A stretch of 61,754 bases of DNA from a bacterium. Lineage in GTDB: Bacteria > Patescibacteriota > Patescibacteriia > UBA9934 > GWF2-40-263. The DNA lies in NCBI GenBank assembly GCA_020052445.1, contig JAGVPA010000023.1, positions 1 through 61,754 of the forward strand. The letters run 5' to 3'. Below are positions 1-61,754 of the stretch, piece after piece (position 1 is the stretch's first letter; each line of letters begins with the position of its first letter). The translations under genes and the position numbers were made by a program. Below the pieces are notes generated by a model. It had not been told where the DNA came from, did no database searches, and saw only the letters and a program-made list of their open reading frames with translations.

Positions 1-18
1 ATCTTTGATCGTCTTTTT

Positions 19-1029
19 TCATAATGAAAAACTTTTAACTTTTGTAATATCGCCAATAAAATTTCCAGAATCAAACATTTCGGGAGAAATTTTATAAAGG
101 TTATGCCTGTATGTTTTTTGAGCAGGTTCATCCCATTCCGACACAAAGACACATTCCGCTCCCGCGTTATGAAATGCGATATGGAAACCGCCGATTCCGG
201 CAAATAAATCTATAAATCGCAAATTATCATTTTCTTTTTTGTTTTTTGGCGAATCTTGACTCAAACCTTTTTCATAAAAATATGCTTGATTGGCGTCAAC
301 TAGCAAATCAAACAAAGAAGATTGAGAACCCTCGGCAACATATTCCGTATTCATCAGTTCCGTTTTTTTGATTTCTCCTAGTATGCTATGTACCCCGTTT
401 TTCGCAATGATAAGAAAATCAACAACATTGATACCCATTAATTGTCCCGCCTCGATTATTCTTTTGGCCACTTGCTTATCTTGTTCGCTTGGTCTCGGAT
501 CACCAGAGGGATGGTTATGGACAAGAATCACGGCCGCGGCACGCATTTCAAGCGCGGGTGCGAAAATATCGCGCGGATGGATAATACTTTTATCAAGTGT
601 TCCGATTGAAACCGTTTCTTTTTTTAATAACGCGTTTCGAGCGTTCACGTATAAACAAACAAGATGTTCTTGTTTTTTCTCTTTCAATTCGGAAACTTGA
701 GCCGCCGCATCCTCTGCGGACAAAATAAGATTGTCTGGTGCATTTTGTTTGTCATATAAACGTCCGGCAAGTGCGAGAACAGAAACAATTTGCAATGCTT
801 TGGCCGGACCAATGCCGTCAATTTGTTTTAAATCATCAACAGTAACATTCAAAAAATTATCGCCAAATTTTTTAAGAATCTTTTGCGCCAATACTTTAAC
901 ATTCGTTCCTTTAATTCCGCTTCCAAGCAAAATCGCCAACAACTCGCTGTCAGAAAGCGCATCCGCGCCTTTCTCCAAAAATTTTTCTCTCGGACGATCA
1001 AATTTAGGAATATCTTTTAATTTTGCCAT
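19..1029 (-). CDS. radC: RadC (JAMM domain) fused to the N-terminal part of a C5 cytosine methyltransferase
   Basis: 336 residues. Residues 1-220 are a full RadC protein: the N-terminal UPF0758 helices, a helix-hairpin-helix (IDGIGPAKA, about 70-77) and the metal-binding JAMM motif HNHPSGDPRP (171-180). Residues 270-330 then match motif I of a C5 DNA methyltransferase (DLFAGIGGF, 274-282) and the following SAM-binding region, before a TGA. RadC proteins normally stop near residue 225. A longer frame reaches 1113, but its extra codons overlap the rpsU terminator and a -10 box (TATACT, 1093-1098 complement), so I start at 1029. Either this is a true fusion or a methyltransferase gene broken near the window edge; a frame without a stop continues beyond. 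RadC's biochemical role is unclear in the family. Confidence 0.85.
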   Translation of the reverse strand: MAKLKDIPKFDRPREKFLEKGADALSDSELLAILLGSGIKGTNVKVLAQKILKKFGDNFLNVTVDDLKQIDGIGPAKALQIVSVLALAGRLYDKQNAPDNLILSAEDAAAQVSELKEKKQEHLVCLYVNARNALLKKETVSIGTLDKSIIHPRDIFAPALEMRAAAVILVHNHPSGDPRPSEQDKQVAKRIIEAGQLMGINVVDFLIIAKNGVHSILGEIKKTELMNTEYVAEGSQSSLFDLLVDANQAYFYEKGLSQDSPKNKKENDNLRFIDLFAGIGGFHIAFHNAGAECVFVSEWDEPAQKTYRHNLYKISPEMFDSGNFIGDITKVKSFSL

Positions 1030-1098
1030 AGTTTTTTTAATTCTTTCTAAATAAACTGTATTTTCCGCAGCCTCTGTTATTCTGCCAAACCTAGTATA

Positions 1099-1120
1099 CA
1101 AAAAAGCGGCCAAAGCCGCT
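1099..1120 (-). terminator. Rho-independent terminator of rpsU
   Basis: On the minus strand the stem AGCGGC-TTTG-GCCGCT is followed by six T, just after the rpsU stop. A TATACT hexamer follows directly and may be the -10 box for radC. Confidence 0.8.
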
Positions 1121-1127
1121 AGTTTGT

Positions 1128-1379
1128 TTATTTGCGATGTGATTTGTTTTTCTTTTCTTCTTCTTCAGTTAAACGACCGGTTTTCAATAAGAATTCACGA
1201 TGGGCGGCCGTTTCTAAACGACGAAGTGCGCTGTTTCTGAGGGAAGTTTTGTTTTTATCGCGAGCGTGGAAGCGGTGCTTTTTAGCTTCGATAAGACGGC
1301 CAGAAAGCTGAACGCGTTTGGTAAAACGACGCAACAGAGCGTCGAAGCTTTCGCCTTTACGGCGTTTTGTTTCCAACAT
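1128..1379 (-). CDS. rpsU: Small-subunit ribosomal protein bS21
   Basis: 83 residues, highly basic. The N-terminal RKGESFDALLRRF stretch is the bS21 signature. The protein joins the 30S subunit near the anti-Shine-Dalgarno end of 16S rRNA. Start chosen at the ATG at 1379 because a strong Shine-Dalgarno-like AAGGAAGGTGA lies 5-6 nt upstream; a GTG three codons earlier would sit inside that site. The acidic/basic tail (EEEEKKNKSHRK) is longer than in E. coli. It is followed by its own terminator and preceded by a 126-nt palindromic element, so it is probably a small transcript unit or the tail of the hisS transcript. Confidence 0.93.
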   Translation of the reverse strand: MLETKRRKGESFDALLRRFTKRVQLSGRLIEAKKHRFHARDKNKTSLRNSALRRLETAAHREFLLKTGRLTEEEEKKNKSHRK

Positions 1380-1401
1380 ACTTATCACCTTCCTTTCTTA
1401 C

Positions 1402-1527
1402 GCAGAGTCTGTGAATTTGGCGCATAACTTCGTCAAGGCCTAAATTTTTTGTTCAACGTATCTTTTATACGTTTCACAAAAAATTCAGGTCTTTCCTCGT
1501 TCTGCATCCAAATTCACAAACTCTGCC
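1402..1527 (-). repeat. Long hairpin repeat, family H1, copy A
   Basis: Arms of about 19 nt (GCAGAGT..GTGAATTTGG and its complement) enclose the H1 core with CCTAAATTTTTTGT / ACAAAAAATTCAGG arms. It fills the hisS-rpsU gap. Orientation is opposite to copies B-E, and the outer arms differ from theirs. Confidence 0.85.
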
Positions 1528-1588
1528 GTTAATTTTAGAATTCTTTAAAATCCTAATTTAAAATTCGACGCTGGTTATAATGCCTCCT

Positions 1589-3022
1589 TTAGCGCTTGGT
1601 GTCAAGGCCTTTGGCTATTTCCAGTTTCTTTTTCATGATTTGAATGATTTTGCTGGCATCAACAATTTCTTGAGCGCCGGATTCCATATCACGAACTATG
1701 ATTGTGCCATCAAGAACTTCCTTTTGTCCTAAGATCAAAGTAAAGAGCACGCCAAGCTTATTAGCTAATTCCAACTGAGTTTTCAAAGAGCCTTTACCAA
1801 AAGCCTCGCGGACACTAATACCAGACTGACGAAAATCCTCAAAAACCTTTAGGCCGACACGACGAGCCGAGTCACCTAACTGAGCAAAAAAGACATCGAC
1901 TTTTTTGGCTGTTGGCTGAACTTTTAATTCTTTCAAAGCCAACACAATGCGCTCCATACCCAAGGCCACACCGCAACCCGGAGTTCCCTCTCGACCACCA
2001 AGAAGTTCGACCAAACCGTCGTAACGACCGCCGCCACCAATGGCGTTCTGGGCTCGTTCACCTTCATCGTTCACTGTCCAAATCTCAAAAACTGTGCGGT
2101 TGTAATAATCGAGTCCGCGAACCAAATGTGGATCAAGTGTGTAAGGTACACCAGCTTCGTCTAAAAATTCCAAAATGCGCATGAAGTGATTTTTTGATTC
2201 CTCGTCAAGCCAATCAAGAATTTGCGGGGCGTCAGCTTTCACAGCTACACAGCCTTCAACCTTACAATCCAAAAGACGCATAGGATTTTTTAAAAGGCGG
2301 CGTTTGCAATCTTCGCAAATCTGATTTTTTTTGGTGCGATAATAAGAAGCCAATTCTGTTTTATAAGCTTGACGCGAATCCTGAGTACCGATGGAATTCA
2401 TGCGGATGTTGGTTTCCAAACCAATGGTTTTTAAAAGATTGTAGACCATGACAATAATCTGCGCGTCGATGATAGGTTCGGAACTACCAAAGGCCTCGAA
2501 ACCGATTTGATAAAACTGACGATAACGACCGGCTTGTGGACGGTCGTATCTAAAGTTTGGACCTTCGTAAAAAAACTTAACTGGCTGAGGCAGGTTTAAC
2601 ATGCCGTGATTGATATAAGCTCGCGCCGCCGAAGCCGTCATTTCTGGACGCATAACCACTTTATCACCACCCTTATCCTCAAAACCGTAAATTTCTTTTT
2701 CAACAATATCGGTCTGTTTACCGACGGTACGAATAAATAATTCCTCCTTTTCCAAAATTGGAAAATCAATCCGATCAAAACTGTAAGTCTCGGCCATGCT
2801 TTTGGTCGCTTCGCGCAAAATCTCCCAATAGATTTGTTCGTCTGGCAGAATGTCACGAAAGCCTCGCAAAAGTTCAGGGGTTTTTCGACCCTTTGGTAGC
2901 GGTACGACTGGTTGCTCTGGATCTGAGCTTTTCTTTTTTAATTCTTCCGGCTCTTCGATTTTCTCTTCAACCTTAATCGGTTTTTCTATTTTTTTCACCG
3001 GGGCTTTTATTTTGTTGGGCAT
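1589..3022 (-). CDS. hisS: Histidyl-tRNA synthetase
   Basis: 477 residues; class II synthetase that charges tRNA-His in the cytoplasm. Visible motifs: the HisA peptide LVRGLDYYNRTVFE, GGGGRYDGL, motif 3 GVALGMERI, and motif 2 around FRYDRPQAGRYRQF. The C-terminal ~95 residues are the anticodon-binding domain. The family is usually ~420 residues; the excess is an N-terminal Lys/Glu/Pro-rich, probably disordered extension of ~45 residues before PKGRKTPELLRGFRDILP. No Shine-Dalgarno is seen before the ATG. It lies between lepB and rpsU, separated from each by a copy of the H1 hairpin repeat. Confidence 0.95.
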   Translation of the reverse strand: MPNKIKAPVKKIEKPIKVEEKIEEPEELKKKSSDPEQPVVPLPKGRKTPELLRGFRDILPDEQIYWEILREATKSMAETYSFDRIDFPILEKEELFIRTVGKQTDIVEKEIYGFEDKGGDKVVMRPEMTASAARAYINHGMLNLPQPVKFFYEGPNFRYDRPQAGRYRQFYQIGFEAFGSSEPIIDAQIIVMVYNLLKTIGLETNIRMNSIGTQDSRQAYKTELASYYRTKKNQICEDCKRRLLKNPMRLLDCKVEGCVAVKADAPQILDWLDEESKNHFMRILEFLDEAGVPYTLDPHLVRGLDYYNRTVFEIWTVNDEGERAQNAIGGGGRYDGLVELLGGREGTPGCGVALGMERIVLALKELKVQPTAKKVDVFFAQLGDSARRVGLKVFEDFRQSGISVREAFGKGSLKTQLELANKLGVLFTLILGQKEVLDGTIIVRDMESGAQEIVDASKIIQIMKKKLEIAKGLDTKR

Positions 3023-3041
3023 ATCTGGTGGAAATTATTTC

Positions 3042-3096
3042 CCGCCGTCATAGGATTTTGGCGGGACCCCGTCAAAGGCCTCCGTCGGCGGGGGAA
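3042..3096. repeat. GC-rich palindromic repeat, copy 1 (family G)
   Basis: Starts CCCGCCGTCATAGGATTTTG and ends TCCGTCGGCGGGG. An exact reverse-complement copy lies at 12455-12509 and a diverged one at 11155-11207. It is followed by short AATTTTCGAATTA words to about 3130. Confidence 0.8.
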
Positions 3097-3201
3097 TTTT
3101 CGAATTATTGAATTATCGAATTAAGGAAGCTCGATTTTTTAGAATAAGAAATTTCCTTCATTTAACATTCCAACATTGGTAATTCGTTTTCTAAATTATA
3201 T

Positions 3202-3322
3202 AGGGCTTTTTCATTTGGATGCAGAACGAGGAAAAGCCTGAATTTTTTGTGAGACGTATGCCTTATACGTTGAACAAAAAATTCAGGTTTTGACGAAGTT
3301 ATGCGCCAAATGAGAAAGTCCT
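3202..3322 (-). repeat. Long hairpin repeat, family H1, copy B
   Basis: Ends AGGGCTTTTTCATTTGG and CCAAATGAGAAAGTCCT pair; the inner arms CCTGAATTTTTTGT and ACAAAAAATTCAGG pair perfectly. It starts one nucleotide after the lepB stop codon on the minus transcript. Confidence 0.9.
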
Positions 3323-3323
3323 A

Positions 3324-3947
3324 TTACAAATTGTAAGATGGGGTTTCAAAAGTGCCGATTCTATCAAAAGGTAAACCGCGCACCCAGACCCGACCGATAA
3401 TATCCTCTTTTGGCAAAACTCCCCAAACCCGCGAATCAGAACTGGCATCGCGATGATCGCCAAGAACAAAATATTCGTCGACTCCAAGTGTGACCTTTTT
3501 TGTCCCTGTCGTCACCGTACCTTCCGGCAAATAAACCGATTCGTCAAGCGCTAGGCCGTTTGGATGTTCATCGTTATAAATTATTACTCGACCGTTTGAG
3601 ACCTCAACTGTCTCGCCTGGCAAACCAATAATTCGCTTAATGAAAAATTCCGATGGATCTTTTGGATAACGAAAAACAATAGTTTCGCCGCGAGCCGGCG
3701 CCTCAAATCGATAACTCAATTCGTCGATAATCAAATATTCACGATCGTAAAAATTCGGTTCCATGGACGCGCCTTTAACATAAAAAGGCTGAACCAAAAA
3801 ATAACGAATAGGAATAATAATAGCCGCAGAAATAACAGCGATTTGAACAAACTCCAAAATCAAAACAATCACCGTTCCGGCCGGGATGCCGAATTTACGG
3901 TGCCAAAAAGTGTCATTTGAGTGTTCCTGGCGACAAAAAAGTTTCAT
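3324..3947 (-). CDS. lepB: Signal peptidase I
   Basis: 207 residues. One membrane segment (about 22-47) is followed by the catalytic serine in GASMEP (Ser61) and the general base lysine in FIKRIIGLPGE (Lys104). The later box GDHRDASSDSRVWG is the conserved S26 region. The enzyme cleaves signal peptides at the outer face of the membrane, with the N-terminus in the cytoplasm. Length is typical for a short bacterial form. The minus transcript probably continues into hisS through the H1 hairpin and a G-family repeat. Confidence 0.93.
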   Translation of the reverse strand: MKLFCRQEHSNDTFWHRKFGIPAGTVIVLILEFVQIAVISAAIIIPIRYFLVQPFYVKGASMEPNFYDREYLIIDELSYRFEAPARGETIVFRYPKDPSEFFIKRIIGLPGETVEVSNGRVIIYNDEHPNGLALDESVYLPEGTVTTGTKKVTLGVDEYFVLGDHRDASSDSRVWGVLPKEDIIGRVWVRGLPFDRIGTFETPSYNL

Positions 3948-3991
3948 AGTTCTTGTCTAAAATACTCCAAATAAAAAGAAAAAGCAAGAGG

Positions 3992-4131
3992 GGGCGCGAA
4001 TTACGAATTGGTACGAATATACGAATTACGAATGTTGGCGAATATTACAAATACTGATTTTGAAATTAGCAAATTTGTATTCGTACCAATTCGCAATTCG
4101 TATATTCGCGTCGTATTCGTAATTCGCGCCC
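3992..4131. repeat. Long palindrome built of ACGAATT words
   Basis: About 60-nt arms, beginning GGGGCGCGAATTACGAATT and ending with its near complement, are made of repeated ACGAAT/ATTCGT words. It separates lepB from the next small genes. No coding sense is evident. Confidence 0.75.
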
Positions 4132-4162
4132 AAAAAAAAATCCCGGCAGAGATGCGCGGGAT
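4132..4162 (-). terminator. Rho-independent terminator of the 4.2-4.6 kb small-gene patch
   Basis: Minus strand: ATCCCG / CGGGAT stem with an 11-nt loop followed by nine or more T. It shows that the patch upstream is transcribed on the minus strand. Confidence 0.65.
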
Positions 4163-4180
4163 AGGACGTCTTGTTGAGAA

Positions 4181-4611
4181 CCGATGGTTCACTTGTTGCG
4201 AGCGACTCGGCGAGGACTAGGGTCGCGGAGACTGGCCTGGTCGCGCCTTCTCTGTTCCTCGTCTTCGGGAGACCCAACCACTACCAAATGAGGTTTCCGA
4301 TCACGAGAAGGACCGCTGTGAGTACCATCTCCGTCACCAGGAGATGTTTTTTCTCTTTCTCTTTCTTTTTCGGTAGAGGCGGCTTTCCGGACGGAATGAA
4401 GTCCCTGACAACTTCGGGTTCCTGTGCCTCGACCAGAACAAAATCCCCGGTCGGCCAGTGGCCTGTTTCTGATTGGTGATCACTTCTTGCGAGTGACTCA
4501 ATCTCATCAGTTCTTCCCTATCTCGTCTCTCCTGTCATGAGGGTCGGTAGCTGGATTACCTAGTATTTCTCGACCACGGACTCCACATATAATCTTCGCT
4601 CTAACCAACAT
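4181..4611 (-). pseudogene. Possible frame-broken small membrane protein gene
   Basis: An ATG at 4611 with a good Shine-Dalgarno-like AGAGGAAAG opens a 34-codon frame (starts MLVRAKIICGVRG) ending at 4507. Protein-like sequence then continues in a second frame (HWPTGDFVLVEAQEPEVV, a Lys/Glu run, then a hydrophobic segment MVLTAVLLVIGNLIW, stop near 4281). It goes on in a third frame (VVGSPEDEEQRRRD..., stop near 4181). This is either one gene with two frameshifts or overlapping tiny genes. GC content is higher than in the surroundings. I do not recognise the protein. Confidence 0.35.
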
Positions 4612-4668
4612 TTATTCTTTCCTCTTTTTTATCCGTTGATTGTTGAATCAGGTGTTTGGTAAGGCCTC

Positions 4669-5025
4669 CTATGAAGATTCTTGCTTTCGTCTCTCGGCTC
4701 CTCGTTCCATAATAAAAGTTCTGAGAGCCGCGAGATCCTTCATGGTAAAGGTTTGACCTGATAGAAAAACAATTCCGATGAAGACCACGGCCTCCAACGG
4801 TGTCAAAAGATCAAAGATATGATGCCACGCTTCATGAATGGAGCGAGGCAGCGTAACCAGATTATTTCCATCTCGGCCGCCACGAGCCCAGGGAAGAATA
4901 TGATGAATAGAAGGACCGTGCCGTTCTTCTCCACCATTCTTCCTTTTGAGCAATTTAGCCTTGACAGCCCGTCTTCTGGCTCGCTTCCGCTGTTTTCGTT
5001 CCTTACGAGTTGTGGTTCTCTTCAC
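4669..5025 (-). CDS. HNH-like endonuclease, small
   Basis: 118 residues with a GTG start preceded by GGAAGGAAAAAGA, a good ribosome-binding site. A strongly basic N-terminus (residues 1-30) leads to an HNH-like core: SIHHILPWARGG, NNLVTLP and HEAWHHIF (about 39-70), giving the His-His / Asn / His pattern of the family. The zinc-knuckle cysteines seen in many HNH proteins are absent. A hydrophobic stretch (LEAVVFIGIVFLSG) follows. Likely a nicking or cutting nuclease or its relic; the target is unknown. Neighbouring genes do not suggest a phage. Confidence 0.6.
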   Translation of the reverse strand: MKRTTTRKERKQRKRARRRAVKAKLLKRKNGGEERHGPSIHHILPWARGGRDGNNLVTLPRSIHEAWHHIFDLLTPLEAVVFIGIVFLSGQTFTMKDLAALRTFIMERGAERRKQESS

Positions 5026-5085
5026 TCTTTTTCCTTCCGAAGATTGATTAGGTTAGAAAACAGAGCACCTTAACAACTTCCCACC

Positions 5086-5121
5086 TCCGACAGTTATTTT
5101 TTTAAAAAAATAACTGTCGGA
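5086..5121. terminator. 36-bp perfect palindrome, terminator for the 5131-5463 gene
   Basis: TCCGACAGTTAT plus seven T, then seven A plus the exact complement. In RNA from either strand it gives a stem with a U-rich arm. It lies 10 nt past the stop of the gene to its right. Confidence 0.8.
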
Positions 5122-5130
5122 AATGACAAT

Positions 5131-5463
5131 TTATTTTGGTGGTTCAAGTTTCTTTTTTGCGGCTGTGAAAGCAGCGTAAATTAAAGAAGAATCACCTTCC
5201 TCGAAAGCTCTTCTGACTGGTTCAACAAGTTCCGGACAAACGGCACTAATTGCCTCTATTAAAAATAACCTATCACTCTTCGGATAATTTTTTATTAACG
5301 CGTCGATATTTGGCCCCGGTTTCCCCATTTCATCGTCCAGAGCTTTATCAAATTTCTGTTCTAATAAAATTAATCTATCTAAATTAATTCTTCTTTCGGC
5401 ATCAAAATCTAAAAAAACTTGTCCTGTTCCATCACCAGATTCTGAAAAGTTTTTTCGAACCAT
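5131..5463 (-). CDS. Hypothetical protein
   Basis: 110 residues, soluble, mixed charge, starting MVRKNFSESGDGTG. No motif that I recognise and no membrane segment. A Glu/Asp/Lys-rich helical middle (LILLEQKFDKALDDEM) and a C-terminal FTAAKKKLEPPK are visible. The ATG has no clear Shine-Dalgarno. It is followed by the perfect palindrome terminator and preceded by tRNA-Val on the same strand, so it may be co-transcribed with the tRNA. Confidence 0.55.
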   Translation of the reverse strand: MVRKNFSESGDGTGQVFLDFDAERRINLDRLILLEQKFDKALDDEMGKPGPNIDALIKNYPKSDRLFLIEAISAVCPELVEPVRRAFEEGDSSLIYAAFTAAKKKLEPPK

Positions 5464-5491
5464 ATAAAATCTAAATTATATGAACCGGCCA

Positions 5492-5517
5492 ACCACGTCG
5501 CTCGCGAGCGACGTGGT
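5492..5517. repeat. 26-bp perfect palindrome overlapping the tRNA-Val 3' end
   Basis: ACCACGTCGCTCG followed by its exact complement. The last four bases on the minus-strand gene are the discriminator A and encoded CCA of tRNA-Val, so the trailer can pair with the tRNA 3' end. No T run follows on the minus strand. Confidence 0.8.
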
Positions 5518-5590
5518 GGACGTTACTGGATTCGAACCAGTGACCTTTGCAATGTGAATGCAACGCTCTAACCAGCTGAGCTAAACGTCC
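5514..5590 (-). tRNA. tRNA-Val (CAC)
   Basis: Cloverleaf: acceptor GGACGTT/AACGTCC, D arm GCTCAGCTGGTTAGAGC, anticodon stem TTGCA/TGCAA with loop TTCACAT (anticodon CAC), T arm CTGG-TTCGAAT-CCAG. CCA is encoded. It reads valine GTG codons. Confidence 0.93.
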
Positions 5591-5754
5591 TTTTTTGAAA
5601 TCTGAATTTCAAAAACCAGATTAACATAGTTTGCCGAAAAAAATCAAGAAAATGGCAAAATTATCCTCTTTACTTTTTCATTGTTTTGTGATAATTTTAG
5701 GGCACTCCCCGCGTCGAAGACCCTGAGTCCAATCGAAGGGTTTAATTCATCCGA

Positions 5755-6165
5755 ATGTTTTCAACTATGGGAAAACAGTTAACCAAACAAGATCTTTTTG
5801 AAGTTGTTAACACAATTGTTAATAAGTCCAACCAAGATCTGCTCGAGGTTATCAGTGAGTCATTCTCCGAACTTGAAGGAAGAATGGCCACCAAAACCGA
5901 TCTGCTAAGTCTGGCCACAAAAATTGACTTGATCGAACAAAGAATGGCCACCAAGGCTGATTTGGCCGCCCTGGAAACCAGAATGGTTTCTAAGGATTAT
6001 CTTGATAAAAAACTGTCTGATCTTCACGGCAATCTTTTGGAGACTATTCGCAAAGAAGATGCTAAGCTTGGGTCTCTAGCCAGCAAACTAGCCGATCATA
6101 AGGTTCTGCCAGTCAAAGAAGTTCGTGAAATTTTGGCCATGGAACCGTTCGCCAAATTATCTTAA
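5755..6165 (+). CDS. Coiled-coil protein, function unknown
   Basis: 136 residues. After a short helical start (KQDLFEVVNTIVNKS) there is a heptad pattern with two similar units, RMATKTDLLSLATKID and RMATKADLAALETRM (about 43-80), then LDKKLSDLHGNLLETI. This is a typical short coiled coil; no catalytic motif is seen. Proteins of this general look are common in Patescibacteria, but their role is not known to me. A second ATG four codons in could be the real start. It is a single-gene unit: a terminator follows at once and the LCP promoter lies beyond. Confidence 0.7.
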   Translation: MFSTMGKQLTKQDLFEVVNTIVNKSNQDLLEVISESFSELEGRMATKTDLLSLATKIDLIEQRMATKADLAALETRMVSKDYLDKKLSDLHGNLLETIRKEDAKLGSLASKLADHKVLPVKEVREILAMEPFAKLS

Positions 6166-6174
6166 CTTTTTAAT

Positions 6175-6199
6175 AAAACCGTCATTAATCGACGGTTTT
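6175..6199 (+). terminator. Rho-independent terminator after the coiled-coil gene
   Basis: AAAACCGTC-ATTAATC-GACGGTTTT, 10 nt after the stop codon. Confidence 0.8.
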
Positions 6200-6239
6200 A
6201 TGTTGCAAAATTTTTCAAAATTCACTTAAGACCCAAAAG

Positions 6240-6268
6240 TTGCCAAAACTGTTTTTTTTCTTTATAAT
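6240..6268 (+). promoter_or_regulatory. Sigma70-type promoter of the LCP gene
   Basis: TTGCCA, a 17-nt spacer, then TATAAT (6263-6268). Transcription would begin near 6275, giving a leader of about 17 nt before the ATG at 6292. Confidence 0.75.
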
Positions 6269-6291
6269 AAGGCCGTCAAAAGCCATTTGCT

Positions 6292-7839
6292 ATGGAACAA
6301 CACAAAATCGACTTTTTAAAGGAAAAACACAGCCTTAACGTTGACCGGCGTCGACCTTTTGTTTTTTTTGGTAAAATTTTTGCGGCAGTCCTAATTGTTA
6401 CAGCTGGTCTAGGTGCCGCCTTTTCCTTCAATATAAAAACCGGTGGTGATGTCTCCTTGGCCGATGTGCCACGTTTTTCTTTGTTTGATACCTTACGCAG
6501 TCTTCTCTCTTCAGACGATGACGCTTTAAGTGGTGCAGAAAACGATCGTATCAATCTTTTACTCCTCGGTGTCGGTGGCGATGGCCACGATGGCGCACAA
6601 CTTACCGATACAATTATCTTTACCAGTCTTAGACCGTCGGACAAAGCCGTGGGCATGATGTCAATTCCCCGCGACCTAACAGTTCCAGTATCAAACGAAG
6701 GCTGGAGAAAAATTAATGCTGTGAATGCTTTGGCCGAAGCTAAGGAAAAAGGCAGTGGTCCAGTCGCCACCAGTCAAATTCTTTCTTCCCTTCTTGACCA
6801 AGAAGTAAATTATTATGTCAAAGTAGATTTCGACGGTTTTGCCGAACTCATAGACGAACTGGACGGTCTAAATATTTACGTGGAAAAAACTTTTTCTGAT
6901 TACGAGTATCCAATTCACGGTATGGAAGATGCTAACTGTGGTAGCACAACTCAAACCGACGAAGCCGGCGAAACCATCGAGGTGCCTTTTTACAGTTGTC
7001 GCTATGAAACACTCTCCTTTCAAGAAGGCTGGACGCAAATGGATGGCGAGACGGCTCTCAAATATGTCCGCTCACGCCACGGCAATAACGGCGAGGCTTC
7101 TGATTTTGCTCGCAGTCGTCGACAACAAAATCTACTCATTGCCCTTAAAGAAAAAATTCTTGATTTAAACACCTTAAGTCACCCTTCAAGAATCACGGCT
7201 ATCCTCAAGGCACTCGAGGAACACATTCAAACCAACTTAACCATCGGCGAACTTTTAATTCTTGGTCGTGAATACGGAAATATTGATCGTGGACAAATTG
7301 CTAACCAGGTTCTCGACACCGCGGAAGACGGCCCGCTTTACGCCACTTCCATGAACGGCGCTTATGTCATTCTACCAAAAAATGATGACTGGACACCGAT
7401 TCAAAATTTGGCCGCTAATATTTTTTCGCAAACTACCTCGACCGATTCTGTGGCCATAAATTCTCAGTTTGTCCCTCAATTTATTAAAGTGGAAATTCAA
7501 AACGGTACAACAATTTCCGGACTGGCTTTTCAAGCTTCACAACTTCTCTCGGCTCAGGGTTTTGAAATAGTAAAAATCGGCAATGCCGAAGATCGCAGTT
7601 TTGAACACACAATTATTTACGATTTAACCAATGGCGAAAAAGCTGATGAATTAAAAAATCTGCAAAAAACCTTGGAGGCCGAAGTTGCCATGTCAACCAC
7701 CGGCTGGATTTTTTCCGGCGAAATCGTCCCAAAAGAAATCACCGTCACCGATGAAGGCTATTCTTCAAAGGCCACGACCGACGATTTGGATTTTTTAATT
7801 ATTCTAGGTGAAAACAGTGCCAATTTAGTCCGAAGATAA
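6292..7839 (+). CDS. LytR-CpsA-Psr (LCP) family cell-wall ligase with LytR_C domain
   Basis: 515 residues. A short cytoplasmic basic tail and one membrane helix (about 25-47) anchor it. The LCP domain follows (about 80-290), with NLLLLGVGGDG, DTIIFTSLRPS, MMSIPRDLTV and KYVRSRHGNN, which carry the conserved Asp and Arg residues of the pyrophosphate-lipid binding site. The C-terminal 120 residues look like LytR_C. The family transfers glycopolymers from lipid carriers to peptidoglycan, or attaches surface polymers, outside the membrane. It has its own promoter and lies 13 nt ahead of der. Substrate cannot be told from sequence. Confidence 0.88.
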   Translation: MEQHKIDFLKEKHSLNVDRRRPFVFFGKIFAAVLIVTAGLGAAFSFNIKTGGDVSLADVPRFSLFDTLRSLLSSDDDALSGAENDRINLLLLGVGGDGHDGAQLTDTIIFTSLRPSDKAVGMMSIPRDLTVPVSNEGWRKINAVNALAEAKEKGSGPVATSQILSSLLDQEVNYYVKVDFDGFAELIDELDGLNIYVEKTFSDYEYPIHGMEDANCGSTTQTDEAGETIEVPFYSCRYETLSFQEGWTQMDGETALKYVRSRHGNNGEASDFARSRRQQNLLIALKEKILDLNTLSHPSRITAILKALEEHIQTNLTIGELLILGREYGNIDRGQIANQVLDTAEDGPLYATSMNGAYVILPKNDDWTPIQNLAANIFSQTTSTDSVAINSQFVPQFIKVEIQNGTTISGLAFQASQLLSAQGFEIVKIGNAEDRSFEHTIIYDLTNGEKADELKNLQKTLEAEVAMSTTGWIFSGEIVPKEITVTDEGYSSKATTDDLDFLIILGENSANLVRR

Positions 7840-7852
7840 TTCCAAAACTTTT

Positions 7853-9214
7853 ATGTCAAAAATACCTACCGTCGCTATTATCGGTCGAACCAATGTCGGT
7901 AAATCGACCTTGTTTAATCGCATGATCGAACAACCTAAAGCCTTAATTTCTAGCGTGCCAGGCACAACTCGCGATCGTAATGAAGCCGAGGTTCTTTGGC
8001 GAGCCAAAATTTTTCGAGTTGTCGACACTGGCGGCACCGATAGTGAATTTGGTAAGGAAATCGAAAAGGCGACGGTTGACCAGGTTTGGCGAGCCGCTAA
8101 TGAAGCCGATATAATTCTTTTTGTCGTTGATTTAAAAACCGGTCCCATGCCTCAGGAACGAGCTTTGGCCAAAAAACTTAAAACCATAAACAAACCGGTT
8201 ATTGTCGTCGGCAACAAAGCCGAAACACCCAACCTGGTCGCTTCAGTTCACAATCCGGAATGGCGTTTAGCCGGTCTGCGTTCACCTATGGCCGTCTCGG
8301 CCCTGCGCGGCACCGGTGTCGGAGATTTACTTGATTTGATTCACAAAGAACTCAGAAAAATAAAACGTCCATCAACCGAAAGAAACGAAGATCCAATAGT
8401 TCGGGTTGCCATTATTGGCAAACCTAATGTCGGAAAATCTTCCATTGTCAATGCCATTCTTGGTGAAGAAAGAGTTATCACCAGTCCAATGACCCACACC
8501 ACTCGTGAACCGATCGATACTAAAATTGAATTGAATGGCAAAAAATATCTTTTCATCGATACAGCCGGCATGAGAAAAAGCGGTAAGGTTAAACGAGCTG
8601 GCGGACTCGAAGCAGCCGGGGTGGCTCGTTCCAAAAAAGCCGCCGAAACAGCCGACGTGGTTCTTATGGTTATGGAAGCTAATGAACAAATCGGCACTCA
8701 AGATAAAGCCATTGCCGGAATTTTGGATTCCTCAAACGCTGGCGTGATTATCGTTGCCAACAAATGGGATTTGGTGGCCAACAAAACTCCGACCACTATT
8801 AATGATTACGAAAAATACGTGGCCGGCATGATGCCCTTCATTTCTTACGCCCCAATTGTTTTCACTTCAGCCAAAACCGGCCAACGTATCGAAAACATTT
8901 TTACTTTAATCGACCAAGTCCAAGCCGCTCGCACACGTGAATTGACTGAAGAAGAATTGGAAAAATTCTTGCGTCAAGCCGTCTCTCATCGCGCCCCAAT
9001 CAGAGGTAAGGTTGTTAAACCACCAAAGGCTCTCGGTCTACGCCAAACCGGCACCTGCCCACCATCTTTTGCCGTCACCATCAAAGCCAAACGCGAAGAC
9101 GCCATCAGCCAAAGTTATTTGCGCTATATCGAAAACCGTCTGCACGAAGAATTCGATTTCACCGGCACACCGGTGGTGGTCAAGGCTCGGTTGCCACGTA
9201 TTACTGCGGTTTAG
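7853..9214 (+). CDS. der: Ribosome-assembly GTPase Der (EngA)
   Basis: 453 residues with the tandem G-domain layout unique to Der. The first P-loop is GRTNVGKST (about 11-19) with DTGG and NKAE; the second is GKPNVGKSS (about 187) with DTAGMRKSG and NKWD. A C-terminal KH-like domain begins near residue 360. Der acts in late 50S assembly. It starts 13 nt after the LCP gene stop, so the two are likely co-transcribed. A palindromic element fills the 232-nt gap before pth. Confidence 0.95.
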   Translation: MSKIPTVAIIGRTNVGKSTLFNRMIEQPKALISSVPGTTRDRNEAEVLWRAKIFRVVDTGGTDSEFGKEIEKATVDQVWRAANEADIILFVVDLKTGPMPQERALAKKLKTINKPVIVVGNKAETPNLVASVHNPEWRLAGLRSPMAVSALRGTGVGDLLDLIHKELRKIKRPSTERNEDPIVRVAIIGKPNVGKSSIVNAILGEERVITSPMTHTTREPIDTKIELNGKKYLFIDTAGMRKSGKVKRAGGLEAAGVARSKKAAETADVVLMVMEANEQIGTQDKAIAGILDSSNAGVIIVANKWDLVANKTPTTINDYEKYVAGMMPFISYAPIVFTSAKTGQRIENIFTLIDQVQAARTRELTEEELEKFLRQAVSHRAPIRGKVVKPPKALGLRQTGTCPPSFAVTIKAKREDAISQSYLRYIENRLHEEFDFTGTPVVVKARLPRITAV

Positions 9215-9270
9215 ATTGGAGGAATTTAAGGGGGCGAAGGGGTTGGAGGGAATTTTGAGACACCATAATC

Positions 9271-9407
9271 TGTCATTCTGAACCCTAGTGAAGAATCTCG
9301 CCACGTTACTTCCCCCACCCCGCCCCCCACTGTGACAGTGAAGGGAGAGTAATTTTAAAAACATTTTAAAATCACGCGACGAGATCCTTCTCTGGCTCAG
9401 GATGACA
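9271..9407. repeat. Inverted repeat of the GTCATTCTGA..GAATCTCG type
   Basis: Left arm TGTCATTCTGAACC...AATCTCGCCACG and right arm CGCGACGAGATCC...CAGGATGACA pair over about 35 nt; an inner GC-rich part with CACTGTGACAGTG lies between. Single arms of the same family are at 11240-11276 and 45327-45360. Confidence 0.75.
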
Positions 9408-9446
9408 GGACACCCTCAACCCTTCCATCCCCTAACCCCACCCAAT

Positions 9447-9986
9447 ATGTGCCTAATCGTCGGTCTCGGTAATCCGGGAAAAAAATATGAACGAACTCGT
9501 CACAATGTCGGGTTCTTGGTTTTAGATGAATTAGCTAATTTGACCGAAGGAAAATTTAAAACCAAAAAAGATCTTGCTTGTTCCGCGGCTGAAGTTAAAA
9601 TCACTAATCGCAAAGCCGAGCTCATCAAACCAACAACCTTCATGAATCTTTCGGGTGAAGCAGTAATCCGAGCCGCTAAATTCTGGCACGTTTCAAAAAA
9701 CAAAATCACCATTATCGTCGATGACGTTAATTTACCACTTGGACAAATTCGCGTACGCGAAAGCGGCTCAGCCGGTGGTCATAACGGTTTAAAATCAATT
9801 ATTGAAAGATTGGGTACAGAAAATATCCGCCGCGTTCGCATTGGTGTCGGTCGAGCAGAAAATCCAGAAGTTCCTTTGGATAAATGGGTGCTTGGCGAAT
9901 GGAATAAAACGGAGTGGAAGGCCATTGTTGAAGCAACTCGCGAAGTGGCAAAAAAGATTTTTAATGGCGAAATTAAAATTGGTTAA
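9447..9986 (+). CDS. pth: Peptidyl-tRNA hydrolase
   Basis: 179 residues. It begins MCLIVGLGNPGKKYERTRHNVGF, with the family's catalytic His19 in RHNVG and the GNPG loop. Further motifs are KPTTFMNLSG, IIVDDVNLPLG and GSAGGHNGLKSI. The enzyme frees tRNA from prematurely dropped peptidyl-tRNA. A longer open frame starts at 9402, but those 15 codons lie in the palindromic repeat and do not match the family, so 9447 is used. It overlaps nothing and is 1 nt from dprA, so they form an operon. Confidence 0.95.
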   Translation: MCLIVGLGNPGKKYERTRHNVGFLVLDELANLTEGKFKTKKDLACSAAEVKITNRKAELIKPTTFMNLSGEAVIRAAKFWHVSKNKITIIVDDVNLPLGQIRVRESGSAGGHNGLKSIIERLGTENIRRVRIGVGRAENPEVPLDKWVLGEWNKTEWKAIVEATREVAKKIFNGEIKIG

Positions 9987-9987
9987 T

Positions 9988-11127
9988 ATGACTGAAAAAG
10001 ATCTCGGTTTTTTGCTGGCCTTGATCAGATTTCCAAAATTCGGACCAATACGCCTCGCCAAAATGCGAGGATTTTTTGACTCAATGGAAGCGGCGTTTCT
10101 GGCTGGACGTGAAGATTTGCTCGCCGCCGAATTAGAGCCAAAAATTGTCGAGGAATTTTTATCAATTCGCACCAAACTTTCGCCGGAAGCCGAATTGGAA
10201 AAGCTGAAACAAAGTGGAGCCGTAGCTATTCCCTTCACTGACCCTGAATACCCGCCACTCCTAAAAAAAATTTATGATCCACCAGCTGTCCTTTTTGTTC
10301 GCGGACAACTTCCAAGTTCCGAACTTCTATCTTTGGCCGTCGTCGGCAGTCGCAAGATCACCGATTATGGAACCCGGATAATCGAATCGATTGTTGAACC
10401 GATTGCCACCTCAAACGTCGTGATCGTTTCCGGTCTGGCTTATGGAGTAGACAAACTGGCCCACGAAGCCGCGCTCAAAGTCGGCGGGAAAACAATTGCT
10501 GTGCTTGGTTCCGGCGTCGATAATGATAATATTTTTCCAACCGACAACCGCGAACTCGCTCATCGAATTATTGAATCCGGCAACGCTGTCGTCTCTGAGT
10601 TCCCCATCGGTTCGTCACCGCTCAAACAAAATTTCCCCATTCGCAATCGTGTCATTGCCGGTCTGGCCCACGGGACACTAATTGTCGAAGCGGCCAAAAC
10701 CTCCGGTTCACTCATCACCGCCCGCGCCGCCCTCGAGGCTGGTCGCGAAGTTTTTGCTGTGCCAGGACAAATAAATTCCGAGAGCTCGGAAGGTACCAAT
10801 CAACTTCTAAAATCCGGTGCCCACGTCGTCACCGAAGCCAATGATATTTTGTCAGTCCTTGGTCTCACCGCTCGGGCCGATGTTGATTTGAACACCAAAA
10901 CCCCACAGGCAATTTCTCCAATAATTAAAGTGACAAAAACTCCACCGATTCCAGGCAGTCAAGCCGAAGCCGAAATCCTCAAACTCCTCGGCACCGAACC
11001 AATCCACGCCGATGACCTAGCTCGAAACACCGGCAAAAAAATCTCAGAGATTTCACACCTTCTAACTTTAATGGAAATGAAAGGTTCGGCGAGACATGTG
11101 GGTGGGCTTTATTATACAATTGGGTAA
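9988..11127 (+). CDS. dprA: DNA-processing protein DprA (Smf)
   Basis: 379 residues. An N-terminal SAM-like helical region is followed by the Rossmann-fold DprA core: VVGSRKITDYG, VSGLAYGVDKLAHEAAL, GSGVDNDNIFP, FPIRNRVIAGLAHGTLIVEA, and SGSLITARAALEAGREVFAVPG. The C-terminal ~65 residues form the winged-helix domain (DDLARNTGKKISEISHLLTLMEM). DprA loads RecA onto incoming single-stranded DNA during natural transformation. Presence fits DNA uptake, often suggested for Patescibacteria. The start at 9988 follows the pth stop by one base; a longer frame inside pth is rejected. Confidence 0.95.
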   Translation: MTEKDLGFLLALIRFPKFGPIRLAKMRGFFDSMEAAFLAGREDLLAAELEPKIVEEFLSIRTKLSPEAELEKLKQSGAVAIPFTDPEYPPLLKKIYDPPAVLFVRGQLPSSELLSLAVVGSRKITDYGTRIIESIVEPIATSNVVIVSGLAYGVDKLAHEAALKVGGKTIAVLGSGVDNDNIFPTDNRELAHRIIESGNAVVSEFPIGSSPLKQNFPIRNRVIAGLAHGTLIVEAAKTSGSLITARAALEAGREVFAVPGQINSESSEGTNQLLKSGAHVVTEANDILSVLGLTARADVDLNTKTPQAISPIIKVTKTPPIPGSQAEAEILKLLGTEPIHADDLARNTGKKISEISHLLTLMEMKGSARHVGGLYYTIG

Positions 11128-11154
11128 ATTGGCATGGAGGGGCACGAATTATCC

Positions 11155-11235
11155 CGCCGACGGAGGCCTTTGGCGGGATCCCGTCCGAGGCCAACGAGGC
11201 GGGACGAATTTTGGACGAATATACGAATTACAACA
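11155..11235. repeat. Diverged G-family palindrome plus ACGAATT words
   Basis: CCCGCCGACGGAGGCCTTTG opens a GC palindrome ending near 11207; GACGAATTTTGGACGAATATACGAATT words follow. Both repeat types also occur alone elsewhere in the window. Confidence 0.65.
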
Positions 11236-11239
11236 CCCA

Positions 11240-11276
11240 TCCGTCATCCCGAGCCAGAGAGGGATCTCGCCGCGTG
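11240..11276 (+). repeat. Single arm of the GTCATCCCGAG..GGATCTCG repeat
   Basis: CCGTCATCCCGAGCC...GGATCTCGCCGCGTGG, like the arms at 9271-9407 and 45327-45360. It lies 30 nt before the PLP-enzyme start. Confidence 0.6.
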
Positions 11277-11305
11277 GCCCAAACAAATCCTCAATCAAAA
11301 AACAT

Positions 11306-12328
11306 ATGCCCTTAAATCTAAAAGAAGAAAAAATCTTAAATTCAATTATTGTCGCCTCAGAAAACGATCCTAACAAACCAGAATTTCCACCTGACGATCC
11401 GCGCTTCCCGGCTACTCCCACCTATCAAATCAAGGTGCCTGGTTTTAGTAATGTCTGGTTAAAAGATGAGAGTATCAATCCAACCGGCACGCACAAAGAT
11501 AGAATGGCCTGGGAAATGGTGGTTACTTACAAACAACTATTGAAGGCCAAAGCCAACGGTTCCATTAAAAAACTACCTCAATTCTCCATCATTAGTTCTG
11601 GTTCGGCTGCCAATGCTATACAACAAATGTTTAAAAAATATAACTTACCTAACCTCAAAGCCCTCTTGGATTTTAGAGTTGATAAAAGAATTAAAAACTC
11701 TTTAGAAAAAATTGGCTGTGAAATTTTTGAAACCGATTTATCCAAACAAATGTTATCAGCCGAGGATATTTTAAAACTAACCAACAACTCTGACGGTATC
11801 GATATCACTTCCGACGATTCTCTTGGTCCTTACAGTATTTTTTACGATTGGCTGAGTTATGAAATTTTAAATCAAAATGCCGATTATGTTTTTGTGCCTT
11901 ACGGAACAGGCAATCTTTATGAAAATATCGTTAACATCGCCGTCAAAGAAAGCAAAAATTTATTATTTCACGACAAACGTCTAAAAGTTCCAGCTGCCAG
12001 CATAAAAAAATCTCATTTCTTGGGAGCGACTACAAACAATCCGTTAACCGAAGCTGATAAACTTTATTCATCGCATTTACCTTTTGTTCATTTTGATACT
12101 CACTGGATAAAATTGGCTGTCAAAAATGGTTATATTGGAAACGAATCAAATGTTTATAACACCCAAGAAAAATTCTTTGAAAAAGCGATGATTGTAGCTA
12201 AAGAAATCAACATAACCTGCGAACCATCCGGTATTGCCGGCTTAGCTCTTATGCTCCAAATGAGCGAACATTTGCCTAAAAATAAAAAGATGCTGATTAT
12301 AAATACCGGCCAGACAAAATTATCTTAA
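11306..12328 (+). CDS. PLP-dependent enzyme of fold type II (threonine synthase / cysteine synthase-like)
   Basis: 340 residues. The Schiff-base lysine is Lys64 in PTGTHKDRMAW; a substrate-binding loop SSGSAANAIQ lies near 103; the phosphate-binding PYGTGN is in the second half; and NTGQTKLS ends the protein. The layout fits threonine synthase or related lyases, but the usual SFKDRG reads THKDRM and the protein is shorter than threonine synthase. The exact reaction is therefore open. No other amino-acid biosynthesis gene is near. Start chosen at the ATG at 11306; upstream codons fall in repeats. It sits 178 nt after dprA. Confidence 0.75.
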   Translation: MPLNLKEEKILNSIIVASENDPNKPEFPPDDPRFPATPTYQIKVPGFSNVWLKDESINPTGTHKDRMAWEMVVTYKQLLKAKANGSIKKLPQFSIISSGSAANAIQQMFKKYNLPNLKALLDFRVDKRIKNSLEKIGCEIFETDLSKQMLSAEDILKLTNNSDGIDITSDDSLGPYSIFYDWLSYEILNQNADYVFVPYGTGNLYENIVNIAVKESKNLLFHDKRLKVPAASIKKSHFLGATTNNPLTEADKLYSSHLPFVHFDTHWIKLAVKNGYIGNESNVYNTQEKFFEKAMIVAKEINITCEPSGIAGLALMLQMSEHLPKNKKMLIINTGQTKLS

Positions 12329-12548
12329 CAATCCGCAAAACTTGACTAAAACCCAAAAAACGACCATTATCTAAACCACAATCGTAATTCACAAATTTCC
12401 AAATTTTCCAATTTCCAAATTATTGAACAAAATTTCCTCCATAATTCAAAAATTCCCCCGCCGACGGAGGCCTTTGACGGGGTCCCGCCAAAATCCTATG
12501 ACGGCGGGAAATAATTAAATAATTAAATAATTCAATAATTTCAACCAC
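12329..12548. repeat. Intergenic repeat stretch before topA (contains G-family copy 2)
   Basis: 12390-12425 holds CAAATTTCCAAATTTTCC words. 12455-12509 is the exact reverse complement of the repeat at 3042-3096. 12510-12545 is AATTAAATAATT words. I see no gene or clear promoter here. Confidence 0.75.
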
Positions 12549-14789
12549 ATGTCCTACTCACTTGTCATCGTTGAGTCTCCGGCCAAGGCTCGAACTATTT
12601 CTAAATTTTTAGGGAACAAATATAAAGTTCTCTCGTCTTTTGGTCATGTCCGCGATTTACCAAAAAAGGAACTTGGAGTTGATGTTGAGCACGGTTTTTT
12701 GCCGAAATACGTTGTCTCGCGTGACAAAGCCAAACAAGTCAAAGCGCTTAAGGACGCGGCCGCCAAAGCTGATGAAATTTTATTCGCGACTGACGAAGAC
12801 CGTGAAGGTGAAGCTATCTCTTGGCACTTGGCTCAGATTTTAAAAGTTGAACCAGAAAAATTAAAACGCATCACTTTTCATGAAATCACCAAACGGGCCA
12901 TCGACGAGGCCATCGAACATCCGCGAACGCTTGATTTAAATTTGGTTAACGCTCAGCAAGCGCGTCGGGTTTTGGATCGCTTGGTTGGTTATGAACTCTC
13001 GCCGTTCCTTTGGCGCAAGGTTCAAAAGGGTCTTTCAGCCGGTCGGGTTCAATCCGTCTCAGTTCGTTTAGTTGTTGATCGCGAACGCGAACGCGATGCT
13101 TTCAAACCTCAGGATTTTTGGACCGTTGATACAATTTTCAATAAAAATAAAATTTCTTTTCCCGGCAAACTCCATGCCATCGGCGATAAAAAATTGGAAA
13201 AACTCGGCATCACATCAGAAACCGAGGCGACAAAAATTCTCGAAGCGCTAAAAAATGGTAAATACAATGTTACCGATGTCACCAAAAAAACCGTTAAACG
13301 CTCACCAGCTCCACCTTTCACTACTTCGACTCTGCAACAAGAAGGCAACAACAAATTAAATTTCTCGGCCAAAGAAACCATGTCCTTGGCTCAACGTCTT
13401 TACGAAGGTGTAGAAATTCCCGGTGAAGGTTCAATCGCCCTCGTTACCTACATGCGTACCGACTCGGTTAACTTGTCAGATCTTTTTATAAACGAAGCGC
13501 GGAATTTTATTTCCGGCAACTTCGGAGCCGATTATCTTTTGGCCGAACCACGTCGTTTTAAAACCAAAGCCAAAGGCGCCCAAGAAGCGCACGAAGCCAT
13601 TCGGCCAACCGATGTCTCTCGAACCCCCGAATCTCTCAAATCAGTTCTTGATCGCGATCTCTGGCGTCTGTACGACCTGGTCTGGCGTCGCGCCGTGGCC
13701 ACTCAACTCCCAGAAGCTATCTTTAATGCCACCTCGGCCGATATCACAACCGGCGAATATATTTTCCGTTCGACCGGTTCAATCATCAAATTTGAAGGTT
13801 ATCTAAAAGTCTATGAAGAAAAACGCAACGAATCAATTTTGCCGGATTTAACAAAAGGTGATGAGGTGGCTTTGGAAAATCTCGAATCAAAAAAACATAC
13901 CACTGAACCGCCGGCTCGCTATTCAGATGCCACGCTCATCAAAGCGCTCGAGGAACACGGCATCGGTCGTCCATCAACTTACGCGCCGACCGTTAACACT
14001 ATTGTCGAGCGTGGTTATGTCGAGCGCGATGAAGCTAAAAAACTCAAACCTTGTGCTGTGGCTTACACAGTCAACGATCTTTTGGTCGAACACTTCCCCA
14101 ACATTGTCGACTTGGCTTTCACGGCCAACATGGAAGAAAATCTCGATAAAGTGGCTGAAGGTGAAAAAGAATGGATACCGGTTCTCAAAGATTTTTACGG
14201 ACCGTTCCACGAAAATCTGGTGGCTAAAGAAAAAGATGTTAAAAAATTAAAACCCGATGACAAGGCGACGGATATTGTTTGTGAAAAATGTGGCCAACCG
14301 ATGGTCATTCGTTCCGGACGTTTCGGTGAATTCATGGCCTGCTCGGCTTATCCGGCCTGCAAAAACACCAAACCGGTCACCCAAAACGAAAAAGGCGAGA
14401 CCGTCGTGGCCGTGCCAGAAGATACCGGTGAAGTTTGTCCCACCTGCGGCGCCCCAATGGTTCTTAAACGCGGCCGTTTTGGTCCATTCCTCTCCTGTTC
14501 CAAATATCCTGACTGCAAAACCATTAAAAACATCGAAAAGAAAACCGGCCTGGCCTGCCCGGAATGTAGTCAAGGTGACTTGGTCGAAAGACGCGGTCGT
14601 TCCGGCAAACCATTTTACAGCTGCAACAAATACCCCGATTGCAAATTCGCCCTTTGGCAAAAACCAACCGGCGAAAAATGTCCGCAATGCCAATCACTCA
14701 TGACCTTCGCGGCCAAGGGTATGACTCAGTGTTCAAAGAAAGAATGCGGATTTAAGAAGGCTTTGGAAGTTGAGGAAGTAAAAACGTAA
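12549..14789 (+). CDS. topA: DNA topoisomerase I (type IA)
   Basis: 746 residues. The N-terminal TOPRIM domain has VIVESPAKA (Glu9) and the acidic triad ATDEDREGEA. The active-site tyrosine lies in TYMRTDSVNLS near residue 301. The C-terminal ~160 residues carry four zinc-ribbon units: three intact C4 ribbons, with CEKCGQ, CPTCGA and CPECSQ as their first Cys pairs, and a final CPQCQS...CSKKECG. It relaxes negative supercoils, balancing gyrase. Length and layout are typical. The ATG lies straight after an AT-word repeat and has no visible Shine-Dalgarno. A palindromic terminator follows, facing the convergent 14888-16324 gene. Confidence 0.95.
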   Translation: MSYSLVIVESPAKARTISKFLGNKYKVLSSFGHVRDLPKKELGVDVEHGFLPKYVVSRDKAKQVKALKDAAAKADEILFATDEDREGEAISWHLAQILKVEPEKLKRITFHEITKRAIDEAIEHPRTLDLNLVNAQQARRVLDRLVGYELSPFLWRKVQKGLSAGRVQSVSVRLVVDRERERDAFKPQDFWTVDTIFNKNKISFPGKLHAIGDKKLEKLGITSETEATKILEALKNGKYNVTDVTKKTVKRSPAPPFTTSTLQQEGNNKLNFSAKETMSLAQRLYEGVEIPGEGSIALVTYMRTDSVNLSDLFINEARNFISGNFGADYLLAEPRRFKTKAKGAQEAHEAIRPTDVSRTPESLKSVLDRDLWRLYDLVWRRAVATQLPEAIFNATSADITTGEYIFRSTGSIIKFEGYLKVYEEKRNESILPDLTKGDEVALENLESKKHTTEPPARYSDATLIKALEEHGIGRPSTYAPTVNTIVERGYVERDEAKKLKPCAVAYTVNDLLVEHFPNIVDLAFTANMEENLDKVAEGEKEWIPVLKDFYGPFHENLVAKEKDVKKLKPDDKATDIVCEKCGQPMVIRSGRFGEFMACSAYPACKNTKPVTQNEKGETVVAVPEDTGEVCPTCGAPMVLKRGRFGPFLSCSKYPDCKTIKNIEKKTGLACPECSQGDLVERRGRSGKPFYSCNKYPDCKFALWQKPTGEKCPQCQSLMTFAAKGMTQCSKKECGFKKALEVEEVKT

Positions 14790-14882
14790 AAGCGTAAAAA
14801 TGTAAAACCGTCGGATCAATTTAATCCGACGGTTTTACATTTTACAATTTTTACCTATTTACATTTTTACACTTTTACTCCG
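14787..14882. terminator. Bidirectional terminator inside a GTAAAA-word palindrome
   Basis: Core stem TGTAAAACCGTCGGAT / ATCCGACGGTTTTACA (14801-14839) with an AT loop, flanked by GTAAAA/TTTTAC words. It serves topA and the convergent gene. A sister element lies at 18037-18128. Confidence 0.8.
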
Positions 14883-14887
14883 CCGCC

Positions 14888-16324
14888 CTATGCCATTTTA
14901 CCCATAGCTTTGTCTTTTAATTTTGCAAACATTTTTTCTTTTTCTTCATCTAGTTTAGCTTCTGTTTTCCACTTAGGCTCCCATTTTTTTCCTAGCATTA
15001 ACTGTCCGGTTAACTTATTCAAATCAAATAGCCCTTGGCTTAACCAATGTCTGGCTTTTTTTTGGGCAAAACGAAAGGGTTTAAGGCTAAGCTCCGTGGC
15101 TATTAAAGCTGGCACAAACCCGGCTTTCCAATGTTCGGTTATCATTTTTTTAAGAACTCTACTGTTATCTAGTGACCCAGAATCTTTTGGAACATCATGA
15201 ATTTTTCTTAATAATTCTAAATCTGTCGCCACTTCCGAATCACGAATTGCCGCACCAATTCTGCCTTTAACAATTGGAATGTCCCAGCCCTTACCATGAT
15301 AAAGTCTTTCCAGACCATAATAACCGGAAAAAAACTTTAAAGCGGTAATCGGCTGAATTTTATTGACATCAACTGCCGGCCGACCCAAAAGAACCAAATT
15401 ACCATCTTTATCAAACTGATGAACCAATTCACTTTGTCGAACCATTGTTTTGTGTAATTGGTCTTTTTTAAAACCTTCTCGACCGCCATAATCAACAAAA
15501 ATACTTTTACCTATTGTTTGTTCAAAATCTAAAAACCTTTTTTCGGCTAATTCGTCAATCACCCGTTCAGCCGAACGCGAAGCCAAAGAATGAGTCATTT
15601 CTAAATCCGAATAAACTTCTCTAGTAATTCGGAAATCTGCATCTTCGTATTCGCTCTTAATTTTTTCCAAACCTTCTTCTTTTTTTTGTCTGGCGACTAA
15701 TTCTTTATGAATAATTGTACCATTGGTAGTTTGGTAGGTTTGATTGGTTGCATTTTTACCGCGTCTTATCTCAGTTTCATTATCATAAATGGCCCGAGTT
15801 ATTTCGCGCACCAAATACGGCAAATCTCTGGAACTAAAATCAACCGGAATGGTAATTCTTCTTGGTTCGTTGCCCTTGACGTCAGCGCTATCGGCCGCCA
15901 ATTCTAATTTTCGACCATAAACGAGTTGAATAGGTCTTCGCTCGGCGGTCTCGGGAAAAATGGAAAGAATATTAACCTCTTCACCAACTGAATTTTTAAT
16001 CAAAATTTTTGCTTCCTGTCCTTCAATTGGTTCACCGCCGTCCGTCGCTTCGACTTTAATTTCATGAGTCAGTTTTTCTGCCTCAGCTGTCTCATTGGCT
16101 TCGGAAACGGCCGTGTCTCGCACAGCTGGTTCTGAATCTCGGGCTGCGGCGTCGCGAACTCGAGCTTCTTCTACAGAAGCCGCTCTTTCTTGTGCTTCTC
16201 TTTCTTCTCGTTCAATTCTAAGATCGCGAATTCTCTCAGCTGGTTCCGCAGCCGTATCGGGTGGGGCGGAATCTCTAGCTTCTGACCGTTTTCTTATATT
16301 ATATTTTGCCATATTTTTTTCCAT
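14888..16324 (-). CDS. Hypothetical protein with charged N-terminus
   Basis: 478 residues, not recognised. Residues 1-110 are Glu/Ala/Arg-rich and repetitive (ERIRDLRIEREEREAQE, VRDAAARDSEPAVRD), likely disordered or helical. A globular part follows, with a conserved-looking stretch ALKFFSGYYGLERLYHGKGW and a Lys-rich C-terminal helix (LDEEKEKMFAKLKDKAMG). No signal peptide or membrane segment. It could be a cytoplasmic structural or scaffold protein. An ATG at 16312 could also be used. It is divergent from rsh and convergent with topA, so it is its own transcript. Confidence 0.7.
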   Translation of the reverse strand: MEKNMAKYNIRKRSEARDSAPPDTAAEPAERIRDLRIEREEREAQERAASVEEARVRDAAARDSEPAVRDTAVSEANETAEAEKLTHEIKVEATDGGEPIEGQEAKILIKNSVGEEVNILSIFPETAERRPIQLVYGRKLELAADSADVKGNEPRRITIPVDFSSRDLPYLVREITRAIYDNETEIRRGKNATNQTYQTTNGTIIHKELVARQKKEEGLEKIKSEYEDADFRITREVYSDLEMTHSLASRSAERVIDELAEKRFLDFEQTIGKSIFVDYGGREGFKKDQLHKTMVRQSELVHQFDKDGNLVLLGRPAVDVNKIQPITALKFFSGYYGLERLYHGKGWDIPIVKGRIGAAIRDSEVATDLELLRKIHDVPKDSGSLDNSRVLKKMITEHWKAGFVPALIATELSLKPFRFAQKKARHWLSQGLFDLNKLTGQLMLGKKWEPKWKTEAKLDEEKEKMFAKLKDKAMGKMA

Positions 16325-16360
16325 TTAAAATCAAAATAATCATAACAAAAAAACTCCGGT

Positions 16361-16389
16361 TTGTCATCTCGGGGGCTAAGTGATAATGT
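16361..16389 (+). promoter_or_regulatory. Probable promoter of rsh
   Basis: TTGTCA, a 17-nt spacer and TAATGT (16384-16389). An alternative -10, GATAAT, would give a 15-nt spacer. The predicted start is only about 7 nt before the ATG, so the mRNA would be nearly leaderless. Confidence 0.5.
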
Positions 16390-16402
16390 AAGAAATACAG
16401 TT

Positions 16403-17923
16403 ATGATCGATATAATTCATACCTACGGAGATCTGGAACGGCTCATAAAAAAAAATTATGTGACGCCGGATTTAACTTTGGTGCGCCGAGCCTACGAAAT
16501 GGCTGAACGGGCTCATAAGGATGAAATTCGCTACACCGGTCACCCTTACATTACTCATCCACTCGCTGTCGCCTTCAAACTGGCCGAAATGTGTTTCAAT
16601 CTAAACATGATCGTGGCTGGTTTGCTTCACGATACTGTTGAGGATACAGAAATTACCCTCGAAGACATTAAACGTGAATTTGGGACCGACGTGGCCGACA
16701 TGGTTGATGGGGTGACCAAACTCAAAAAAATTAAATATCAGGGGGTCGAACGTTACGTGGAAAACATGCGTCGTATGTTTATGGCCATGGCTTCGGATGT
16801 CCGCGTGGTTTTTATAAAATTTGCTGATCGTCTGCACAACTTGCAAACTTTATACGCTCGCCCCGGTCACAAACAAGAACGCATTGCCAGGGAAACTTTG
16901 GAAATTTATGCGCCAATCGCCAACCGCTTAGGTATGGGTGAAATGAAAGGCGAAATGGAAGACCTGTCTTTTAAATATCTTCAACCAAAAGAATACGATT
17001 GGGTTCAACAAATCATGGACACCAAAGTGCGGGAAAAAGGCGTTCAAATAACTCGCATTATGGACACGGCCGATGGAGTTTTGCGAGCCGCTGGCATTAC
17101 CCCAATTCAAATCCACGGTCGGGTTAAACGCCTCTTCAGTCTTTTCCACAAACTTCAGCGTTATGGCAATGACATTAACAAAATTCACGATCTGGTAGCG
17201 GTTCGAATTGTTCTTTCCGATGTCGAAGATTGTTACGCGGCCCTTGGGGTCATTCACCAAAAATGGCACCCAGTACCTAATCGCATCAAAGATTATATTG
17301 CCCAACCAAAACCCAATGGCTACCAATCTTTGCACACCACGGTTTTTTGCGAGGGTGGTGAAACCGCCGAGTTTCAAATTCGCACCGAAGAAATGCACGA
17401 ATTGGCCGAATACGGTGTGTCAGCTCACTGGCGATACAAGGAAACTGGCCGCACCCCGCCAAAAAGTCTCCGTTGGATGGAGGAACTGGTGACTATTCAA
17501 AAAGAGTTGGCTAACAAAAAAGATTTCATGGAACAAATGGAAGTCTTAAAAATCGATGTCTTCCGCGACCGGATTTTTGTTTTCACACCACAGGGCGATG
17601 TCATCGATTTACCGGAAGGCGCCACACCAGTTGATTTCGCTTTCATGGTCCACTCCGATGTCGGCAACAAATGTGTAGCCGCTCGCGTCAACGAACAAAT
17701 GGTCAACCTAGACTCGCCGCTCAAATCAAACGATGTGGTCGAAATAATTATCGACAAAAATCGTCGCGGTCCTAATCCCGACTGGCTAAAATTTGTTAAA
17801 ACCCACCATGCCCGCGAACACATTCGTGAAGCCACAAGACATGGTATGAAAAGTTGGTTAAATTTCATGATACCAAAACCGGGATCTAATAAAAAAAAGA
17901 AAGAAAGGGGAAGAAGTAGTTGA
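16403..17923 (+). CDS. RelA/SpoT homologue: (p)ppGpp synthetase/hydrolase
   Basis: 506 residues. The HD hydrolase domain comes first (YITHPLAVAFKLAE, LLHDTVEDTE, FADRLHNLQTL, about 40-160). The synthetase domain follows (IHDLVAVRIVLSD, NGYQSLHTTV, EFQIRT, AEYGVSAHW, about 230-345), then a TGS domain (FVFTPQGDVIDLPEGATPVDFAF, about 385-455). The usual helical, zinc-finger and ACT domains are missing, so the protein is about 200 residues shorter than classical SpoT. It makes and degrades the stringent alarmone; sensing may be reduced. Start taken at ATG 16403, after the promoter; the earlier frame overlaps the promoter. Confidence 0.92.
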   Translation: MIDIIHTYGDLERLIKKNYVTPDLTLVRRAYEMAERAHKDEIRYTGHPYITHPLAVAFKLAEMCFNLNMIVAGLLHDTVEDTEITLEDIKREFGTDVADMVDGVTKLKKIKYQGVERYVENMRRMFMAMASDVRVVFIKFADRLHNLQTLYARPGHKQERIARETLEIYAPIANRLGMGEMKGEMEDLSFKYLQPKEYDWVQQIMDTKVREKGVQITRIMDTADGVLRAAGITPIQIHGRVKRLFSLFHKLQRYGNDINKIHDLVAVRIVLSDVEDCYAALGVIHQKWHPVPNRIKDYIAQPKPNGYQSLHTTVFCEGGETAEFQIRTEEMHELAEYGVSAHWRYKETGRTPPKSLRWMEELVTIQKELANKKDFMEQMEVLKIDVFRDRIFVFTPQGDVIDLPEGATPVDFAFMVHSDVGNKCVAARVNEQMVNLDSPLKSNDVVEIIIDKNRRGPNPDWLKFVKTHHAREHIREATRHGMKSWLNFMIPKPGSNKKKKERGRSS

Positions 17924-18036
17924 TTGAAATTATTTAATTATTGAATTTTCGAATTAATGAATTAAGGAAGTTTATTGTTTAATTTTAATGGTGTCGGAAT
18001 GGATGAAAAAAGAAATCAAAACGGAATGAGAGATAA

Positions 18037-18128
18037 AAAGTAAAAGTGTAAAATAAGATCCAAAAAAAATAGGCCGCCGATTTAAAATCGGCGGTCTTTT
18101 ACTTTTTACATTTTTTACGTTTTTACTC
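18037..18128. terminator. Bidirectional terminator with GTAAAA words
   Basis: Perfect stem CCGCCGATTT / AAATCGGCGG (18074-18094) followed by CTTTTACTTTTTAC, flanked by GTAAAA/TTTTAC words. It lies between convergent rsh and parB. 17935-17965 upstream holds GAATTTTCGAATTAATGAATTA words. Confidence 0.75.
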
Positions 18129-18144
18129 CGTAAACCCTAATTTT

Positions 18145-19014
18145 CTAAACCTCCGACAGCCTCGCAAGCAACTCTACCAAATCTTCCTTCGAATAAAAAT
18201 GCAGGGTTACAGTGCCTTTTCCGGCTCGTTCCTTAATTTCCACTTTTGTGCCAAGAATTTCCTGTAACTTTTTTTCATGTGCCACCAAATTCGGATCGAC
18301 ATGGCGGCCAACCGAAACTTTTGGCCGATGAATTGAGACAGCTTGCTCGGCCTCGCGAACTGTAACCTTACCAGTCAACATCGCTTCGAATAGTTCGTGT
18401 TGTTTTTTTGGATCGGTTTCGGCCAACAAGGTTCGGGCATGACTCTTAGTAATTTTTTCTTCACGAAGCGCCTCCTGAATTTCTTCTGGCAGTTCAAGTA
18501 AACGTAAAGTATTGGCGACCACCGAACGGCTCTTCCCTACCTGTTTGGCGGCTTCTTCCTGAGTAAAACTGAGTTCGTCCATTAAGGTGCGGTAAGCCAA
18601 GGCCTCCTCGAGCGGGTTCAAATCAGCCCGCTGCAAATTTTCAATCAAAGCCCATTCGAGCTTTTGCTGTTTTGTGGCGTCACGAACAATCGCCGGGACG
18701 GTTTTAAGACCCAGAGATTTTGAGGCCCGCCAACGTCGTTCGCCGGCGATCAATTCAAATTTATTATCAACCTCGCATTTACTGACAATCAAGGGCTGCA
18801 AAATTCCATGTTCTCTAATTGAACTGACAAGATCTTCCAAATCAACCTCGGAAAAATGATGACGCGGCTGGTGCGGGTTTGGTGTAATATCCTCAACCGG
18901 AATTTGCAAAATCTCCTGGTGACCAATAACCGAAGTCACCACCTGAGAAACTTTTTTGGTGGGAATTAGCGAACCAAGCCCGCGACCGAGTACTGGTTTC
19001 ATGTTAGTGTTCAT
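18145..19014 (-). CDS. parB: Chromosome-partitioning protein ParB (Spo0J)
   Basis: 289 residues. The CTP-binding N-terminal domain has IPVEDITPNPHQPRHHF and GERRWRASKSLG (Arg patch). The helix-turn-helix that binds parS is at EEAAKQVGKSRSVVANTLRLLELP. The C-terminal dimerisation domain ends KGTVTLHFYSKEDLVELLARL. Works with ParA to segregate the replication-origin region. It follows parA on the same strand; the 109-nt gap between them is a GTTCAA-word palindrome. No canonical parS (TGTTTCACGTGAAACA) is visible nearby. Confidence 0.94.
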   Translation of the reverse strand: MNTNMKPVLGRGLGSLIPTKKVSQVVTSVIGHQEILQIPVEDITPNPHQPRHHFSEVDLEDLVSSIREHGILQPLIVSKCEVDNKFELIAGERRWRASKSLGLKTVPAIVRDATKQQKLEWALIENLQRADLNPLEEALAYRTLMDELSFTQEEAAKQVGKSRSVVANTLRLLELPEEIQEALREEKITKSHARTLLAETDPKKQHELFEAMLTGKVTVREAEQAVSIHRPKVSVGRHVDPNLVAHEKKLQEILGTKVEIKERAGKGTVTLHFYSKEDLVELLARLSEV

Positions 19015-19123
19015 AGGTTTTTGTTCAAGTGTTCATTTGTTCAAATTGTTCAAATCGGTTTAATATCGATCCAACAAGTGAACAAGTTGAACAACTTGAA
19101 CACCTGAACAAGCTTAATCCAAA
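19015..19123 (-). repeat. GTTCAA-word hairpin between parA and parB
   Basis: TTGTTCAAGTGTTCATTTG...ends pair with CAAGTGAACAAGTTGAACAACTTGAAC... over about 40 nt. It fills the whole gap between the two genes of the operon. Confidence 0.8.
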
Positions 19124-19897
19124 TTATAAATCGCCATTCTCCCTCAGCAAAAACTCATGAGCCAGACGTTCATAAGCCTTAGCGGCTTTTGATGATGGAT
19201 CGTAATGTAAAATGGTTTTGCCAAAAGATGGCGCTTCGGCCAATCTGACGCTGCGTGGAATAACTGAACGGAAAATATTGTTAGGAAAATATTTATAAAG
19301 TTCTTCTAAAACTTCCTTGGCTAATTTAGTTCGCGAATCATACATGGTGATAACCGCACCCATCACCTTAAGATCAGGATTAAGTTGTTCGCGGATAAGA
19401 TCAACTGTACCCAAAAGCTGTCCGAGTCCTTCGAGAGCGTAATACTCGGCCTGAACAGGAATCAGTACTGAATCAGAAGCGGTTAAACCGTTAATGGTGA
19501 GCAGACCGAGAGATGGCGGATTATCGATAAGAACGTAATCGAAATCATTTCGCACTTCAAGAATTCCTTTACGCAAACGATGTTCGCGTTCCTCCACCCC
19601 AACCAATTCAACGGCGGCCCCAGCCAAAGCCTGAGTAGCTGGAATGATTTTCAAACCGGCGTGATCGGTCGGCATAATCAAATCCCGCATACGGTGCGAG
19701 CCGATCATACCTTCATAAATTCCAGCCGGAATATTTCGATAATCAATGCCTAGACCAGAGGTAGCATTGGCCTGCGGATCAAGATCGATTAATAAAACAA
19801 ACTTACCTAAATGAGTTAGGTAAGCGGCCAAACTTAAAGACGTGGTAGTTTTTCCCACCCCACCTTTTTGATTCACAATCGAAACCACGTGAGCCAT
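19124..19897 (-). CDS. parA: Chromosome-partitioning ATPase ParA (Soj)
   Basis: 257 residues. The deviant Walker A KGGVGKTTTS (11-20) is at the N-terminus, then LIDLDPQANATSGLG, Walker B-like YVLIDNPPSLGLLT and VIPVQAEYYALEGL. It forms ATP-dependent dimers on DNA and moves the ParB-parS complex. Length fits the chromosomal Soj type without an N-terminal repressor domain. A -10 TATAAT lies only 10 nt upstream of the ATG, implying a leaderless or nearly leaderless mRNA. First gene of the parA-parB operon. Confidence 0.95.
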   Translation of the reverse strand: MAHVVSIVNQKGGVGKTTTSLSLAAYLTHLGKFVLLIDLDPQANATSGLGIDYRNIPAGIYEGMIGSHRMRDLIMPTDHAGLKIIPATQALAGAAVELVGVEEREHRLRKGILEVRNDFDYVLIDNPPSLGLLTINGLTASDSVLIPVQAEYYALEGLGQLLGTVDLIREQLNPDLKVMGAVITMYDSRTKLAKEVLEELYKYFPNNIFRSVIPRSVRLAEAPSFGKTILHYDPSSKAAKAYERLAHEFLLRENGDL

Positions 19898-19907
19898 AAG
19901 CGGTTGT

Positions 19908-19913
19908 ATTATA
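19908..19913 (-). promoter_or_regulatory. -10 box of parA
   Basis: Minus-strand GATATGCTATAATAC with TATAAT. The -35 is weak (TTAAAC, 17-nt spacer). The start of transcription would fall within about 5 nt of the ATG. Confidence 0.5.
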
Positions 19914-19963
19914 GCATATCGGTTGGATGGGTTTAAGGGGTTGACGGGGACGAAGGGAATTTT

Positions 19964-19998
19964 TCCGTAGGGGTGAATGGTCGTTCGCCCTCTACTGG
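19964..19998. repeat. GTAGGGGTGAA..TTCGCCCTCTAC palindrome
   Basis: Imperfect palindrome of a type (GTAGGGGCGAA / TTCGCCCCTAC) that is dispersed in many bacterial genomes. A single copy here, between parA and tRNA-fMet. Confidence 0.55.
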
Positions 19999-20022
19999 AT
20001 GTTATTTGAAAATATTTTAAAC

Positions 20023-20054
20023 AAAAACACCCGACGATGAAGTCGGATGTTTTT
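20023..20054 (-). terminator. Terminator of tRNA-fMet
   Basis: AAAAACACCCGAC / GTCGGATGTTTTT stem starting right at the tRNA CCA end, giving a U-rich 3' arm on the minus strand. Confidence 0.7.
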
Positions 20055-20130
20055 GGTTGCGGGGGTCGGATTTGAACCGACGACCTTCTGGTTATGAGCC
20101 AGACGAGCTGCCAGGCTGCTCTACCCCGCG
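20054..20130 (-). tRNA. Initiator tRNA-fMet (CAT)
   Basis: Acceptor CGCGGGG opposite CCCCGCA leaves C1 opposed to A72, the initiator hallmark. The anticodon stem is TCTGG/CCAGA with loop CTCATAA. CCA is encoded. Confidence 0.92.
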
Positions 20131-20183
20131 ATGTTTTATTTCTGGGCTAAGAATAAACCTTTTTTCTTGGCCTGTCAACGATT

Positions 20184-20260
20184 TGGTAGCGGGAGCCGGA
20201 ATCGAACCGGCGACCTAAGGCTTATGAGTCCTTCGCTCTAACCGACTGAGCTATCCCGCC
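20184..20260 (-). tRNA. tRNA with CAT anticodon (elongator Met or lysidine-type Ile)
   Basis: Acceptor GGCGGGA/TCCCGCT (with G1-U72), D arm GCTCAGTCGGTTAGAGC, loop CTCATAA, T arm CCGG-TTCGATT-CCGG; CCA encoded. The 5-bp anticodon stem AAGGA/GCCTT has an A-G mismatch at its loop end. I cannot tell Met from Ile(k2C) by eye. Confidence 0.9.
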
Positions 20261-20261
20261 A

Positions 20262-20355
20262 TATTTTATCGAAAATTCCAAATCCCAAATTACAAATTCC
20301 AAAATGGTTTTATTCTTAAAAAACAGCTTTGTTTTTTGTAATTTAGTGTTTTTAG
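20262..20355. repeat. AATTCCAAA-word palindrome
   Basis: AAAATTCCAAATCCC... pairs with ...GTTTGGAATTTTC around a GTTTTATTC...AAAACAG centre. It separates the minus-strand tRNAs from the plus-strand tRNA-Leu. Confidence 0.6.
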
Positions 20356-20447
20356 TTTGGAATTTTCCTCAAAGGTGGATGAATAATATCAAAGACTTGA
20401 ACATTTGGCAAGGTTTTGATAATATACCTTCGCTAACAATTTGAAAT

Positions 20448-20534
20448 GGGCGAGTGGCGGAACTGGTATACGCGCAGGACTCAAAATCCTGTGTTCGCAA
20501 GAGCATGAGAGTTCGATTCTCTCCTCGCCCACCA
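20448..20534 (+). tRNA. tRNA-Leu (CAA)
   Basis: 87 nt with a long variable arm (TGTTCGCAAGAGCAT). Acceptor GGGCGAG/CTCGCCC; anticodon stem CAGGA/TCCTG with loop CTCAAAA, anticodon CAA; CCA encoded. Confidence 0.93.
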
Positions 20535-20567
20535 AAATTCCTCGAATTTTTCGAGGAATTTTGTTTT
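20534..20567 (+). terminator. Terminator of tRNA-Leu
   Basis: AAAATTCCTCGA / TCGAGGAATTTT with a short loop, then GTTTT. Confidence 0.8.
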
Positions 20568-20623
20568 ATCCACTTAATCTTCCCAAAAGGACAAAAAAAT
20601 GCTATTCTATATCCAGTTAAACT

Positions 20624-21088
20624 ATGACACTAACAGCTCATGCGGCCATGGGAGCAGTTATCGGTGAAGCCATCGGCAATCCCCTTCTGGGTTTTGTCCT
20701 GGCAATCATTATTCATTTTCTGGTTGATATAATTCCCCACGGTGACACTTTCATTTCCAACAACTACCGAATTCTAAAACGCCGGCGCAAACAAGCTTTG
20801 GCTTATGTGACGGTCGATGCCATCTGTGCCATTCTCTTCATCTTGTTCATCGTCAACATTCGCGATGTAGCGCTTATCCGACCAATCAGTTTAGGTATTC
20901 TTGGTTCGGTTTTACCCGATCTCCTCGTCGGCCTTTATGACATTACCAAATCCAAATATCTCCGCTGGATCTTCAAACTGCATTTTTACTTTCACGACAT
21001 TATTATCAAACGTCGTGGTGATGTGCCATTGAAATATGCTTTGGCGGCTCAGGCAGTTCTGGTTCTTCTATTGCAAGCAAGATTATAA
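20624..21088 (+). CDS. YdjM-like membrane-bound metal-dependent hydrolase family protein
   Basis: 154 residues with three to four membrane segments. The N-terminal part TAHAAMGAVIGEAIGN and IIIHFLVDIIPHGD give the H...H..D...PHGD pattern of the LexA-binding inner-membrane hydrolase family (PF04307-like). A second PHD-like element is GSVLPDLLVGLYD, and a later FHDIII follows. Substrate is unknown for the family. It follows tRNA-Leu and its terminator; ATGCTATTCTATAT upstream could hold a -10. It stands 26 nt ahead of the next gene. Confidence 0.65.
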   Translation: MTLTAHAAMGAVIGEAIGNPLLGFVLAIIIHFLVDIIPHGDTFISNNYRILKRRRKQALAYVTVDAICAILFILFIVNIRDVALIRPISLGILGSVLPDLLVGLYDITKSKYLRWIFKLHFYFHDIIIKRRGDVPLKYALAAQAVLVLLLQARL

Positions 21089-21114
21089 AAAAAATATTAT
21101 TAACCTAAAAATTT

Positions 21115-21912
21115 ATGTTTAGAGGATTTTTTGGAGGAAGCGAAAGAGGAGGAAATGAAACACCAGTGGAGTCGCTTTCAAAACCGAGCTTATCAAAAGA
21201 GGCGAGAAGATTAATAAGTGAATTGGAACAATTAGAAAAGTTGGATCAGCCGACAGACATGACTGGATCAGAATTAATAGAAAAGATTCAAGCGGTAGTA
21301 AAAAAAGATCTTGAGGCAACAGAACAAACCGCAAAAGACGGTTTAAGAGAAATTTCCGAAGGCGAAAAAAAAGCTATTTTAATGTTAAAAAATCGCTTGA
21401 AAGTTTTGGACGAAGTTGCAGAAGACAGATCGTTTGCCACAAAACAAATCAGAGTTCAGCCAACAGCTTTTACAAATTTAACCGGTCCTCTTTTTCGTAG
21501 CGGCGAGGAAACAATTAGGGCCGACTATTATTTAAGTCAGTTAATCGAAGAAACAAAAAGTCCAAAGGAAAAACAACTGGAAAGAAATGATTCTTCATTC
21601 CATCGTATTAATCAAGAAATAAAACGGGTTTGTGGTGCAGCAAGACATATTTTATATGCCAGTTCGAGTAATGAACCTACGGAAATTAATGAACCTACGG
21701 AAATTCATGACATCTTACTTGAAGCTAGAGAAATCGCCCTCGCTAGAATTATAAAAAAAATAAAACCAAAAGACGGTGTTGTACCTGACGAAAATCATTT
21801 TCGATATGACGATTACGCCATAGAAAAAGGCCAACATGTTCTTGACGACGACGATATAAAAGACATTGCTTCGTTTATGCACGATGCTATAACCAGAGCT
21901 AAAACATCATAA
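21115..21912 (+). CDS. Hypothetical helical protein with an in-frame 18-bp tandem repeat
   Basis: 265 residues, hydrophilic, predicted mostly helical; not recognised. A short glycine-rich start (MFRGFFGGSERGG) is followed by helices such as EARRLISELEQLEKLD and SEGEKKAILMLKNRLKVLDEVAED. Near residues 186-197 the peptide NEPTEI occurs twice, coded by an exact tandem repeat of 18 bp (21670-21705). No membrane segment. Likely co-transcribed with the YdjM-like gene; a terminator follows. Confidence 0.65.
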   Translation: MFRGFFGGSERGGNETPVESLSKPSLSKEARRLISELEQLEKLDQPTDMTGSELIEKIQAVVKKDLEATEQTAKDGLREISEGEKKAILMLKNRLKVLDEVAEDRSFATKQIRVQPTAFTNLTGPLFRSGEETIRADYYLSQLIEETKSPKEKQLERNDSSFHRINQEIKRVCGAARHILYASSSNEPTEINEPTEIHDILLEAREIALARIIKKIKPKDGVVPDENHFRYDDYAIEKGQHVLDDDDIKDIASFMHDAITRAKTS

Positions 21913-21930
21913 TTTTCAGTCCCACCCAAA

Positions 21931-21960
21931 AAAACTCGTCGGCTTCAACCGGCGAGTTTT
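21931..21960. terminator. Bidirectional terminator
   Basis: AAAACTCGTCGG-CTTCAA-CCGGCGAGTTTT between convergent genes ending at 21912 and 21965. Confidence 0.8.
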
Positions 21961-21964
21961 TAAT

Positions 21965-22240
21965 TTAAGCGGCCTTTCTTCCTTCCCTCTCGACCATCAA
22001 TTCTCTAAACCTGGTTTGCTCGTACAAAATAATTTTCCTAAAACTTTTAATTTGTTCTCGCAAAGCCTCTTGTCTAATTTGCCAATCATCAAACTCCAAT
22101 TCTCCAGAATCAACAAGACTATCGTTTTTTTTCATCTCTGCTTCAGCCTTTTTTATATCATTTTCCGCGTCAAGAGCCTTACGATTACCAAAACCATCGG
22201 CAATTTCTTGTGGCGTAATGGCGGAATCTCGATAACTCAT
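21965..22240 (-). CDS. Small hypothetical helical protein
   Basis: 91 residues, strongly helical and charged (ALDAENDIKKAEAEMKKND, EALREQIKSFRKIILYEQTRF). It may form a short coiled coil. No known domain. It starts 5 nt after the stop of the glycosyltransferase gene on the same strand, so it is likely the last gene of that transcript. Confidence 0.6.
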   Translation of the reverse strand: MSYRDSAITPQEIADGFGNRKALDAENDIKKAEAEMKKNDSLVDSGELEFDDWQIRQEALREQIKSFRKIILYEQTRFRELMVEREGRKAA

Positions 22241-22245
22241 ATTGA

Positions 22246-23361
22246 TTAGAAAGTCCTTAAAATTTCTTTAACGGTTTTTTTCCAAGTAAAATTTTGCGAC
22301 CAGATCAAACCTCTTTCAACATAATCTTTTCTAATTTCCGCGTCAAGCATTTCCTTCATGGCTCGAGCCAATTCTTCTGGATCAGAAACGGAAACATATC
22401 GAGCCGCCGAACCGCAAGCTTCGGGCAGCGAGCCAGCCGTGGTTGTGATAACCGGCGTGCCGATTTTCATCGCCTCGAGCGGTGGCAAACCGAAACCTTC
22501 GTACAATGAGGGAAAAACCAGGGCTTCCGCGCCAGCCAGCAGAGCTAGTTTTTCCGCTTGAGAAACATAGCCGAGCTCGTTAATTATTTTCTTATTCTGA
22601 TTTGCTTTTTCGATTTCTTTGACCGTCGCTTGCCACTTCCAACCTCGCTTCCCCACAATAACCAAATGGGCATTCTCGGATAAAATTTTAGTCGCTCGAA
22701 TGGCCAGTGAAAAATTTTTCCGCGGCTCAACCGTGCCAAGACAAAGAAAAAATTTTTCCGGCAGATTAAATTTACGACGTAATTCTTCGGTTAATGGTGA
22801 AAAATTTTCTGGAACCGAAACGGCCGGATGGACGACGGAAATTTTTTCTTCTTTTGTTTTGAAGTGACGAATCAAATCTTTCTTCGTCGCTTCAGAGATG
22901 GCGATAATTTTCTCAGCTCGACTAAAACTGAACGGTACGACAATTTTTGTCGAAAACCAACGAGCGAAACCATTGTCAGGAAACCACTCCGGATGATCGT
23001 AAATCGCCAAGTCGTGAACCACCACCACTGCTCGACCAATAAAACCGAGTGGCAGCTGTCCGGCTGGCGCAAAAAATAAATCGATTTTATTTTTTAAAAT
23101 CAGGTAAGAAAAGATAAAATGGTTGAATAAAAAAATACCTCGAAAATGAGGAACTGAAACAATCTTCACGTTTGATCGCAGAGACTGGAGTTTTTGAATT
23201 ATTTCCGACGAGACATCAGAACGAAAAAATAAAACAATTTGCCAATCAACCGGTGCAAACTCCAAAAGACCTCGAGTTACACCATCGACGTAATGAGGAA
23301 TACCGGCGTAAGAACCGCGCGCCGGTGAGAGGATTTCGCGACAATCGATGGCGAGGATCAT
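22246..23361 (-). CDS. Glycosyltransferase, GT4 family
   Basis: 371 residues with the GT-B fold of family 4. The N-terminal half has GIPHYVDGVTRGLL, and VVVHDLAIYDHPEWF precedes the hinge. The nucleotide-sugar half has LGTVEPRKNFSLAIRATKIL, VIVGKRGWKW and the EX7E-like FPSLYEGFGLPPLEAM. It would transfer a sugar from a nucleotide donor, probably for surface polymer assembly; donor and acceptor are unknown. The ATG at 23361 is chosen because an earlier frame would overlap the upstream methyltransferase. It lies 13 nt downstream of that gene. Confidence 0.85.
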   Translation of the reverse strand: MILAIDCREILSPARGSYAGIPHYVDGVTRGLLEFAPVDWQIVLFFRSDVSSEIIQKLQSLRSNVKIVSVPHFRGIFLFNHFIFSYLILKNKIDLFFAPAGQLPLGFIGRAVVVVHDLAIYDHPEWFPDNGFARWFSTKIVVPFSFSRAEKIIAISEATKKDLIRHFKTKEEKISVVHPAVSVPENFSPLTEELRRKFNLPEKFFLCLGTVEPRKNFSLAIRATKILSENAHLVIVGKRGWKWQATVKEIEKANQNKKIINELGYVSQAEKLALLAGAEALVFPSLYEGFGLPPLEAMKIGTPVITTTAGSLPEACGSAARYVSVSDPEELARAMKEMLDAEIRKDYVERGLIWSQNFTWKKTVKEILRTF

Positions 23362-23374
23362 AAAATTTAAACCC

Positions 23375-24139
23375 TTATTTCTTTTTCGAAACAAAAACTT
23401 TCATCGGCCAATTTAAACAATGCAATCCACCGCATTTTTCAATACCAAGAATTTCTTCGGCCCCCTTCAAACATTCTTCCGGTGTGGTTTTGGTCATGGC
23501 GTGCAATTTATACAAAAAAATTCCAACGTCTTTTTTATTCTTAAATTTCCATTTCAAGTTTAAGTTATAAAACTTTGGCTTTTCAAAACCGACATTAAAG
23601 CAAAGTGTCTCGGCATACTCTTTGCTCCAAAAAGCCACCTCGTGTCCGGTAAGACAATATTTTGCCACCTTGTCATCAAAATGTTTGGCCAGACTTGAAC
23701 CGGAAAATACATCGGCAATTATTATTCGACCGTCTTTCTTGAGAATTCTACTCATGTTTTCGAAAGATTTACTTTTTTGAAACATGTGATGCATGGCACC
23801 AAAAGACCAAATCGCCTCCACCTTGTTTTTTTCCAGATCAACTGTTTCAGAACCAAATTGAACGTAGTTAATCACGTCGATATTTTTCTTACCAAGTTTT
23901 TTAATTTCCGCCAATTGATCAAGCGACGGATCGGAAACAATCAATCTTCCGTTATCACCGAGTAACTCAGAAATATATTTAGAAAAAAACCCACTGCCGG
24001 CGCCAATTTCCAAAATTCTTTCGCCTGGTTTTGGCGCCAGATATTTTTTCATAACTAAAATATCTTCATTCCTGGCATCAGGAAATTCTTTCAAACACTC
24101 TTTATATAGTTTGGCTCTGAGACCATTAAATTCGGCCAT
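23375..24139 (-). CDS. Class I SAM-dependent methyltransferase
   Basis: 254 residues. Motif I is ILEIGAGSGFFSKYI (about 42-56), with the acidic SDPSLDQL for ribose contact and AIWSFGAMHHM as motif II/post-II. The layout matches UbiE/methyltransferase-11 proteins, which act on small molecules, lipids or sugars; the substrate is unknown. A Cys/His/Trp-containing tail (CGGLHCLNWPMKVFV) is unusual. It sits 4 nt after the restriction subunit and 13 nt before the glycosyltransferase, so it belongs to the same minus-strand run. The pairing with a glycosyltransferase suggests surface glycan modification. Confidence 0.8.
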   Translation of the reverse strand: MAEFNGLRAKLYKECLKEFPDARNEDILVMKKYLAPKPGERILEIGAGSGFFSKYISELLGDNGRLIVSDPSLDQLAEIKKLGKKNIDVINYVQFGSETVDLEKNKVEAIWSFGAMHHMFQKSKSFENMSRILKKDGRIIIADVFSGSSLAKHFDDKVAKYCLTGHEVAFWSKEYAETLCFNVGFEKPKFYNLNLKWKFKNKKDVGIFLYKLHAMTKTTPEECLKGAEEILGIEKCGGLHCLNWPMKVFVSKKK

Positions 24140-24143
24140 ATTT

Positions 24144-26459
24144 TTAAATCTTCAGTTCGTTCCAATCTTCCCAATTATCTGATTCACATTTACTCCAATT
24201 ATATTTTTCCCTCTCGTTAATCAACCAGGTTCCATTATGATTAATAATAATACCACCAAATAAACTTTTACGATTTTGTTCTCTTAGCCATTTTTGTAGC
24301 GCTTCGGCTTTTACTTTTGTTAAACTTCCTCCTTGTTGATCTCCTTCATCTTTTGTTTCAACAATACCAATTCTGCCGTCTACGGTTTGGATAATATAAT
24401 CGGGATAAAAAGTTCGAACATCGCCTATAGGATATTCATATTTTATACCAAAATACTCTTTTTTATTTTCGCCATTCTTCCACCACCAATTTAGTTCAGA
24501 TTCGTTTTCTTCTAAAAAACTTTCAAAATTCTGTTCAGGTTTTGAACGATCTTTATCTAAATAGCAAGGTGCCATTGCAAATTTTCTTACCATTTTTACT
24601 TCCTCTTGTGTATTTTCATTAAAATATTCCACCGGAGGTAACCCAAAAACATATTCATTTTCCAATTTCTTTTCTTTTTCGATTTGATCTTGCCTTTTAA
24701 CATCTTCGTACGCTCGTACAGCAACATTGATTACATTTTCAAAATAAGTTAAATTGTTTGGATCCATTACTGCACTCTGTATCAAAACCGTGTCATTGCC
24801 GTCGAGTTTAAATCCTAAATATTTTTTAAACCATACATATATTGCCGTAGACATCATAGGCGCCGAACGTTTTTTGTTGCCGAAAGATCCAATATGATTT
24901 TCAAGAAATTTATAAAATTTATCTTCAGTTTCATCTACTGACAATCTAATTTTTACTCGAGCTTGAGCCGATAATTCACCCTCAAGTTTATCAAAATCTT
25001 TAGTCGAAATTCCAGTATCAGCCAAAATACTTGTAATAAATCTTTCTCGATCAACGAACACACCTTTATCTGTTAATTTTTTTCTGTTTTTTATTGGATC
25101 GTTTTCTTTAATATCAAAATACTTATTACATTCAATCTCAAAAACTTCTTGAAAACTAGCCTTAATATCACCATAGTCTAAACGACTCTTATAAAACGAC
25201 CTAAGTTTTATTGGTATGAAGTTTGATTTTAATTTAGAAGAAAGTCGTTTAATAATATTCATTTTATACTCGTCTGGTTTGACACTGATCTTTGTTGAAT
25301 TTGAATAGATATAACCGGAATCCAACAAATCGTTACCGTAATGTTTTCTCTCTGGAGTACGCAAAATCCTTCCTACAACTTGAATTTCAAAAACTTCATT
25401 TCCAGGTTCACGCAGTTTAACTAAAATATGTGCCCTAGGACAATCCCAACCAGTATCAATGGCCTGTTTAAAGATAAGAAAATTAGTGTTGTCGTCGTTA
25501 TCAATTATTCCAACTAAATTATCAGTCTTTTTTTCACTTAACCACACACCAACTTTTTTGTTCTCAATCGTTTCATTTTTTTCTTTTAAAAAAATCAGTG
25601 CTGATTCATAACGTCGTTCGCCTTGATCGGCAGCGGGAATCTGGATTAAAACTAACGGATTAATTTCAGCACCAATCTTTTGAAATTCTTTTTTTAATTC
25701 TAATCTTTTTGCAAACGCCGCTTCTAAAACCAGACGCTGTGATCCATCCTCATCGTCCATCTTGGCCACCAAATCTTCCAGCCCCGCATTTATAATCAAC
25801 TCTTTTTTGATCATCCCTTCGTTAATAACATCTTCTGATTCTACTTTAACAAAAAATAACACCTCGCTTACCTCCCTATTTTTAGACGGTGTGGCACTTA
25901 CTTCAACAACAAACTCTGCGTCTATAAGTTGTTTAACTTCGGTTGTGCGAAGGGCGTCGTGTCCAATTTGACTTTCGTCAATAATTAAAACTATTTTTCT
26001 TTTTTTATTTGTATTTTCAATCACCTCACGAAAATTATTTTTCTCCCCATCTTTCATGACAATATTTTTCCATTCACCTGTTTTAGAATCCTTATTATAA
26101 AGCTGGCTCCAGTTCCCTACCAAAACCTCGTTTCGATTAATTATATATTTTGCGCCAGGCATTTCTTCATCAATAAGGCTAACTTTGGGTGAACCATTAA
26201 AAAAATACTCTAACGCTTTTTTACTTTGAATATGTAATCCCCCTTTTCCTACCGACAGCCATATAAAACACAAGTCATCTTTTGGACGTTCCTTAATCAA
26301 AAATTCAATAAAACGTGCCACCACCACCGTCTTACCACTACCTGTTGGTGATTGGAAAATACACACTTCACCCTTTCCTTCGCGGTCAAGCGCTAGATTG
26401 CCATTAGCCAAAAGTTCTTGCAGAACTTTTTCTTGATATTTTTTTAAAACAACATTCAT
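24144..26459 (-). CDS. res: Type III restriction enzyme, Res subunit
   Basis: 771 residues. A superfamily II helicase motor is visible: Walker A SPTGSGKTVVVARF (about 38-51), an IIDESQIGHD motif II, VSATPSKNREV motif III, and VVGRILRTPERK motif VI. The nuclease part near the C-terminus has FYPDYI...GIVETKDEG, a PD-D/E-x-K site. Res works with Mod to cut DNA after ATP-driven motion from unmethylated sites. Start at 26459 rather than 26531, since the longer frame runs into mod; the gap to mod is then 5 nt. It appears intact. Confidence 0.9.
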   Translation of the reverse strand: MNVVLKKYQEKVLQELLANGNLALDREGKGEVCIFQSPTGSGKTVVVARFIEFLIKERPKDDLCFIWLSVGKGGLHIQSKKALEYFFNGSPKVSLIDEEMPGAKYIINRNEVLVGNWSQLYNKDSKTGEWKNIVMKDGEKNNFREVIENTNKKRKIVLIIDESQIGHDALRTTEVKQLIDAEFVVEVSATPSKNREVSEVLFFVKVESEDVINEGMIKKELIINAGLEDLVAKMDDEDGSQRLVLEAAFAKRLELKKEFQKIGAEINPLVLIQIPAADQGERRYESALIFLKEKNETIENKKVGVWLSEKKTDNLVGIIDNDDNTNFLIFKQAIDTGWDCPRAHILVKLREPGNEVFEIQVVGRILRTPERKHYGNDLLDSGYIYSNSTKISVKPDEYKMNIIKRLSSKLKSNFIPIKLRSFYKSRLDYGDIKASFQEVFEIECNKYFDIKENDPIKNRKKLTDKGVFVDRERFITSILADTGISTKDFDKLEGELSAQARVKIRLSVDETEDKFYKFLENHIGSFGNKKRSAPMMSTAIYVWFKKYLGFKLDGNDTVLIQSAVMDPNNLTYFENVINVAVRAYEDVKRQDQIEKEKKLENEYVFGLPPVEYFNENTQEEVKMVRKFAMAPCYLDKDRSKPEQNFESFLEENESELNWWWKNGENKKEYFGIKYEYPIGDVRTFYPDYIIQTVDGRIGIVETKDEGDQQGGSLTKVKAEALQKWLREQNRKSLFGGIIINHNGTWLINEREKYNWSKCESDNWEDWNELKI

Positions 26460-26464
26460 AAAAT

Positions 26465-28216
26465 TTAAAAAATTTCTTTGTAAATATCTAAAATCTTTTG
26501 CGGAATCGGTTCTAATTTTACATCTTGCCAATCAGAAAACTCATTCTCGTCCAAGCCAATTGGATCAAGCGTAAAACAATATAAAATTTTCTCACCATTC
26601 ATTTTATCAAGTTCTGCCCTTAATTCTTTTAAAGAATTCCTTTCCGGAGAATAATATATAGACAAAATTCGCCCATTTTGTTCAAAAATACTAAAATCTT
26701 TATCTATTTTTTTCTCATCAAAAATTCCTTCTCGCAAACAAAGCATTTCTGTACATTCACGGGTAATCCGCATTTTCAAATCATCTCGGCTGATGGAATT
26801 TTTAACAAAAGCGGTTTTAAAATATTTGAGGTTTCCGCCTAGCCCTTCAATTTTTTCGCCTTTTGAATTTTTATATCCCTTAATAACTTTTTCAACTCGC
26901 GGATAAGTCACACGCCGACAAATTCCATATTCTTGAATTTCTTTTTCATTTAAACCCTTTTCTCGAAGTTCTTTTTCTAATCCATTAAGTTCGTTATTTG
27001 TACATAGAATAAATTGTCTTTTGCCGTCATCCTCTTTATTCATTTCCAAAACCGCATGTCCGGTCGTTCCAGACCCAGCCATAAAATCAAGAATAACGGG
27101 CGCTTTATCCAATTCAATGTAATCAATAATTCTTTTTATAATTTGTACTGGTTTTGAATATTTAAATAAATGCTGATCAAAAATATTTTTTATTACAGTA
27201 GCGCCATCGCCGGTTTTTATATCAGTTATAACGTTCTTTTGTGGTGCCGATCTCTCCATCGAAATTCCTTCATTATCAGCAAACATATAATTCTTATAAC
27301 AAACAGACCACCCAGATTTTTTCTTAGATATTTTTTTAAATTCTATGTACCCATTCTCTATTCCCCATTTCACCTTTTCCTTGCCCCATTTCCAAGTCCA
27401 GCCATCATTAACAAAATCGATTCTTCCGTTTGGATAAGTTATTTTCCCATCAGGGCATTTAATTGGATAGTTAAGACTATCGCTATATCTCAATCCGCCT
27501 CTATCAAGATTATCTGTATAATGCATACCTCTCTCTTTTACATATTTATCACTAAAGCGATATCTTTTTGCTTCATAAGAAAACTTATTTCTAGCAAATT
27601 TTGTTCGACCGGCTGATTTAACATACACAAGAATATATTCGGTCGTCGTGTCAATAGTTTTAGCATCTGAAGCGCCCGTCTTGCTTTGCCAAATGATATT
27701 TGTGATAAAGTTATCTTCACCAAAAATCTCATCAGAAAGAAGTTTAAGTTGTGCAAATTCATTGTCATCAATAGAAATAAATATAACCCCACTTTCTTTT
27801 AAAAGATTTTTTGCCAACCTCAACCTCTTACTCATGAAAGACAACCATTTGCTGTGACGAAAAGAATCTTCCTTTTCAACATAGTCATCATTATAAATAA
27901 AATCCCTATTTCCTGTATTATACGGCGGATCAATATAGATAACATCAATTTTCCCCTGATGGGTGTAATTCAAAACAGATAGGGCATGATAATTGTCGCC
28001 TTCAATCAAAATATTAGTCGGCTTGCTCGGATCAGTTTTGATTTCTTTGCTTTTGACTTCCTTCAAAACCGGCAAAGCATTTTCTGATTCCTTTTCAAAC
28101 AATTCTTTAGTTTTTTCCTCATCCCAAATCAACCCGTATTTTTTATTAGATTCGAGTTTTTCTATAATTTTAAGTAGTTCGTCTTTTCCTAATTTTGAAT
28201 AGTCTTTATTTGGCAT
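26465..28216 (-). CDS. mod: Type III modification methylase, Mod subunit (N6-adenine)
   Basis: 583 residues. The beta-group order is seen: catalytic IDPPYNTG first (about 97-104), then the SAM-binding FMAGSGTTGHAVL near residue 386. Between them lies the variable target-recognition region (about 170-320). Methylates adenine at an asymmetric site and gives Res its specificity. Proteins of this family are about 600-650 residues. Immediately upstream, a 107-codon frame overlaps its start by 28 nt. No simple-sequence repeat is seen inside mod itself. Confidence 0.92.
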   Translation of the reverse strand: MPNKDYSKLGKDELLKIIEKLESNKKYGLIWDEEKTKELFEKESENALPVLKEVKSKEIKTDPSKPTNILIEGDNYHALSVLNYTHQGKIDVIYIDPPYNTGNRDFIYNDDYVEKEDSFRHSKWLSFMSKRLRLAKNLLKESGVIFISIDDNEFAQLKLLSDEIFGEDNFITNIIWQSKTGASDAKTIDTTTEYILVYVKSAGRTKFARNKFSYEAKRYRFSDKYVKERGMHYTDNLDRGGLRYSDSLNYPIKCPDGKITYPNGRIDFVNDGWTWKWGKEKVKWGIENGYIEFKKISKKKSGWSVCYKNYMFADNEGISMERSAPQKNVITDIKTGDGATVIKNIFDQHLFKYSKPVQIIKRIIDYIELDKAPVILDFMAGSGTTGHAVLEMNKEDDGKRQFILCTNNELNGLEKELREKGLNEKEIQEYGICRRVTYPRVEKVIKGYKNSKGEKIEGLGGNLKYFKTAFVKNSISRDDLKMRITRECTEMLCLREGIFDEKKIDKDFSIFEQNGRILSIYYSPERNSLKELRAELDKMNGEKILYCFTLDPIGLDENEFSDWQDVKLEPIPQKILDIYKEIF

Positions 28217-28512
28217 ATTTTTCTTGACTTTTTTCTCTTTTTTGATAAAACTTCCTTATAAAGTCTTGTTATGATCTCTAATAAATCGTTAATTTCGATA
28301 TCAAAATTTTTATTATCAATTGAAATAATCTTTTCGTTGTTGACAGCATACAATGGAGAAGCTAAAATCGTATCAACGATTTTAGCTTCTCCATAACTAA
28401 TATAATCCAAAGTCTGGGTTTTTATTTTTTTTATCTCCTCCCCATTCTCCCACCAAAACCCAAAAAAATCAACCAAAAAACCTTTAAAAAACGGTTTTGT
28501 TGACAAAGTCAT
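28189..28512 (-). CDS. Hypothetical protein overlapping mod
   Basis: 107 residues, not recognised. N-terminus aromatic (FFKGFLVDFFGFWWENGEE), C-terminal helix Lys-rich (EIITRLYKEVLSKKRKKSRK). Its last 28 nt overlap the mod start, suggesting translational coupling and a link to the restriction system. Its middle is coded by a perfect 19-bp inverted repeat with a 4-nt loop (28353-28394), rare inside a coding region. No strong Shine-Dalgarno. Confidence 0.55.
   Translation of the reverse strand: MTLSTKPFFKGFLVDFFGFWWENGEEIKKIKTQTLDYISYGEAKIVDTILASPLYAVNNEKIISIDNKNFDIEINDLLEIITRLYKEVLSKKRKKSRKICQIKTIQN
28353..28394. repeat. Perfect 19-bp inverted repeat, 4-nt loop
   Basis: ATGGAGAAGCTAAAATCGT - ATCA - exact complement. 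It lies inside the gene upstream of mod; the RNA would fold into a stable hairpin 137 nt before the mod ATG. Confidence 0.9.
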
Positions 28513-28645
28513 TTTTCTTGGTATCTTTTAATTAGCACTTGTGGGGGCTTTGGCTCCCCTGCGGTAAATTTTATAAACCGCAGACGGGTGCTTTTTGTTT
28601 TTGGTTTAATCTTCATCCAAATTTCCATTATAAAGCATCTTCTTT
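28513..28645. other. Intergenic stretch between the broken toxin-like gene and the mod operon
   Basis: Contains a small hairpin GCGGTAAATTTTATAAACCGC (28560-28580) that could end the minus-strand transcript from the right; no gene is visible. Confidence 0.4.
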
Positions 28646-29117
28646 TTACCGCCGTTTCCGTCGGACGCCACCCGCCACGAAGGATAAAAACTCCAAAAAA
28701 AATGGTTGGCCACCTTCGATTTCTTTCACCACGATTTTAAAACGGGCTTGTCTGGTTTTTGAGAGCGCGATAAAAACATAATATCTAACCATTTTCAATC
28801 TTTTTTCCCAACGAGAGTTTATTTTCTGTCTAACTACAATGGAACGTTCGTCGTACTCTTGGAGAGTATGAGAAATTTTAATAGTATCAAAAGCAATCGA
28901 AAGCAATCGAAAGCAATCGCAAACGAGTGTATTGTTCAACTGTTGAAACTGTTGAACGCCCTTTATTCCACGATTTTGAAAGCAAATGATCAAAACCTTC
29001 GGAATTGAATTGAATATCTTGTTTTAAATACGGACAAAAAATTTTACCAATTTTTTGGTAATTTTCTTTAGCTAAAGTTTTAATCTTTTCAAATTTTTCT
29101 TGATCGATCGGCAACAT
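28646..29117 (-). pseudogene. Small nuclease/toxin-like gene, out of frame at a 10-bp tandem repeat
   Basis: The frame opens at 29117 (MLPIDQEKFEKIKTLAKEN, then DIQFNSEGFDHLLSKSW) and hits TGA at 28887-28889. The right-hand frame (FDTIKISHTLQEYDERS..MVRYYVFIALS..IVVKEIEGGQPFFLEF) continues to 28646. The break is at three copies of AAAGCAATCG (28890-28919, plus-strand). Removing one copy joins the frames exactly, giving RLRLLSIAFDTIKISHT. The restored ~153-residue protein resembles small BECR-fold (RelE/barnase-like) nucleases of phage and defence loci; this is recalled by pattern, not searched. It could be phase-variable rather than dead. It sits between a Type III system and fic. Confidence 0.6.
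28890..28919. repeat. Tandem repeat, three copies of a 10-bp unit
   Basis: AAAGCAATCG x3 with no mismatch. Just beside it (28933-28956) is GTTCAAC..GTTGAAC, related to the GTTCAA words of the parAB and scpAB hairpins. Confidence 0.95.
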
Positions 29118-29127
29118 ATTTTCTATT

Positions 29128-29150
29128 TAAACCATCCACCCCAAAAACCC
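29128..29150. repeat. Direct repeat flanking fic, left copy
   Basis: TAAACCATCCACCCCAAAAA plus CCC. It matches 30392-30414 at 22 of 23 bases; that copy is the 3' end of the COG2426-like gene. Confidence 0.85.
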
Positions 29151-29186
29151 TATATATTCAACCAAAATTTCTGATCCGTTCACAAC

Positions 29187-30269
29187 TTACGAAAGTAACT
29201 TCAAAAGTTTGGGACAAAAATAAATTTTTTCTCGACCCAATTTAAATACTTCAATTAATTCTATTTCCAGCAGGGCGTTAAGATACTTGGCCGCAGTTTT
29301 TCGCTCCTTATCAATCGCCCGTGACAAACTTTGTTGGCTATAAAACGGATTCGTCAACAAATAATCCACCAAATCGGCTGAATAAATTTTTGGTAATTTA
29401 TTTTTAATGGTATTTTTATATTCTTTATGCATTTGTTTAATGGCCGTTACGGTCTGTGCCGTCTCGGTGGCCTGAACTTCTATGGCGTTCAAAATAAACA
29501 ATATCCAGTCCCGCCAAGCAGCTTCCTTGGTTACACGATTAAGCAGTCGGTAATAATCAGAACGATGTTCGTTAATAAAACCGCTAATAAATAATATTGG
29601 TAACTCTATTCGTTTAGCTAAAACAAGATGCAAAACCATTAAAATTCGACCAGTTCGGCCATTGCCATCATAAAATGGATGAATAGCCTCAAATTGATAA
29701 TGCAAAATTGCCAACTTAATAAGCGAATCAACATCATCATCAAAATCATTGTAATAATTCTCGTAATTTTGAAGCAATTGACGCAAAACCGCTTCCCCTT
29801 CCGGAGGTGTATAAATTATTTCACCAGTTATTGAATTTTTTATGCTGGTACCCGGTAGTTTACGTATACCGGCTTTGTTGGGCTCAAGAATTTTTTGAAT
29901 CTCTAAAAAAGAATTGGTGTGCAAAAAACCCAATTTTTGAATAAAAGACAAACCTGCAACCAACGCATCTTTATAGTGCAACGTCTCTTTTTGGGCTTTA
30001 GAAATTTCTTTACCGGGGAACAGCTCGGCTTGAAAAATTTCTGCTACCGTTGTGTTAATATTCTCAATACCAGAACTAGCCACAGCCTCCCTTACAGACA
30101 AAGGTTCAATCAATAATTTTCGGTTCGGGATAGACAAAGAACTGCCCTCCAGCTTGCTAAGGGCTATATTGGCCAAATTAACCTTTTTGAGTATCTGAAC
30201 GTCATCTAAATCGATCTTTGGTGGTAAAAAAGGTAGTAAATTAAAGGGTTTTTTTGAGTCAAAATTCAT
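29187..30269 (-). CDS. Fic family protein (AMP-transferase) with its own inhibitory helix motif
   Basis: 360 residues. The Fic active site is HPFYDGNGRTGR (197-208), complete with the catalytic His and the anion-binding GNGRTGR. An (S/T)xxxE(G/N)-type inhibitory motif is present as SSGIEN (65-70), making this a class II, self-inhibited Fic. The C-terminal ~70 residues look like a winged-helix (YSQQSLSRAIDKERKTAAKYL). Fic proteins usually move AMP onto Tyr/Ser/Thr of targets; the target here is unknown. The ATG lies inside a palindrome that also holds a promoter, so autoregulation by the C-terminal DNA-binding domain is likely. 23-bp direct repeats flank the gene. Confidence 0.9.
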   Translation of the reverse strand: MNFDSKKPFNLLPFLPPKIDLDDVQILKKVNLANIALSKLEGSSLSIPNRKLLIEPLSVREAVASSGIENINTTVAEIFQAELFPGKEISKAQKETLHYKDALVAGLSFIQKLGFLHTNSFLEIQKILEPNKAGIRKLPGTSIKNSITGEIIYTPPEGEAVLRQLLQNYENYYNDFDDDVDSLIKLAILHYQFEAIHPFYDGNGRTGRILMVLHLVLAKRIELPILFISGFINEHRSDYYRLLNRVTKEAAWRDWILFILNAIEVQATETAQTVTAIKQMHKEYKNTIKNKLPKIYSADLVDYLLTNPFYSQQSLSRAIDKERKTAAKYLNALLEIELIEVFKLGREKIYFCPKLLKLLS

Positions 30270-30321
30270 ATGTCCAAATTATACTATATTTTGGACATAT
30301 GGTCAATTACCTGTCCAAACC
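30268..30321 (-). promoter_or_regulatory. Promoter and palindromic operator of fic
   Basis: Minus strand: TTGACC (-35), 17-nt spacer, TATAAT (-10, 30278-30283), with the ATG only 8 nt beyond the -10. Two arms CATATGTCCAAA and TTTGGACATATG (30268-30302) form a near-perfect operator around the -10. A third half-site TTTGGACA lies upstream, near 30311-30318. The transcript would be leaderless or nearly so. Confidence 0.8.
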
Positions 30322-30390
30322 TTGGATTAATAAAATTTTTATGTACAAAAAATTAAAAAAAATTCTTAAATTTTGAAAACGAAAAATTCA

Positions 30391-30867
30391 CTAAACCATC
30401 CACTCCAAAAACCCCAAAGCTCCCTGAACAATCAAAGTCACGATAATCCCAGCTACAACCACCCCGGCGATCACGGCCGGAAAAGAATATTTTGGTTGAA
30501 TTTTTAAAATTGTCGCCAGAGCGGCGCCGGTCCATGCACCGGTCATTGGTAATGGAATGGCCACAAAAATTGCGAGTGCCAAGGCGCCATACTTGTCATA
30601 AGAATTCTGAAACTTGGCGCGTTTTTTTTCCAGTGAAAGTGTTAGGTGTTTATGCAACCAAGGAATTCTTTTTTCGAGCCAAACCAAAACCTTTGGCAGC
30701 AGAAAAAAAATAACCGGGATCGGTAAAGAATTCCCGATCACCGAATAAAAAAATGCCAACCAAGGCGACAAATGTAAAACCGAAACTCCGAAAGGAATCG
30801 AACCACGAAGTTCAGTAAGTGGCAAAGCCGCCGAAAGCAAAGTCCAAATTTCTGGAGATAAAATCAT
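30391..30867 (-). CDS. Small multidrug export-like membrane protein (COG2426 / PF06695 type)
   Basis: 158 residues with four to five membrane segments. The start LSAALPLTELRGSIPFGV matches the conserved PxxELRGAIP-like motif of this family, and AIPLPMTGAWTGA is its second conserved loop. The family name comes from an annotation of weak support; its true substrate is unknown. Its last codons (GFLEWMV, stop) form the right copy of the direct repeat flanking fic. It is followed by fic on the same strand but fic has its own promoter. Confidence 0.8.
   Translation of the reverse strand: MILSPEIWTLLSAALPLTELRGSIPFGVSVLHLSPWLAFFYSVIGNSLPIPVIFFLLPKVLVWLEKRIPWLHKHLTLSLEKKRAKFQNSYDKYGALALAIFVAIPLPMTGAWTGAALATILKIQPKYSFPAVIAGVVVAGIIVTLIVQGALGFLEWMV
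30392..30414. repeat. Direct repeat flanking fic, right copy
   Basis: Matches 29128-29150 at 22 of 23 bases. It codes the end of the COG2426-like protein and its stop codon. Confidence 0.85.
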
Positions 30868-30927
30868 AAAAAAATAAAAATTCGTAGATTCGTAAATTCG
30901 TAATAAAATTCGTTATTCGCACCCCCC

Positions 30928-31899
30928 CTACCATTCAAACGTCTGATACGCCCAAACTGCCAAAGCCTTAACATCTTTCAGACGGCCCTGAACCGAGTCA
31001 GAGCCTAGGACCACGACAAAAATATCCTTACTGCCATCTTTTTCCATTTGTACTCCAAGACAATAGCCGGCTTCCGGTAAATAACCTGTTTTACCACCGA
31101 CGATTTTGTAGGGATCTTGATTGATAAAACCAACTAAAAGTTCATTGGTGTTTTCCAATTGATAAGTATTACCATCAGCGTCAGTAATAGTTGCCGTCGC
31201 TTGTTCGGTCGCAAAACGAATGTCGTCATTTTTCAAAGCGGCGCGGATAAGCGCCACCAAATCTGGAGCCGTCGAGCGATTGCTTGGCGAGAGGCCGGTT
31301 GGATCGGCAAAAGTTGTGGCCACCATACCAATCTCCGCGGCTTTTTCATTCATGAGAGCCACAAAATCGCTTTCAGAAAAACCTGATAAACGAGCCAAGG
31401 CGGCCGTGGCTGAATTATCCGAAGAAACCAAACTGGCCAAAAGCAAATCTTTTATTGTTACAAATCTGCCGATCGGAATATGTTGACGACCACCTTCACG
31501 AAGATCGCTTGTCTCAAGAAAAGTTTGCGTGTTCAGATCAGGGTTACCCGACAAAAAAACTAAAGCGGTCATGAGCTTGGTCATACTGCCGATTGAACGA
31601 GCTTCATCGGTATTCTTTTCAAAAAGAATCGCCCCGCTCGCGGCATCAGCCACCAAGGCTGTGGTAGCGGCCGTGACAACCCCCAAACTCTCGGGACGAA
31701 TTTTTTTTGGTGCTCTAGCTACATCATTAGCCAATGGTAAGGCTGGATACAAAGTTCTCATCACTTCTTCAATATTCACCCTGGAACTAAAACCGGCTTG
31801 CGGCAATTTGGCGTAAGACTCGATCACTCCAGCATCAACCGGAAAAACCTGCACCAAACTGGCGGCTAAAATTATTTCAATTAGTGTTTTGTAAATCAT
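30928..31899 (-). CDS. dacA: D-alanyl-D-alanine carboxypeptidase (PBP5-type)
   Basis: 323 residues. A signal peptide is at 1-23 (LIEIILAASLVQVFPVDAG). The three active-site boxes are in order: SMTK (105-108), SDN (160-162) and KTG (270-272). The enzyme trims the terminal D-Ala from peptidoglycan stem peptides outside the membrane. The membrane-binding C-terminal amphipathic helix of PBP5 is not evident, so it may be anchored by its signal segment. It overlaps the scpB stop by 4 nt, so it is translated from the scp transcript. Upstream (to the left) AATTCGTA words separate it from the COG2426 gene. Confidence 0.92.
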   Translation of the reverse strand: MIYKTLIEIILAASLVQVFPVDAGVIESYAKLPQAGFSSRVNIEEVMRTLYPALPLANDVARAPKKIRPESLGVVTAATTALVADAASGAILFEKNTDEARSIGSMTKLMTALVFLSGNPDLNTQTFLETSDLREGGRQHIPIGRFVTIKDLLLASLVSSDNSATAALARLSGFSESDFVALMNEKAAEIGMVATTFADPTGLSPSNRSTAPDLVALIRAALKNDDIRFATEQATATITDADGNTYQLENTNELLVGFINQDPYKIVGGKTGYLPEAGYCLGVQMEKDGSKDIFVVVLGSDSVQGRLKDVKALAVWAYQTFEW

Positions 31900-32468
31900 A
31901 CGACCTGTTTTTCTTCCGAGTTCACCGAACCGCCGCTAAGTTCCTGAATCATTTGATCGATTTGCACATTGTCGTGAAAATTTTCAAAATCAGGCAATTC
32001 GGAAACTCCATGAATACCCAGATGACGGAGCATTTCCAAAGAAACCGAATAAACCGGTTGGAGTTTAGTCAAATCGTCTTTTTCTTCGATTAAACCGCGC
32101 ACCAAAAGATTTCTTAAAATCAAAGTACAATTCACACCGCGGATCTGCTCGATCTCCGGTTTGGTCATTGGCCCGCGATAAGCGATGATGGTCAAAGTCT
32201 CAAGCGAAGGTCGAGTCAATTCCCCACCCATATCTTCCTTAGCAAAAGTTTTAACCGCCTCGGCCGCATTCGGATTGGTGGCGAGTTGCAGTTTTCCTTC
32301 TTGTTCGACAACTTGAATACCAGAACTTTCAACATTGCGAAGATTTTTGAGTTCATCGATGGCTTCACGCAAAGTTTCTTGATTGGTATTTAAAGCCTTA
32401 ACCAAAGTTTTTATTTCGAGCGGTTTGGCGGCAGCAAATAGGACGGCTTCGAGGATGGTGGTAAGCAT
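31896..32468 (-). CDS. scpB: Segregation and condensation protein ScpB
   Basis: 190 residues: two winged-helix domains, starting LTTILEAVLFAAAKPLEIKTLVKAL, with the typical RPSLETLTIIAYRGPMTKPEIEQIRG and LLVRGLIEEK. ScpB binds ScpA and SMC to form the condensin that organises the chromosome. Its acidic/polar C-tail is short. It comes after scpA, with a 135-nt GTTCAA hairpin filling the gap, and overlaps dacA by 4 nt. Confidence 0.94.
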   Translation of the reverse strand: MLTTILEAVLFAAAKPLEIKTLVKALNTNQETLREAIDELKNLRNVESSGIQVVEQEGKLQLATNPNAAEAVKTFAKEDMGGELTRPSLETLTIIAYRGPMTKPEIEQIRGVNCTLILRNLLVRGLIEEKDDLTKLQPVYSVSLEMLRHLGIHGVSELPDFENFHDNVQIDQMIQELSGGSVNSEEKQVV

Positions 32469-32603
32469 ATTTGTTCAAGTGTTCAAATTGTTCATGTGTT
32501 CATTTTGATTTGGTTTGGAAAATTTATTTTTCCCCGAGATTGTTTAAAACAACCAACAACGATCAAATTGAACAAGTTGAACACTTGAACAATTTGAACA
32601 ACT
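32469..32603 (-). repeat. GTTCAA-word hairpin between scpA and scpB
   Basis: TTGTTCAAGTGTTCAAATTG on one side pairs with CAATTTGAACAACTT-type words on the other. The middle holds AACAACCAACAACGATC. Built of the same words as the parA/parB element. It occupies the entire gap. Confidence 0.8.
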
Positions 32604-33296
32604 TCAATCAATCCGACTCAACTCAATATCTTCAAAATTTTTACTTTGTTGCACCCTGACAATTCGCTGTTTGACGAGTTCCAGCAAAGCCAAAAAACTC
32701 ACCACAATATCAGCTCGGGATTTGGTACCGCTGATGACATCAGAAAAACTAAATTTCGCTCGTTCCATAACTGCCCGCTGAATATCGCGAATTTTTTCTT
32801 CAACTGTGGCCACCCGTTCGAGCGAGGCTTGTCGTAAAGCGAAAAACGGTTCGAGTTTTTTTATCAAACTTTTAAAAGCCTCAGCCAACAAACCGCTGTT
32901 TAAATTTTCTGGCGGACGGAAACCCGGCTCAACCGGTAATGGCACATAAGGCCGGGTATAAAGAGCGACCCCGCTATTATATTTAACTTCCATTTCCCTG
33001 GCCACCTCGATGAAAGCCCGATAGAGACGCAATTGAGCCGCTAAAGTATTTGGATCTTCGGCCTCAAGAATCGGTGCCGGTAAAATTGAGTTTGATTTAA
33101 TGAGCAAAAGTTTAGCCGCGACAATCAAAAAATCCGCCAGTTCGTCGGCTGGCACATTGGAATTTTCCAGATACTTAAGATAATCGCCGGTAACTTGGGC
33201 GAGCGAAACCTCAGAAATTGGCAACTCGTCTTTTTCAATAAGACCGAGGAGCAAATCAAGAGGACCAGAGAATTTTTCGAGCGAGACTTGATACAT
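32604..33296 (-). CDS. scpA: Segregation and condensation protein ScpA
   Basis: 230 residues. It begins MYQVSLEKFSGPLDLLLGLIEKDELPISEV, the classic kleisin N-terminus, and has FLIVAAKLLLIKSNSILP; the C-terminal winged-helix has VVSFLALLELVKQRIVRVQQ. It bridges SMC heads with ScpB. The start at 33296 fits the family better than one three codons earlier. Order aspS-scpA-scpB-dacA on the minus strand, with palindromes between the first three genes. Confidence 0.94.
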   Translation of the reverse strand: MYQVSLEKFSGPLDLLLGLIEKDELPISEVSLAQVTGDYLKYLENSNVPADELADFLIVAAKLLLIKSNSILPAPILEAEDPNTLAAQLRLYRAFIEVAREMEVKYNSGVALYTRPYVPLPVEPGFRPPENLNSGLLAEAFKSLIKKLEPFFALRQASLERVATVEEKIRDIQRAVMERAKFSFSDVISGTKSRADIVVSFLALLELVKQRIVRVQQSKNFEDIELSRID

Positions 33297-33301
33297 GAAA
33301 T

Positions 33302-33408
33302 CCAAAATGATTCTCCCTCTCCGGCCTGCCCCTCGAAGCTCGAGCGAAGTGGGGCGGGAGAGGGTTGGCCGTGCCCTTCCGAAGCCCGGCGAAGGAGGGG
33401 GTGAGAGG
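33302..33408 (-). repeat. GC-rich palindrome between aspS and scpA
   Basis: CTCCCTCTCCGGCCTGCCCC pairs with GGGGCGGGAGAGGG around CGAAGCTCGAGCG; a second arm CCTTCC..GAAGG follows. It fills the intergenic gap. Similar C/G runs occur at 44004-44045 and within 9271-9407. Confidence 0.65.
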
Positions 33409-33410
33409 AT

Positions 33411-34808
33411 TTATTTCAATTTAATATGCACATCGGATAAAGTTTTTTCTGGCAATTCGCTCGGTGCACCCATCATTAAATCTCTAGCGTCACCGGTTTT
33501 TGGCATAGGAATAACTTCACGAATATTTGGTTCATTGGCCAATATCATGATAATGCGATCAATACCTGGAGCAATACCACCATGTGGCGGGGCGCCAAAA
33601 GAAAAGGCTTCCAGCATGTGACCGAATTGAGACTGAATTTGCTCTTCATTAAAACCCATGATTTCCAAAACCTTATGCAAAGCGTCCGCGGAATGATTAC
33701 GAATACTGCCACCACCGGCTTCGTAACCATTTAAAACAATGTCGTACTGAGTGGTAAGAATGTCCCCGATGTTTTCTTGATTCATTAACTGCTCACGGTG
33801 TTCTGGAATAGCAGCCGAGAAAGGGTTATGAGTAAATGTCCAACCACCTTCTTCGGTTTTTTCAAAAAACGGAAAATCAATCACCCAACAAAAAGCCAAA
33901 AGATTTGGATCGTTTTTATCCTCTCGAAGATCGGGTTTGTCACAACCATATTTTTCCATCGATTCTTTATAAGACAAACGCGGGAATGGCACCTGTTGAA
34001 TTCGTTTTTCTGGCGTCACCGTCTTAACCATTTCAATCATCATTTCTTCGATCAGGTTCATAACATCCTCACGCTCAACAAAAGACATTTCCAAATCAAG
34101 CTGAGTGAATTCAGGTTGACGATCGCCGCGTTGATCTTCGTCACGGAAACAACGAGCGACCTGAAAATATCTTTCCACTCCACCGACCATTAACAGTTGT
34201 TTAAACTGCTGAGGCGATTGTGGCAGTACGTACATCTGACCAGCGTGAATACGTGAAGGCACTAAAAACTCGCGAGCGCCTTCTGGAGTACCTTTGGTTA
34301 AAATTGGTGTTTCAACTTCAAGAAAATCTCTTTGATGCAAAAAACCACGAAAAAAAGTTTCGACTTTATCACGCAAGATTAAATTTTTGTGCAAGCGTTC
34401 GCTGCGCAAATCGAGATAACGATATTTCAAACGAAGTTCCTCGTTAACACCAATAGTATCTTTATCAATTTCAAACGGTGGAGTTTTGCAAGTGTTTAAA
34501 ACCTTGAAAGATTTGGCAGCCACCTCAACTGTGCCGGTTGGCATGTCGGGATTAAGTTGCTTTTCGCCGCGTTTTTGCACCACCCCTTCAATTTCCAAAA
34601 CATATTCCCCACCGACTTCATCGACGGCTTTTAGCGAAACTTCGTCAAGATCTGGTTTATAACAGACAACTTGAACAATACCACTGCGATCTCGCAAGTC
34701 GATAAAGACAAGTTTTTCACCCATCCGACGAATACAATGAGCCCAACCATTAAGTTTCACTGTTTCCCCCACTTTATTTATTGTTTGGACATTCCAGGTT
34801 CTGGTCAT
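33411..34808 (-). CDS. aspS: Aspartyl-tRNA synthetase, bacterial type without GAD domain
   Basis: 465 residues. Class II motifs are clear: FRDEDQRGDRQPEFTQLDLEMSF (motif 2) and APGIDRIIMIL (motif 3). The anticodon-binding OB domain opens the protein (ETVKLNGWAHCIRRMGEKLVFIDLRDRSG). Bacterial AspRS is usually ~590 residues with a GAD insertion between motifs 2 and 3; here KYGCDKPDLRED runs directly into LLAFCWVIDFPFF, so the insertion is lost. It charges tRNA-Asp. A second, archaeal-type AspRS lies at 37519-38832. Confidence 0.93.
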   Translation of the reverse strand: MTRTWNVQTINKVGETVKLNGWAHCIRRMGEKLVFIDLRDRSGIVQVVCYKPDLDEVSLKAVDEVGGEYVLEIEGVVQKRGEKQLNPDMPTGTVEVAAKSFKVLNTCKTPPFEIDKDTIGVNEELRLKYRYLDLRSERLHKNLILRDKVETFFRGFLHQRDFLEVETPILTKGTPEGAREFLVPSRIHAGQMYVLPQSPQQFKQLLMVGGVERYFQVARCFRDEDQRGDRQPEFTQLDLEMSFVEREDVMNLIEEMMIEMVKTVTPEKRIQQVPFPRLSYKESMEKYGCDKPDLREDKNDPNLLAFCWVIDFPFFEKTEEGGWTFTHNPFSAAIPEHREQLMNQENIGDILTTQYDIVLNGYEAGGGSIRNHSADALHKVLEIMGFNEEQIQSQFGHMLEAFSFGAPPHGGIAPGIDRIIMILANEPNIREVIPMPKTGDARDLMMGAPSELPEKTLSDVHIKLK

Positions 34809-34835
34809 AAATTTTTATTTAAAATTTAGCTAACT

Positions 34836-36041
34836 TTAGTCAATTTTTACCACTCCGAGAAACTCATAATTTTGAGAGGAAGTATCCGGAGCTGTAAATT
34901 CTTTTTCACTCAAAATTACGCTTTCTTTAGTTTTTAAATCTAGTACCTTCAATTTTCCAGCCTGGTCAATAATTAATGAGCTGCCAATCAAATCCAATGG
35001 TGCGCCCTCAAAATCACATACCTCCCCCGAATCTGCAAGACTACCGCCGATCGGAACTTCAAAAACACATTCGTCATCCCCAGCCAAAAGCACCGTCTTG
35101 GTATCCGGCGACCAAATCGTCCACTGAATTTGTTGATCAGAATTTTCGCCGGTCCATAAATCGTATTCTTTACCATCTTTCAAATCAATTCCGTAAGCTT
35201 GGCTGACTCCATTTTGGTTATAGCTAAAAACTGTAATTAATTCAGTATTGATATCATACCAACTGAAATTTTCCAGATCATTTTTTAATCTGACCACTTC
35301 TTGCCACTCGTTATTTGCCAAAGAATATTGCCAAAAAACATTGGTGCTTGAGGAATCGGCAGTTCGACCATAAACATAAATTCTTTGGCCATCGTCGGAA
35401 ATAAACCAAGTACCGGCTTCAGCCATATCACAACCAACGTCTTGCCAAACAACTTCTGGAGCGGCCATCAAATTGTCATTTTTGTCAAAAACTTTTATAG
35501 ACAAACCATCTCTGGCCACCGGCATTTCGCCTGAGCCAAGATCCAAATCTTCGCTCGTCATGGAAAATTTTCCATTATTAGAATAAATAAACTGCTCCTG
35601 GTCTTCGCCCTCATAACCGTCGAGACCTAATTTTTCCCAAGTTTGACCGTTAAAAGAAGTCAGATAAAAGCCATTGCTATAAAACTCTTTTGTTGGATCT
35701 TCCGGAGTTTTTAGAATTTCTTTTTCACCACTTTCGATTCGATATCGATAAATGGTTTTATCGTTGGTGGTTGTCCAAGCCTCAGCTTCACTGTCCCAAA
35801 CGTCTTCACTTTGCGAAACGCTATAAACCGCATAATCCCCAAGCAACAAAGAGGTCTCGACGGGAAAATAATCTGAGTAGGTGGCCTTTTCGTACCAAGA
35901 CGTAAAATCCGGCCAACCACCGCACCAAGCCAAACTGCTCGGTTGTACAGGTCCGCCCCAACGACAAACCGAAAAATTCACCACAGTTAAAACCGCTCCT
36001 AAAAAACCGATGACAAATAAAACCGTTCGCAGTTTATCCAT
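34836..36041 (-). CDS. Membrane-anchored beta-propeller-like protein
   Basis: 401 residues. One N-terminal hydrophobic segment (LRTVLFVIGFLGAVLTVVNF) acts as signal anchor; the rest is outside and rich in beta-strand patterns with W/Y and D repeats (WFISDDGQRIYVYG, WTIWSPDTKTVLLAGDDE). These resemble TolB/WD40-type blades. No catalytic motif. Its role is unknown. It lies 1 nt from the asnS stop and 27 nt before aspS, so it is probably in the same transcript despite an unrelated function. Confidence 0.65.
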   Translation of the reverse strand: MDKLRTVLFVIGFLGAVLTVVNFSVCRWGGPVQPSSLAWCGGWPDFTSWYEKATYSDYFPVETSLLLGDYAVYSVSQSEDVWDSEAEAWTTTNDKTIYRYRIESGEKEILKTPEDPTKEFYSNGFYLTSFNGQTWEKLGLDGYEGEDQEQFIYSNNGKFSMTSEDLDLGSGEMPVARDGLSIKVFDKNDNLMAAPEVVWQDVGCDMAEAGTWFISDDGQRIYVYGRTADSSSTNVFWQYSLANNEWQEVVRLKNDLENFSWYDINTELITVFSYNQNGVSQAYGIDLKDGKEYDLWTGENSDQQIQWTIWSPDTKTVLLAGDDECVFEVPIGGSLADSGEVCDFEGAPLDLIGSSLIIDQAGKLKVLDLKTKESVILSEKEFTAPDTSSQNYEFLGVVKID

Positions 36042-36042
36042 A

Positions 36043-37344
36043 CTAAGGCGTTAATCTGTTGATCATTCTTGGAAAAGCGGCAGTCTCTCGTACATGATGA
36101 ATACCGGCAATCCAACGAGTTACCCGTTCGATTCCAATACCAAAACCACAATGAGGCACCGAACCATACTTTCGTAAATCTAAATACCAAGCAAAAATAT
36201 CAAGTGGTAAATTATGTTCTCGTAAACTTTTTACCAACGTTTCGTAATCGTCTTCACGTTGACTGCCACCGACGATTTCACCAAAACCGCGTGGTGCTAA
36301 AACATCGGCATTAAAAACCAGAGACGAATCTTCGGAATGAGTCTTCATGTAAAAAGGTTTAATGGTTTTTGGCCAATTTTTTACGATCACGGCGGCTCGA
36401 CTGTCACGGGTAAGAATTTCTTCATCCTCAGCACCTAAATCATCACCGTATTTTATCAATGAACCGTGCGTCTGAAGATAATTAATGGCATCTTTATATT
36501 CATAATGTTTAAACGGTTCCTGTAAAAATGCCTGTAGCTCAGTAACGTCACGTTCAAGAATTTTTAACTCTGAAGCTGCACGTTGAAGCACAAACTCTAC
36601 AACAAATTTCAAAGCTTTTTCTTGGAGAGCTAGACTTTCCTCATGATTGATAAAAGCTATTTCCGGATTAAGCGACCAAAATTCGGTGAGATGTTTTCTG
36701 GTTTTTGATTTTTCAGCTCGAAAGTTTGGACAAAGATCATAAACCCGACCAAAAGCCATACACATAGCTTCAAGATACAACTGACCGTTTTGAGTAAGAT
36801 AAGCTTTTTTATCAAAATATTCTACCTCAAAAAGATCAGTGGTTCCTTCACAACTATTTGGAGTAAAAGTTGGTGTATCGAGTTCGATAAAACCTTGACT
36901 ATTAAAAAATTCCTGCAAACCCAATTTAACTAAATGTCGTAAGCGCAAAACCGCCCACTGACTTTCACTGCGCAACCACAGATGCCGATTATCAAGCAAA
37001 AATTCCGGTCCATGTTCTTTTTTTCCAATTGGATAATCGTCCGGGGCGAGATTAATAATCTCGACCGAAGTTCCATCGAGTTCAAAACCCGAGGTGGCGC
37101 GCGATTCAGCCTTAACCGTTCCATGAACCGTGACTGACGATTCAATACGAATAGACTGCAATTTTTCCCATTGGTCAACCGGCAAATTGCCAGCTGAATA
37201 AACCACCTGGACCCGGCCTGAGCCGTCGCGTAACTGCAAGAAAAAAATCTTGCCGCTGGAACGGAAATTATAAACCCAACCTTTTAGTTCGATTTCCTCG
37301 CCAACGTGTTTTTCGATTTCGGAAACGTAAGTGTATATAGGCAT
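36043..37344 (-). CDS. asnS: Asparaginyl-tRNA synthetase
   Basis: 433 residues. N-terminal OB fold (GEEIELKGWVYNFRSSGKIFFLQLRDGSG), then the class II core with LTQNGQLYLEAMCMAFGRVYDLCPNFRAEKS, typical for AsnRS rather than AspRS, and motif 3 GIGIERVTRWIAG. It charges tRNA-Asn directly with free asparagine. Because it keeps the anticodon domain it is not an AsnA-like synthetase. Its presence beside an archaeal-type AspRS and GatCAB gives two routes to Asn-tRNA. Separated from that AspRS by 174 nt, where a GGTGAGA ribosome-binding site precedes the ATG. Confidence 0.92.
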   Translation of the reverse strand: MPIYTYVSEIEKHVGEEIELKGWVYNFRSSGKIFFLQLRDGSGRVQVVYSAGNLPVDQWEKLQSIRIESSVTVHGTVKAESRATSGFELDGTSVEIINLAPDDYPIGKKEHGPEFLLDNRHLWLRSESQWAVLRLRHLVKLGLQEFFNSQGFIELDTPTFTPNSCEGTTDLFEVEYFDKKAYLTQNGQLYLEAMCMAFGRVYDLCPNFRAEKSKTRKHLTEFWSLNPEIAFINHEESLALQEKALKFVVEFVLQRAASELKILERDVTELQAFLQEPFKHYEYKDAINYLQTHGSLIKYGDDLGAEDEEILTRDSRAAVIVKNWPKTIKPFYMKTHSEDSSLVFNADVLAPRGFGEIVGGSQREDDYETLVKSLREHNLPLDIFAWYLDLRKYGSVPHCGFGIGIERVTRWIAGIHHVRETAAFPRMINRLTP

Positions 37345-37518
37345 AAATTTATCTCACCGCAGCCGATCGAAAAATCCGCATCGACTGCTGGCGGAGCATT
37401 GGTTATTTTAGCTTAGTTTTAATGATTAGAGAAGTGGAAAACCGAACAAAAATTTAAACAAAAAAACCGCACAACTAAGAGAAAAAATCAAAGATTCCTT
37501 TTGTGCTAACCAAAATAT

Positions 37519-38832
37519 TTATGGAGTTAATCGATGAACCGATCGGTGAAGATAGGTAGCCTCTCGAATATTTGGCAAATCAAGAATTTTCATAATCATT
37601 CGGGCGGCACCAGCCCCCATTCCACCATGGGGTGGACAACCGTAGCGGAAAAAATCAAGATAAGTTTGAATTGACTCAATTTTTATTCCTTTCTCAAGAG
37701 CCTGTTTTTTTAATTGTTCATAATGATGTTCCCGTTGAGCACCGGTAGTTATTTCTATTCCGTCCCAAAGCAAATCAAAACTTTTTGTTAAAGTAGGGTC
37801 AGATTCTAATCGCATATGATAAAAAGGACGAACCTGTTTTGGGTATTCGGTAACGAACACAAATTCATGACCGTAAGTTTCTTTTACAATAGTCGATATC
37901 TCACGTTCTTCTTCCGGCGAAAGATCACCATCGCGTCGATCAACAATTTCGTGTTTTTTAAGTAACTCTTTTGTTTCCTTCATAGACAAACGAGGAAACG
38001 GAAGGGTGGGGACAATAATTTCTCGTTGATACAGCTCTTTAATACGCGAACCTAATTTTCTTTTAATTTCAGACAACGCAAAAACAATTGCTTCTTCCCA
38101 AATTTTCATTACATCTTCATAGGACTCAATCCATGAAATTTCCATATCAAACCCGGTAAATTCAGTGGCGTGTCGCGGGGTAAAAGATGGTTCAGCTCGA
38201 AAGATCGGCCCGACTTCAAAAACCCGATCAAAACCAGCCGCCATAGCCATTTGTTTATAGAATTGCGGTGATTGAGCTAAAAAAGCTTGGCGATCAAAAT
38301 ATTCTACCTTAAAAAATTCCGCCCCGCCTTCACTCGCGGCGTCCATAAGCTTTGGCGAATGGATTTCCAAAAAACCTTTTTTAATCCAAAAGGTTCTGAG
38401 CGACTGTTCAAGCAAAGTCCAAACCTCGAAAATAAGCCGTTTTTCTGGTTTACGTAAATCAAGCCAACGAAAATCCATTCGAACATTTGGATCAACTTTT
38501 TCTGCTTTTGGACTAAATAACGGGATTGGTTTTTGGGCATCGGCACTAGATAAAATAACGATATCTTGTACTACGACTTCATACCCACTTTTGGCTCTTG
38601 ATTCTTGATGCACTAATCCTGTAATTTTTACCGTCGATTCCGTAGTTATTGTTAAACTCAATTCGTATAAACTCTGAAGGGATTCATCGACTACACACTG
38701 AATCAACCCCGTTCGATCACGTAAAATAATAAAACAGGTTTTACTTTGTTTGCGAATTGTTTGGACAAAACCTTGAATGCAGACTTGTTGGCCATCTTGG
38801 TCACTTAAGGTTTCGGCTTGTGTAATAATCAT
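37519..38832 (-). CDS. Aspartyl-tRNA synthetase, archaeal/AspS2 type (possibly non-discriminating)
   Basis: 437 residues, without any GAD insertion. The core LAQSPQFYKQMAMAAGFDRVF and GPIFRAEPSFTPRHATEF are characteristic of archaeal and eukaryotic AspRS, and it ends RSVHRLTP. In Thermus and Deinococcus a second AspRS of this type attaches Asp to both tRNA-Asp and tRNA-Asn, and GatCAB turns the latter into Asn-tRNA. Here it starts 1 nt after gatB, supporting that role. By eye, the position that is Trp in discriminating archaeal enzymes looks like Gln (GFVQ), so specificity is undecided. Confidence 0.85.
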   Translation of the reverse strand: MIITQAETLSDQDGQQVCIQGFVQTIRKQSKTCFIILRDRTGLIQCVVDESLQSLYELSLTITTESTVKITGLVHQESRAKSGYEVVVQDIVILSSADAQKPIPLFSPKAEKVDPNVRMDFRWLDLRKPEKRLIFEVWTLLEQSLRTFWIKKGFLEIHSPKLMDAASEGGAEFFKVEYFDRQAFLAQSPQFYKQMAMAAGFDRVFEVGPIFRAEPSFTPRHATEFTGFDMEISWIESYEDVMKIWEEAIVFALSEIKRKLGSRIKELYQREIIVPTLPFPRLSMKETKELLKKHEIVDRRDGDLSPEEEREISTIVKETYGHEFVFVTEYPKQVRPFYHMRLESDPTLTKSFDLLWDGIEITTGAQREHHYEQLKKQALEKGIKIESIQTYLDFFRYGCPPHGGMGAGAARMIMKILDLPNIREATYLHRSVHRLTP

Positions 38833-38833
38833 A

Positions 38834-40279
38834 CTATTTATTTTTTTGTTGTCTCATGGCCTCCAAAGTTTTATGTATAGTGTCAGAAATTTCTCGTCCA
38901 CTGAACATACCCTTTGTTTCTCGCATAACCAACCCAATAAATGCTTGTAAAACTTTTTCCTCTCCGACCAAATACTGGTTAACCAACGAAGTATTTTTAG
39001 ACAAGACATTGGTTACCACTTGAGAAAGATCAACTTTTTCAGAACACACCAAGGTTTCAAAATCATTTATACATTTGGCAAGGTTATTATTTTTTTTGCA
39101 AGAACTCAAAAACTTTTTTGCTGTTGAGACAGGAATTATTCCTTCATTAACTTTTTTTATAAGTAACAACATTTCGTCTTCAGAAAACGGTATGGATCCG
39201 TAAGTTTCAAACAAAAGAGGGACTTCAGTTATATAAAAATTAAGCGCTAGATCTTTTTCTTCTTTGCTTTCCATTTTTTTACATAGGTCAGCAAAAGACC
39301 AAAATAATTCCGTTGAATCAAGAAGACTAAGCAGTTTAATAAGATCAACACCTTCTTCAATCAATTTAGAAAATTCATCTTTTCTCAATCGTGGGCAATC
39401 TTTTGTTAAACAAGTAATCGCTTCTTCAGAAAGTTTGACGACTGGAATATCCGGCTCTGGAAAATAACGATAATCGGCGGCTGTTTCTTTTGTTCGCATG
39501 GGGTAAGTGGCCATACGCTCATCATTCCACAATACCGTCGACGCCATTTCCGGATATGTACCGGACTGCCATTCGGTTTTTAATTTTTCTTCTTGATATT
39601 TCAAGGCGCTTTCAACACTTCGAAAAGAGTTAAGGTTTTTAATTTCCACCCGAGAGTATAATTTTTCTTCGCCAAATTTTCGCAATGAAATACTGGCATC
39701 ACAACGCATTTGGCCTTTTTCCATATCAGCATCACTGATACCTAAATCTTTCACCAATCTCCGAATGGCTTTAAGCAAAGCTTTAGCTTCCTCGGCTGAT
39801 CGCAAGTCTGGTTCGGTAACCATTTCCACTAACGGAACCGAGGAACGATTAAAATCAATAAAAGTTTTATCGACGCCATGTACAGATTTTGCCGCATCTT
39901 CCTCAAGATGAACTCGAGTCATACGTACAGAATGCAAAGTATTGTTAAATGGAAAAAATACCTCACCGCCTTGGCCAATAGGTAAATCGAACTGGGAAAT
40001 CTGAAAACCTTTTGGTAAATCCGGATAAAAATATGATTTTCGATCCCATTTTGTGTGTCGAGAAATTGTACTTTTTAAAGTCGAAGCTAAAAGAACCGTT
40101 TGCTCAAAAGCTCGTTTGTTCAACAACGGCAAAGTTCCGACCATACCCATACAAGTTGGGCAGACATTGATATTTGGTTCGGTGCTCATTGAATCATTTT
40201 TACAAGAACAAAACATTTTTGAGGCAGTTTTAAGCTCAACGTGAATTTCCAAGCCGATGACGGTTTCTAGTTTTTCCAT
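38834..40279 (-). CDS. gatB: Asp/Glu-tRNA amidotransferase subunit B
   Basis: 481 residues. GLEIHVELKTASKMFC opens the kinase-like catalytic domain. The C-terminal part contains the helical and YqeY-like tail (IGLVMRETKGMFSGREISDTI) that holds the tRNA elbow. GatB activates the mischarged Asp or Glu with ATP, then amidates it with ammonia from GatA. Length is normal. Operon order gatC-gatA-gatB-aspS2 with 1-5 nt gaps. Confidence 0.95.
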   Translation of the reverse strand: MEKLETVIGLEIHVELKTASKMFCSCKNDSMSTEPNINVCPTCMGMVGTLPLLNKRAFEQTVLLASTLKSTISRHTKWDRKSYFYPDLPKGFQISQFDLPIGQGGEVFFPFNNTLHSVRMTRVHLEEDAAKSVHGVDKTFIDFNRSSVPLVEMVTEPDLRSAEEAKALLKAIRRLVKDLGISDADMEKGQMRCDASISLRKFGEEKLYSRVEIKNLNSFRSVESALKYQEEKLKTEWQSGTYPEMASTVLWNDERMATYPMRTKETAADYRYFPEPDIPVVKLSEEAITCLTKDCPRLRKDEFSKLIEEGVDLIKLLSLLDSTELFWSFADLCKKMESKEEKDLALNFYITEVPLLFETYGSIPFSEDEMLLLIKKVNEGIIPVSTAKKFLSSCKKNNNLAKCINDFETLVCSEKVDLSQVVTNVLSKNTSLVNQYLVGEEKVLQAFIGLVMRETKGMFSGREISDTIHKTLEAMRQQKNK

Positions 40280-40284
40280 ATAAA

Positions 40285-41718
40285 TTATGTGTGTGATTGT
40301 TCAAAATCCAATGATGCTTTAAGAGCGGATGTTTCATTTAAATATGAGGCGGTAATTTGCATACCGACTGGCAGGTGGCCGATTAAACCACATGGAACGT
40401 TAATGGTTGGCAGTCCGGCCAAACTGAAACCAACAGTAAAAATATCAGCTAAATACATAGTCAACGGGTCATCAACTTTTTCACCAACTGAAAAAGCAGG
40501 AAACGGCGAAGTCGGAGTAATAATCAAATCAACTTCTTCAAAAGCTTTTTTAAAATCTTCACGAATTAGAGTCCGGACTTTTTGCGCTCGTTTATAATAA
40601 GCGTCAAAATAACCGGAAGATAACGAAAACGTTCCTAAAATAATTCGGCGTTTTACTTCAGGACCAAAACCATAAGTTCGAGATCGTTTGTAAAGATCTT
40701 CAAGATTGGTTGGATCGGGTGCCCGATAACCAAATCTGACGCCATCTAAACGAGCCAGGTTAGAACTTGCTTCAGAAGTTACCAACAAGTAATAACAAGC
40801 GATGGCATATTTTGTATGCGGTAAAGATATTTCCACCACCTCGTAACCTTTTCGTCTAAAAACTTCTAAAGCGCTATCAATAATCGCCGTTGTTTTGGTA
40901 TCCAGTCCGTTGAAATATTCTTTTGGTAAACCGATTTTTTTAGGTTTATCTTTTTTTGTTTCCAATTCAACCAAGTAATCAGGAACTAAATCGGGCACGG
41001 TCGTGGCGTCTAAAGAATCGTTTCCGGCAATAACTGAAAGAACAATGGCGATATCGCGAGTCGATCGAGCCATTGGCCCGATAGAATCAAATGATGAAGC
41101 ATACGCAATTGAGCCGTAACGAGAAACTCGTCCATAACTAACCTTGAAACCATAGATCCCGCAAAAAGAAGCCGGTTGTCTGATGGAGCCGCCCGTATCT
41201 TCGCCCAAAGCAAAAGTACACATTCCTGAAACCACGGAGGCCGCCGCACCACCACTTGAACCGCCGGCAACTTTTGTTAAATCGTGAGGATTTTTTGTAA
41301 CCCCAAAATCAGAATTTTCCGTTGAACTTCCGAAACCATAAGCGTCACAGTTAGTTTTTCCAATAACGATTGCTCCGGCTTCTTTCAAGCGTTTAATAAC
41401 GGTAGCGTCATATGGCGCGACGAAAAATTCGAGGATTTTTGAACCGGCTGTAGCCGACATATCTTCAACTAAAATAACATCCTTAACCGAGAAAGGAATT
41501 CCTTCCAACAAACCGATCATTTCGCCGGCTTTAATCTTGCTATCCACTTCATCGGCACATTTTAAGGCCATCTCTGGATAAACCGACAAAAAAGCATGAA
41601 TTTCTCCGTCTTTTTCTTTTATACACTTAAGGCAGTCCTCGATTATTTCCCGACAAGAAAACTTCTTGGCAGCCAAACCATCATGCAATTCTTCAATTGA
41701 TAATAAATTTAAAGACAT
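40285..41718 (-). CDS. gatA: Asp/Glu-tRNA amidotransferase subunit A
   Basis: 477 residues of the amidase-signature family. The Ser-cisSer-Lys triad is recognisable: Lys in IPFSVKDVI (about 76), and the serines in AGGSSGGAAASVVSG and EDTGGSIRQPASFCG. It hydrolyses glutamine and sends ammonia to GatB. The ATG at 41718 is used because it is 1 nt after gatC; an upstream frame overlaps gatC. Intact and full-length. Confidence 0.96.
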   Translation of the reverse strand: MSLNLLSIEELHDGLAAKKFSCREIIEDCLKCIKEKDGEIHAFLSVYPEMALKCADEVDSKIKAGEMIGLLEGIPFSVKDVILVEDMSATAGSKILEFFVAPYDATVIKRLKEAGAIVIGKTNCDAYGFGSSTENSDFGVTKNPHDLTKVAGGSSGGAAASVVSGMCTFALGEDTGGSIRQPASFCGIYGFKVSYGRVSRYGSIAYASSFDSIGPMARSTRDIAIVLSVIAGNDSLDATTVPDLVPDYLVELETKKDKPKKIGLPKEYFNGLDTKTTAIIDSALEVFRRKGYEVVEISLPHTKYAIACYYLLVTSEASSNLARLDGVRFGYRAPDPTNLEDLYKRSRTYGFGPEVKRRIILGTFSLSSGYFDAYYKRAQKVRTLIREDFKKAFEEVDLIITPTSPFPAFSVGEKVDDPLTMYLADIFTVGFSLAGLPTINVPCGLIGHLPVGMQITASYLNETSALKASLDFEQSHT

Positions 41719-41719
41719 A

Positions 41720-42010
41720 TTAAACAACTTTTGGGACAACAATGTATCCGTTTTCTAATTTTGGAGCGGTGTGAATAAGTTTTTGTTTTTTATCAGCTGG
41801 GTAATCAATAACAATATCTTCACGAAAGACATTAGACAGACCAGTCACTTGATCGGTCGGTTCAACATCAGACACGTCGATCTCATTAAGTTGTTCCGCA
41901 TAACCAAGAACGTCTCCCATTTCTTTTGTAAAACGATCGGTTTCGTCGTCGTCTAAAATTAGATTGGATAAATTAGCGACTTTTTTTACGAGTTCTTTAT
42001 CGATGTGCAT
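41720..42010 (-). CDS. gatC: Asp/Glu-tRNA amidotransferase subunit C
   Basis: 96 residues; starts MHIDKELVKKVANLSNLILDDDE and ends with the GatA-wrapping tail (FREDIVIDYPADKKQKLIHTAPKLENGYIVVPKVV). GatC holds the GatA-GatB pair together. The start at 42010 is chosen since the longer frame extends into tRNA-Asn. It begins 20 nt after the tRNA-Asn 3' end, so one transcript may carry the tRNA and the gat genes. Confidence 0.94.
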   Translation of the reverse strand: MHIDKELVKKVANLSNLILDDDETDRFTKEMGDVLGYAEQLNEIDVSDVEPTDQVTGLSNVFREDIVIDYPADKKQKLIHTAPKLENGYIVVPKVV

Positions 42011-42030
42011 AAATATATTTGGATTAAATT

Positions 42031-42105
42031 TGGCTCCTGGGGCAGGAATCGAACCTGCGATATCCACGTTAACAGCGTGGCGTTGTGCCGCTCAACTACC
42101 CAGGA
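42031..42105 (-). tRNA. tRNA-Asn (GTT)
   Basis: Acceptor TCCTGGG/CCCAGGA, D arm GTTGAGCGGCACAAC, anticodon stem CCACG/CGTGG with loop CTGTTAA (anticodon GTT), T arm GCAGG-TTCGATT-CCTGC, discriminator G and encoded CCA. It is the first feature of the gatC-gatA-gatB-aspS2 run. Confidence 0.93.
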
Positions 42106-42113
42106 ATATTAAC

Positions 42114-42141
42114 AAAAAGACCAGCGTTTCCGCTGGTCTTT
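42114..42141. terminator. Perfect hairpin upstream of tRNA-Asn
   Basis: AAAGACCAGCG-TTTC-CGCTGGTCTTT. On the minus strand it ends with CTTTTTG, so it can terminate the upstream short gene just before tRNA-Asn. Confidence 0.75.
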
Positions 42142-42213
42142 GTTTGCTTTTGATTAAAACTTGAAGTTATGCAAACAACGCCAGCGGGAGCCGGTTTTGA
42201 TTATTATTATCAT

Positions 42214-42414
42214 TCAAAATAATGCGGGTAGTTTCCATAACAATTTCAATATACCAGTTATTGAAAAATCCGTCAACAAAAAAACTAAAAATAAAAAAAC
42301 CGATCCACCTATCTCCAACTCAATGAACCCTTTGGCTTGCGTCTGTTCTGAACTGTTTTGAGTGTAGAGAAATAACCACAAAATAATGGTGGCAGCACCT
42401 ACTATTATTGCCAA
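42214..42414 (-). CDS. Possible small two-helix membrane protein
   Basis: 66 residues with two hydrophobic helices (AIIVGAATIILWLFLY and GGSVFLFLVFLLTDF) and a short polar link NSSEQTQAKG. Start is uncertain: TTG at 42414, no clear ribosome-binding site, and the frame goes on upstream only to a TAA. Not recognised. It is bracketed by terminator-like hairpins on both sides, which fits a single-gene unit, but no direct proof of coding. Confidence 0.4.
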   Translation of the reverse strand: MAIIVGAATIILWLFLYTQNSSEQTQAKGFIELEIGGSVFLFLVFLLTDFSITGILKLLWKLPALF

Positions 42415-42480
42415 GACGGCTATTATTTAGCCACCGATGGCTTGTGTTATCCTTATTAAGATAGTCAAAAAACAAAACTC

Positions 42481-42515
42481 AAAAACCGACTCATTTAAAA
42501 AACGAGTCGGTTTTT
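42481..42515. terminator. Bidirectional terminator
   Basis: AAAAACCGACTC / GAGTCGGTTTTT with an 11-nt loop. Confidence 0.7.
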
Positions 42516-42747
42516 GTATTTCTGAACTAATAATCGCTAATCTGAGCCAAAAGTCCTTTCCCCACCGAAATCTCGAAAAGCGGGCGTTGTCTCGCCGTAG
42601 CTCGCCACGAGCGAAGGTGGATTGACAAAAACCCAAAAAAAGGCCATACTGCAATCGGCTTTTCGGAACGATCCAAAAGTCACCTGCCGGCGGGATTTTC
42701 TATTCCGCCAACCATCACCACGAAAAAAGCTGATGAGGAAACCGCTG

Positions 42748-43128
42748 ATGCTCGCTCCTTCCATTCTTCCCCCGCTTCCTTCCGCTCGAGTCCTGATTGG
42801 ACGTGCCAAGACAACGCCGGTTGCGATGCACGAACCCACCGAAGAAATCGAGACGATCACGGTGTTCAACACCGTGCTCGACGAAGAAACGTCGCCAACC
42901 GAAGCTCGTCTCGACCATCTCATTCGGTGCGTTCTCGCGTCTCGACATCCAGTACCCTGTCTCAACAAACTGGTTGCGTGGGCTCGAGAAAACCGTTGTC
43001 TCCCCACGCTCAGGATCACGAGTTTTCGCCTGCTCGGCGAGAACAAAAACGGACGGAAACTCAGCAAGCTTCTCCTCAACAAACGATGTGCAGCCGCCGC
43101 GGCCGTACTAAGCGGCCCGACCCACTAG
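42748..43128 (+). CDS. Hypothetical protein, GC-richer than its surroundings
   Basis: 126 residues. The ATG is preceded by GAGGAAA at good distance. Sequence looks protein-like (MHEPTEEIETITVFNTVLDEE, LIRCVLASRHPVPCLNKLVAW, LPTLRITSFRLLGENKNGRKL) but I do not recognise it; the tail is Ala-rich. It is the only plus-strand gene within a long minus-strand block. A hairpin with eight T follows. A competing minus-strand frame over the same DNA is Ser/Arg-rich and less likely. Composition resembles the 4.2-4.6 kb and 46.2-47.0 kb genes, suggesting acquisition. Confidence 0.5.
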   Translation: MLAPSILPPLPSARVLIGRAKTTPVAMHEPTEEIETITVFNTVLDEETSPTEARLDHLIRCVLASRHPVPCLNKLVAWARENRCLPTLRITSFRLLGENKNGRKLSKLLLNKRCAAAAAVLSGPTH

Positions 43129-43195
43129 GCGTCACACCACACGTGAGTCAGCGCTGATTTCAGCTCTTGCTGTCCCTGTTCCGATCCGTCGTCTT

Positions 43196-43231
43196 CCTCC
43201 TCGCCCCCACGCGCGCGGAGGTCTTTTTTTT
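43196..43231 (+). terminator. Terminator of the 42.7-43.1 kb gene
   Basis: CCTCC...GGAGG stem extended by CG pairs, followed by TCTTTTTTTT. Confidence 0.6.
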
Positions 43232-44003
43232 ACAAATTACAAGCCACCCTCAGCGTCGTCGCTGGAATGGTTGGAAAATGGGCGACTAAAAGAGCTTCGA
43301 CGGCTTCGTGATATTGATCCAAAATTTCTCCGCTTAATCTTGGTCGCAGTAAATCAGCGAATCTTTCGCTTAGCGCAAAACGCATTAATTTTAAAACATC
43401 GTCAGATAAAAGTCGGGCCGAAAACCATTGTTCTTTGTCGGCTTCAATACAGGCTCGACAAACCACTCCGCCCTTCAAAGCGTGCCAATGAAATTCACCG
43501 GGTTTTATTTGATTCAAACACTGCAAACAAAAATTAAGTTCCGGACGATAGCCGAGTAATGACAGAAGTTTTAAAGCAAAGGCTGAAAGGACAAAAGCGG
43601 CGCGTTCGGAAGTTAGGTCTGGGGCTTTGTGCAAAAAAATTAAAAAATTTTTTACTTCTTCATATAAAAATCTATCAACTTCTCGCTCATGTGTCCCCAA
43701 ATCAACTAATTGCAGCACGTGATGTGCCACCAAAGATTTGGTCAAACTGTCATAGAGACCAACAAAAGATCTTTTTCGTTCCACGCCGGCCACGGTTTCA
43801 TGAACTCGGCCGTGCACAATAAGTAACTCGACCTCGGCACAAAATTCCAAATGCGGTGAAAGTTTAGCTAAAGGTTTGCGCGCCCCCCGAGCCACCATTT
43901 CAATCTTGCCATGTTCCTGCGTCAAAACCGAATAAACGCGATCTGACTCCCGCCAGTCGCGTTTAGACAAAACTATTCCGGTAGTATGGTATAAAATTGA
44001 CAC
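43230..44003 (-). CDS. recO: DNA repair protein RecO
   Basis: 257 residues. The N-terminal OB fold reads YHTTGIVLSKRDWRESDRVYSVLTQEHGKIEMVARGARK, the conserved RecO start. The helical C-terminal part has a zinc site, CLQCLNQ and CRACIEAD. RecO helps load RecA on SSB-coated gaps with RecR. Normal length. It follows ruvX, from which a GC-rich palindrome separates it. Confidence 0.93.
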   Translation of the reverse strand: MSILYHTTGIVLSKRDWRESDRVYSVLTQEHGKIEMVARGARKPLAKLSPHLEFCAEVELLIVHGRVHETVAGVERKRSFVGLYDSLTKSLVAHHVLQLVDLGTHEREVDRFLYEEVKNFLIFLHKAPDLTSERAAFVLSAFALKLLSLLGYRPELNFCLQCLNQIKPGEFHWHALKGGVVCRACIEADKEQWFSARLLSDDVLKLMRFALSERFADLLRPRLSGEILDQYHEAVEALLVAHFPTIPATTLRVACNL

Positions 44004-44045
44004 ACAATTTTTCCCCTCCCACCCTGGGGGAGGGGTTAGGGGTGG
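44004..44045 (-). repeat. GC palindrome at the ruvX-recO junction
   Basis: CCCCTCCC-ACCCT-GGGGGAGGGG, then TTAGGGGTGGGGG. Its right end codes the last residues (NPHP) of RuvX. Confidence 0.65.
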
Positions 44046-44434
44046 GGGTTGCCAAAAAACTGTTCCAAAATCAGCATGGCGGCAATTGCATCCTCGTCAG
44101 CTGCCGCCCCTTCTTCCCGCTGCAAACGAATACTTTCTGAGGTGGTGTAAGACTCATCTTCTTCAAAAACCGGAATTGAAACCGACATCTTAAGTTTCTC
44201 GATGAAAACTCGGGATTTTTCTAACTGTTTGGAATTGTGATGACTGCCGGTTGAAAGTGGCACGCCAACTACAACTTGGTCATAATCTTCAAGACGAATT
44301 TTTTCGGCAATTTTTTTAATCGTCTCAGCTCCAAAATTCTGTATCACTTCCAGTGGTACAGCCACCTTGGCTTCCGATTCCCCAAAAGCCAAACCGATCT
44401 TTTTATCACCATAATCGATCCCAAGAATCCTCAT
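44036..44434 (-). CDS. ruvX: Holliday junction resolvase-like RuvX (YqgF)
   Basis: 132 residues, RNase H fold. ILGIDYGDKKIGLAF carries the first catalytic Asp; VVVGVPLSTG and FEEDESYTTSES follow, with a last acidic DEDAIAAMLILEQF. The family processes the 5' end of 16S rRNA precursors or resolves junctions; which one applies here is open. Start at 44434 matches the family. The final residues come from a GC-rich repeat. Confidence 0.9.
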   Translation of the reverse strand: MRILGIDYGDKKIGLAFGESEAKVAVPLEVIQNFGAETIKKIAEKIRLEDYDQVVVGVPLSTGSHHNSKQLEKSRVFIEKLKMSVSIPVFEEDESYTTSESIRLQREEGAAADEDAIAAMLILEQFFGNPHP

Positions 44435-44465
44435 AACCCAAAAATCCAACTAACTAAAATAATCC

Positions 44466-44485
44466 CAATCCCCTTCAGGGGATGT
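44466..44485 (-). terminator. Small hairpin between map and ruvX
   Basis: ATCCCC-TTCA-GGGGAT, no T run; possibly another intergenic spacer rather than a terminator. Confidence 0.4.
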
Positions 44486-44486
44486 T

Positions 44487-45263
44487 TTAAACTGGCAACG
44501 GCGTCAAAATCTCGTGGCCTTTTTTTGTAATCGCAATCGTCATCTCAAAATGAGCCGCCAAACTTTTATCTTCGGTTATCACTGTCCAACCATCGTCAGC
44601 GGTCACAACGTCGCCACTACCTAATGTAATCATTGGCTCAATGGCTATGCACATGCCAGGTTTGAGTGGCACACTTGGCGCTCGATTTGAAAAATAATTT
44701 GGCACATTTGGCGCTTCATGAACTGCGTGGCCAACCCCGTGGCCAACGAGCGCGGTAACGATGCCGTAGCCGTGAGGTTTAACATAACCATCGATAGCCG
44801 CACTGATATCTCGAACATCGCTTTTTGGATTGGCGACTTTTACGCCGGCAAACAAGGCCTCACGAGTTACTCGCAGCAAATCTTTAGCTTCAGTTGAAAC
44901 TTCGCCAACCGGCACGGTTGCGGCCATATCGGTGAACAAACCTTTGTATTCGCAACCGATATCTAAACTGACGATATCACCAATTTTTAATTTTATATTT
45001 CTATCAGCCGAACCATGAACAACTTCTGGTCCAATAGAAATACAGAGGGTGGTTGGAAAGGCTGGTTCTTTTTTTGAACTTCGGTAACCTTTAAAAGACG
45101 GTACAGCACCCGCGGCCCGAATAGTGGTTTCGGCAATTTCATCCAGCTCACGAATTGAAACACCTGGCCGAACAGCCTTAATAGCCGCCGACAAAGCCGA
45201 GGAAAGAATTTTTCCACCTTCACGCATTATTTTAATTTCTTCGTCGGTTTTGATTAAGGACAT
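44487..45263 (-). CDS. map: Methionine aminopeptidase, type I
   Basis: 258 residues. All five metal ligands are visible: Asp in SLDIGCEYKG, Asp in LFTDMAATVPVG, His in GHGVGHAVHEAP, Glu in CIAIEPM, and Glu in AHFEMTIAIT. It removes the N-terminal Met from new proteins. No N-terminal zinc finger. It follows adk, as is common in the spc region. Confidence 0.95.
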   Translation of the reverse strand: MSLIKTDEEIKIMREGGKILSSALSAAIKAVRPGVSIRELDEIAETTIRAAGAVPSFKGYRSSKKEPAFPTTLCISIGPEVVHGSADRNIKLKIGDIVSLDIGCEYKGLFTDMAATVPVGEVSTEAKDLLRVTREALFAGVKVANPKSDVRDISAAIDGYVKPHGYGIVTALVGHGVGHAVHEAPNVPNYFSNRAPSVPLKPGMCIAIEPMITLGSGDVVTADDGWTVITEDKSLAAHFEMTIAITKKGHEILTPLPV

Positions 45264-45430
45264 ATTTTGATTGTCCGAACCGTGATTTACATGATTAAAG
45301 GATTATCGTGATTATAGAACCCCCCCGTCATTCCGAGCCAGAGAGGAATCTCGCCACGTGACTTCAACACTCAAAATTCAAAACACCAATCCAAAAATCC
45401 TGTTAATCCCAAAATCCCACAAATCCCAGT
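45264..45430. repeat. adk-map intergenic repeat stretch
   Basis: 45327-45360 is an arm of the GTCATTCCGAG..GAATCTCGCCACGTG family. Around it are ATGATTAAAGGATTATCGTG words and AATCCCAAAATCCCAC words. No gene seen. Confidence 0.6.
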
Positions 45431-46060
45431 TCAGACAAATAGTTTCTTCACTTCCGCTGCCACTTCTTCAATCGTACCTGAACCGTCGACACGATGCAAA
45501 ATCCCCATTTCTTCAAACTTGCGAGCTACTGGTTCGGTCTCCTCATGATAAATATTCAAACGTTCTTTTATAACTTCCGGGATATCATCTGAACGATGAA
45601 CCAAATTACCATCACAATGATCGCATTTACCAACATTTTTTGGCGGCACGTATTTTAATTGAAAACCACAACGACATTTGTCACATTGGACCCGACCAGA
45701 AAGACGTTCAAGAGATTGATCATCGGTAATCTCTAAAATAATAGCATGGGTCGGTTGAATGGATCGTAAAAACATTTCAGCTTGAGCCATGATTCTTGGA
45801 AAGCCATCCAAAATCCAACCGTTGGCGGCGTCTGGCTGATTAAGCCGCGACTGAACCACTTGCAAAACTAACTCGTCTGGCACCAATTTTCCACTAGCCA
45901 AAAAATCTTTGGCCAGCTTTCCCGCCTCCGAACCGCTATTGATTTCATCGCGCAGCAATGCACCCATAGAAATCGCCGGCACTCCCAAATCCTTGGCCAA
46001 AATCTCGGCCTGTGTACCTTTACCGGATCCCTGAGGACCCATAATAAGAATTTTATTCAT
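45431..46060 (-). CDS. adk: Adenylate kinase, zinc-lid type
   Basis: 209 residues. P-loop GPQGSGKGTQ (7-16), the AMP-binding region with WILDGFPR, and a lid with four cysteines (CDKCRCG and CDHCDG) that bind zinc. It interconverts ATP, AMP and ADP. The long upstream frame is a shadow; the ATG at 46060 fits the family. In most bacteria secY is directly upstream; here a lipoprotein gene intervenes. Confidence 0.95.
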   Translation of the reverse strand: MNKILIMGPQGSGKGTQAEILAKDLGVPAISMGALLRDEINSGSEAGKLAKDFLASGKLVPDELVLQVVQSRLNQPDAANGWILDGFPRIMAQAEMFLRSIQPTHAIILEITDDQSLERLSGRVQCDKCRCGFQLKYVPPKNVGKCDHCDGNLVHRSDDIPEVIKERLNIYHEETEPVARKFEEMGILHRVDGSGTIEEVAAEVKKLFV

Positions 46061-46133
46061 AAGACAGGAGTAGTATAGCCGTGAATCAGAAAATCGTCGA
46101 GGGTGCATAACCCCATGAAAATCGATCAGATAT

Positions 46134-46164
46134 AAAAAATCCCAGCCACACGAAGTTGGCCGGA
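46134..46164 (-). terminator. Terminator of the MopE-like gene
   Basis: Minus strand CCGGCCA-ACTTCGTG-TGGCTGG followed by GATTTTTT. Confidence 0.7.
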
Positions 46165-46188
46165 ATTGTACCAATGGAAAGAAAGAAC

Positions 46189-47022
46189 CTACCTTGCGAA
46201 GGCTACGCCATTGCAACGAGCCTTCTCCCAGTCCCAGTCACTGAAATAATCTGGGAATCGCCACGTCCTACCGATCTTGTAGGCGACACAGATCTCGACC
46301 CCGTCGACGAACCACGTCTTCTTTTCCAATCTGAGCTCTTCGGCCTGGAAGTCGGTCGGACCCTCCGCCGGGATGACCGTGCAGACGGTCGCCGGATTGT
46401 CGATCAGGCCGTCGCAGTTGTTGTCGATGCCGTCGCAGATCTCCTTGGCGCCGGGATGGATGTCGGGATTGGTTTCGTCGCAGTCGCGGGGTTTGGCAAC
46501 CCCGTCACTGTCGGCGTCGCAGTCGACGAGTACCTCGTCGATCTCGCCGTCGTAGTCGTTGTCCTTGTCATCGCAGATCTCGGAAGCGCCCGGGTAGGAC
46601 GCCGGATCTTCGTCATTCCGATCCGTGATATCGGTGACGTAGCCATTGGGCTGCGAACAGGCCAGAACTTGAACTGAGTAATGGCTTGCACCGAATCCGT
46701 CCTGATCACGGTCCTCGCCGAAAAGGATTACTCCAGGCAGTTTCCTGTTATCGTCGGTAACCGAGAGCAGCGCCTCGTCGACTTTGCCGTTGCAGTTGTT
46801 GTCGATGCTGTCACAGATCTCCATGGCGTTGGGTGCGATATCATGGTTCATGTCGTCGCAATCGCCGCAATGTGCGACGATACGACCACCTTCCCTCACC
46901 CCTCCGTCGTGCTGCTCCGCTTGACTGCAGTCGTTGACGTATCCATCACCGTCAACGTCCTTGTGGTCACAGGCAGCGAGAAGAGCGATGACAGAAAGAA
47001 GAAGGAAATGAATGCTTCGCAT
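46189..47022 (-). CDS. Lipoprotein with MopE-type metal-binding repeats
   Basis: 277 residues. A lipobox LLAAC puts the lipidated Cys at residue 18. Three repeats of the putative metal-binding type follow: MEICDSIDNNCNGKVDE, SEICDDKDNDYDGEIDE and KEICDGIDNNCDGLID. Ca-binding-like DxDxDG loops (DVDGDGYVND, EDRDQDGFG, DADSDGVA) lie between them. The C-terminal 50 residues are Trp-rich and unlike the repeats. Exposed on the cell surface; probably a calcium- or metal-binding adhesin-like protein. A strong GGGAG ribosome-binding site, its own terminator and a GC-rich composition mark it as an insert between secY and adk. Confidence 0.8.
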   Translation of the reverse strand: MRSIHFLLLSVIALLAACDHKDVDGDGYVNDCSQAEQHDGGVREGGRIVAHCGDCDDMNHDIAPNAMEICDSIDNNCNGKVDEALLSVTDDNRKLPGVILFGEDRDQDGFGASHYSVQVLACSQPNGYVTDITDRNDEDPASYPGASEICDDKDNDYDGEIDEVLVDCDADSDGVAKPRDCDETNPDIHPGAKEICDGIDNNCDGLIDNPATVCTVIPAEGPTDFQAEELRLEKKTWFVDGVEICVAYKIGRTWRFPDYFSDWDWEKARCNGVAFAR

Positions 47023-47184
47023 GAGAGACTCCCTCGGGATAGTGACCTCGACGGAACGTCAAGCGTCAATCCGCACTTTTTACCACTTTTCAAAAAGTCA
47101 TAAAAAAGGCGGAAAAACGCTTGTTTGGACAGGCAAATTTAACACAAAAATCCAAAAATGTCAAGCCAAAGATCCTAAAAAACC

Positions 47185-47212
47185 AAAAAATCGCCACAAA
47201 AGGCGATTTTTT
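47185..47212. terminator. Terminator of the ribosomal-protein/secY operon
   Basis: AAAAAATCGCC-ACAAAA-GGCGATTTTTT, 18 nt after the secY stop on the minus strand. Confidence 0.85.
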
Positions 47213-47230
47213 AACATTTAGTATTAGTAC

Positions 47231-48493
47231 CTACACATCATATTCCCTCATCATAAGCTGTGCTTCAATCTGTCTAACAGTTTCAATAACCACACTTACC
47301 ACGATCAAAACCGAAGTTCCACCAACCACCAAGCTGGCATTGCCGGTCATTAGTTTAAGACTGAGAGGCAACACGGCGATGACGGCTAGAAACAAAGCGC
47401 CGGCGAGCAAAATGCGGTTAGAAACAAAGTTGAGATATTCCGAAGTTGGTTTGCCTGGACGAATACCAGGAATGAATCCGCCTTGCATCTGCAAATTTTC
47501 GGCCACGCGATCTGGATGGAAAATTACAGCTGTGTAGAAATAAGTAAAACCAAAGACTAAAAGGAAATACACAATGCCGTAGAACAATTGGTTGTCGAAT
47601 ATTCCTATGGTGTAAGTAGCCGCCTCGCGAAGCCAGATACTCTTGGCATCGGTAAAAAATTGAGCAAAGACACGAGGAAACAAAATAATCGAGATAGCAA
47701 AGATGATTGGAATAACTCCGGCCATGTTAACTTTTAAAGGTAGACGACTGGCCGCCGCACCGCCCAAACGTGAAGTGTGACCACCACGAGCGTATTGAAC
47801 AGGAATATTTCTTTGAGCTTCGTGCATGATTACCACACCAACAATTGTCAAAACAGCAACCACAACAAAAAGTATCATGGTAATCATTTGTGAACGATCG
47901 TAAACGGCCAATGACTTTTGGAAAAACTGTGGTAAACCGGCGGCAATACCGGCAAAAATCATGATGGAAACACCGTTGCCAACATGTTTTTCTGAAATAA
48001 GCTCACCAAGCCACATGACAAAAATTGTACCAGCCGTCATTGACAAGATCGCCAACAAAATTATCAAAAAATTTAAATCAGCAAAAACCGTTGGCGCTTG
48101 TTGTCTAAGCAACAGAATCATGCTGTAACCTTGAAAAATAGCGAGAGGAACAGTTAACCAACGAGTCCAACTATTAATGCGCTGACGACCCTGCTCTTCC
48201 TTTTGCATTTCTTCAAACTTTGGCACAATCATGCCCAAAAGCTGGAAAATAATCGAAGCTGTAATATAAGGTCCAACACCAAGGGCAACAATGGAAAAAT
48301 TTTCCAATGTTCCGCCCGAAAAAATATTCAGAAGTCCTAAAAATTGGTTATTCTGAAAAAAAGAAGTCAGTGCGCTGGCATCAAGACCTGGCACCGGAAT
48401 ATGAGCCGCGACGCGGAATATTACAAGTAAGGCAAGAACAAACAGCACGCTGTTTCTAACCTCTGGCGTGCGAAAAATACGCTGGAGGATCAT
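47231..48493 (-). CDS. secY: Protein translocase subunit SecY
   Basis: 420 residues with ten hydrophobic helices. Conserved stretches: HIPVPGLD, the plug region LNIFSGGTLENFSIVALGVGPYITASI, LGMIVPKFEEMQKE, NIPVQYARG and GGFIPGIRPGKPT. It forms the membrane channel for secreted and membrane proteins. It ends the ribosomal-protein operon here, 9 nt after rplO. No Shine-Dalgarno; the start is preceded by TAAATTTCATTT. Confidence 0.95.
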   Translation of the reverse strand: MILQRIFRTPEVRNSVLFVLALLVIFRVAAHIPVPGLDASALTSFFQNNQFLGLLNIFSGGTLENFSIVALGVGPYITASIIFQLLGMIVPKFEEMQKEEQGRQRINSWTRWLTVPLAIFQGYSMILLLRQQAPTVFADLNFLIILLAILSMTAGTIFVMWLGELISEKHVGNGVSIMIFAGIAAGLPQFFQKSLAVYDRSQMITMILFVVVAVLTIVGVVIMHEAQRNIPVQYARGGHTSRLGGAAASRLPLKVNMAGVIPIIFAISIILFPRVFAQFFTDAKSIWLREAATYTIGIFDNQLFYGIVYFLLVFGFTYFYTAVIFHPDRVAENLQMQGGFIPGIRPGKPTSEYLNFVSNRILLAGALFLAVIAVLPLSLKLMTGNASLVVGGTSVLIVVSVVIETVRQIEAQLMMREYDV

Positions 48494-48502
48494 AAATGAA
48501 AT

Positions 48503-48946
48503 TTAGGCGACGATGACTTCACCGCCGGCTTTGGTAATTTTTTCTTTGGCCGATTCTGAAACTATACAACTTTTAATAACTAAACGATGTTTGATTTCAC
48601 CTTCAGCCAAAACTTTAACACCGTTTGTAATGGAACGAACTAATTCTTTTTCTAAAATTAATTTAGGTGTAACTGTGGCCCCGTCAGCAAAATTCTTAGA
48701 CAAAACACCAACATTAACCACAGCTGGTTTTTTGGCCAAACTCTTAAAACCACGACTCTTAGGCAATTTAAGCATTAGAGAACGAAGTCCTAACTTTTGC
48801 AGACCATCGCGGCCACCGGAACGAGCCCGTTGGCCTTTAACACCGCGGCCAGAGTAAGAACCGGTCGAACCCAAACCACGACCAACTCTTTTTTTGGTCT
48901 TTTTTGAGCCGGCGGCTGGTTTAATATTGTGTAAAGCAAGTGACAT
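48503..48946 (-). CDS. rplO: Ribosomal protein uL15
   Basis: 147 residues. It starts MSLALHNIKPAAGSKKTKKRVGRGLGSTGSYSGRG, the conserved Gly/Arg/Lys-rich extension of uL15 that threads into 23S rRNA. Located 4 nt after rpsE; rpmD (uL30), normally between them, is absent. Confidence 0.96.
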   Translation of the reverse strand: MSLALHNIKPAAGSKKTKKRVGRGLGSTGSYSGRGVKGQRARSGGRDGLQKLGLRSLMLKLPKSRGFKSLAKKPAVVNVGVLSKNFADGATVTPKLILEKELVRSITNGVKVLAEGEIKHRLVIKSCIVSESAKEKITKAGGEVIVA

Positions 48947-48950
48947 AAAT

Positions 48951-49631
48951 TTATTTTACCTCAGAAACGACAGTTTTAACAGGTAGGCGTAAACGTTTCA
49001 TGGCTTTTATAGTAGCTTTGGCCACATTGATTTTGTTGGCCGAACCCATAATTTTACTAACCGCGTTTGGTACGCCGCCAAGTTCCAAAACCACCCGAAC
49101 GGCACCGCCGGCTTTAAGTCCGGTACCTTTTGGAGCTGGTTTCAAAAGCACAACAGCCGCACCAAATTTTTCATTTACGACGTGTGGGATGGTTTCGTTA
49201 TTCAAAGTAATGGTAAAAACTTTTTTCTTAGCCTGACGAACAGCCTTTTCTACGGCCATAGCCACGTCGGCGCCCTTAGCTACACCAAAACCAACTTTAC
49301 CGGCATGGTTACCGATGATTACCGCGGCCCGAAAACGCATGCGTTTTCCACCGGCCGTCACACGAGTAACCCGAGAAAGTTCCAAAATCTTTTGATCGTA
49401 TTCTTTTGGTTCGCGATCACGACTATCACGACCTCGGCCACCGCCGCGAGCGCCACCGCCACCTCGACCGTCGCGAGAAGATGAACCGCGAGCGCCACCG
49501 CCACGACCACCGCGAGCCGGACTACCTGGACGACCAGGGGCAACCGGAGCCACCTTAGCTGGTGTATCAGAAATTACCGGCTGAGTTGCCGCTTCGGTTA
49601 CTTGAGTTGTTGGGTTTGTTTCTTCCGACAT
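48951..49631 (-). CDS. rpsE: Ribosomal protein uS5 with RGG-rich N-terminal extension
   Basis: 226 residues against the usual ~165. The S5 core begins near residue 78 (DQKILELSRVTRVTAGGKRMRFRAAVIIG) and carries the double-stranded RNA-binding and fidelity (ram) regions. Before it is a ~75-residue extension: a Thr/Pro/Val-rich part, then Arg-Gly-Gly repeats (GGRGGGARGSSSRDGRGGGG). Such RGG tails bind RNA loosely. Lies 6 nt after rplR. Confidence 0.96.
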   Translation of the reverse strand: MSEETNPTTQVTEAATQPVISDTPAKVAPVAPGRPGSPARGGRGGGARGSSSRDGRGGGGARGGGRGRDSRDREPKEYDQKILELSRVTRVTAGGKRMRFRAAVIIGNHAGKVGFGVAKGADVAMAVEKAVRQAKKKVFTITLNNETIPHVVNEKFGAAVVLLKPAPKGTGLKAGGAVRVVLELGGVPNAVSKIMGSANKINVAKATIKAMKRLRLPVKTVVSEVK

Positions 49632-49637
49632 AATATT

Positions 49638-50012
49638 TTAGAAAATCAATCCACCTTCACGAGCTCCGTCGGCCAAAGCCGCTACGAGTCCGTGATAACG
49701 GTAACCACCGCGATCAAAAACTACCAGCTCAATTCCCTTTTCCTTGGCTCGAGAAGCGATGAGTTTACCTATTTCTGTAGCCGCTTCGGTTTTAGTAATT
49801 TTTTTACCAGCTGAAGCAACTGCCTCAAAATCAGAAGCCGCGGCTAATGTTTTACCAACTGTATCATCAATAAGTTGAGCGTAAAGATGTTTGGAACTAC
49901 GCTTAACCGAAAGCCGTGGCTGCTCAGCGGTGCCGTTAATACGCGCACGAACTCTGGCCGCCCGAAGCTTGGCAAGATGACGTTTTTTTTCAATAGGATT
50001 CTTAACCTTCAT
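49638..50012 (-). CDS. rplR: Ribosomal protein uL18
   Basis: 124 residues. Core motifs [31 protein letters not shown] and [26 protein letters not shown] match uL18, which binds 5S rRNA. An H1 hairpin separates it from rplF; the ATG comes 12 nt after the hairpin and has no Shine-Dalgarno. Confidence 0.96.
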
Positions 50013-50024
50013 ACTTTTGTTTTT

Positions 50025-50146
50025 AGGACTTTCTCATTTGAGTGCAGAACGAGGAAAGGCCTGAATTTTTTTGTGAAACGTATCAACATACGTTGAACAA
50101 AAAAATTCAGGTTTTGACGAAGTTATGCGCCAAATGAGAAAGTCCT
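50025..50146 (-). repeat. Long hairpin repeat, family H1, copy C (rplF/rplR)
   Basis: 122 nt. Outer arms AGGACTTTCTCATTTG and CAAATGAGAAAGTCCT are perfect complements; inner arms CCTGAATTTTTTTGT and ACAAAAAAATTCAGG too; the tip is ACGTATCAACATACGT. Fills all but 19 nt of the 141-nt gap. Confidence 0.95.
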
Positions 50147-50153
50147 AATTTTA

Positions 50154-50699
50154 TTAAGCGGCGGCTTTACCGGTTTTACCTGCCTTACGACGAATAATTT
50201 CATCAACGTATTTTATTCCAGTACCCTTATAAGGCTCTGGTGGTCTTAAACGACGAATACGTGCGGCAGTTTCACCAACCAATTGTTTATCAATACTACT
50301 CAAAGTTAAAATACTTTTTTCAACTGTGGCCGAAACGCCTTCTGGCAAAATAAAATCAATTGAGTGAGAATAACCAAGATCGAGGACTAATTTATTTCCA
50401 GAAATGTTTACACGGTAACCAATACCATTAATTTCCATGGCTTTTTTAAAACCGACAGTAACTCCAACTATCATGTTTTGCAAAAGAGCCCGAAAGGTTC
50501 CCCACAAAGCTTTTTCATCCTTTTGTCCAGGATGAGCCACAGTTAATTTTATTTCTTCACCTTCACGGTTCATTTTTACACAATCAGGAAAAACAACCGA
50601 AAGACTGCCTTTCGGGCCCTTTACCGTGACATTCCGGTCGTCAATAACGACCTCAACACCGGCTGGAACAATAATTGGTTTTAATCCGATACGAGACAT
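50154..50699 (-). CDS. rplF: Ribosomal protein uL6
   Basis: 181 residues; starts MSRIGLKPIIVPAGVEVVIDDRNVTVKGPKG and has the conserved end RIRRLRPPEPYKGTGIKYVDE, typical of uL6 near the sarcin-ricin loop. Starting at 50699 leaves 4 nt to rpsH; a longer frame overlapping rpsH is not used. Confidence 0.96.
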   Translation of the reverse strand: MSRIGLKPIIVPAGVEVVIDDRNVTVKGPKGSLSVVFPDCVKMNREGEEIKLTVAHPGQKDEKALWGTFRALLQNMIVGVTVGFKKAMEINGIGYRVNISGNKLVLDLGYSHSIDFILPEGVSATVEKSILTLSSIDKQLVGETAARIRRLRPPEPYKGTGIKYVDEIIRRKAGKTGKAAA

Positions 50700-50703
50700 A
50701 TAT

Positions 50704-51096
50704 TTAAGCAACTTCGCAAATAACTTCGCCGCCAAGTTTTCTGGCGCGCGCTTCTTTGTTAGTCATTAAACCGTTAGAGGTGGAAACAATGGCGATGCCA
50801 AGACCAGACAAAACTCTAGGTAAATCTGTATTTTTAGTATAAACCCGACGACCTGGTTTGGAAATTCTTTTAATCATACGAATAGCCGGTTCACGGTGAT
50901 CGTATTTCAAAACCATCCGAATAACCGGACGAGTGTCCTCGGTTGATTCTTCAACTCGAATCACAAAACCTTCTTGTTCCAAAATTTTTGCTAAACTGTA
51001 CTTAATTTTAGAAAAAGGAATTGTCACCTCAACCTTCCGCACAGCTTGCGCGTTGCGGATGCGAGTTAACATGTCTGATAAGGGGTCGATCATCAT
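50704..51096 (-). CDS. rpsH: Ribosomal protein uS8
   Basis: 130 residues: DPLSDMLTRIRNAQAVRK at the start and GLGIAIVSTSNGLMTNKEARARKLGGEVICEVA at the end, the conserved uS8 rRNA-binding region. A second ATG one codon in is equally possible. In other bacteria uS8 represses the spc operon; no matching target site was identified here. Confidence 0.96.
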   Translation of the reverse strand: MMIDPLSDMLTRIRNAQAVRKVEVTIPFSKIKYSLAKILEQEGFVIRVEESTEDTRPVIRMVLKYDHREPAIRMIKRISKPGRRVYTKNTDLPRVLSGLGIAIVSTSNGLMTNKEARARKLGGEVICEVA

Positions 51097-51108
51097 ATTT
51101 TCAAAACT

Positions 51109-51294
51109 TTACCAGCTGGCTTTTTTTATACCAGGGATTTCTCCTTGGTTAGCGAGCTCACGGAAACAAATACGGCATAAATCAAAATCACGCATATAGC
51201 CGTGGTTACGGCCGCAACGCCAACAGCGGTTGACATGACGAGTGGAAAATTTTGGTTTTTTGCGCGATTTATAACGCTGATTTTCTGTTGCCAT
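51109..51294 (-). CDS. rpsZ: Ribosomal protein uS14, zinc-binding type
   Basis: 61 residues. Two CxxC pairs (CWRCGR and CRICFR) bind zinc; the rest [19 protein letters not shown] matches type Z uS14. It comes 135 nt after rplE, with an H1 hairpin between. Confidence 0.96.
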
Positions 51295-51305
51295 AATTCA
51301 CTTAT

Positions 51306-51426
51306 AGAACTTTCTTATTTGGATGCAGAGCGAGGAAAAGCCTGAATTTTTTGTGAAACGTATGCCTTATACGTTGAACAAAAAATTCAGGTTTTGACGA
51401 AGTTATGCACCAAATATGAAAGTTCT
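51306..51426 (-). repeat. Long hairpin repeat, family H1, copy D (rplE/rpsZ)
   Basis: 121 nt. Outer arms AGAACTTTCTTATTTGG and CCAAATATGAAAGTTCT; inner arms as in the other copies. Changes in one outer arm are mostly matched in the other (C to T with G to A; AGGACT/AGTCCT to AGAACT/AGTTCT). Confidence 0.93.
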
Positions 51427-51429
51427 AAC

Positions 51430-51981
51430 TTACTTTTTGTCATTTGTTATCTTAAAAGGGAAACCCAAGGCGGTGAGTAAAGCTCGACCTTGTTCCTTGT
51501 TTTTAGCCGTAGTAGTAATAACCACCTGAAGACCGTGTATAACTTCAATTTCATCAGGAGAAATTTCTGGAAAAGACACATGTTCACGAAAGCCTAATGA
51601 ATAATTGCCTCTTTCATCGAGAGCGTCTGGAGAAATTCCACGAAAGTCGCGAACGCGTGGCAGGGTTACATTAACCAATCTGTCTAGAAAATCCCACATG
51701 CGTTTACCGCGCAAAGTTACCTTCATGCCAACCACCATGCCTTTTCTGATTTTAAAGTTAGAAATAGAAACCCGAGCCTTACACTTAACTGGCTGTTGAC
51801 CGGTAATGCGACGAAGAGTGGCTTCGGCGGTTTCCAAATATTTAGCCTCTTTAATCCCCTGACCTAAACCAACATTAAGAGTAACCTTGGAAATTTTTGG
51901 CACAGCCAAGGCATTTTTAAGTCCCAAATCTTCAGCAAGTTTAGGAGCAACGGTTTCTTTGTAGAAATTTTGCAACGACAT
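51430..51981 (-). CDS. rplE: Ribosomal protein uL5
   Basis: 183 residues, with VTLNVGLGQGIKEAKYLETAEATL, MVGMKVTLRGKRMWDFLDRLV and the conserved DFRGISPDALDERGNYSLG. It contacts 5S rRNA and the P-site tRNA. 2 nt from rplX. Confidence 0.96.
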   Translation of the reverse strand: MSLQNFYKETVAPKLAEDLGLKNALAVPKISKVTLNVGLGQGIKEAKYLETAEATLRRITGQQPVKCKARVSISNFKIRKGMVVGMKVTLRGKRMWDFLDRLVNVTLPRVRDFRGISPDALDERGNYSLGFREHVSFPEISPDEIEVIHGLQVVITTTAKNKEQGRALLTALGFPFKITNDKK

Positions 51982-51983
51982 AA

Positions 51984-52316
51984 TTATTCAATATCTTCAG
52001 TGCTACCACTATGACGAATAACTCGCACCGATGTTTTTTTACCATCCTTTTCAATTAACTTCCAACCAACACGACCAATTCCGCCACTTTTTGAAGAAAC
52101 TAACTGAACGTTTGAAAGTTGAACCGGGGCTGGAAAAGTGATTTTTTGACCAGCTTCGTTTTTACGACGTGAACGTAAATGACGAATGGCTAAATTTAAG
52201 CCTTCCACAACGACACGATTAAGCTTAGGAAAAACCTGTAGGATTTTTCCTTGCTTACCTTTGTCTTTGCCCGCAATGATACGGACAGTATCGCCTGTTT
52301 TTATCTTCAACTTCAT
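51984..52316 (-). CDS. rplX: Ribosomal protein uL24
   Basis: 110 residues. The KOW motif VRIIAGKDKGKQGKILQVFPK lies at the N-terminus, followed by VVEGLNLAIRHLRSRRKNEAGQ. An early 50S-assembly protein. 4 nt after rplN. Confidence 0.96.
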   Translation of the reverse strand: MKLKIKTGDTVRIIAGKDKGKQGKILQVFPKLNRVVVEGLNLAIRHLRSRRKNEAGQKITFPAPVQLSNVQLVSSKSGGIGRVGWKLIEKDGKKTSVRVIRHSGSTEDIE

Positions 52317-52320
52317 ATAA

Positions 52321-52692
52321 TTAAAGCACTTCAGGAGCCAGTGAAATTATTTTGACAAAACCTTTAACCCGCAATTCACGAGCTACTGGTCCAAAAATAC
52401 GGGTACCTTTTGGTTCTTTACTTTTTGGATCAATAATCACGGCCGCGTTTTCGTCAAAGCGAATATAAGTACCATCTGGACGGCGGGTTTCTTTACGGGT
52501 ACGCACAATAACCGCGTGCACTACGTCGCTCTTTTTGATGGTGGCGTGTGGCGTGGCAATTTTTACGGTAGCCGTAACCACGTCACCCAAACGAGCGTAA
52601 CGTTTTTTGTAGCCGCCTTCGACGCGAAACATTTGAAGTTTCTTGGCGCCGGAGTTGTCGGCCACGTTTAACATGCTGCGAAGCTGAACCAT
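52321..52692 (-). CDS. rplN: Ribosomal protein uL14
   Basis: 123 residues: [22 protein letters not shown] and [27 protein letters not shown], ending [13 protein letters not shown]. Highly conserved uL14 at the subunit interface. Confidence 0.97.
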
Positions 52693-52702
52693 ATTGCTAA
52701 AA

Positions 52703-52966
52703 TTAGACTTCGGTCTTCAAAACCTTAAGTAAACGCCAGCGCTTATCGCGTGACAAAGGGCGACATTCAACAAATTCAACCTTGTCACCAACTTTAGCTG
52801 TCTTATTTTCATCATGCACCTTATAACGATGGGACATAATGTAACGCTTTTGATATTTCTCGTGGAGCACCGTGCGATCAACTCGAACAACGATCGTCTT
52901 AGCCATTTTATCTGACACGACGACGCCCACGAAACTGCGTTGGGTTTTACTTTTTTCTTGAGTCAT
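52703..52966 (-). CDS. rpsQ: Ribosomal protein uS17
   Basis: 87 residues; OB-fold with [27 protein letters not shown] and the conserved end [18 protein letters not shown]. An early 30S-assembly protein. 5 nt after rpmC. Confidence 0.96.
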
Positions 52967-52971
52967 ATTAT

Positions 52972-53163
52972 TTATTCCGAAATCTTCTGATTGAGAAAGG
53001 TTTTAATCCTGGCAATAGTTTTTTTAACTTCTCTGACCTTGCGGACCTGAGAAAACTGATTGGCCGAAATAGCTGAACGCATTGAACGCAGCTCTCCTTC
53101 GGCTTCTTGCAGGGCTTTTTTTAAAACTTCAGGTGAAGCCTTTTTTAATTCTTTCTCTTCCAT
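52972..53163 (-). CDS. rpmC: Ribosomal protein uL29
   Basis: 63 residues in two helices (MEEKELKKASPEVLKKAL... and SQVRKVREVKKTIARIKTFL). The ATG at 53163 is preferred over a TTG at 53184 that would overlap rplP; it leaves a 7-nt gap. Near the exit tunnel, where it helps dock chaperones. Confidence 0.92.
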   Translation of the reverse strand: MEEKELKKASPEVLKKALQEAEGELRSMRSAISANQFSQVRKVREVKKTIARIKTFLNQKISE

Positions 53164-53170
53164 ACTAAAT

Positions 53171-53584
53171 TTATTCTTCGACAATAAACTTTGTCTTAAC
53201 AGGTAGTTTGTACGAGGCCAAATCCAAAGCTTCTTTGGCTACTTTTTCGACCACACCATCCATTTCAAACATTATTGTGCCAGCTCTGACTACTGCAACA
53301 TAATGATCAACAGCACCTTTACCTTTACCCATTGGCATTTCGGCGCCTTTAGTAGTAACCGGATGATCAGGAAAAACCCGAATCCAAATTTTACCACCAC
53401 GTTTGATAGAACGAGTCATGGCTCGACGAGCCGCCTCAATCTGACGGGAAGTAATCCAGGCTTCTTCCATGGCTTTCAAACCAAATGAGCCAAAAGCTAA
53501 AGTGGTTTTTTGAGTCGCTAAACGCTTGCCGCGCCCGCGACCTTTATGCCATTTTCGATGTTTTACTTTCTTCGGGATCAACAT
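53171..53584 (-). CDS. rplP: Ribosomal protein uL16
   Basis: 137 residues: [20 protein letters not shown] at the start, then [28 protein letters not shown] and [22 protein letters not shown]. uL16 lines the A-site/peptidyl-transferase region. Confidence 0.97.
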
Positions 53585-53593
53585 ACTAATGTT

Positions 53594-54265
53594 TTATTCT
53601 CCAATTTTGACTTCAGTACTGGTTTTTTCAAAAATTTCGCCACGATTAATCCAAACTTTAATACCGATAGCTCCATAGATTGTTCTGGCGGTTACGGTAG
53701 CGAAATCGATATCAGCCCGCAAATTATGAAGTGGAACTTTTCCGTGAGCTAAAGTTTCGACCCGAGCAATTTCAGCACCATTTAAGCGACCGCCTAAAGT
53801 AATTTTTACACCTTCAGCCCGAGCCTTAAGTACACGTTCAATTGACTGTTTCATGGCTCGACGGAAAGGAAAACGTTTTTCAATATCTATCGCTAGTTGT
53901 AAACCGACAATCTGAGCCGACAAAGATGGACGAGCAACTTCTTTTACATTCACCGAAAAAGCTACCCGGCGACCACGATAAAATTTCTGTAAAATCTTTT
54001 TCTTTAATTCTTCAATACCAGCACCGGCTCGACCGATAATAAAGCCCGGTTTGGCCGAAAAAATTATAACGTTCACTTGCTGCCGAGTGCGTTCAATTTC
54101 GATTCTGTCGACAAAAGCTTCGCGAAGTTCTTTGCGCAAAAAATCTCGAATCTGAACATCTTCACGCAAAAAATCCGAAAAATTTTCTTTTCTGGCAAAC
54201 CACGAAGCGTCCCAAGGACGAATGGTGGCTAATCGAAACGCTTTTGGATGTACTTTATGACCCAT
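53594..54265 (-). CDS. rpsC: Ribosomal protein uS3
   Basis: 223 residues. Starts MGHKVHPKAFRLATIRPWDASWF; the KH domain has IIFSAKPGFIIGRAGAGIEELKK and the C-terminal domain GRLNGAEIARVETLAHGKVPLHNLRADID. At the mRNA entry site. 9 nt from rplP. Confidence 0.97.
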   Translation of the reverse strand: MGHKVHPKAFRLATIRPWDASWFARKENFSDFLREDVQIRDFLRKELREAFVDRIEIERTRQQVNVIIFSAKPGFIIGRAGAGIEELKKKILQKFYRGRRVAFSVNVKEVARPSLSAQIVGLQLAIDIEKRFPFRRAMKQSIERVLKARAEGVKITLGGRLNGAEIARVETLAHGKVPLHNLRADIDFATVTARTIYGAIGIKVWINRGEIFEKTSTEVKIGE

Positions 54266-54266
54266 A

Positions 54267-54668
54267 TTAGACGTTCTTCTTAACCGGTTTCTTCTTAGAC
54301 TTAGTTTCTTTCTTGGCTTTTACTTCTGGTTCAGCTTCTTTTTCTGATAAAATTAAAGAAATATGCGAGGTTCGGTGGCGGATAGGTGTGGCCCGACCAA
54401 AAGCTTTTGGTGTCCAGCGTTTGTAAACCGGGCCGCCATCAACAGTAATAGTTTTTACAAATAATTTTTCAGAAGAAAGCTTAAAATTATGTTCAGCATT
54501 AGCTATAGCTGATTTCAAAAGTTTCATGATTGGTTCGGAAGCCTGTTGTTTCATGAAAGAAAGACCTTCCTCGGCTTTGGCTACGCCAAGACCGCGGATG
54601 GTATTAGCCACCAATCTCACCTTACGAGGTGACATACGAACAAATCTTGCTTTAGCTGTAATATCCAT
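54267..54668 (-). CDS. rplV: Ribosomal protein uL22 with Lys-rich tail
   Basis: 133 residues. Core: ARFVRMSPRKVRLVANTIRGL and the tunnel-loop region PVYKRWTPKAFGRATPIRHRTSHI. A ~25-residue Lys/Glu-rich tail (KAKKETKSKKKPVKKNV) is extra compared with E. coli. 1 nt before rpsC. Confidence 0.96.
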   Translation of the reverse strand: MDITAKARFVRMSPRKVRLVANTIRGLGVAKAEEGLSFMKQQASEPIMKLLKSAIANAEHNFKLSSEKLFVKTITVDGGPVYKRWTPKAFGRATPIRHRTSHISLILSEKEAEPEVKAKKETKSKKKPVKKNV

Positions 54669-54674
54669 AGGAAA

Positions 54675-54998
54675 CTATTTTTTACCAGCTTTGGCTGGTT
54701 GAGCAGCAGCTGGTTTTGCCCCGCCTTCTTCGGCTTTTTGAATTTTACCGCCATGGCGGACAAATTTACGAGTCGGTGAAAATTCACCAAGTTTATGACC
54801 AACCATTTCTTCAGTGATTCTAACCTGGATATGATCTCGACCGTTATGAACACCAATGGTTAGGCCGACCATTTCTGGGGTAATCGAAGAAGCCCGAGCC
54901 CAGGTTTTTATAACTGTGCGGCTACCTGGACCAAGCTTTTGGATTTTCTCCATCAGCCGGGGGTCTACATAAGGTCCTTTTTTTGAACTACGTGACAT
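54675..54998 (-). CDS. rpsS: Ribosomal protein uS19 with Ala/Lys tail
   Basis: 107 residues; [20 protein letters not shown] and the conserved [31 protein letters not shown]-terminal Ala/Pro/Lys tail is extra. The ATG comes 15 nt after the H1 hairpin copy E and lacks a Shine-Dalgarno. Confidence 0.96.
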
Positions 54999-55013
54999 AA
55001 CTAATTTTGATTT

Positions 55014-55135
55014 AGGACTTTCTCATTTGAGTGCAGAACGAGGAAAGACCTGAATTTTTTTGTGAAACGTATCAACATACGTTGAACAAAAAAATTCAGG
55101 TTTTGACGAAGTTATGCGCCAAATGAGGAAGTCCT
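55014..55135 (-). repeat. Long hairpin repeat, family H1, copy E (rplB/rpsS)
   Basis: 122 nt, nearly identical to copy C (one visible change in an outer arm). It begins 4 nt after the rplB stop codon on the minus transcript and ends 15 nt before the rpsS ATG. Confidence 0.95.
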
Positions 55136-55139
55136 ATGA

Positions 55140-55994
55140 TTATTTCACCGAGCTACCCACAAACCGACCCTTAGGACGACGTTGGACAATCATCTTGTCT
55201 GAAGACTTGCTTTTACGTGTTTTGACACCCAAGGCTGGTTTACCTTGTGGGGTCTTTGGGTGTTTCAAACCGATTGGGTTACGACCTTCACCGCCACCGT
55301 GTGGGTGATCAACCGGGTTCATAACCTTACCACGCACGGTTGGTCTGACACCCCGATGACGAGTTCGGCCGGCTTTACCCCAACGGATTAAACCATAGTC
55401 TGGATTTGAAACTACACCTACGGTTGCCATACATTCTTTGGCCACCATTCGAACTTCACCTGAAGGCAACTTTAATGTAGCAAATCTTCCTTCAACGGCC
55501 ATGAGTTGGGCCGTACCACCAGCACCGTGAACTAATTGACCGCCTTTTTCTGGTTGCAGTTCAATATCGTAAACGTTCATGCCGACCGGAATATTTTCTA
55601 AAAGAAGACGATTGCCAATTTTAACTTCACCTTTACCACGAGTTGAAACAACGCTATCGCCAATATTCAAACCCTGAGGAGCCAACATGTAACGCTTTTC
55701 GCCATCAGCATAGTTCAAGAGCAAAAGACGGGCACCACGGTTAGGATCATATTCGACAGCCACAACTTTGGCCGGGATATCAAATTTTTCTCGACGATAA
55801 TCAACAACTCGGACATAACGTCGTGCCCCACCGCCACGATGGCGGACAGAAATTTTGCCCATTGAACGACCGGATTTCTGCTTGCGAAAAATCACCAACG
55901 ATTTTTCCGGTTCAGTCTTGGTAATATCCTTAAAAGACTGGACACTGGATAAGCGTCGGGCGTTAGTAGTCGGTTTGTAATTCTTAATTGGCAT
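55140..55994 (-). CDS. rplB: Ribosomal protein uL2
   Basis: 284 residues. Starts [18 protein letters not shown]; contains [38 protein letters not shown] and the catalytic-region loop [23 protein letters not shown] with the conserved His. Essential for subunit joining and peptidyl transfer. 10 nt after rplW. Confidence 0.97.
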
Positions 55995-56004
55995 AACAAT
56001 TCAA

Positions 56005-56463
56005 CTAAATGCCTTCGTGAACATTAATAGTTTTACCTTTTGCTAAACAAACAATGGCCTTTTTCCAGGACTTCTGTTTACCATGAAAACGACCGAAACG
56101 GACTGGTTCACGACGAATATTCTGAATTTGAACTTTAACTGGAGCAATACCATAAACCGCTTTAAAAGCCTGTGCTACTTGCAAACGATTGGCCCGAGGA
56201 TTAATTTCGAAAACATATTGACCAACCGAAGCTAAAGTAGCTGATTTTTCTGTAACTAATGGGCAGACCAAAATATCACTCAAAGCTTCAGGAACAATAT
56301 TTTTTGAAGATTTAACGGTTTTTTCTTTTTTATCTTCAACTTTTTTAATGACTTTTTTAACCTTCGGTTTTTCTTCAACTTTATTTTCAACAACAACAGA
56401 AGACGAAGCGGTTTTTTCCATTTCCTGTTCTTTCTGTTTTTTAAAGCGATCTAAAAATCCCAT
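56005..56463 (-). CDS. rplW: Ribosomal protein uL23 with long N-terminal extension
   Basis: 152 residues against the usual ~95-100. The uL23 fold begins near residue 64 (DILVCPLVTEKSATLA) and ends with KKAIVCLAKGKTINVHEG. Before it lie ~60 Lys/Glu/Val-rich residues (VEEKPKVKKVIKKVEDKKEK), probably disordered. uL23 sits at the tunnel exit and binds trigger factor and SRP; the extension would protrude there. Confidence 0.95.
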   Translation of the reverse strand: MGFLDRFKKQKEQEMEKTASSSVVVENKVEEKPKVKKVIKKVEDKKEKTVKSSKNIVPEALSDILVCPLVTEKSATLASVGQYVFEINPRANRLQVAQAFKAVYGIAPVKVQIQNIRREPVRFGRFHGKQKSWKKAIVCLAKGKTINVHEGI

Positions 56464-56469
56464 AACTTT

Positions 56470-57099
56470 TTATTTGATGAAAGTTTTTTCCAAAACCTCG
56501 ATAGCGGCTTTTGAAATTACCAGTATATCATTTGTCAAAACATCAACCAGGTTCAAGCTCTTGGCAGAAATCGGACTAGCATTACTTATATTACGAACAG
56601 CTTTAGGTGTTACTTTATTTTCTGGTTCAATAACCAACAAAGTTTTTCGACCAACCGGCAATTTTTTCAACATTTCGGCAATAAGTTTTGTTTTAACTTC
56701 TGGAATAACCAATGAATCAACGACAATCAACTTATTGCTGGCTACCTTATCTGAAAGTGACATGGCCAAGGCCTTGCGACGTTCTGTGCGGTTAATTTTT
56801 AAACTAAAATTACGTTCATTGGTAGGACCAAAAGTGATACCGCCACCAACCCAAATTGGTGAGCGTCTGGAACCATGACGGGCCTGACCAGTACCTTTTT
56901 GTTTCCAAGGTTTTCGGCCACCACCGCGGACTTCACCACGACCCTTGGTATGGGCTAAGACTTGGCGATAGTTAGCTTCTTGAGCGGTCACTGCCCGATG
57001 GACAAAAGCCGAATCGACTTTGACATCGAAAAGAGACGGATTGAGATCTAACTCACCGATTTCTTTACCCTCTTGGTTATACAACTTTACTTTTGCCAT
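56470..57099 (-). CDS. rplD: Ribosomal protein uL4
   Basis: 209 residues, with ANYRQVLAHTKGRGEVRGGGRKPWKQKGTGQARHGSRRSP, the long rRNA-penetrating loop, and GGITFGPTNERNFSLKIN. In E. coli uL4 also represses its own operon; whether so here is open, but see the leader before rplC. Its start overlaps rplC by 13 nt. Confidence 0.96.
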   Translation of the reverse strand: MAKVKLYNQEGKEIGELDLNPSLFDVKVDSAFVHRAVTAQEANYRQVLAHTKGRGEVRGGGRKPWKQKGTGQARHGSRRSPIWVGGGITFGPTNERNFSLKINRTERRKALAMSLSDKVASNKLIVVDSLVIPEVKTKLIAEMLKKLPVGRKTLLVIEPENKVTPKAVRNISNASPISAKSLNLVDVLTNDILVISKAAIEVLEKTFIK

Positions 57100-57713
57100 A
57101 TCGATTTTCCTTCACGTGTTTGGATAAGAACCAAGGAACCGCGAGCACCAGGAATTGCGCCCTTAACTGCCAAAATTTGTTTAACTGGATCAATGGTAAT
57201 AACTTCCAAATTTTGAACTGTAATTTGAGCATCACCCATATGACCACCCATTCTCTTGCCTTTAGCAACTGGACCCTGACGACGAGAAGCAATGGAACCA
57301 GGCATACGCAACTGGTCTTTGTGACCGTGCGAAGCCGGTGAACCGTGGAAACCATGACGTTTAACCACACCTTGAAAACCATGACCTTTTGAAGTTCCGA
57401 TAACATCGATTTTATCACCCGGTGTAAAAACCGAAACCTCAATTTTATCGCCACGTTGCAAATCAGTAGAATCGACTCGGAATTCACGCAAAGTTGAAAC
57501 CAAATCCAAATCTTTCACGTGACCAGCTTCAGGTTTGTTTAAACCCTTAACTAATTCACCACCGATTTGTACAGCAACGTAACCGTCTTTTTCCGTGTTT
57601 TTGACTTGAGTTACCACGCAAGGCTCAGCCTTAACCAAAGTAACCGGTATGACCATACCGTCATCACGAAAATGTTGGGTCATTTCTAATTTTCTTCCAA
57701 TGATAAATTTCAT
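57087..57713 (-). CDS. rplC: Ribosomal protein uL3
   Basis: 208 residues. KFIIGRKLEMTQHFRDDG, the central GKGHGFQGVVKRHGFHG and GGHMGDAQITVQNLEV identify uL3. An assembly-initiating protein of the 50S. A 7-bp hairpin directly upstream covers the GGAAA that could serve as ribosome-binding site. Confidence 0.97.
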   Translation of the reverse strand: MKFIIGRKLEMTQHFRDDGMVIPVTLVKAEPCVVTQVKNTEKDGYVAVQIGGELVKGLNKPEAGHVKDLDLVSTLREFRVDSTDLQRGDKIEVSVFTPGDKIDVIGTSKGHGFQGVVKRHGFHGSPASHGHKDQLRMPGSIASRRQGPVAKGKRMGGHMGDAQITVQNLEVITIDPVKQILAVKGAIPGARGSLVLIQTREGKSIWQK

Positions 57714-57955
57714 ACTTTTTCCGGCGTATAACTTAAAAGCCGGAAGTTATTAGCGAATTTTTTCCTCACTTTTAAACTGATGCATATTTTCGCTTGCAAC
57801 TTCCAGCCTCTACATAACTAAAGGCAATTGTTCTTTAAATTTAATGAATACGGCCTCTAAATTACGATTTTGGAATCTTCAGGAAGGTTTTCGTGATCGA
57901 AAATTTTTGTAATTCTCACGAGCTTTCTTCCCCGTTCTTTAATCGTTTAATTTCT
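57714..57955 (-). promoter_or_regulatory. rpsJ-rplC intergenic leader with two mutually exclusive hairpins
   Basis: 242 nt, the longest gap of the operon. Stem 1 (57719-57745, TTCCGGC/GCCGGAA) ends 5 nt before the rplC ATG. Its distal arm (57739-57755) can instead pair with 57791-57807: GCCGGAAGTTATTAGCG against CGCTTGCAACTTCCAGC, about 13 of 17 positions. The rest is AT-rich with no visible gene. A control element of the L3/L4 leader type is inferred. Confidence 0.45.
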
Positions 57956-58360
57956 TTACATTTTGATCTCGATATCTACGCCCGCCGGTAAATTTAGACT
58001 CATTAAGGCGTCCATTGTGCGTTCGGAAGGATCCAGAATATCAATCAAACGTTTGTGAACCCGCATTTCGTATTGTTCACGAGCGTCTTTGTACACGAAA
58101 GTGGAACGGTTGACGGTGTACTTGCGTTTTTCTGTCGGGAGTGGAATTGGACCCAAAACTTTGGCTCCAGAACGCTCGGCAGTACGCATGATTGTTTGAG
58201 CAGCCTGGTCGATGATTTTGTGATCATAGGCCCGAATCTTAATACGGATTCTTTGGCGGCTTTCTTCTTCAGTTTTCTGGGTTGCTTGAGACACAGGGTA
58301 ATGAAAGATCAGGTAAGGCTTGGAGACCGGAATTGGAAGAAGGATTTTTCCTTGAGCCAA
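57956..58360 (-). CDS. rpsJ: Ribosomal protein uS10 with N-terminal extension
   Basis: 134 residues. The core [22 protein letters not shown] to PAGVDIEIK is uS10. No ATG lies near the usual start; the frame opens with TTG at 58360, preceded by GGAGG at 6 nt, the best Shine-Dalgarno in the operon. This gives a ~33-residue extension ([21 protein letters not shown]). A GTG inside it, giving [11 protein letters not shown], is an alternative without a ribosome site. 24 nt after tuf. Confidence 0.93.
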
Positions 58361-58384
58361 TTCCGGCCTCCAGGCCAGAATAAT

Positions 58385-59578
58385 TTATTTGATAATTTTT
58401 ACAACCACGCCGGCACCAACGGTTTTACCACCTTCACGGATGGCGAAACGTTGATTTTCTTCAAGAGCAACTGGTTGGATGAGTTTGACAGTGATGTTTG
58501 TGGTATCACCTGGCATAACCATTTCCGTACTCTCCGGAAGAGTTAATTCACCGGTCACGTCAGTTGTACGAATGTAAAATTGTGGTTTGTAACCATTGAA
58601 AAAAGGCTTGTGACGACCACCTTCTTCTTTGGACAAAACGTAAATTTTTCCTTCAAATTCTGTGTGAGGAGTAACTGAACCTGGTTTGGACAAAACCATA
58701 CCACGTTCGATATCCTCTTTCTTAACACCGCGAAGCAGCAAACCGGCGTTGTCACCAGCCTGACCTTCGGTTAAAGACTTGTTAAACATTTCGATACCGG
58801 TAACGACAGTTTTGGAAACCTCTGGTTTCAAACCGACGACGTCCACATCTTCGTTGATATGGATAACACCGCGTTCGATACGACCAGTGGCCACTGTACC
58901 ACGACCTTCAATGGAGAAGACGTCTTCGACAGCCATTAAGAAGGGCTTTTCGACTTCACGAACTGGCACTGGAACGAAGGTGTCCAAAGCGTTCATTAAA
59001 TCCATGATTGGTTTGCTGGCAGCTTCGTCGGTTGGGTTTTCCAAAGCTTTCAAGGCTGAACCACGGATAATTGGGGTAGTGTCGCCAGGGAATTCGTATT
59101 TCTTGAGCAAATCGCGAATTTCTTCTTCGACAAGGTCCAAAAGTTCTGGATCGTCGACCATATCAACCTTGTTCATGAAAACGATGATTGAAGGCACACC
59201 GACTTGGCGAGCAAGAATGATGTGTTCACGGGTCTGTGGCATAGGACCGTCGGCAGCAGAAACAACAAGAATAGCACCGTCCATTTGGGCAGCACCGGTA
59301 ATCATGTTTTTGACATAGTCGGCGTGTCCGGGACAGTCGACGTGAGCATAGTGGCGATTTTCGGTCTGATATTCACAGTGAGCAGTGGAAATTGTGATAC
59401 CACGAGCTTTAGATTCTGGTGATTTATCAAGATCGTCGATGCCTTTCTTTTGAGCAATAAGGCCTTTGGCACCAAGAACTGCCAAAATGGCGGCAGTAAG
59501 AGTGGTTTTGCCGTGGTCGACGTGACCAATGGTGCCGACGTTGACGTGCGGCTTATCGCGTAAAAATGCTTCTGCCAT
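58385..59578 (-). CDS. tuf: Elongation factor Tu
   Basis: 397 residues. GTPase motifs GHVDHGKTT (19-27), DCPGHADY and NKVD; effector region [10 protein letters not shown]; then domains 2 and 3 ([13 protein letters not shown], and [15 protein letters not shown] at the end). It delivers aminoacyl-tRNA to the ribosome. First gene of the long ribosomal operon, ~100 nt downstream of a clear promoter. Confidence 0.98.
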
Positions 59579-59681
59579 ATTTTTGACTTATTTAAGCGCT
59601 TTTATCCTTTGTATTAGGCCATCAAAGAATAGAAAGAAATCGCTAAATTTAAGAATTTTTAAGATTTTTTATAACGGCAAC

Positions 59682-59710
59682 AGTATAGCAATACCCCTTA
59701 AAAAACGCAA
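59682..59710 (-). promoter_or_regulatory. Sigma70-type promoter of the tuf / S10-spc operon
   Basis: Minus strand TTGCGT, 17-nt spacer, TATACT (59682-59687), followed by TGTTGCCG. The predicted leader is ~100 nt and AT-rich. Confidence 0.75.
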
Positions 59711-59730
59711 GGGGGTAACCTTTCCACAGG

Positions 59731-60390
59731 TTATTCCACCGGTTCCAGGTAGAACTGCTCCTCACCAAGGTCCTCATTTTCATCGATTTTTTTGGAATTT
59801 TCTGGAATTTCTGGAGTGATTGGGGTGGATTGAGGTGGTTGGGGTTCAACTTTGGGTAATTCTACGACCCCTGAAGGGGTCTGGGAGGGTTTTGAGGAAA
59901 TTGGGGAGGGTTTTCCGAACTTTTCTTCGATGGTTTTTCTTTCGGCTTCGCCGAAAGATTCTGGGTTCCAGGTTTGGGCGTTATCGCCGGCGGGTGGCAT
60001 GACGGACCAGATATCGGATGGCGGAGGTTCGACAGTCGTTTTTTTTGCTTCAGATTCGGAAGGCTGACTTGATTCGGTCGGTTTATCCGATTCGGGCACA
60101 ATACCGGTATAAAATTCCTCTGGAATTTTCCAATTTGGGTCAAAATCGTCTATTTTTTCAGCGTATTCATCCTCTTCATCGTCGTCATCAAAATCATACT
60201 TATCAAATTCGTCACCACAATTAAAATCATCAGAAAAATCGACGTCTGGAGGTGTCAGGGTGTCGGCCAACTTCTCATAGGCCTCCAAACCCATAAGAAC
60301 ATAGGCATCTTCCCCGTTCGGATCGGTCACCACTAGCCGATCGCCGGTGCGACGAACAAGATTTAAAAGTCGTTTAAATTGATGATCCAT
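59731..60390 (-). CDS. Phd/YefM-like N-terminal domain with acidic, proline-rich tail
   Basis: 219 residues. Residues 1-45 (FKRLLNLVRRTGDRLVVTDPNGEDAYVLMGLEAYEKLAD) look like the antitoxin/DNA-binding fold of the Phd/YefM family. Then comes a strongly acidic run (DFDDDDEEDEYAEKIDDFD) and a Pro/Ser/Glu-rich disordered tail to the end. No toxin gene is next to it. It might be a membrane- or DNA-associated regulator; function is not known. It lies upstream of tuf but outside its promoter. Confidence 0.6.
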   Translation of the reverse strand: MDHQFKRLLNLVRRTGDRLVVTDPNGEDAYVLMGLEAYEKLADTLTPPDVDFSDDFNCGDEFDKYDFDDDDEEDEYAEKIDDFDPNWKIPEEFYTGIVPESDKPTESSQPSESEAKKTTVEPPPSDIWSVMPPAGDNAQTWNPESFGEAERKTIEEKFGKPSPISSKPSQTPSGVVELPKVEPQPPQSTPITPEIPENSKKIDENEDLGEEQFYLEPVE

Positions 60391-60431
60391 ATTAAGGCCA
60401 TTTTGACGGTTTAAAAGAGTACTGTCAAGCG

Positions 60432-60464
60432 CAAAAACACCCGCGGCCTTTGTGAGTGTTTTTG
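60432..60464. terminator. Terminator-like hairpin
   Basis: CAAAAACAC ... GTGTTTTTG with a 15-nt loop, just upstream of the Phd-like gene on its strand. Confidence 0.6.
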
Positions 60465-60488
60465 TTAACAGAAGTGTGAAAGAAACAA

Positions 60489-60519
60489 AAAAAGACTGTC
60501 GAAAATTGACAGTCTTTTT
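60489..60519. terminator. Terminator of the 60.5-60.9 kb gene
   Basis: AAAAAGACTGTC-GAAAATT-GACAGTCTTTTT, 11 nt after the stop on the minus strand. Confidence 0.8.
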
Positions 60520-60530
60520 AATTTTGAAAA

Positions 60531-60863
60531 TTACCTAATTAGTTGACGTCCTTCGCAATTTTCGTTATCTAATTCTCTTTGTTCATCGTAATAATCGATT
60601 GTGCTTTGTGCCGCCTCTTGTAAGCTACCAAATCCTTTCTCTTTTTGAGTTTGATGATGAGGTGTCCTCCATTCCACTTTTCCTGTCGAATCGTCTACAT
60701 TTCTTTCAAAACCTGAAAAAAATCTTCCATCTTTTTCTTGGACAACACCAACATATGTTTTTCTTTCCCCACGCAAAATTTTATAAACAGAAGGCCTGCT
60801 ATCACCATAAGGCGTTAATGAAACATCCCTGCCTTTTGAATCTTTAAATGAAATTGGTTCCAT
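60531..60863 (-). CDS. Small hypothetical protein
   Basis: 110 residues, soluble, charged; beta-rich start (ISFKDSKGRDVSLTPYG) and a helical end (LQEAAQSTIDYYDEQREL). No domain recognised. ATG at 60863 is used; a TTG two codons earlier is the other choice. It has its own terminator. Confidence 0.6.
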   Translation of the reverse strand: MEPISFKDSKGRDVSLTPYGDSRPSVYKILRGERKTYVGVVQEKDGRFFSGFERNVDDSTGKVEWRTPHHQTQKEKGFGSLQEAAQSTIDYYDEQRELDNENCEGRQLIR

Positions 60864-60869
60864 AGACAA

Positions 60870-61067
60870 TAAACTTAGTTTTTAAAACTAATCCCATTTT
60901 ATCCCCCACTATTTTTACAAGAAAGTTATCAACAGGTTGAGTGGAACAAGAAAACACCTGCATTTTATTGCGAGTGTTTTTTAAAAATGATTCTCTGCCG
61001 GCAGAGCCGGTAGTTTCGTGAAAGCCCGGATCATACGCAATAGTGGGTATTTCCCAATCACGATATA
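60870..61067. other. Intergenic region before the insertion sequence
   Basis: Holds an AAAACAC..GTGTTTTTT hairpin (60950-60980) and, to its right, GGCAGAGCCGG and a TATAAT (61062-61067) likely belonging to the insertion sequence. No gene seen. A lone TTATCAACA resembles a DnaA box but has no partners. Confidence 0.4.
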
Positions 61068-61100
61068 ATGGAATCGTTAGTCAATAACGATTTTTGTTTT

Positions 61101-61505
61101 ATGCAAATAACAAAGGAGATTTTTGATCTCATTTTTCCTCAAGGCACATCAGAATGGTTTGAACTCACGGAAGGCAGAAGTGATGAAAATAATGTCTACA
61201 TCACCTTGGAAGAAAAAGATATTCCACCGCTTTCAAAAACCAATAAAAATAAAAAAATTATTGCCAGAAAATTTCATAACATAACCATCACCGATTTTCC
61301 TTTGCGTGGCAAAAGAACCCAGCTCATCATCAGACGGCGTTACTGGAAAATCGAGGGAGAAAAAGAATATCTGAAACGCGATATTCAACTCGCTTTTCCA
61401 GGCACTCAACTTGAAATCGAGTTTGCCAATTTTTTAAAAGAAACGTGTGGAGGAAACAGCGACCTCGCTCTCCTCTGTCGCGATGTCTCAATGCCTCCCG
61501 ATTAA
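61101..61505 (+). CDS. ISAon1-type transposase, N-terminal region
   Basis: 134 residues from the ATG at 61101; an ATG at 61068 overlaps the TATAAT box. Pattern EIFDLIFPQGTSEWFEL, EEKDIPP, KFHNITITDFPLRGKRTQLIIRRRYW and RDIQLAFPGTQLEIEFANFLKE fit the ISAon1 N-terminal domain. The frame overlaps the following transposase frame by ~20 nt in the +1 direction, as known for this group. It may be made as a separate protein or by frameshifting. Confidence 0.7.
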   Translation: MQITKEIFDLIFPQGTSEWFELTEGRSDENNVYITLEEKDIPPLSKTNKNKKIIARKFHNITITDFPLRGKRTQLIIRRRYWKIEGEKEYLKRDIQLAFPGTQLEIEFANFLKETCGGNSDLALLCRDVSMPPD

Positions 61506-61754
61506 AGAATTTGAAAAACAATACAAAGATCGTCTGAGCGACTTTAAAGATTGGGATCAAAAAGATCATGCCGACAAATGGATTCTTTTTGAAAATAACC
61601 TTGGTCCAAATCTCAGTATTGATGAGGTCGCCGTCACTAAAGATGAGCTTTATACCATCCTGACGAATAAAGCGGCCAAGGGTGGCAAGGGAGCTTTGGT
61701 GGCCATTGTGGCCGGTACTAAAACCTGCGAAGTCGTTGAGGTTTTAAACAAAAT
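61483..61754 (+). CDS. ISAon1-type transposase, catalytic part (truncated by window end)
   Basis: Starts ATG at 61483 in the +1 frame relative to the N-terminal gene; at least 90 residues to the window end. FENNLGPNLSIDEVAVTKDEL carries the first catalytic Asp of the DDE nuclease (SIDE). TILTNKAAKGGKGALVAIVAGTK follows, typical of ISL3-related transposases. Incomplete at the right edge. Confidence 0.75.
   Translation, partial: MSQCLPIKEFEKQYKDRLSDFKDWDQKDHADKWILFENNLGPNLSIDEVAVTKDELYTILTNKAAKGGKGALVAIVAGTKTCEVVEVLNK

Follow-up and report, generated by a model that had tools for sequence, protein, structure and literature searches.

We analysed a 61,754-nucleotide stretch of DNA (the window) from a Patescibacteria-type genome of 1.33 Mb in 105 contigs (G000). 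Near one end of the window, hisS (identified by Pfam tRNA-synt_His) is flanked on either side by two copies of a hairpin, copies A and B, which lie in opposite orientation and have unlike outer arms (Table 1). A preliminary description of the sequence had drawn attention to this bracketing, and its coordinates, orientations and arms were all confirmed. The canonical strand, one of the two strands of the hairpin, forms a fold that contains tandem G.A internal loops and has CGTAC..GTACG at its tip. Copy B ends in an A (3323) that adjoins the stop codon of lepB (identified by Pfam Peptidase_S26); the start of copy B one nucleotide past this stop, as previously described, is recovered when the end of the element is set at ..CCT, leaving a 1-base gap. 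Copy A had been placed between hisS and rpsU, which holds as to position; the gene to its left resembles bS21/rpsU by eye and has no Pfam match. Three of the five copies in the window lie inside a ribosomal-protein operon.

Table 1 Hairpin copies of the window, with their settings and flanking sequences
Feature	Coordinates	Canonical strand	Arms	Setting	Flanking sequence
Copy A hairpin	1402-1526	-	GCAGAGTTTGTGAATTTGG / CCAAATTCACAGACTCTGC	between hisS and S21-like gene, sense to both	TAACG / GTAAG; no clear target duplication
Copy B hairpin	3201-3323	+	TAGGGCTTTTTC / GAAAGTCCTA	abuts lepB stop codon; antisense to lepB and hisS	TTATA (3196-3200) / TTACA (3324-3328)
lepB stop codon	3324-3326				
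Further copy	50024-50147	+		between rplF and rplR	GTTTT / ATTTT
Further copy	51305-51427	+		between rplE and rpsN	exact duplication ACTTA (51300-51304 / 51428-51432)
Further copy	55013-55136	+		between rplB and rpsS	exact duplication TGATT (55008-55012 / 55137-55141)

The arms of copy B read TAGGGCTTTTTCATTTGG and CCAAATGAGAAAGTCCTA (compare Table 1). Those of copy A, 19 bp each, are private: neither a second occurrence (GCAGAGTYTGTGAATT) nor a matching IS was found anywhere in G000. On the explanation favoured below, copy A would either have acquired its arms recently or be an old insertion that has lost its duplication through decay. Other repeats lie in the same region. A second dispersed repeat of 79 nt, which contains CCCCGCCGACGGAGGCCTTTGACGGGGTCCCG, is present between copy B and hisS (3033-3111) and, 97% complementary, at 12438-12516, with a shorter third copy at 11147-11183; an AT-rich palindrome of CGAATTACGAAT-type units is located upstream of lepB (4014-4108). 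Positions 46189-47022 encode a protein with repeated MopE-type metal-binding motifs (PF11617), the repeats being specified by DNA repeats of family D3.

Mobility and a likely IS701-family partner

G000 contains at least 27 copies of this imperfect hairpin of ~123 bp, each scoring more than 79 bits on the canonical strand. Under covariance model R1, the complements of true copies reach at most 53 bits, and this value was therefore taken as the noise level of R1 for long palindromes. The nearest genome searched (G001; same genus, with ~65-95% amino-acid identity in the genes compared) contains zero hairpin copies, and its rplE-rpsN, rplF-rplR, rplB-rpsS, lepB-hisS and hisS-rpsU junctions, corresponding to all five copies of the window, are empty. 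The junctions examined in other relatives are likewise empty. Across the 27 copies of G000, the two 5-bp flanks match at 90 of 135 positions, compared with 48.1 ± 5.3 when flanks were shuffled between copies; seven of the duplications are exact (0.39 expected), and the signal is limited to five positions. Target duplications are weak or absent in genomes G046, G043, G034, G020, G028, G003 and G032. The preliminary description had named empty sites and target duplications as the signs of movement to look for, and the same ends at orthologous junctions without empty sites as the opposite outcome. Both signs are present, the former at all five window junctions in G001 and the latter as the 5-bp repeats that flank the family in G000.

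Given the empty sites in a same-genus genome and the 5-bp duplications, the hairpins are thus mobile: they lie inserted between genes with a 5-bp duplication on their flanks, and the nearest relative lacks them at its orthologous sites. Mobility would account for the three insertions in a ribosomal-protein operon that has almost no gaps in relatives. The elements have the make-up of a MITE, being small, non-coding, multi-copy and without transposase, with a duplication of fixed length, empty orthologous sites and terminal inverted repeats, the arms pairing across 16-19 bp in all aligned copies. Derivatives of G000 copies were also observed, namely a shortened copy that keeps the core loop and has a different short inner hairpin (L028, 797-887) and a deletion derivative with a single arm (L029, ~795-833); these are useful for asking which parts mobility requires.

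A search of G000 with copy B also matched two short inverted pieces on contig C82. These are the ends (TAGGACTTTCTCACTT.. and ..AAATGAGAAAGTCCTA) of an IS that encloses a 336-aa transposase of the IS701 family (NCBIfam NF049921, E 3e-100, above cut-off). Many hairpin arms, copy A excepted, are identical to the terminal repeats of this IS (TAGGACTTTCTCA..) along 14-17 bp. The hairpins themselves carry no transposase, and the IS lacks their core. The single-copy C82 IS has no recognisable target duplication of its own. The NF049921 transposase was found in one other genome among 72 of the order, where the ends differ, and arms of the AGGACTTTC type are present as well in genomes that lack it. 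The C82 element is likely to be the mobiliser of the G000 hairpins, a link drawn from sequence that is specific but circumstantial; its DDE transposase would then move them in trans. Another repeat, present in the window at 11227-11285 and 45311-45369 (80% alike; CGTCATCCCGAGCCAGAGAGG-GATCTCG), was also seen at about 700-745 of L030, beside the IS701 element.

An ordinary MITE would be an internally deleted IS whose arms pair by chance, whose compensatory changes arise without selection, through template switching or repair between the arms, and whose core is functionless. The size, the arms, the duplication and the IS that has identical ends all fit this reading. Such MITE/IS pairs are known from RUP and IS630-Spn1 in Streptococcus pneumoniae and from MITEAba12 and ISAba12 in Acinetobacter, the MITEs being small (107-114 bp) and intergenic (PMC2229807, PMC6382973). 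As far as these sources describe them, RUP and MITEAba12 are similar to the G000 hairpins in size, stem-loop, intergenic location, ends that match a resident IS, and target duplication. However, the core of the G000 hairpins is not part of the IS, and the fold of this core is difficult to accommodate on such a reading, as described below.

Conservation of one folded strand

Both copies at hisS fold much more stably than expected by chance (z -15.4 for copy A and -13.5 for copy B, with 0 of 200 shuffles as stable), and in both the canonical strand has the lower folding energy (-68.3 versus -54.9 kcal/mol for the complement in copy A; -67.2 versus -43.3 kcal/mol in copy B). Within G000, AGAACGAGGA, GACGAAGTTRTG and the tip CGTAT..ATACG are constant from copy to copy, and the stems vary with compensation. 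In an alignment of 114 hairpins that was fitted to the structure, 86.8% of pair cells are standard, compared with 35-44% when the partner is slid, and two-sided changes are present at 49 of 50 pairs; a MAFFT alignment of 34 hairpins, which was not model-fitted, gave 88.7% paired and 42 pairs with two-sided changes.

A palindrome without strand preference is expected to have equal numbers of G.U and A.C, and of G.A and T.C. The canonical strand instead has ratios of 340:141 (G.U:A.C) and 301:30 (G.A:T.C). It is also the more stable strand in 109 of 111 hairpins with RNA parameters and in 111 of 111 with DNA parameters, the two strands differing by only ~5 kcal/mol under the latter. Because the canonical strand is more stable under both parameter sets, RNA and single-stranded DNA are not distinguishable here. 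What is conserved in the core is the fold that one of its strands adopts when single-stranded, while the letters of the stem change with compensation. The suggestion that selection acts on the stem rather than on the sequence is thereby upheld, since the pairs covary and G.U and G.A are kept on only one strand. It had been posed as the alternative to a mobile core; mobility and selection on the fold both hold, and the two readings are therefore not alternatives. On the ordinary-MITE reading, correction of one arm by the other would remove conserved mismatches, yet the G.A loops persist.

Rfam covariance models gave no match at the hairpins, either at gathering thresholds or at E up to 10. Integron attC sites were discounted, since relatives have other pairs in place of the AAC/GTT pair found in the core and since the sites are dispersed with target duplications. 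A kink-turn was also rejected; both sides of the internal loop contain bases. Some hairpins of two relatives (L183 and L185 in G046 and L203 and L205 in G043; L199, L207, L208 and L209 in G043) carry nested inserts near the tip, either other small palindromes (CCTGCCTGCCGGCAGGCAGG) or a 45-nt insert, which lengthen them to 143-168 nt. Elsewhere, two hairpins stand in direct tandem, a few bases apart (L051, 1395-1623; L059, 1372-1625; L184, 899-1147).

The core and its ends in other lineages

An exact search for two pieces of the core in 84,980 genomes returned 13 loci, core identity being given by construction. Nearly all of the exact-core loci outside G000 fold to the same hairpin type, and these come from Patescibacteria, Clostridia and one Lentisphaeria genome; a match to the core pattern at L034, where there is no such hairpin, was set aside as chance. 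With model R1, copies with altered core letters were recovered in relatives (for example, AGACCAAGGA/GACAAAGGTATG and AGTGCTAGGA/GACACCGCAATACG), and multi-copy genomes were seen at E up to 1e-5, with 16 copies in Campbellbacteria, 20 in FK3.bin42 and 21 in one Clostridia genome. To avoid circularity, a second model, R2, was built on Patescibacteria hairpins only. With R2, 28 Clostridia and Lentisphaeria hairpins reach scores of 30-62 bits, and only their canonical strand does so; a control on 360 kb of DNA yielded one new true copy and one 27.6-bit match. The family is patchy within the phylum: with an E cut-off of 1e-11 and at most nine candidates scored per genome, it is present in at least 20 of 380 genomes. 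No exact core pattern was found in viral contigs, and blastn returned no phage records. Many hairpins of relatives abut tRNA or tmRNA genes (L053, L055, L057, L063, L064, L075, L102, L133, L136 and others), and some of these start directly after the 3' CCA and have A-tract/T-tract arms.

The Clostridia elements, which are ~162 bp long, have termini that include GAGCCTGTTTAG.., GAACCTGTCCACAT.. and GAGCGTGTTCACAT... Their target duplication is 3 bp (TAA, TTA or TAT), exact in 12 of 19 cases (4.1 expected) and sharp at this length. The two end types are thus TAGGACTTTC with a 5-bp duplication in G000 and the GAGCCTGT type with a 3-bp duplication in Clostridia. The Clostridia ends and their TWA duplication resemble ends and targets of the IS5 type; in the DNA examined, a search for an IS with these ends gave loose pattern pairs, none of them convincing, and no transposase. 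As arms and duplication length differ from those of G000 while the core fold is common, these elements provide the strongest support for a core with changing flanks, and an exchange of ends between lineages is supported by this comparison. The preliminary description had raised the possibility of a mobile core that captured new flanks. Mobility and flank exchange between lineages bear this out, whereas copy A, with private arms and no clear duplication, does not by itself show it. Its remark that the core is kept while the ends vary applies both within G000, where core letters are constant, and in Clostridia, where the same fold lies within other arms.

The same core fold in very different bacteria, within unrelated ends, suggests that it is the fold, and not the letters or the ends, that is preserved. 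It also argues against the ordinary MITE described above, which we consider unlikely. We favour, as the probable explanation, non-autonomous MITE-like elements of ~123 bp in which a structured core persists and the ends are swapped between transposase systems. The core would be the old, persistent part, combined over time with the ends of different systems. Bacterial MITEs are mostly viewed as decayed IS copies in which the ends alone are important. Here, ends and duplication length change, and the folded core persists from Patescibacteria to Clostridia.

In RUP and MITEAba12, as those sources present them, the common feature is the ends, whereas the hairpins described here have a folded core across phyla and differ in ends and duplication length. 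ERIC and NEMIS/Correia are also intergenic, ~100-160 bp in size, with transcripts that form long stem-loops and with reported duplications (PMC2229807); in that account they are like the present hairpins in size, stem-loop, intergenic location and duplications, and unlike them in sequence, hosts and termini (TA, with short TIRs). The description of ERIC and NEMIS/Correia in PMC2229807 includes, in the portion available, neither a core conserved between phyla nor a replication-strand rule, and the portions available of the sources on RUP, MITEAba12, ERIC and NEMIS (PMC2229807, PMC6382973) describe no cross-phylum core fold with differing ends. Searches of the open full-text literature turned up no description of this hairpin family, which is weak evidence of novelty because subscription papers and preprints lay outside the search.

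Orientation relative to replication

In a complete Campbellbacteria genome, part of whose sampled DNA was masked, the leading strand was assigned by GC skew, and in 15 of 15 copies the canonical strand is the one opposite to it. In four more genomes, local 20-kb skew places 18 of 20 copies opposite the leading strand (p 4e-4), compared with 11 of 20 for the majority coding strand, and in FK3.bin42, where skew was read by eye at the closest sampled points, agreement is seen for 11 of 12 copies in regions whose skew exceeds 0.02. In G000, 16 of 27 copies lie opposite the leading strand on flanks that are too short to be informative; in the window, four copies fit the rule, copy A being the exception. 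Where GC skew is usable, the orientation bias follows replication and not transcription. The folded strand would be needed for something, most likely in connection with replication, given its position opposite the leading strand in those genomes that allow a reading.

Either fork-coupled insertion or the loss of copies with a stable hairpin on the lagging-strand template could produce this bias. Directional insertion at forks has been described for Tn7 and IS200/IS605 (PMC5371812), and hairpin loss on the lagging-strand template may be compared with the action of SbcCD (PMC3315005). Simple survivorship, with insertion in both directions and cutting or deletion of copies whose stabler strand is on the lagging-strand template, is a serious possibility, though we would put it somewhat below an even chance. 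DNA parameters make the canonical strand the stabler one in every copy tested; this strand is opposite the leading strand and therefore not on the lagging-strand template, and SbcCD offers a precedent (PMC3315005). However, the strands differ by just ~5 kcal/mol, the lagging-strand reaction was detected solely with artificial palindromes longer than natural ones (PMC3315005), and directional insertion at forks is an equal alternative (PMC5371812).

More tentatively still, the tandem G.A core might be a long-lived transposon parasite that persists as a fold across phyla, repeatedly adopts the termini of unrelated IS families and acts through its folded strand at the fork, with one orientation inserting or surviving; we hold this possible but somewhat doubtful. 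If the explanation favoured above, with ends that change around a persistent core, is right, MITEs would contain a selectable function that acts on one folded strand and is tied to the direction of replication.

Orientation also bears on whether the hairpin is a host RNA element (a terminator, processing site or regulator) that was spread by transposition, its RNA fold being selected at each site. The strong covariation and the preference for G.U would be expected of such an element, and some hairpins of relatives lie at tRNA or tmRNA 3' ends with terminator-like A-tract/T-tract arms. However, copies A and B are not called as intrinsic terminators, for which a GC-rich stem with a T-run after it is required; in four of the five window copies the folded strand runs antisense to its neighbouring genes; and elsewhere there is no preference for the majority coding strand, orientation tracking replication. 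We judge a host RNA element to be quite improbable.

A folded single strand, intergenic sites and replication-tied orientation are also what REP-like elements moved on single-stranded DNA by a Y1 (RAYT/IS200) transposase would show, and REP/RAYT and IS200/IS605 are indeed like the present hairpins in their single-strand folds and replication-related orientation. They are unlike them in that the hairpins have target duplications and no co-occurring Y1 gene: the hairpin-free G001 has seven Y1 genes, none is present in the hairpin-bearing genomes G025, G032, G039 and G041, and no hairpin lies beside a Y1 gene except one by an IS200-type gene. Y1 enzymes are not known to generate target duplications of 5 or 3 bp. 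Movement by a Y1 enzyme, already disfavoured, is thus very improbable. The one adjacent case is on contig C3 of G003 (L119 / L259, 2055-2172), where an IS200-type element with a Y1 transposase of 146 aa adjoins a hairpin with a replaced left arm, which looks like the result of insertion of the element into the hairpin.
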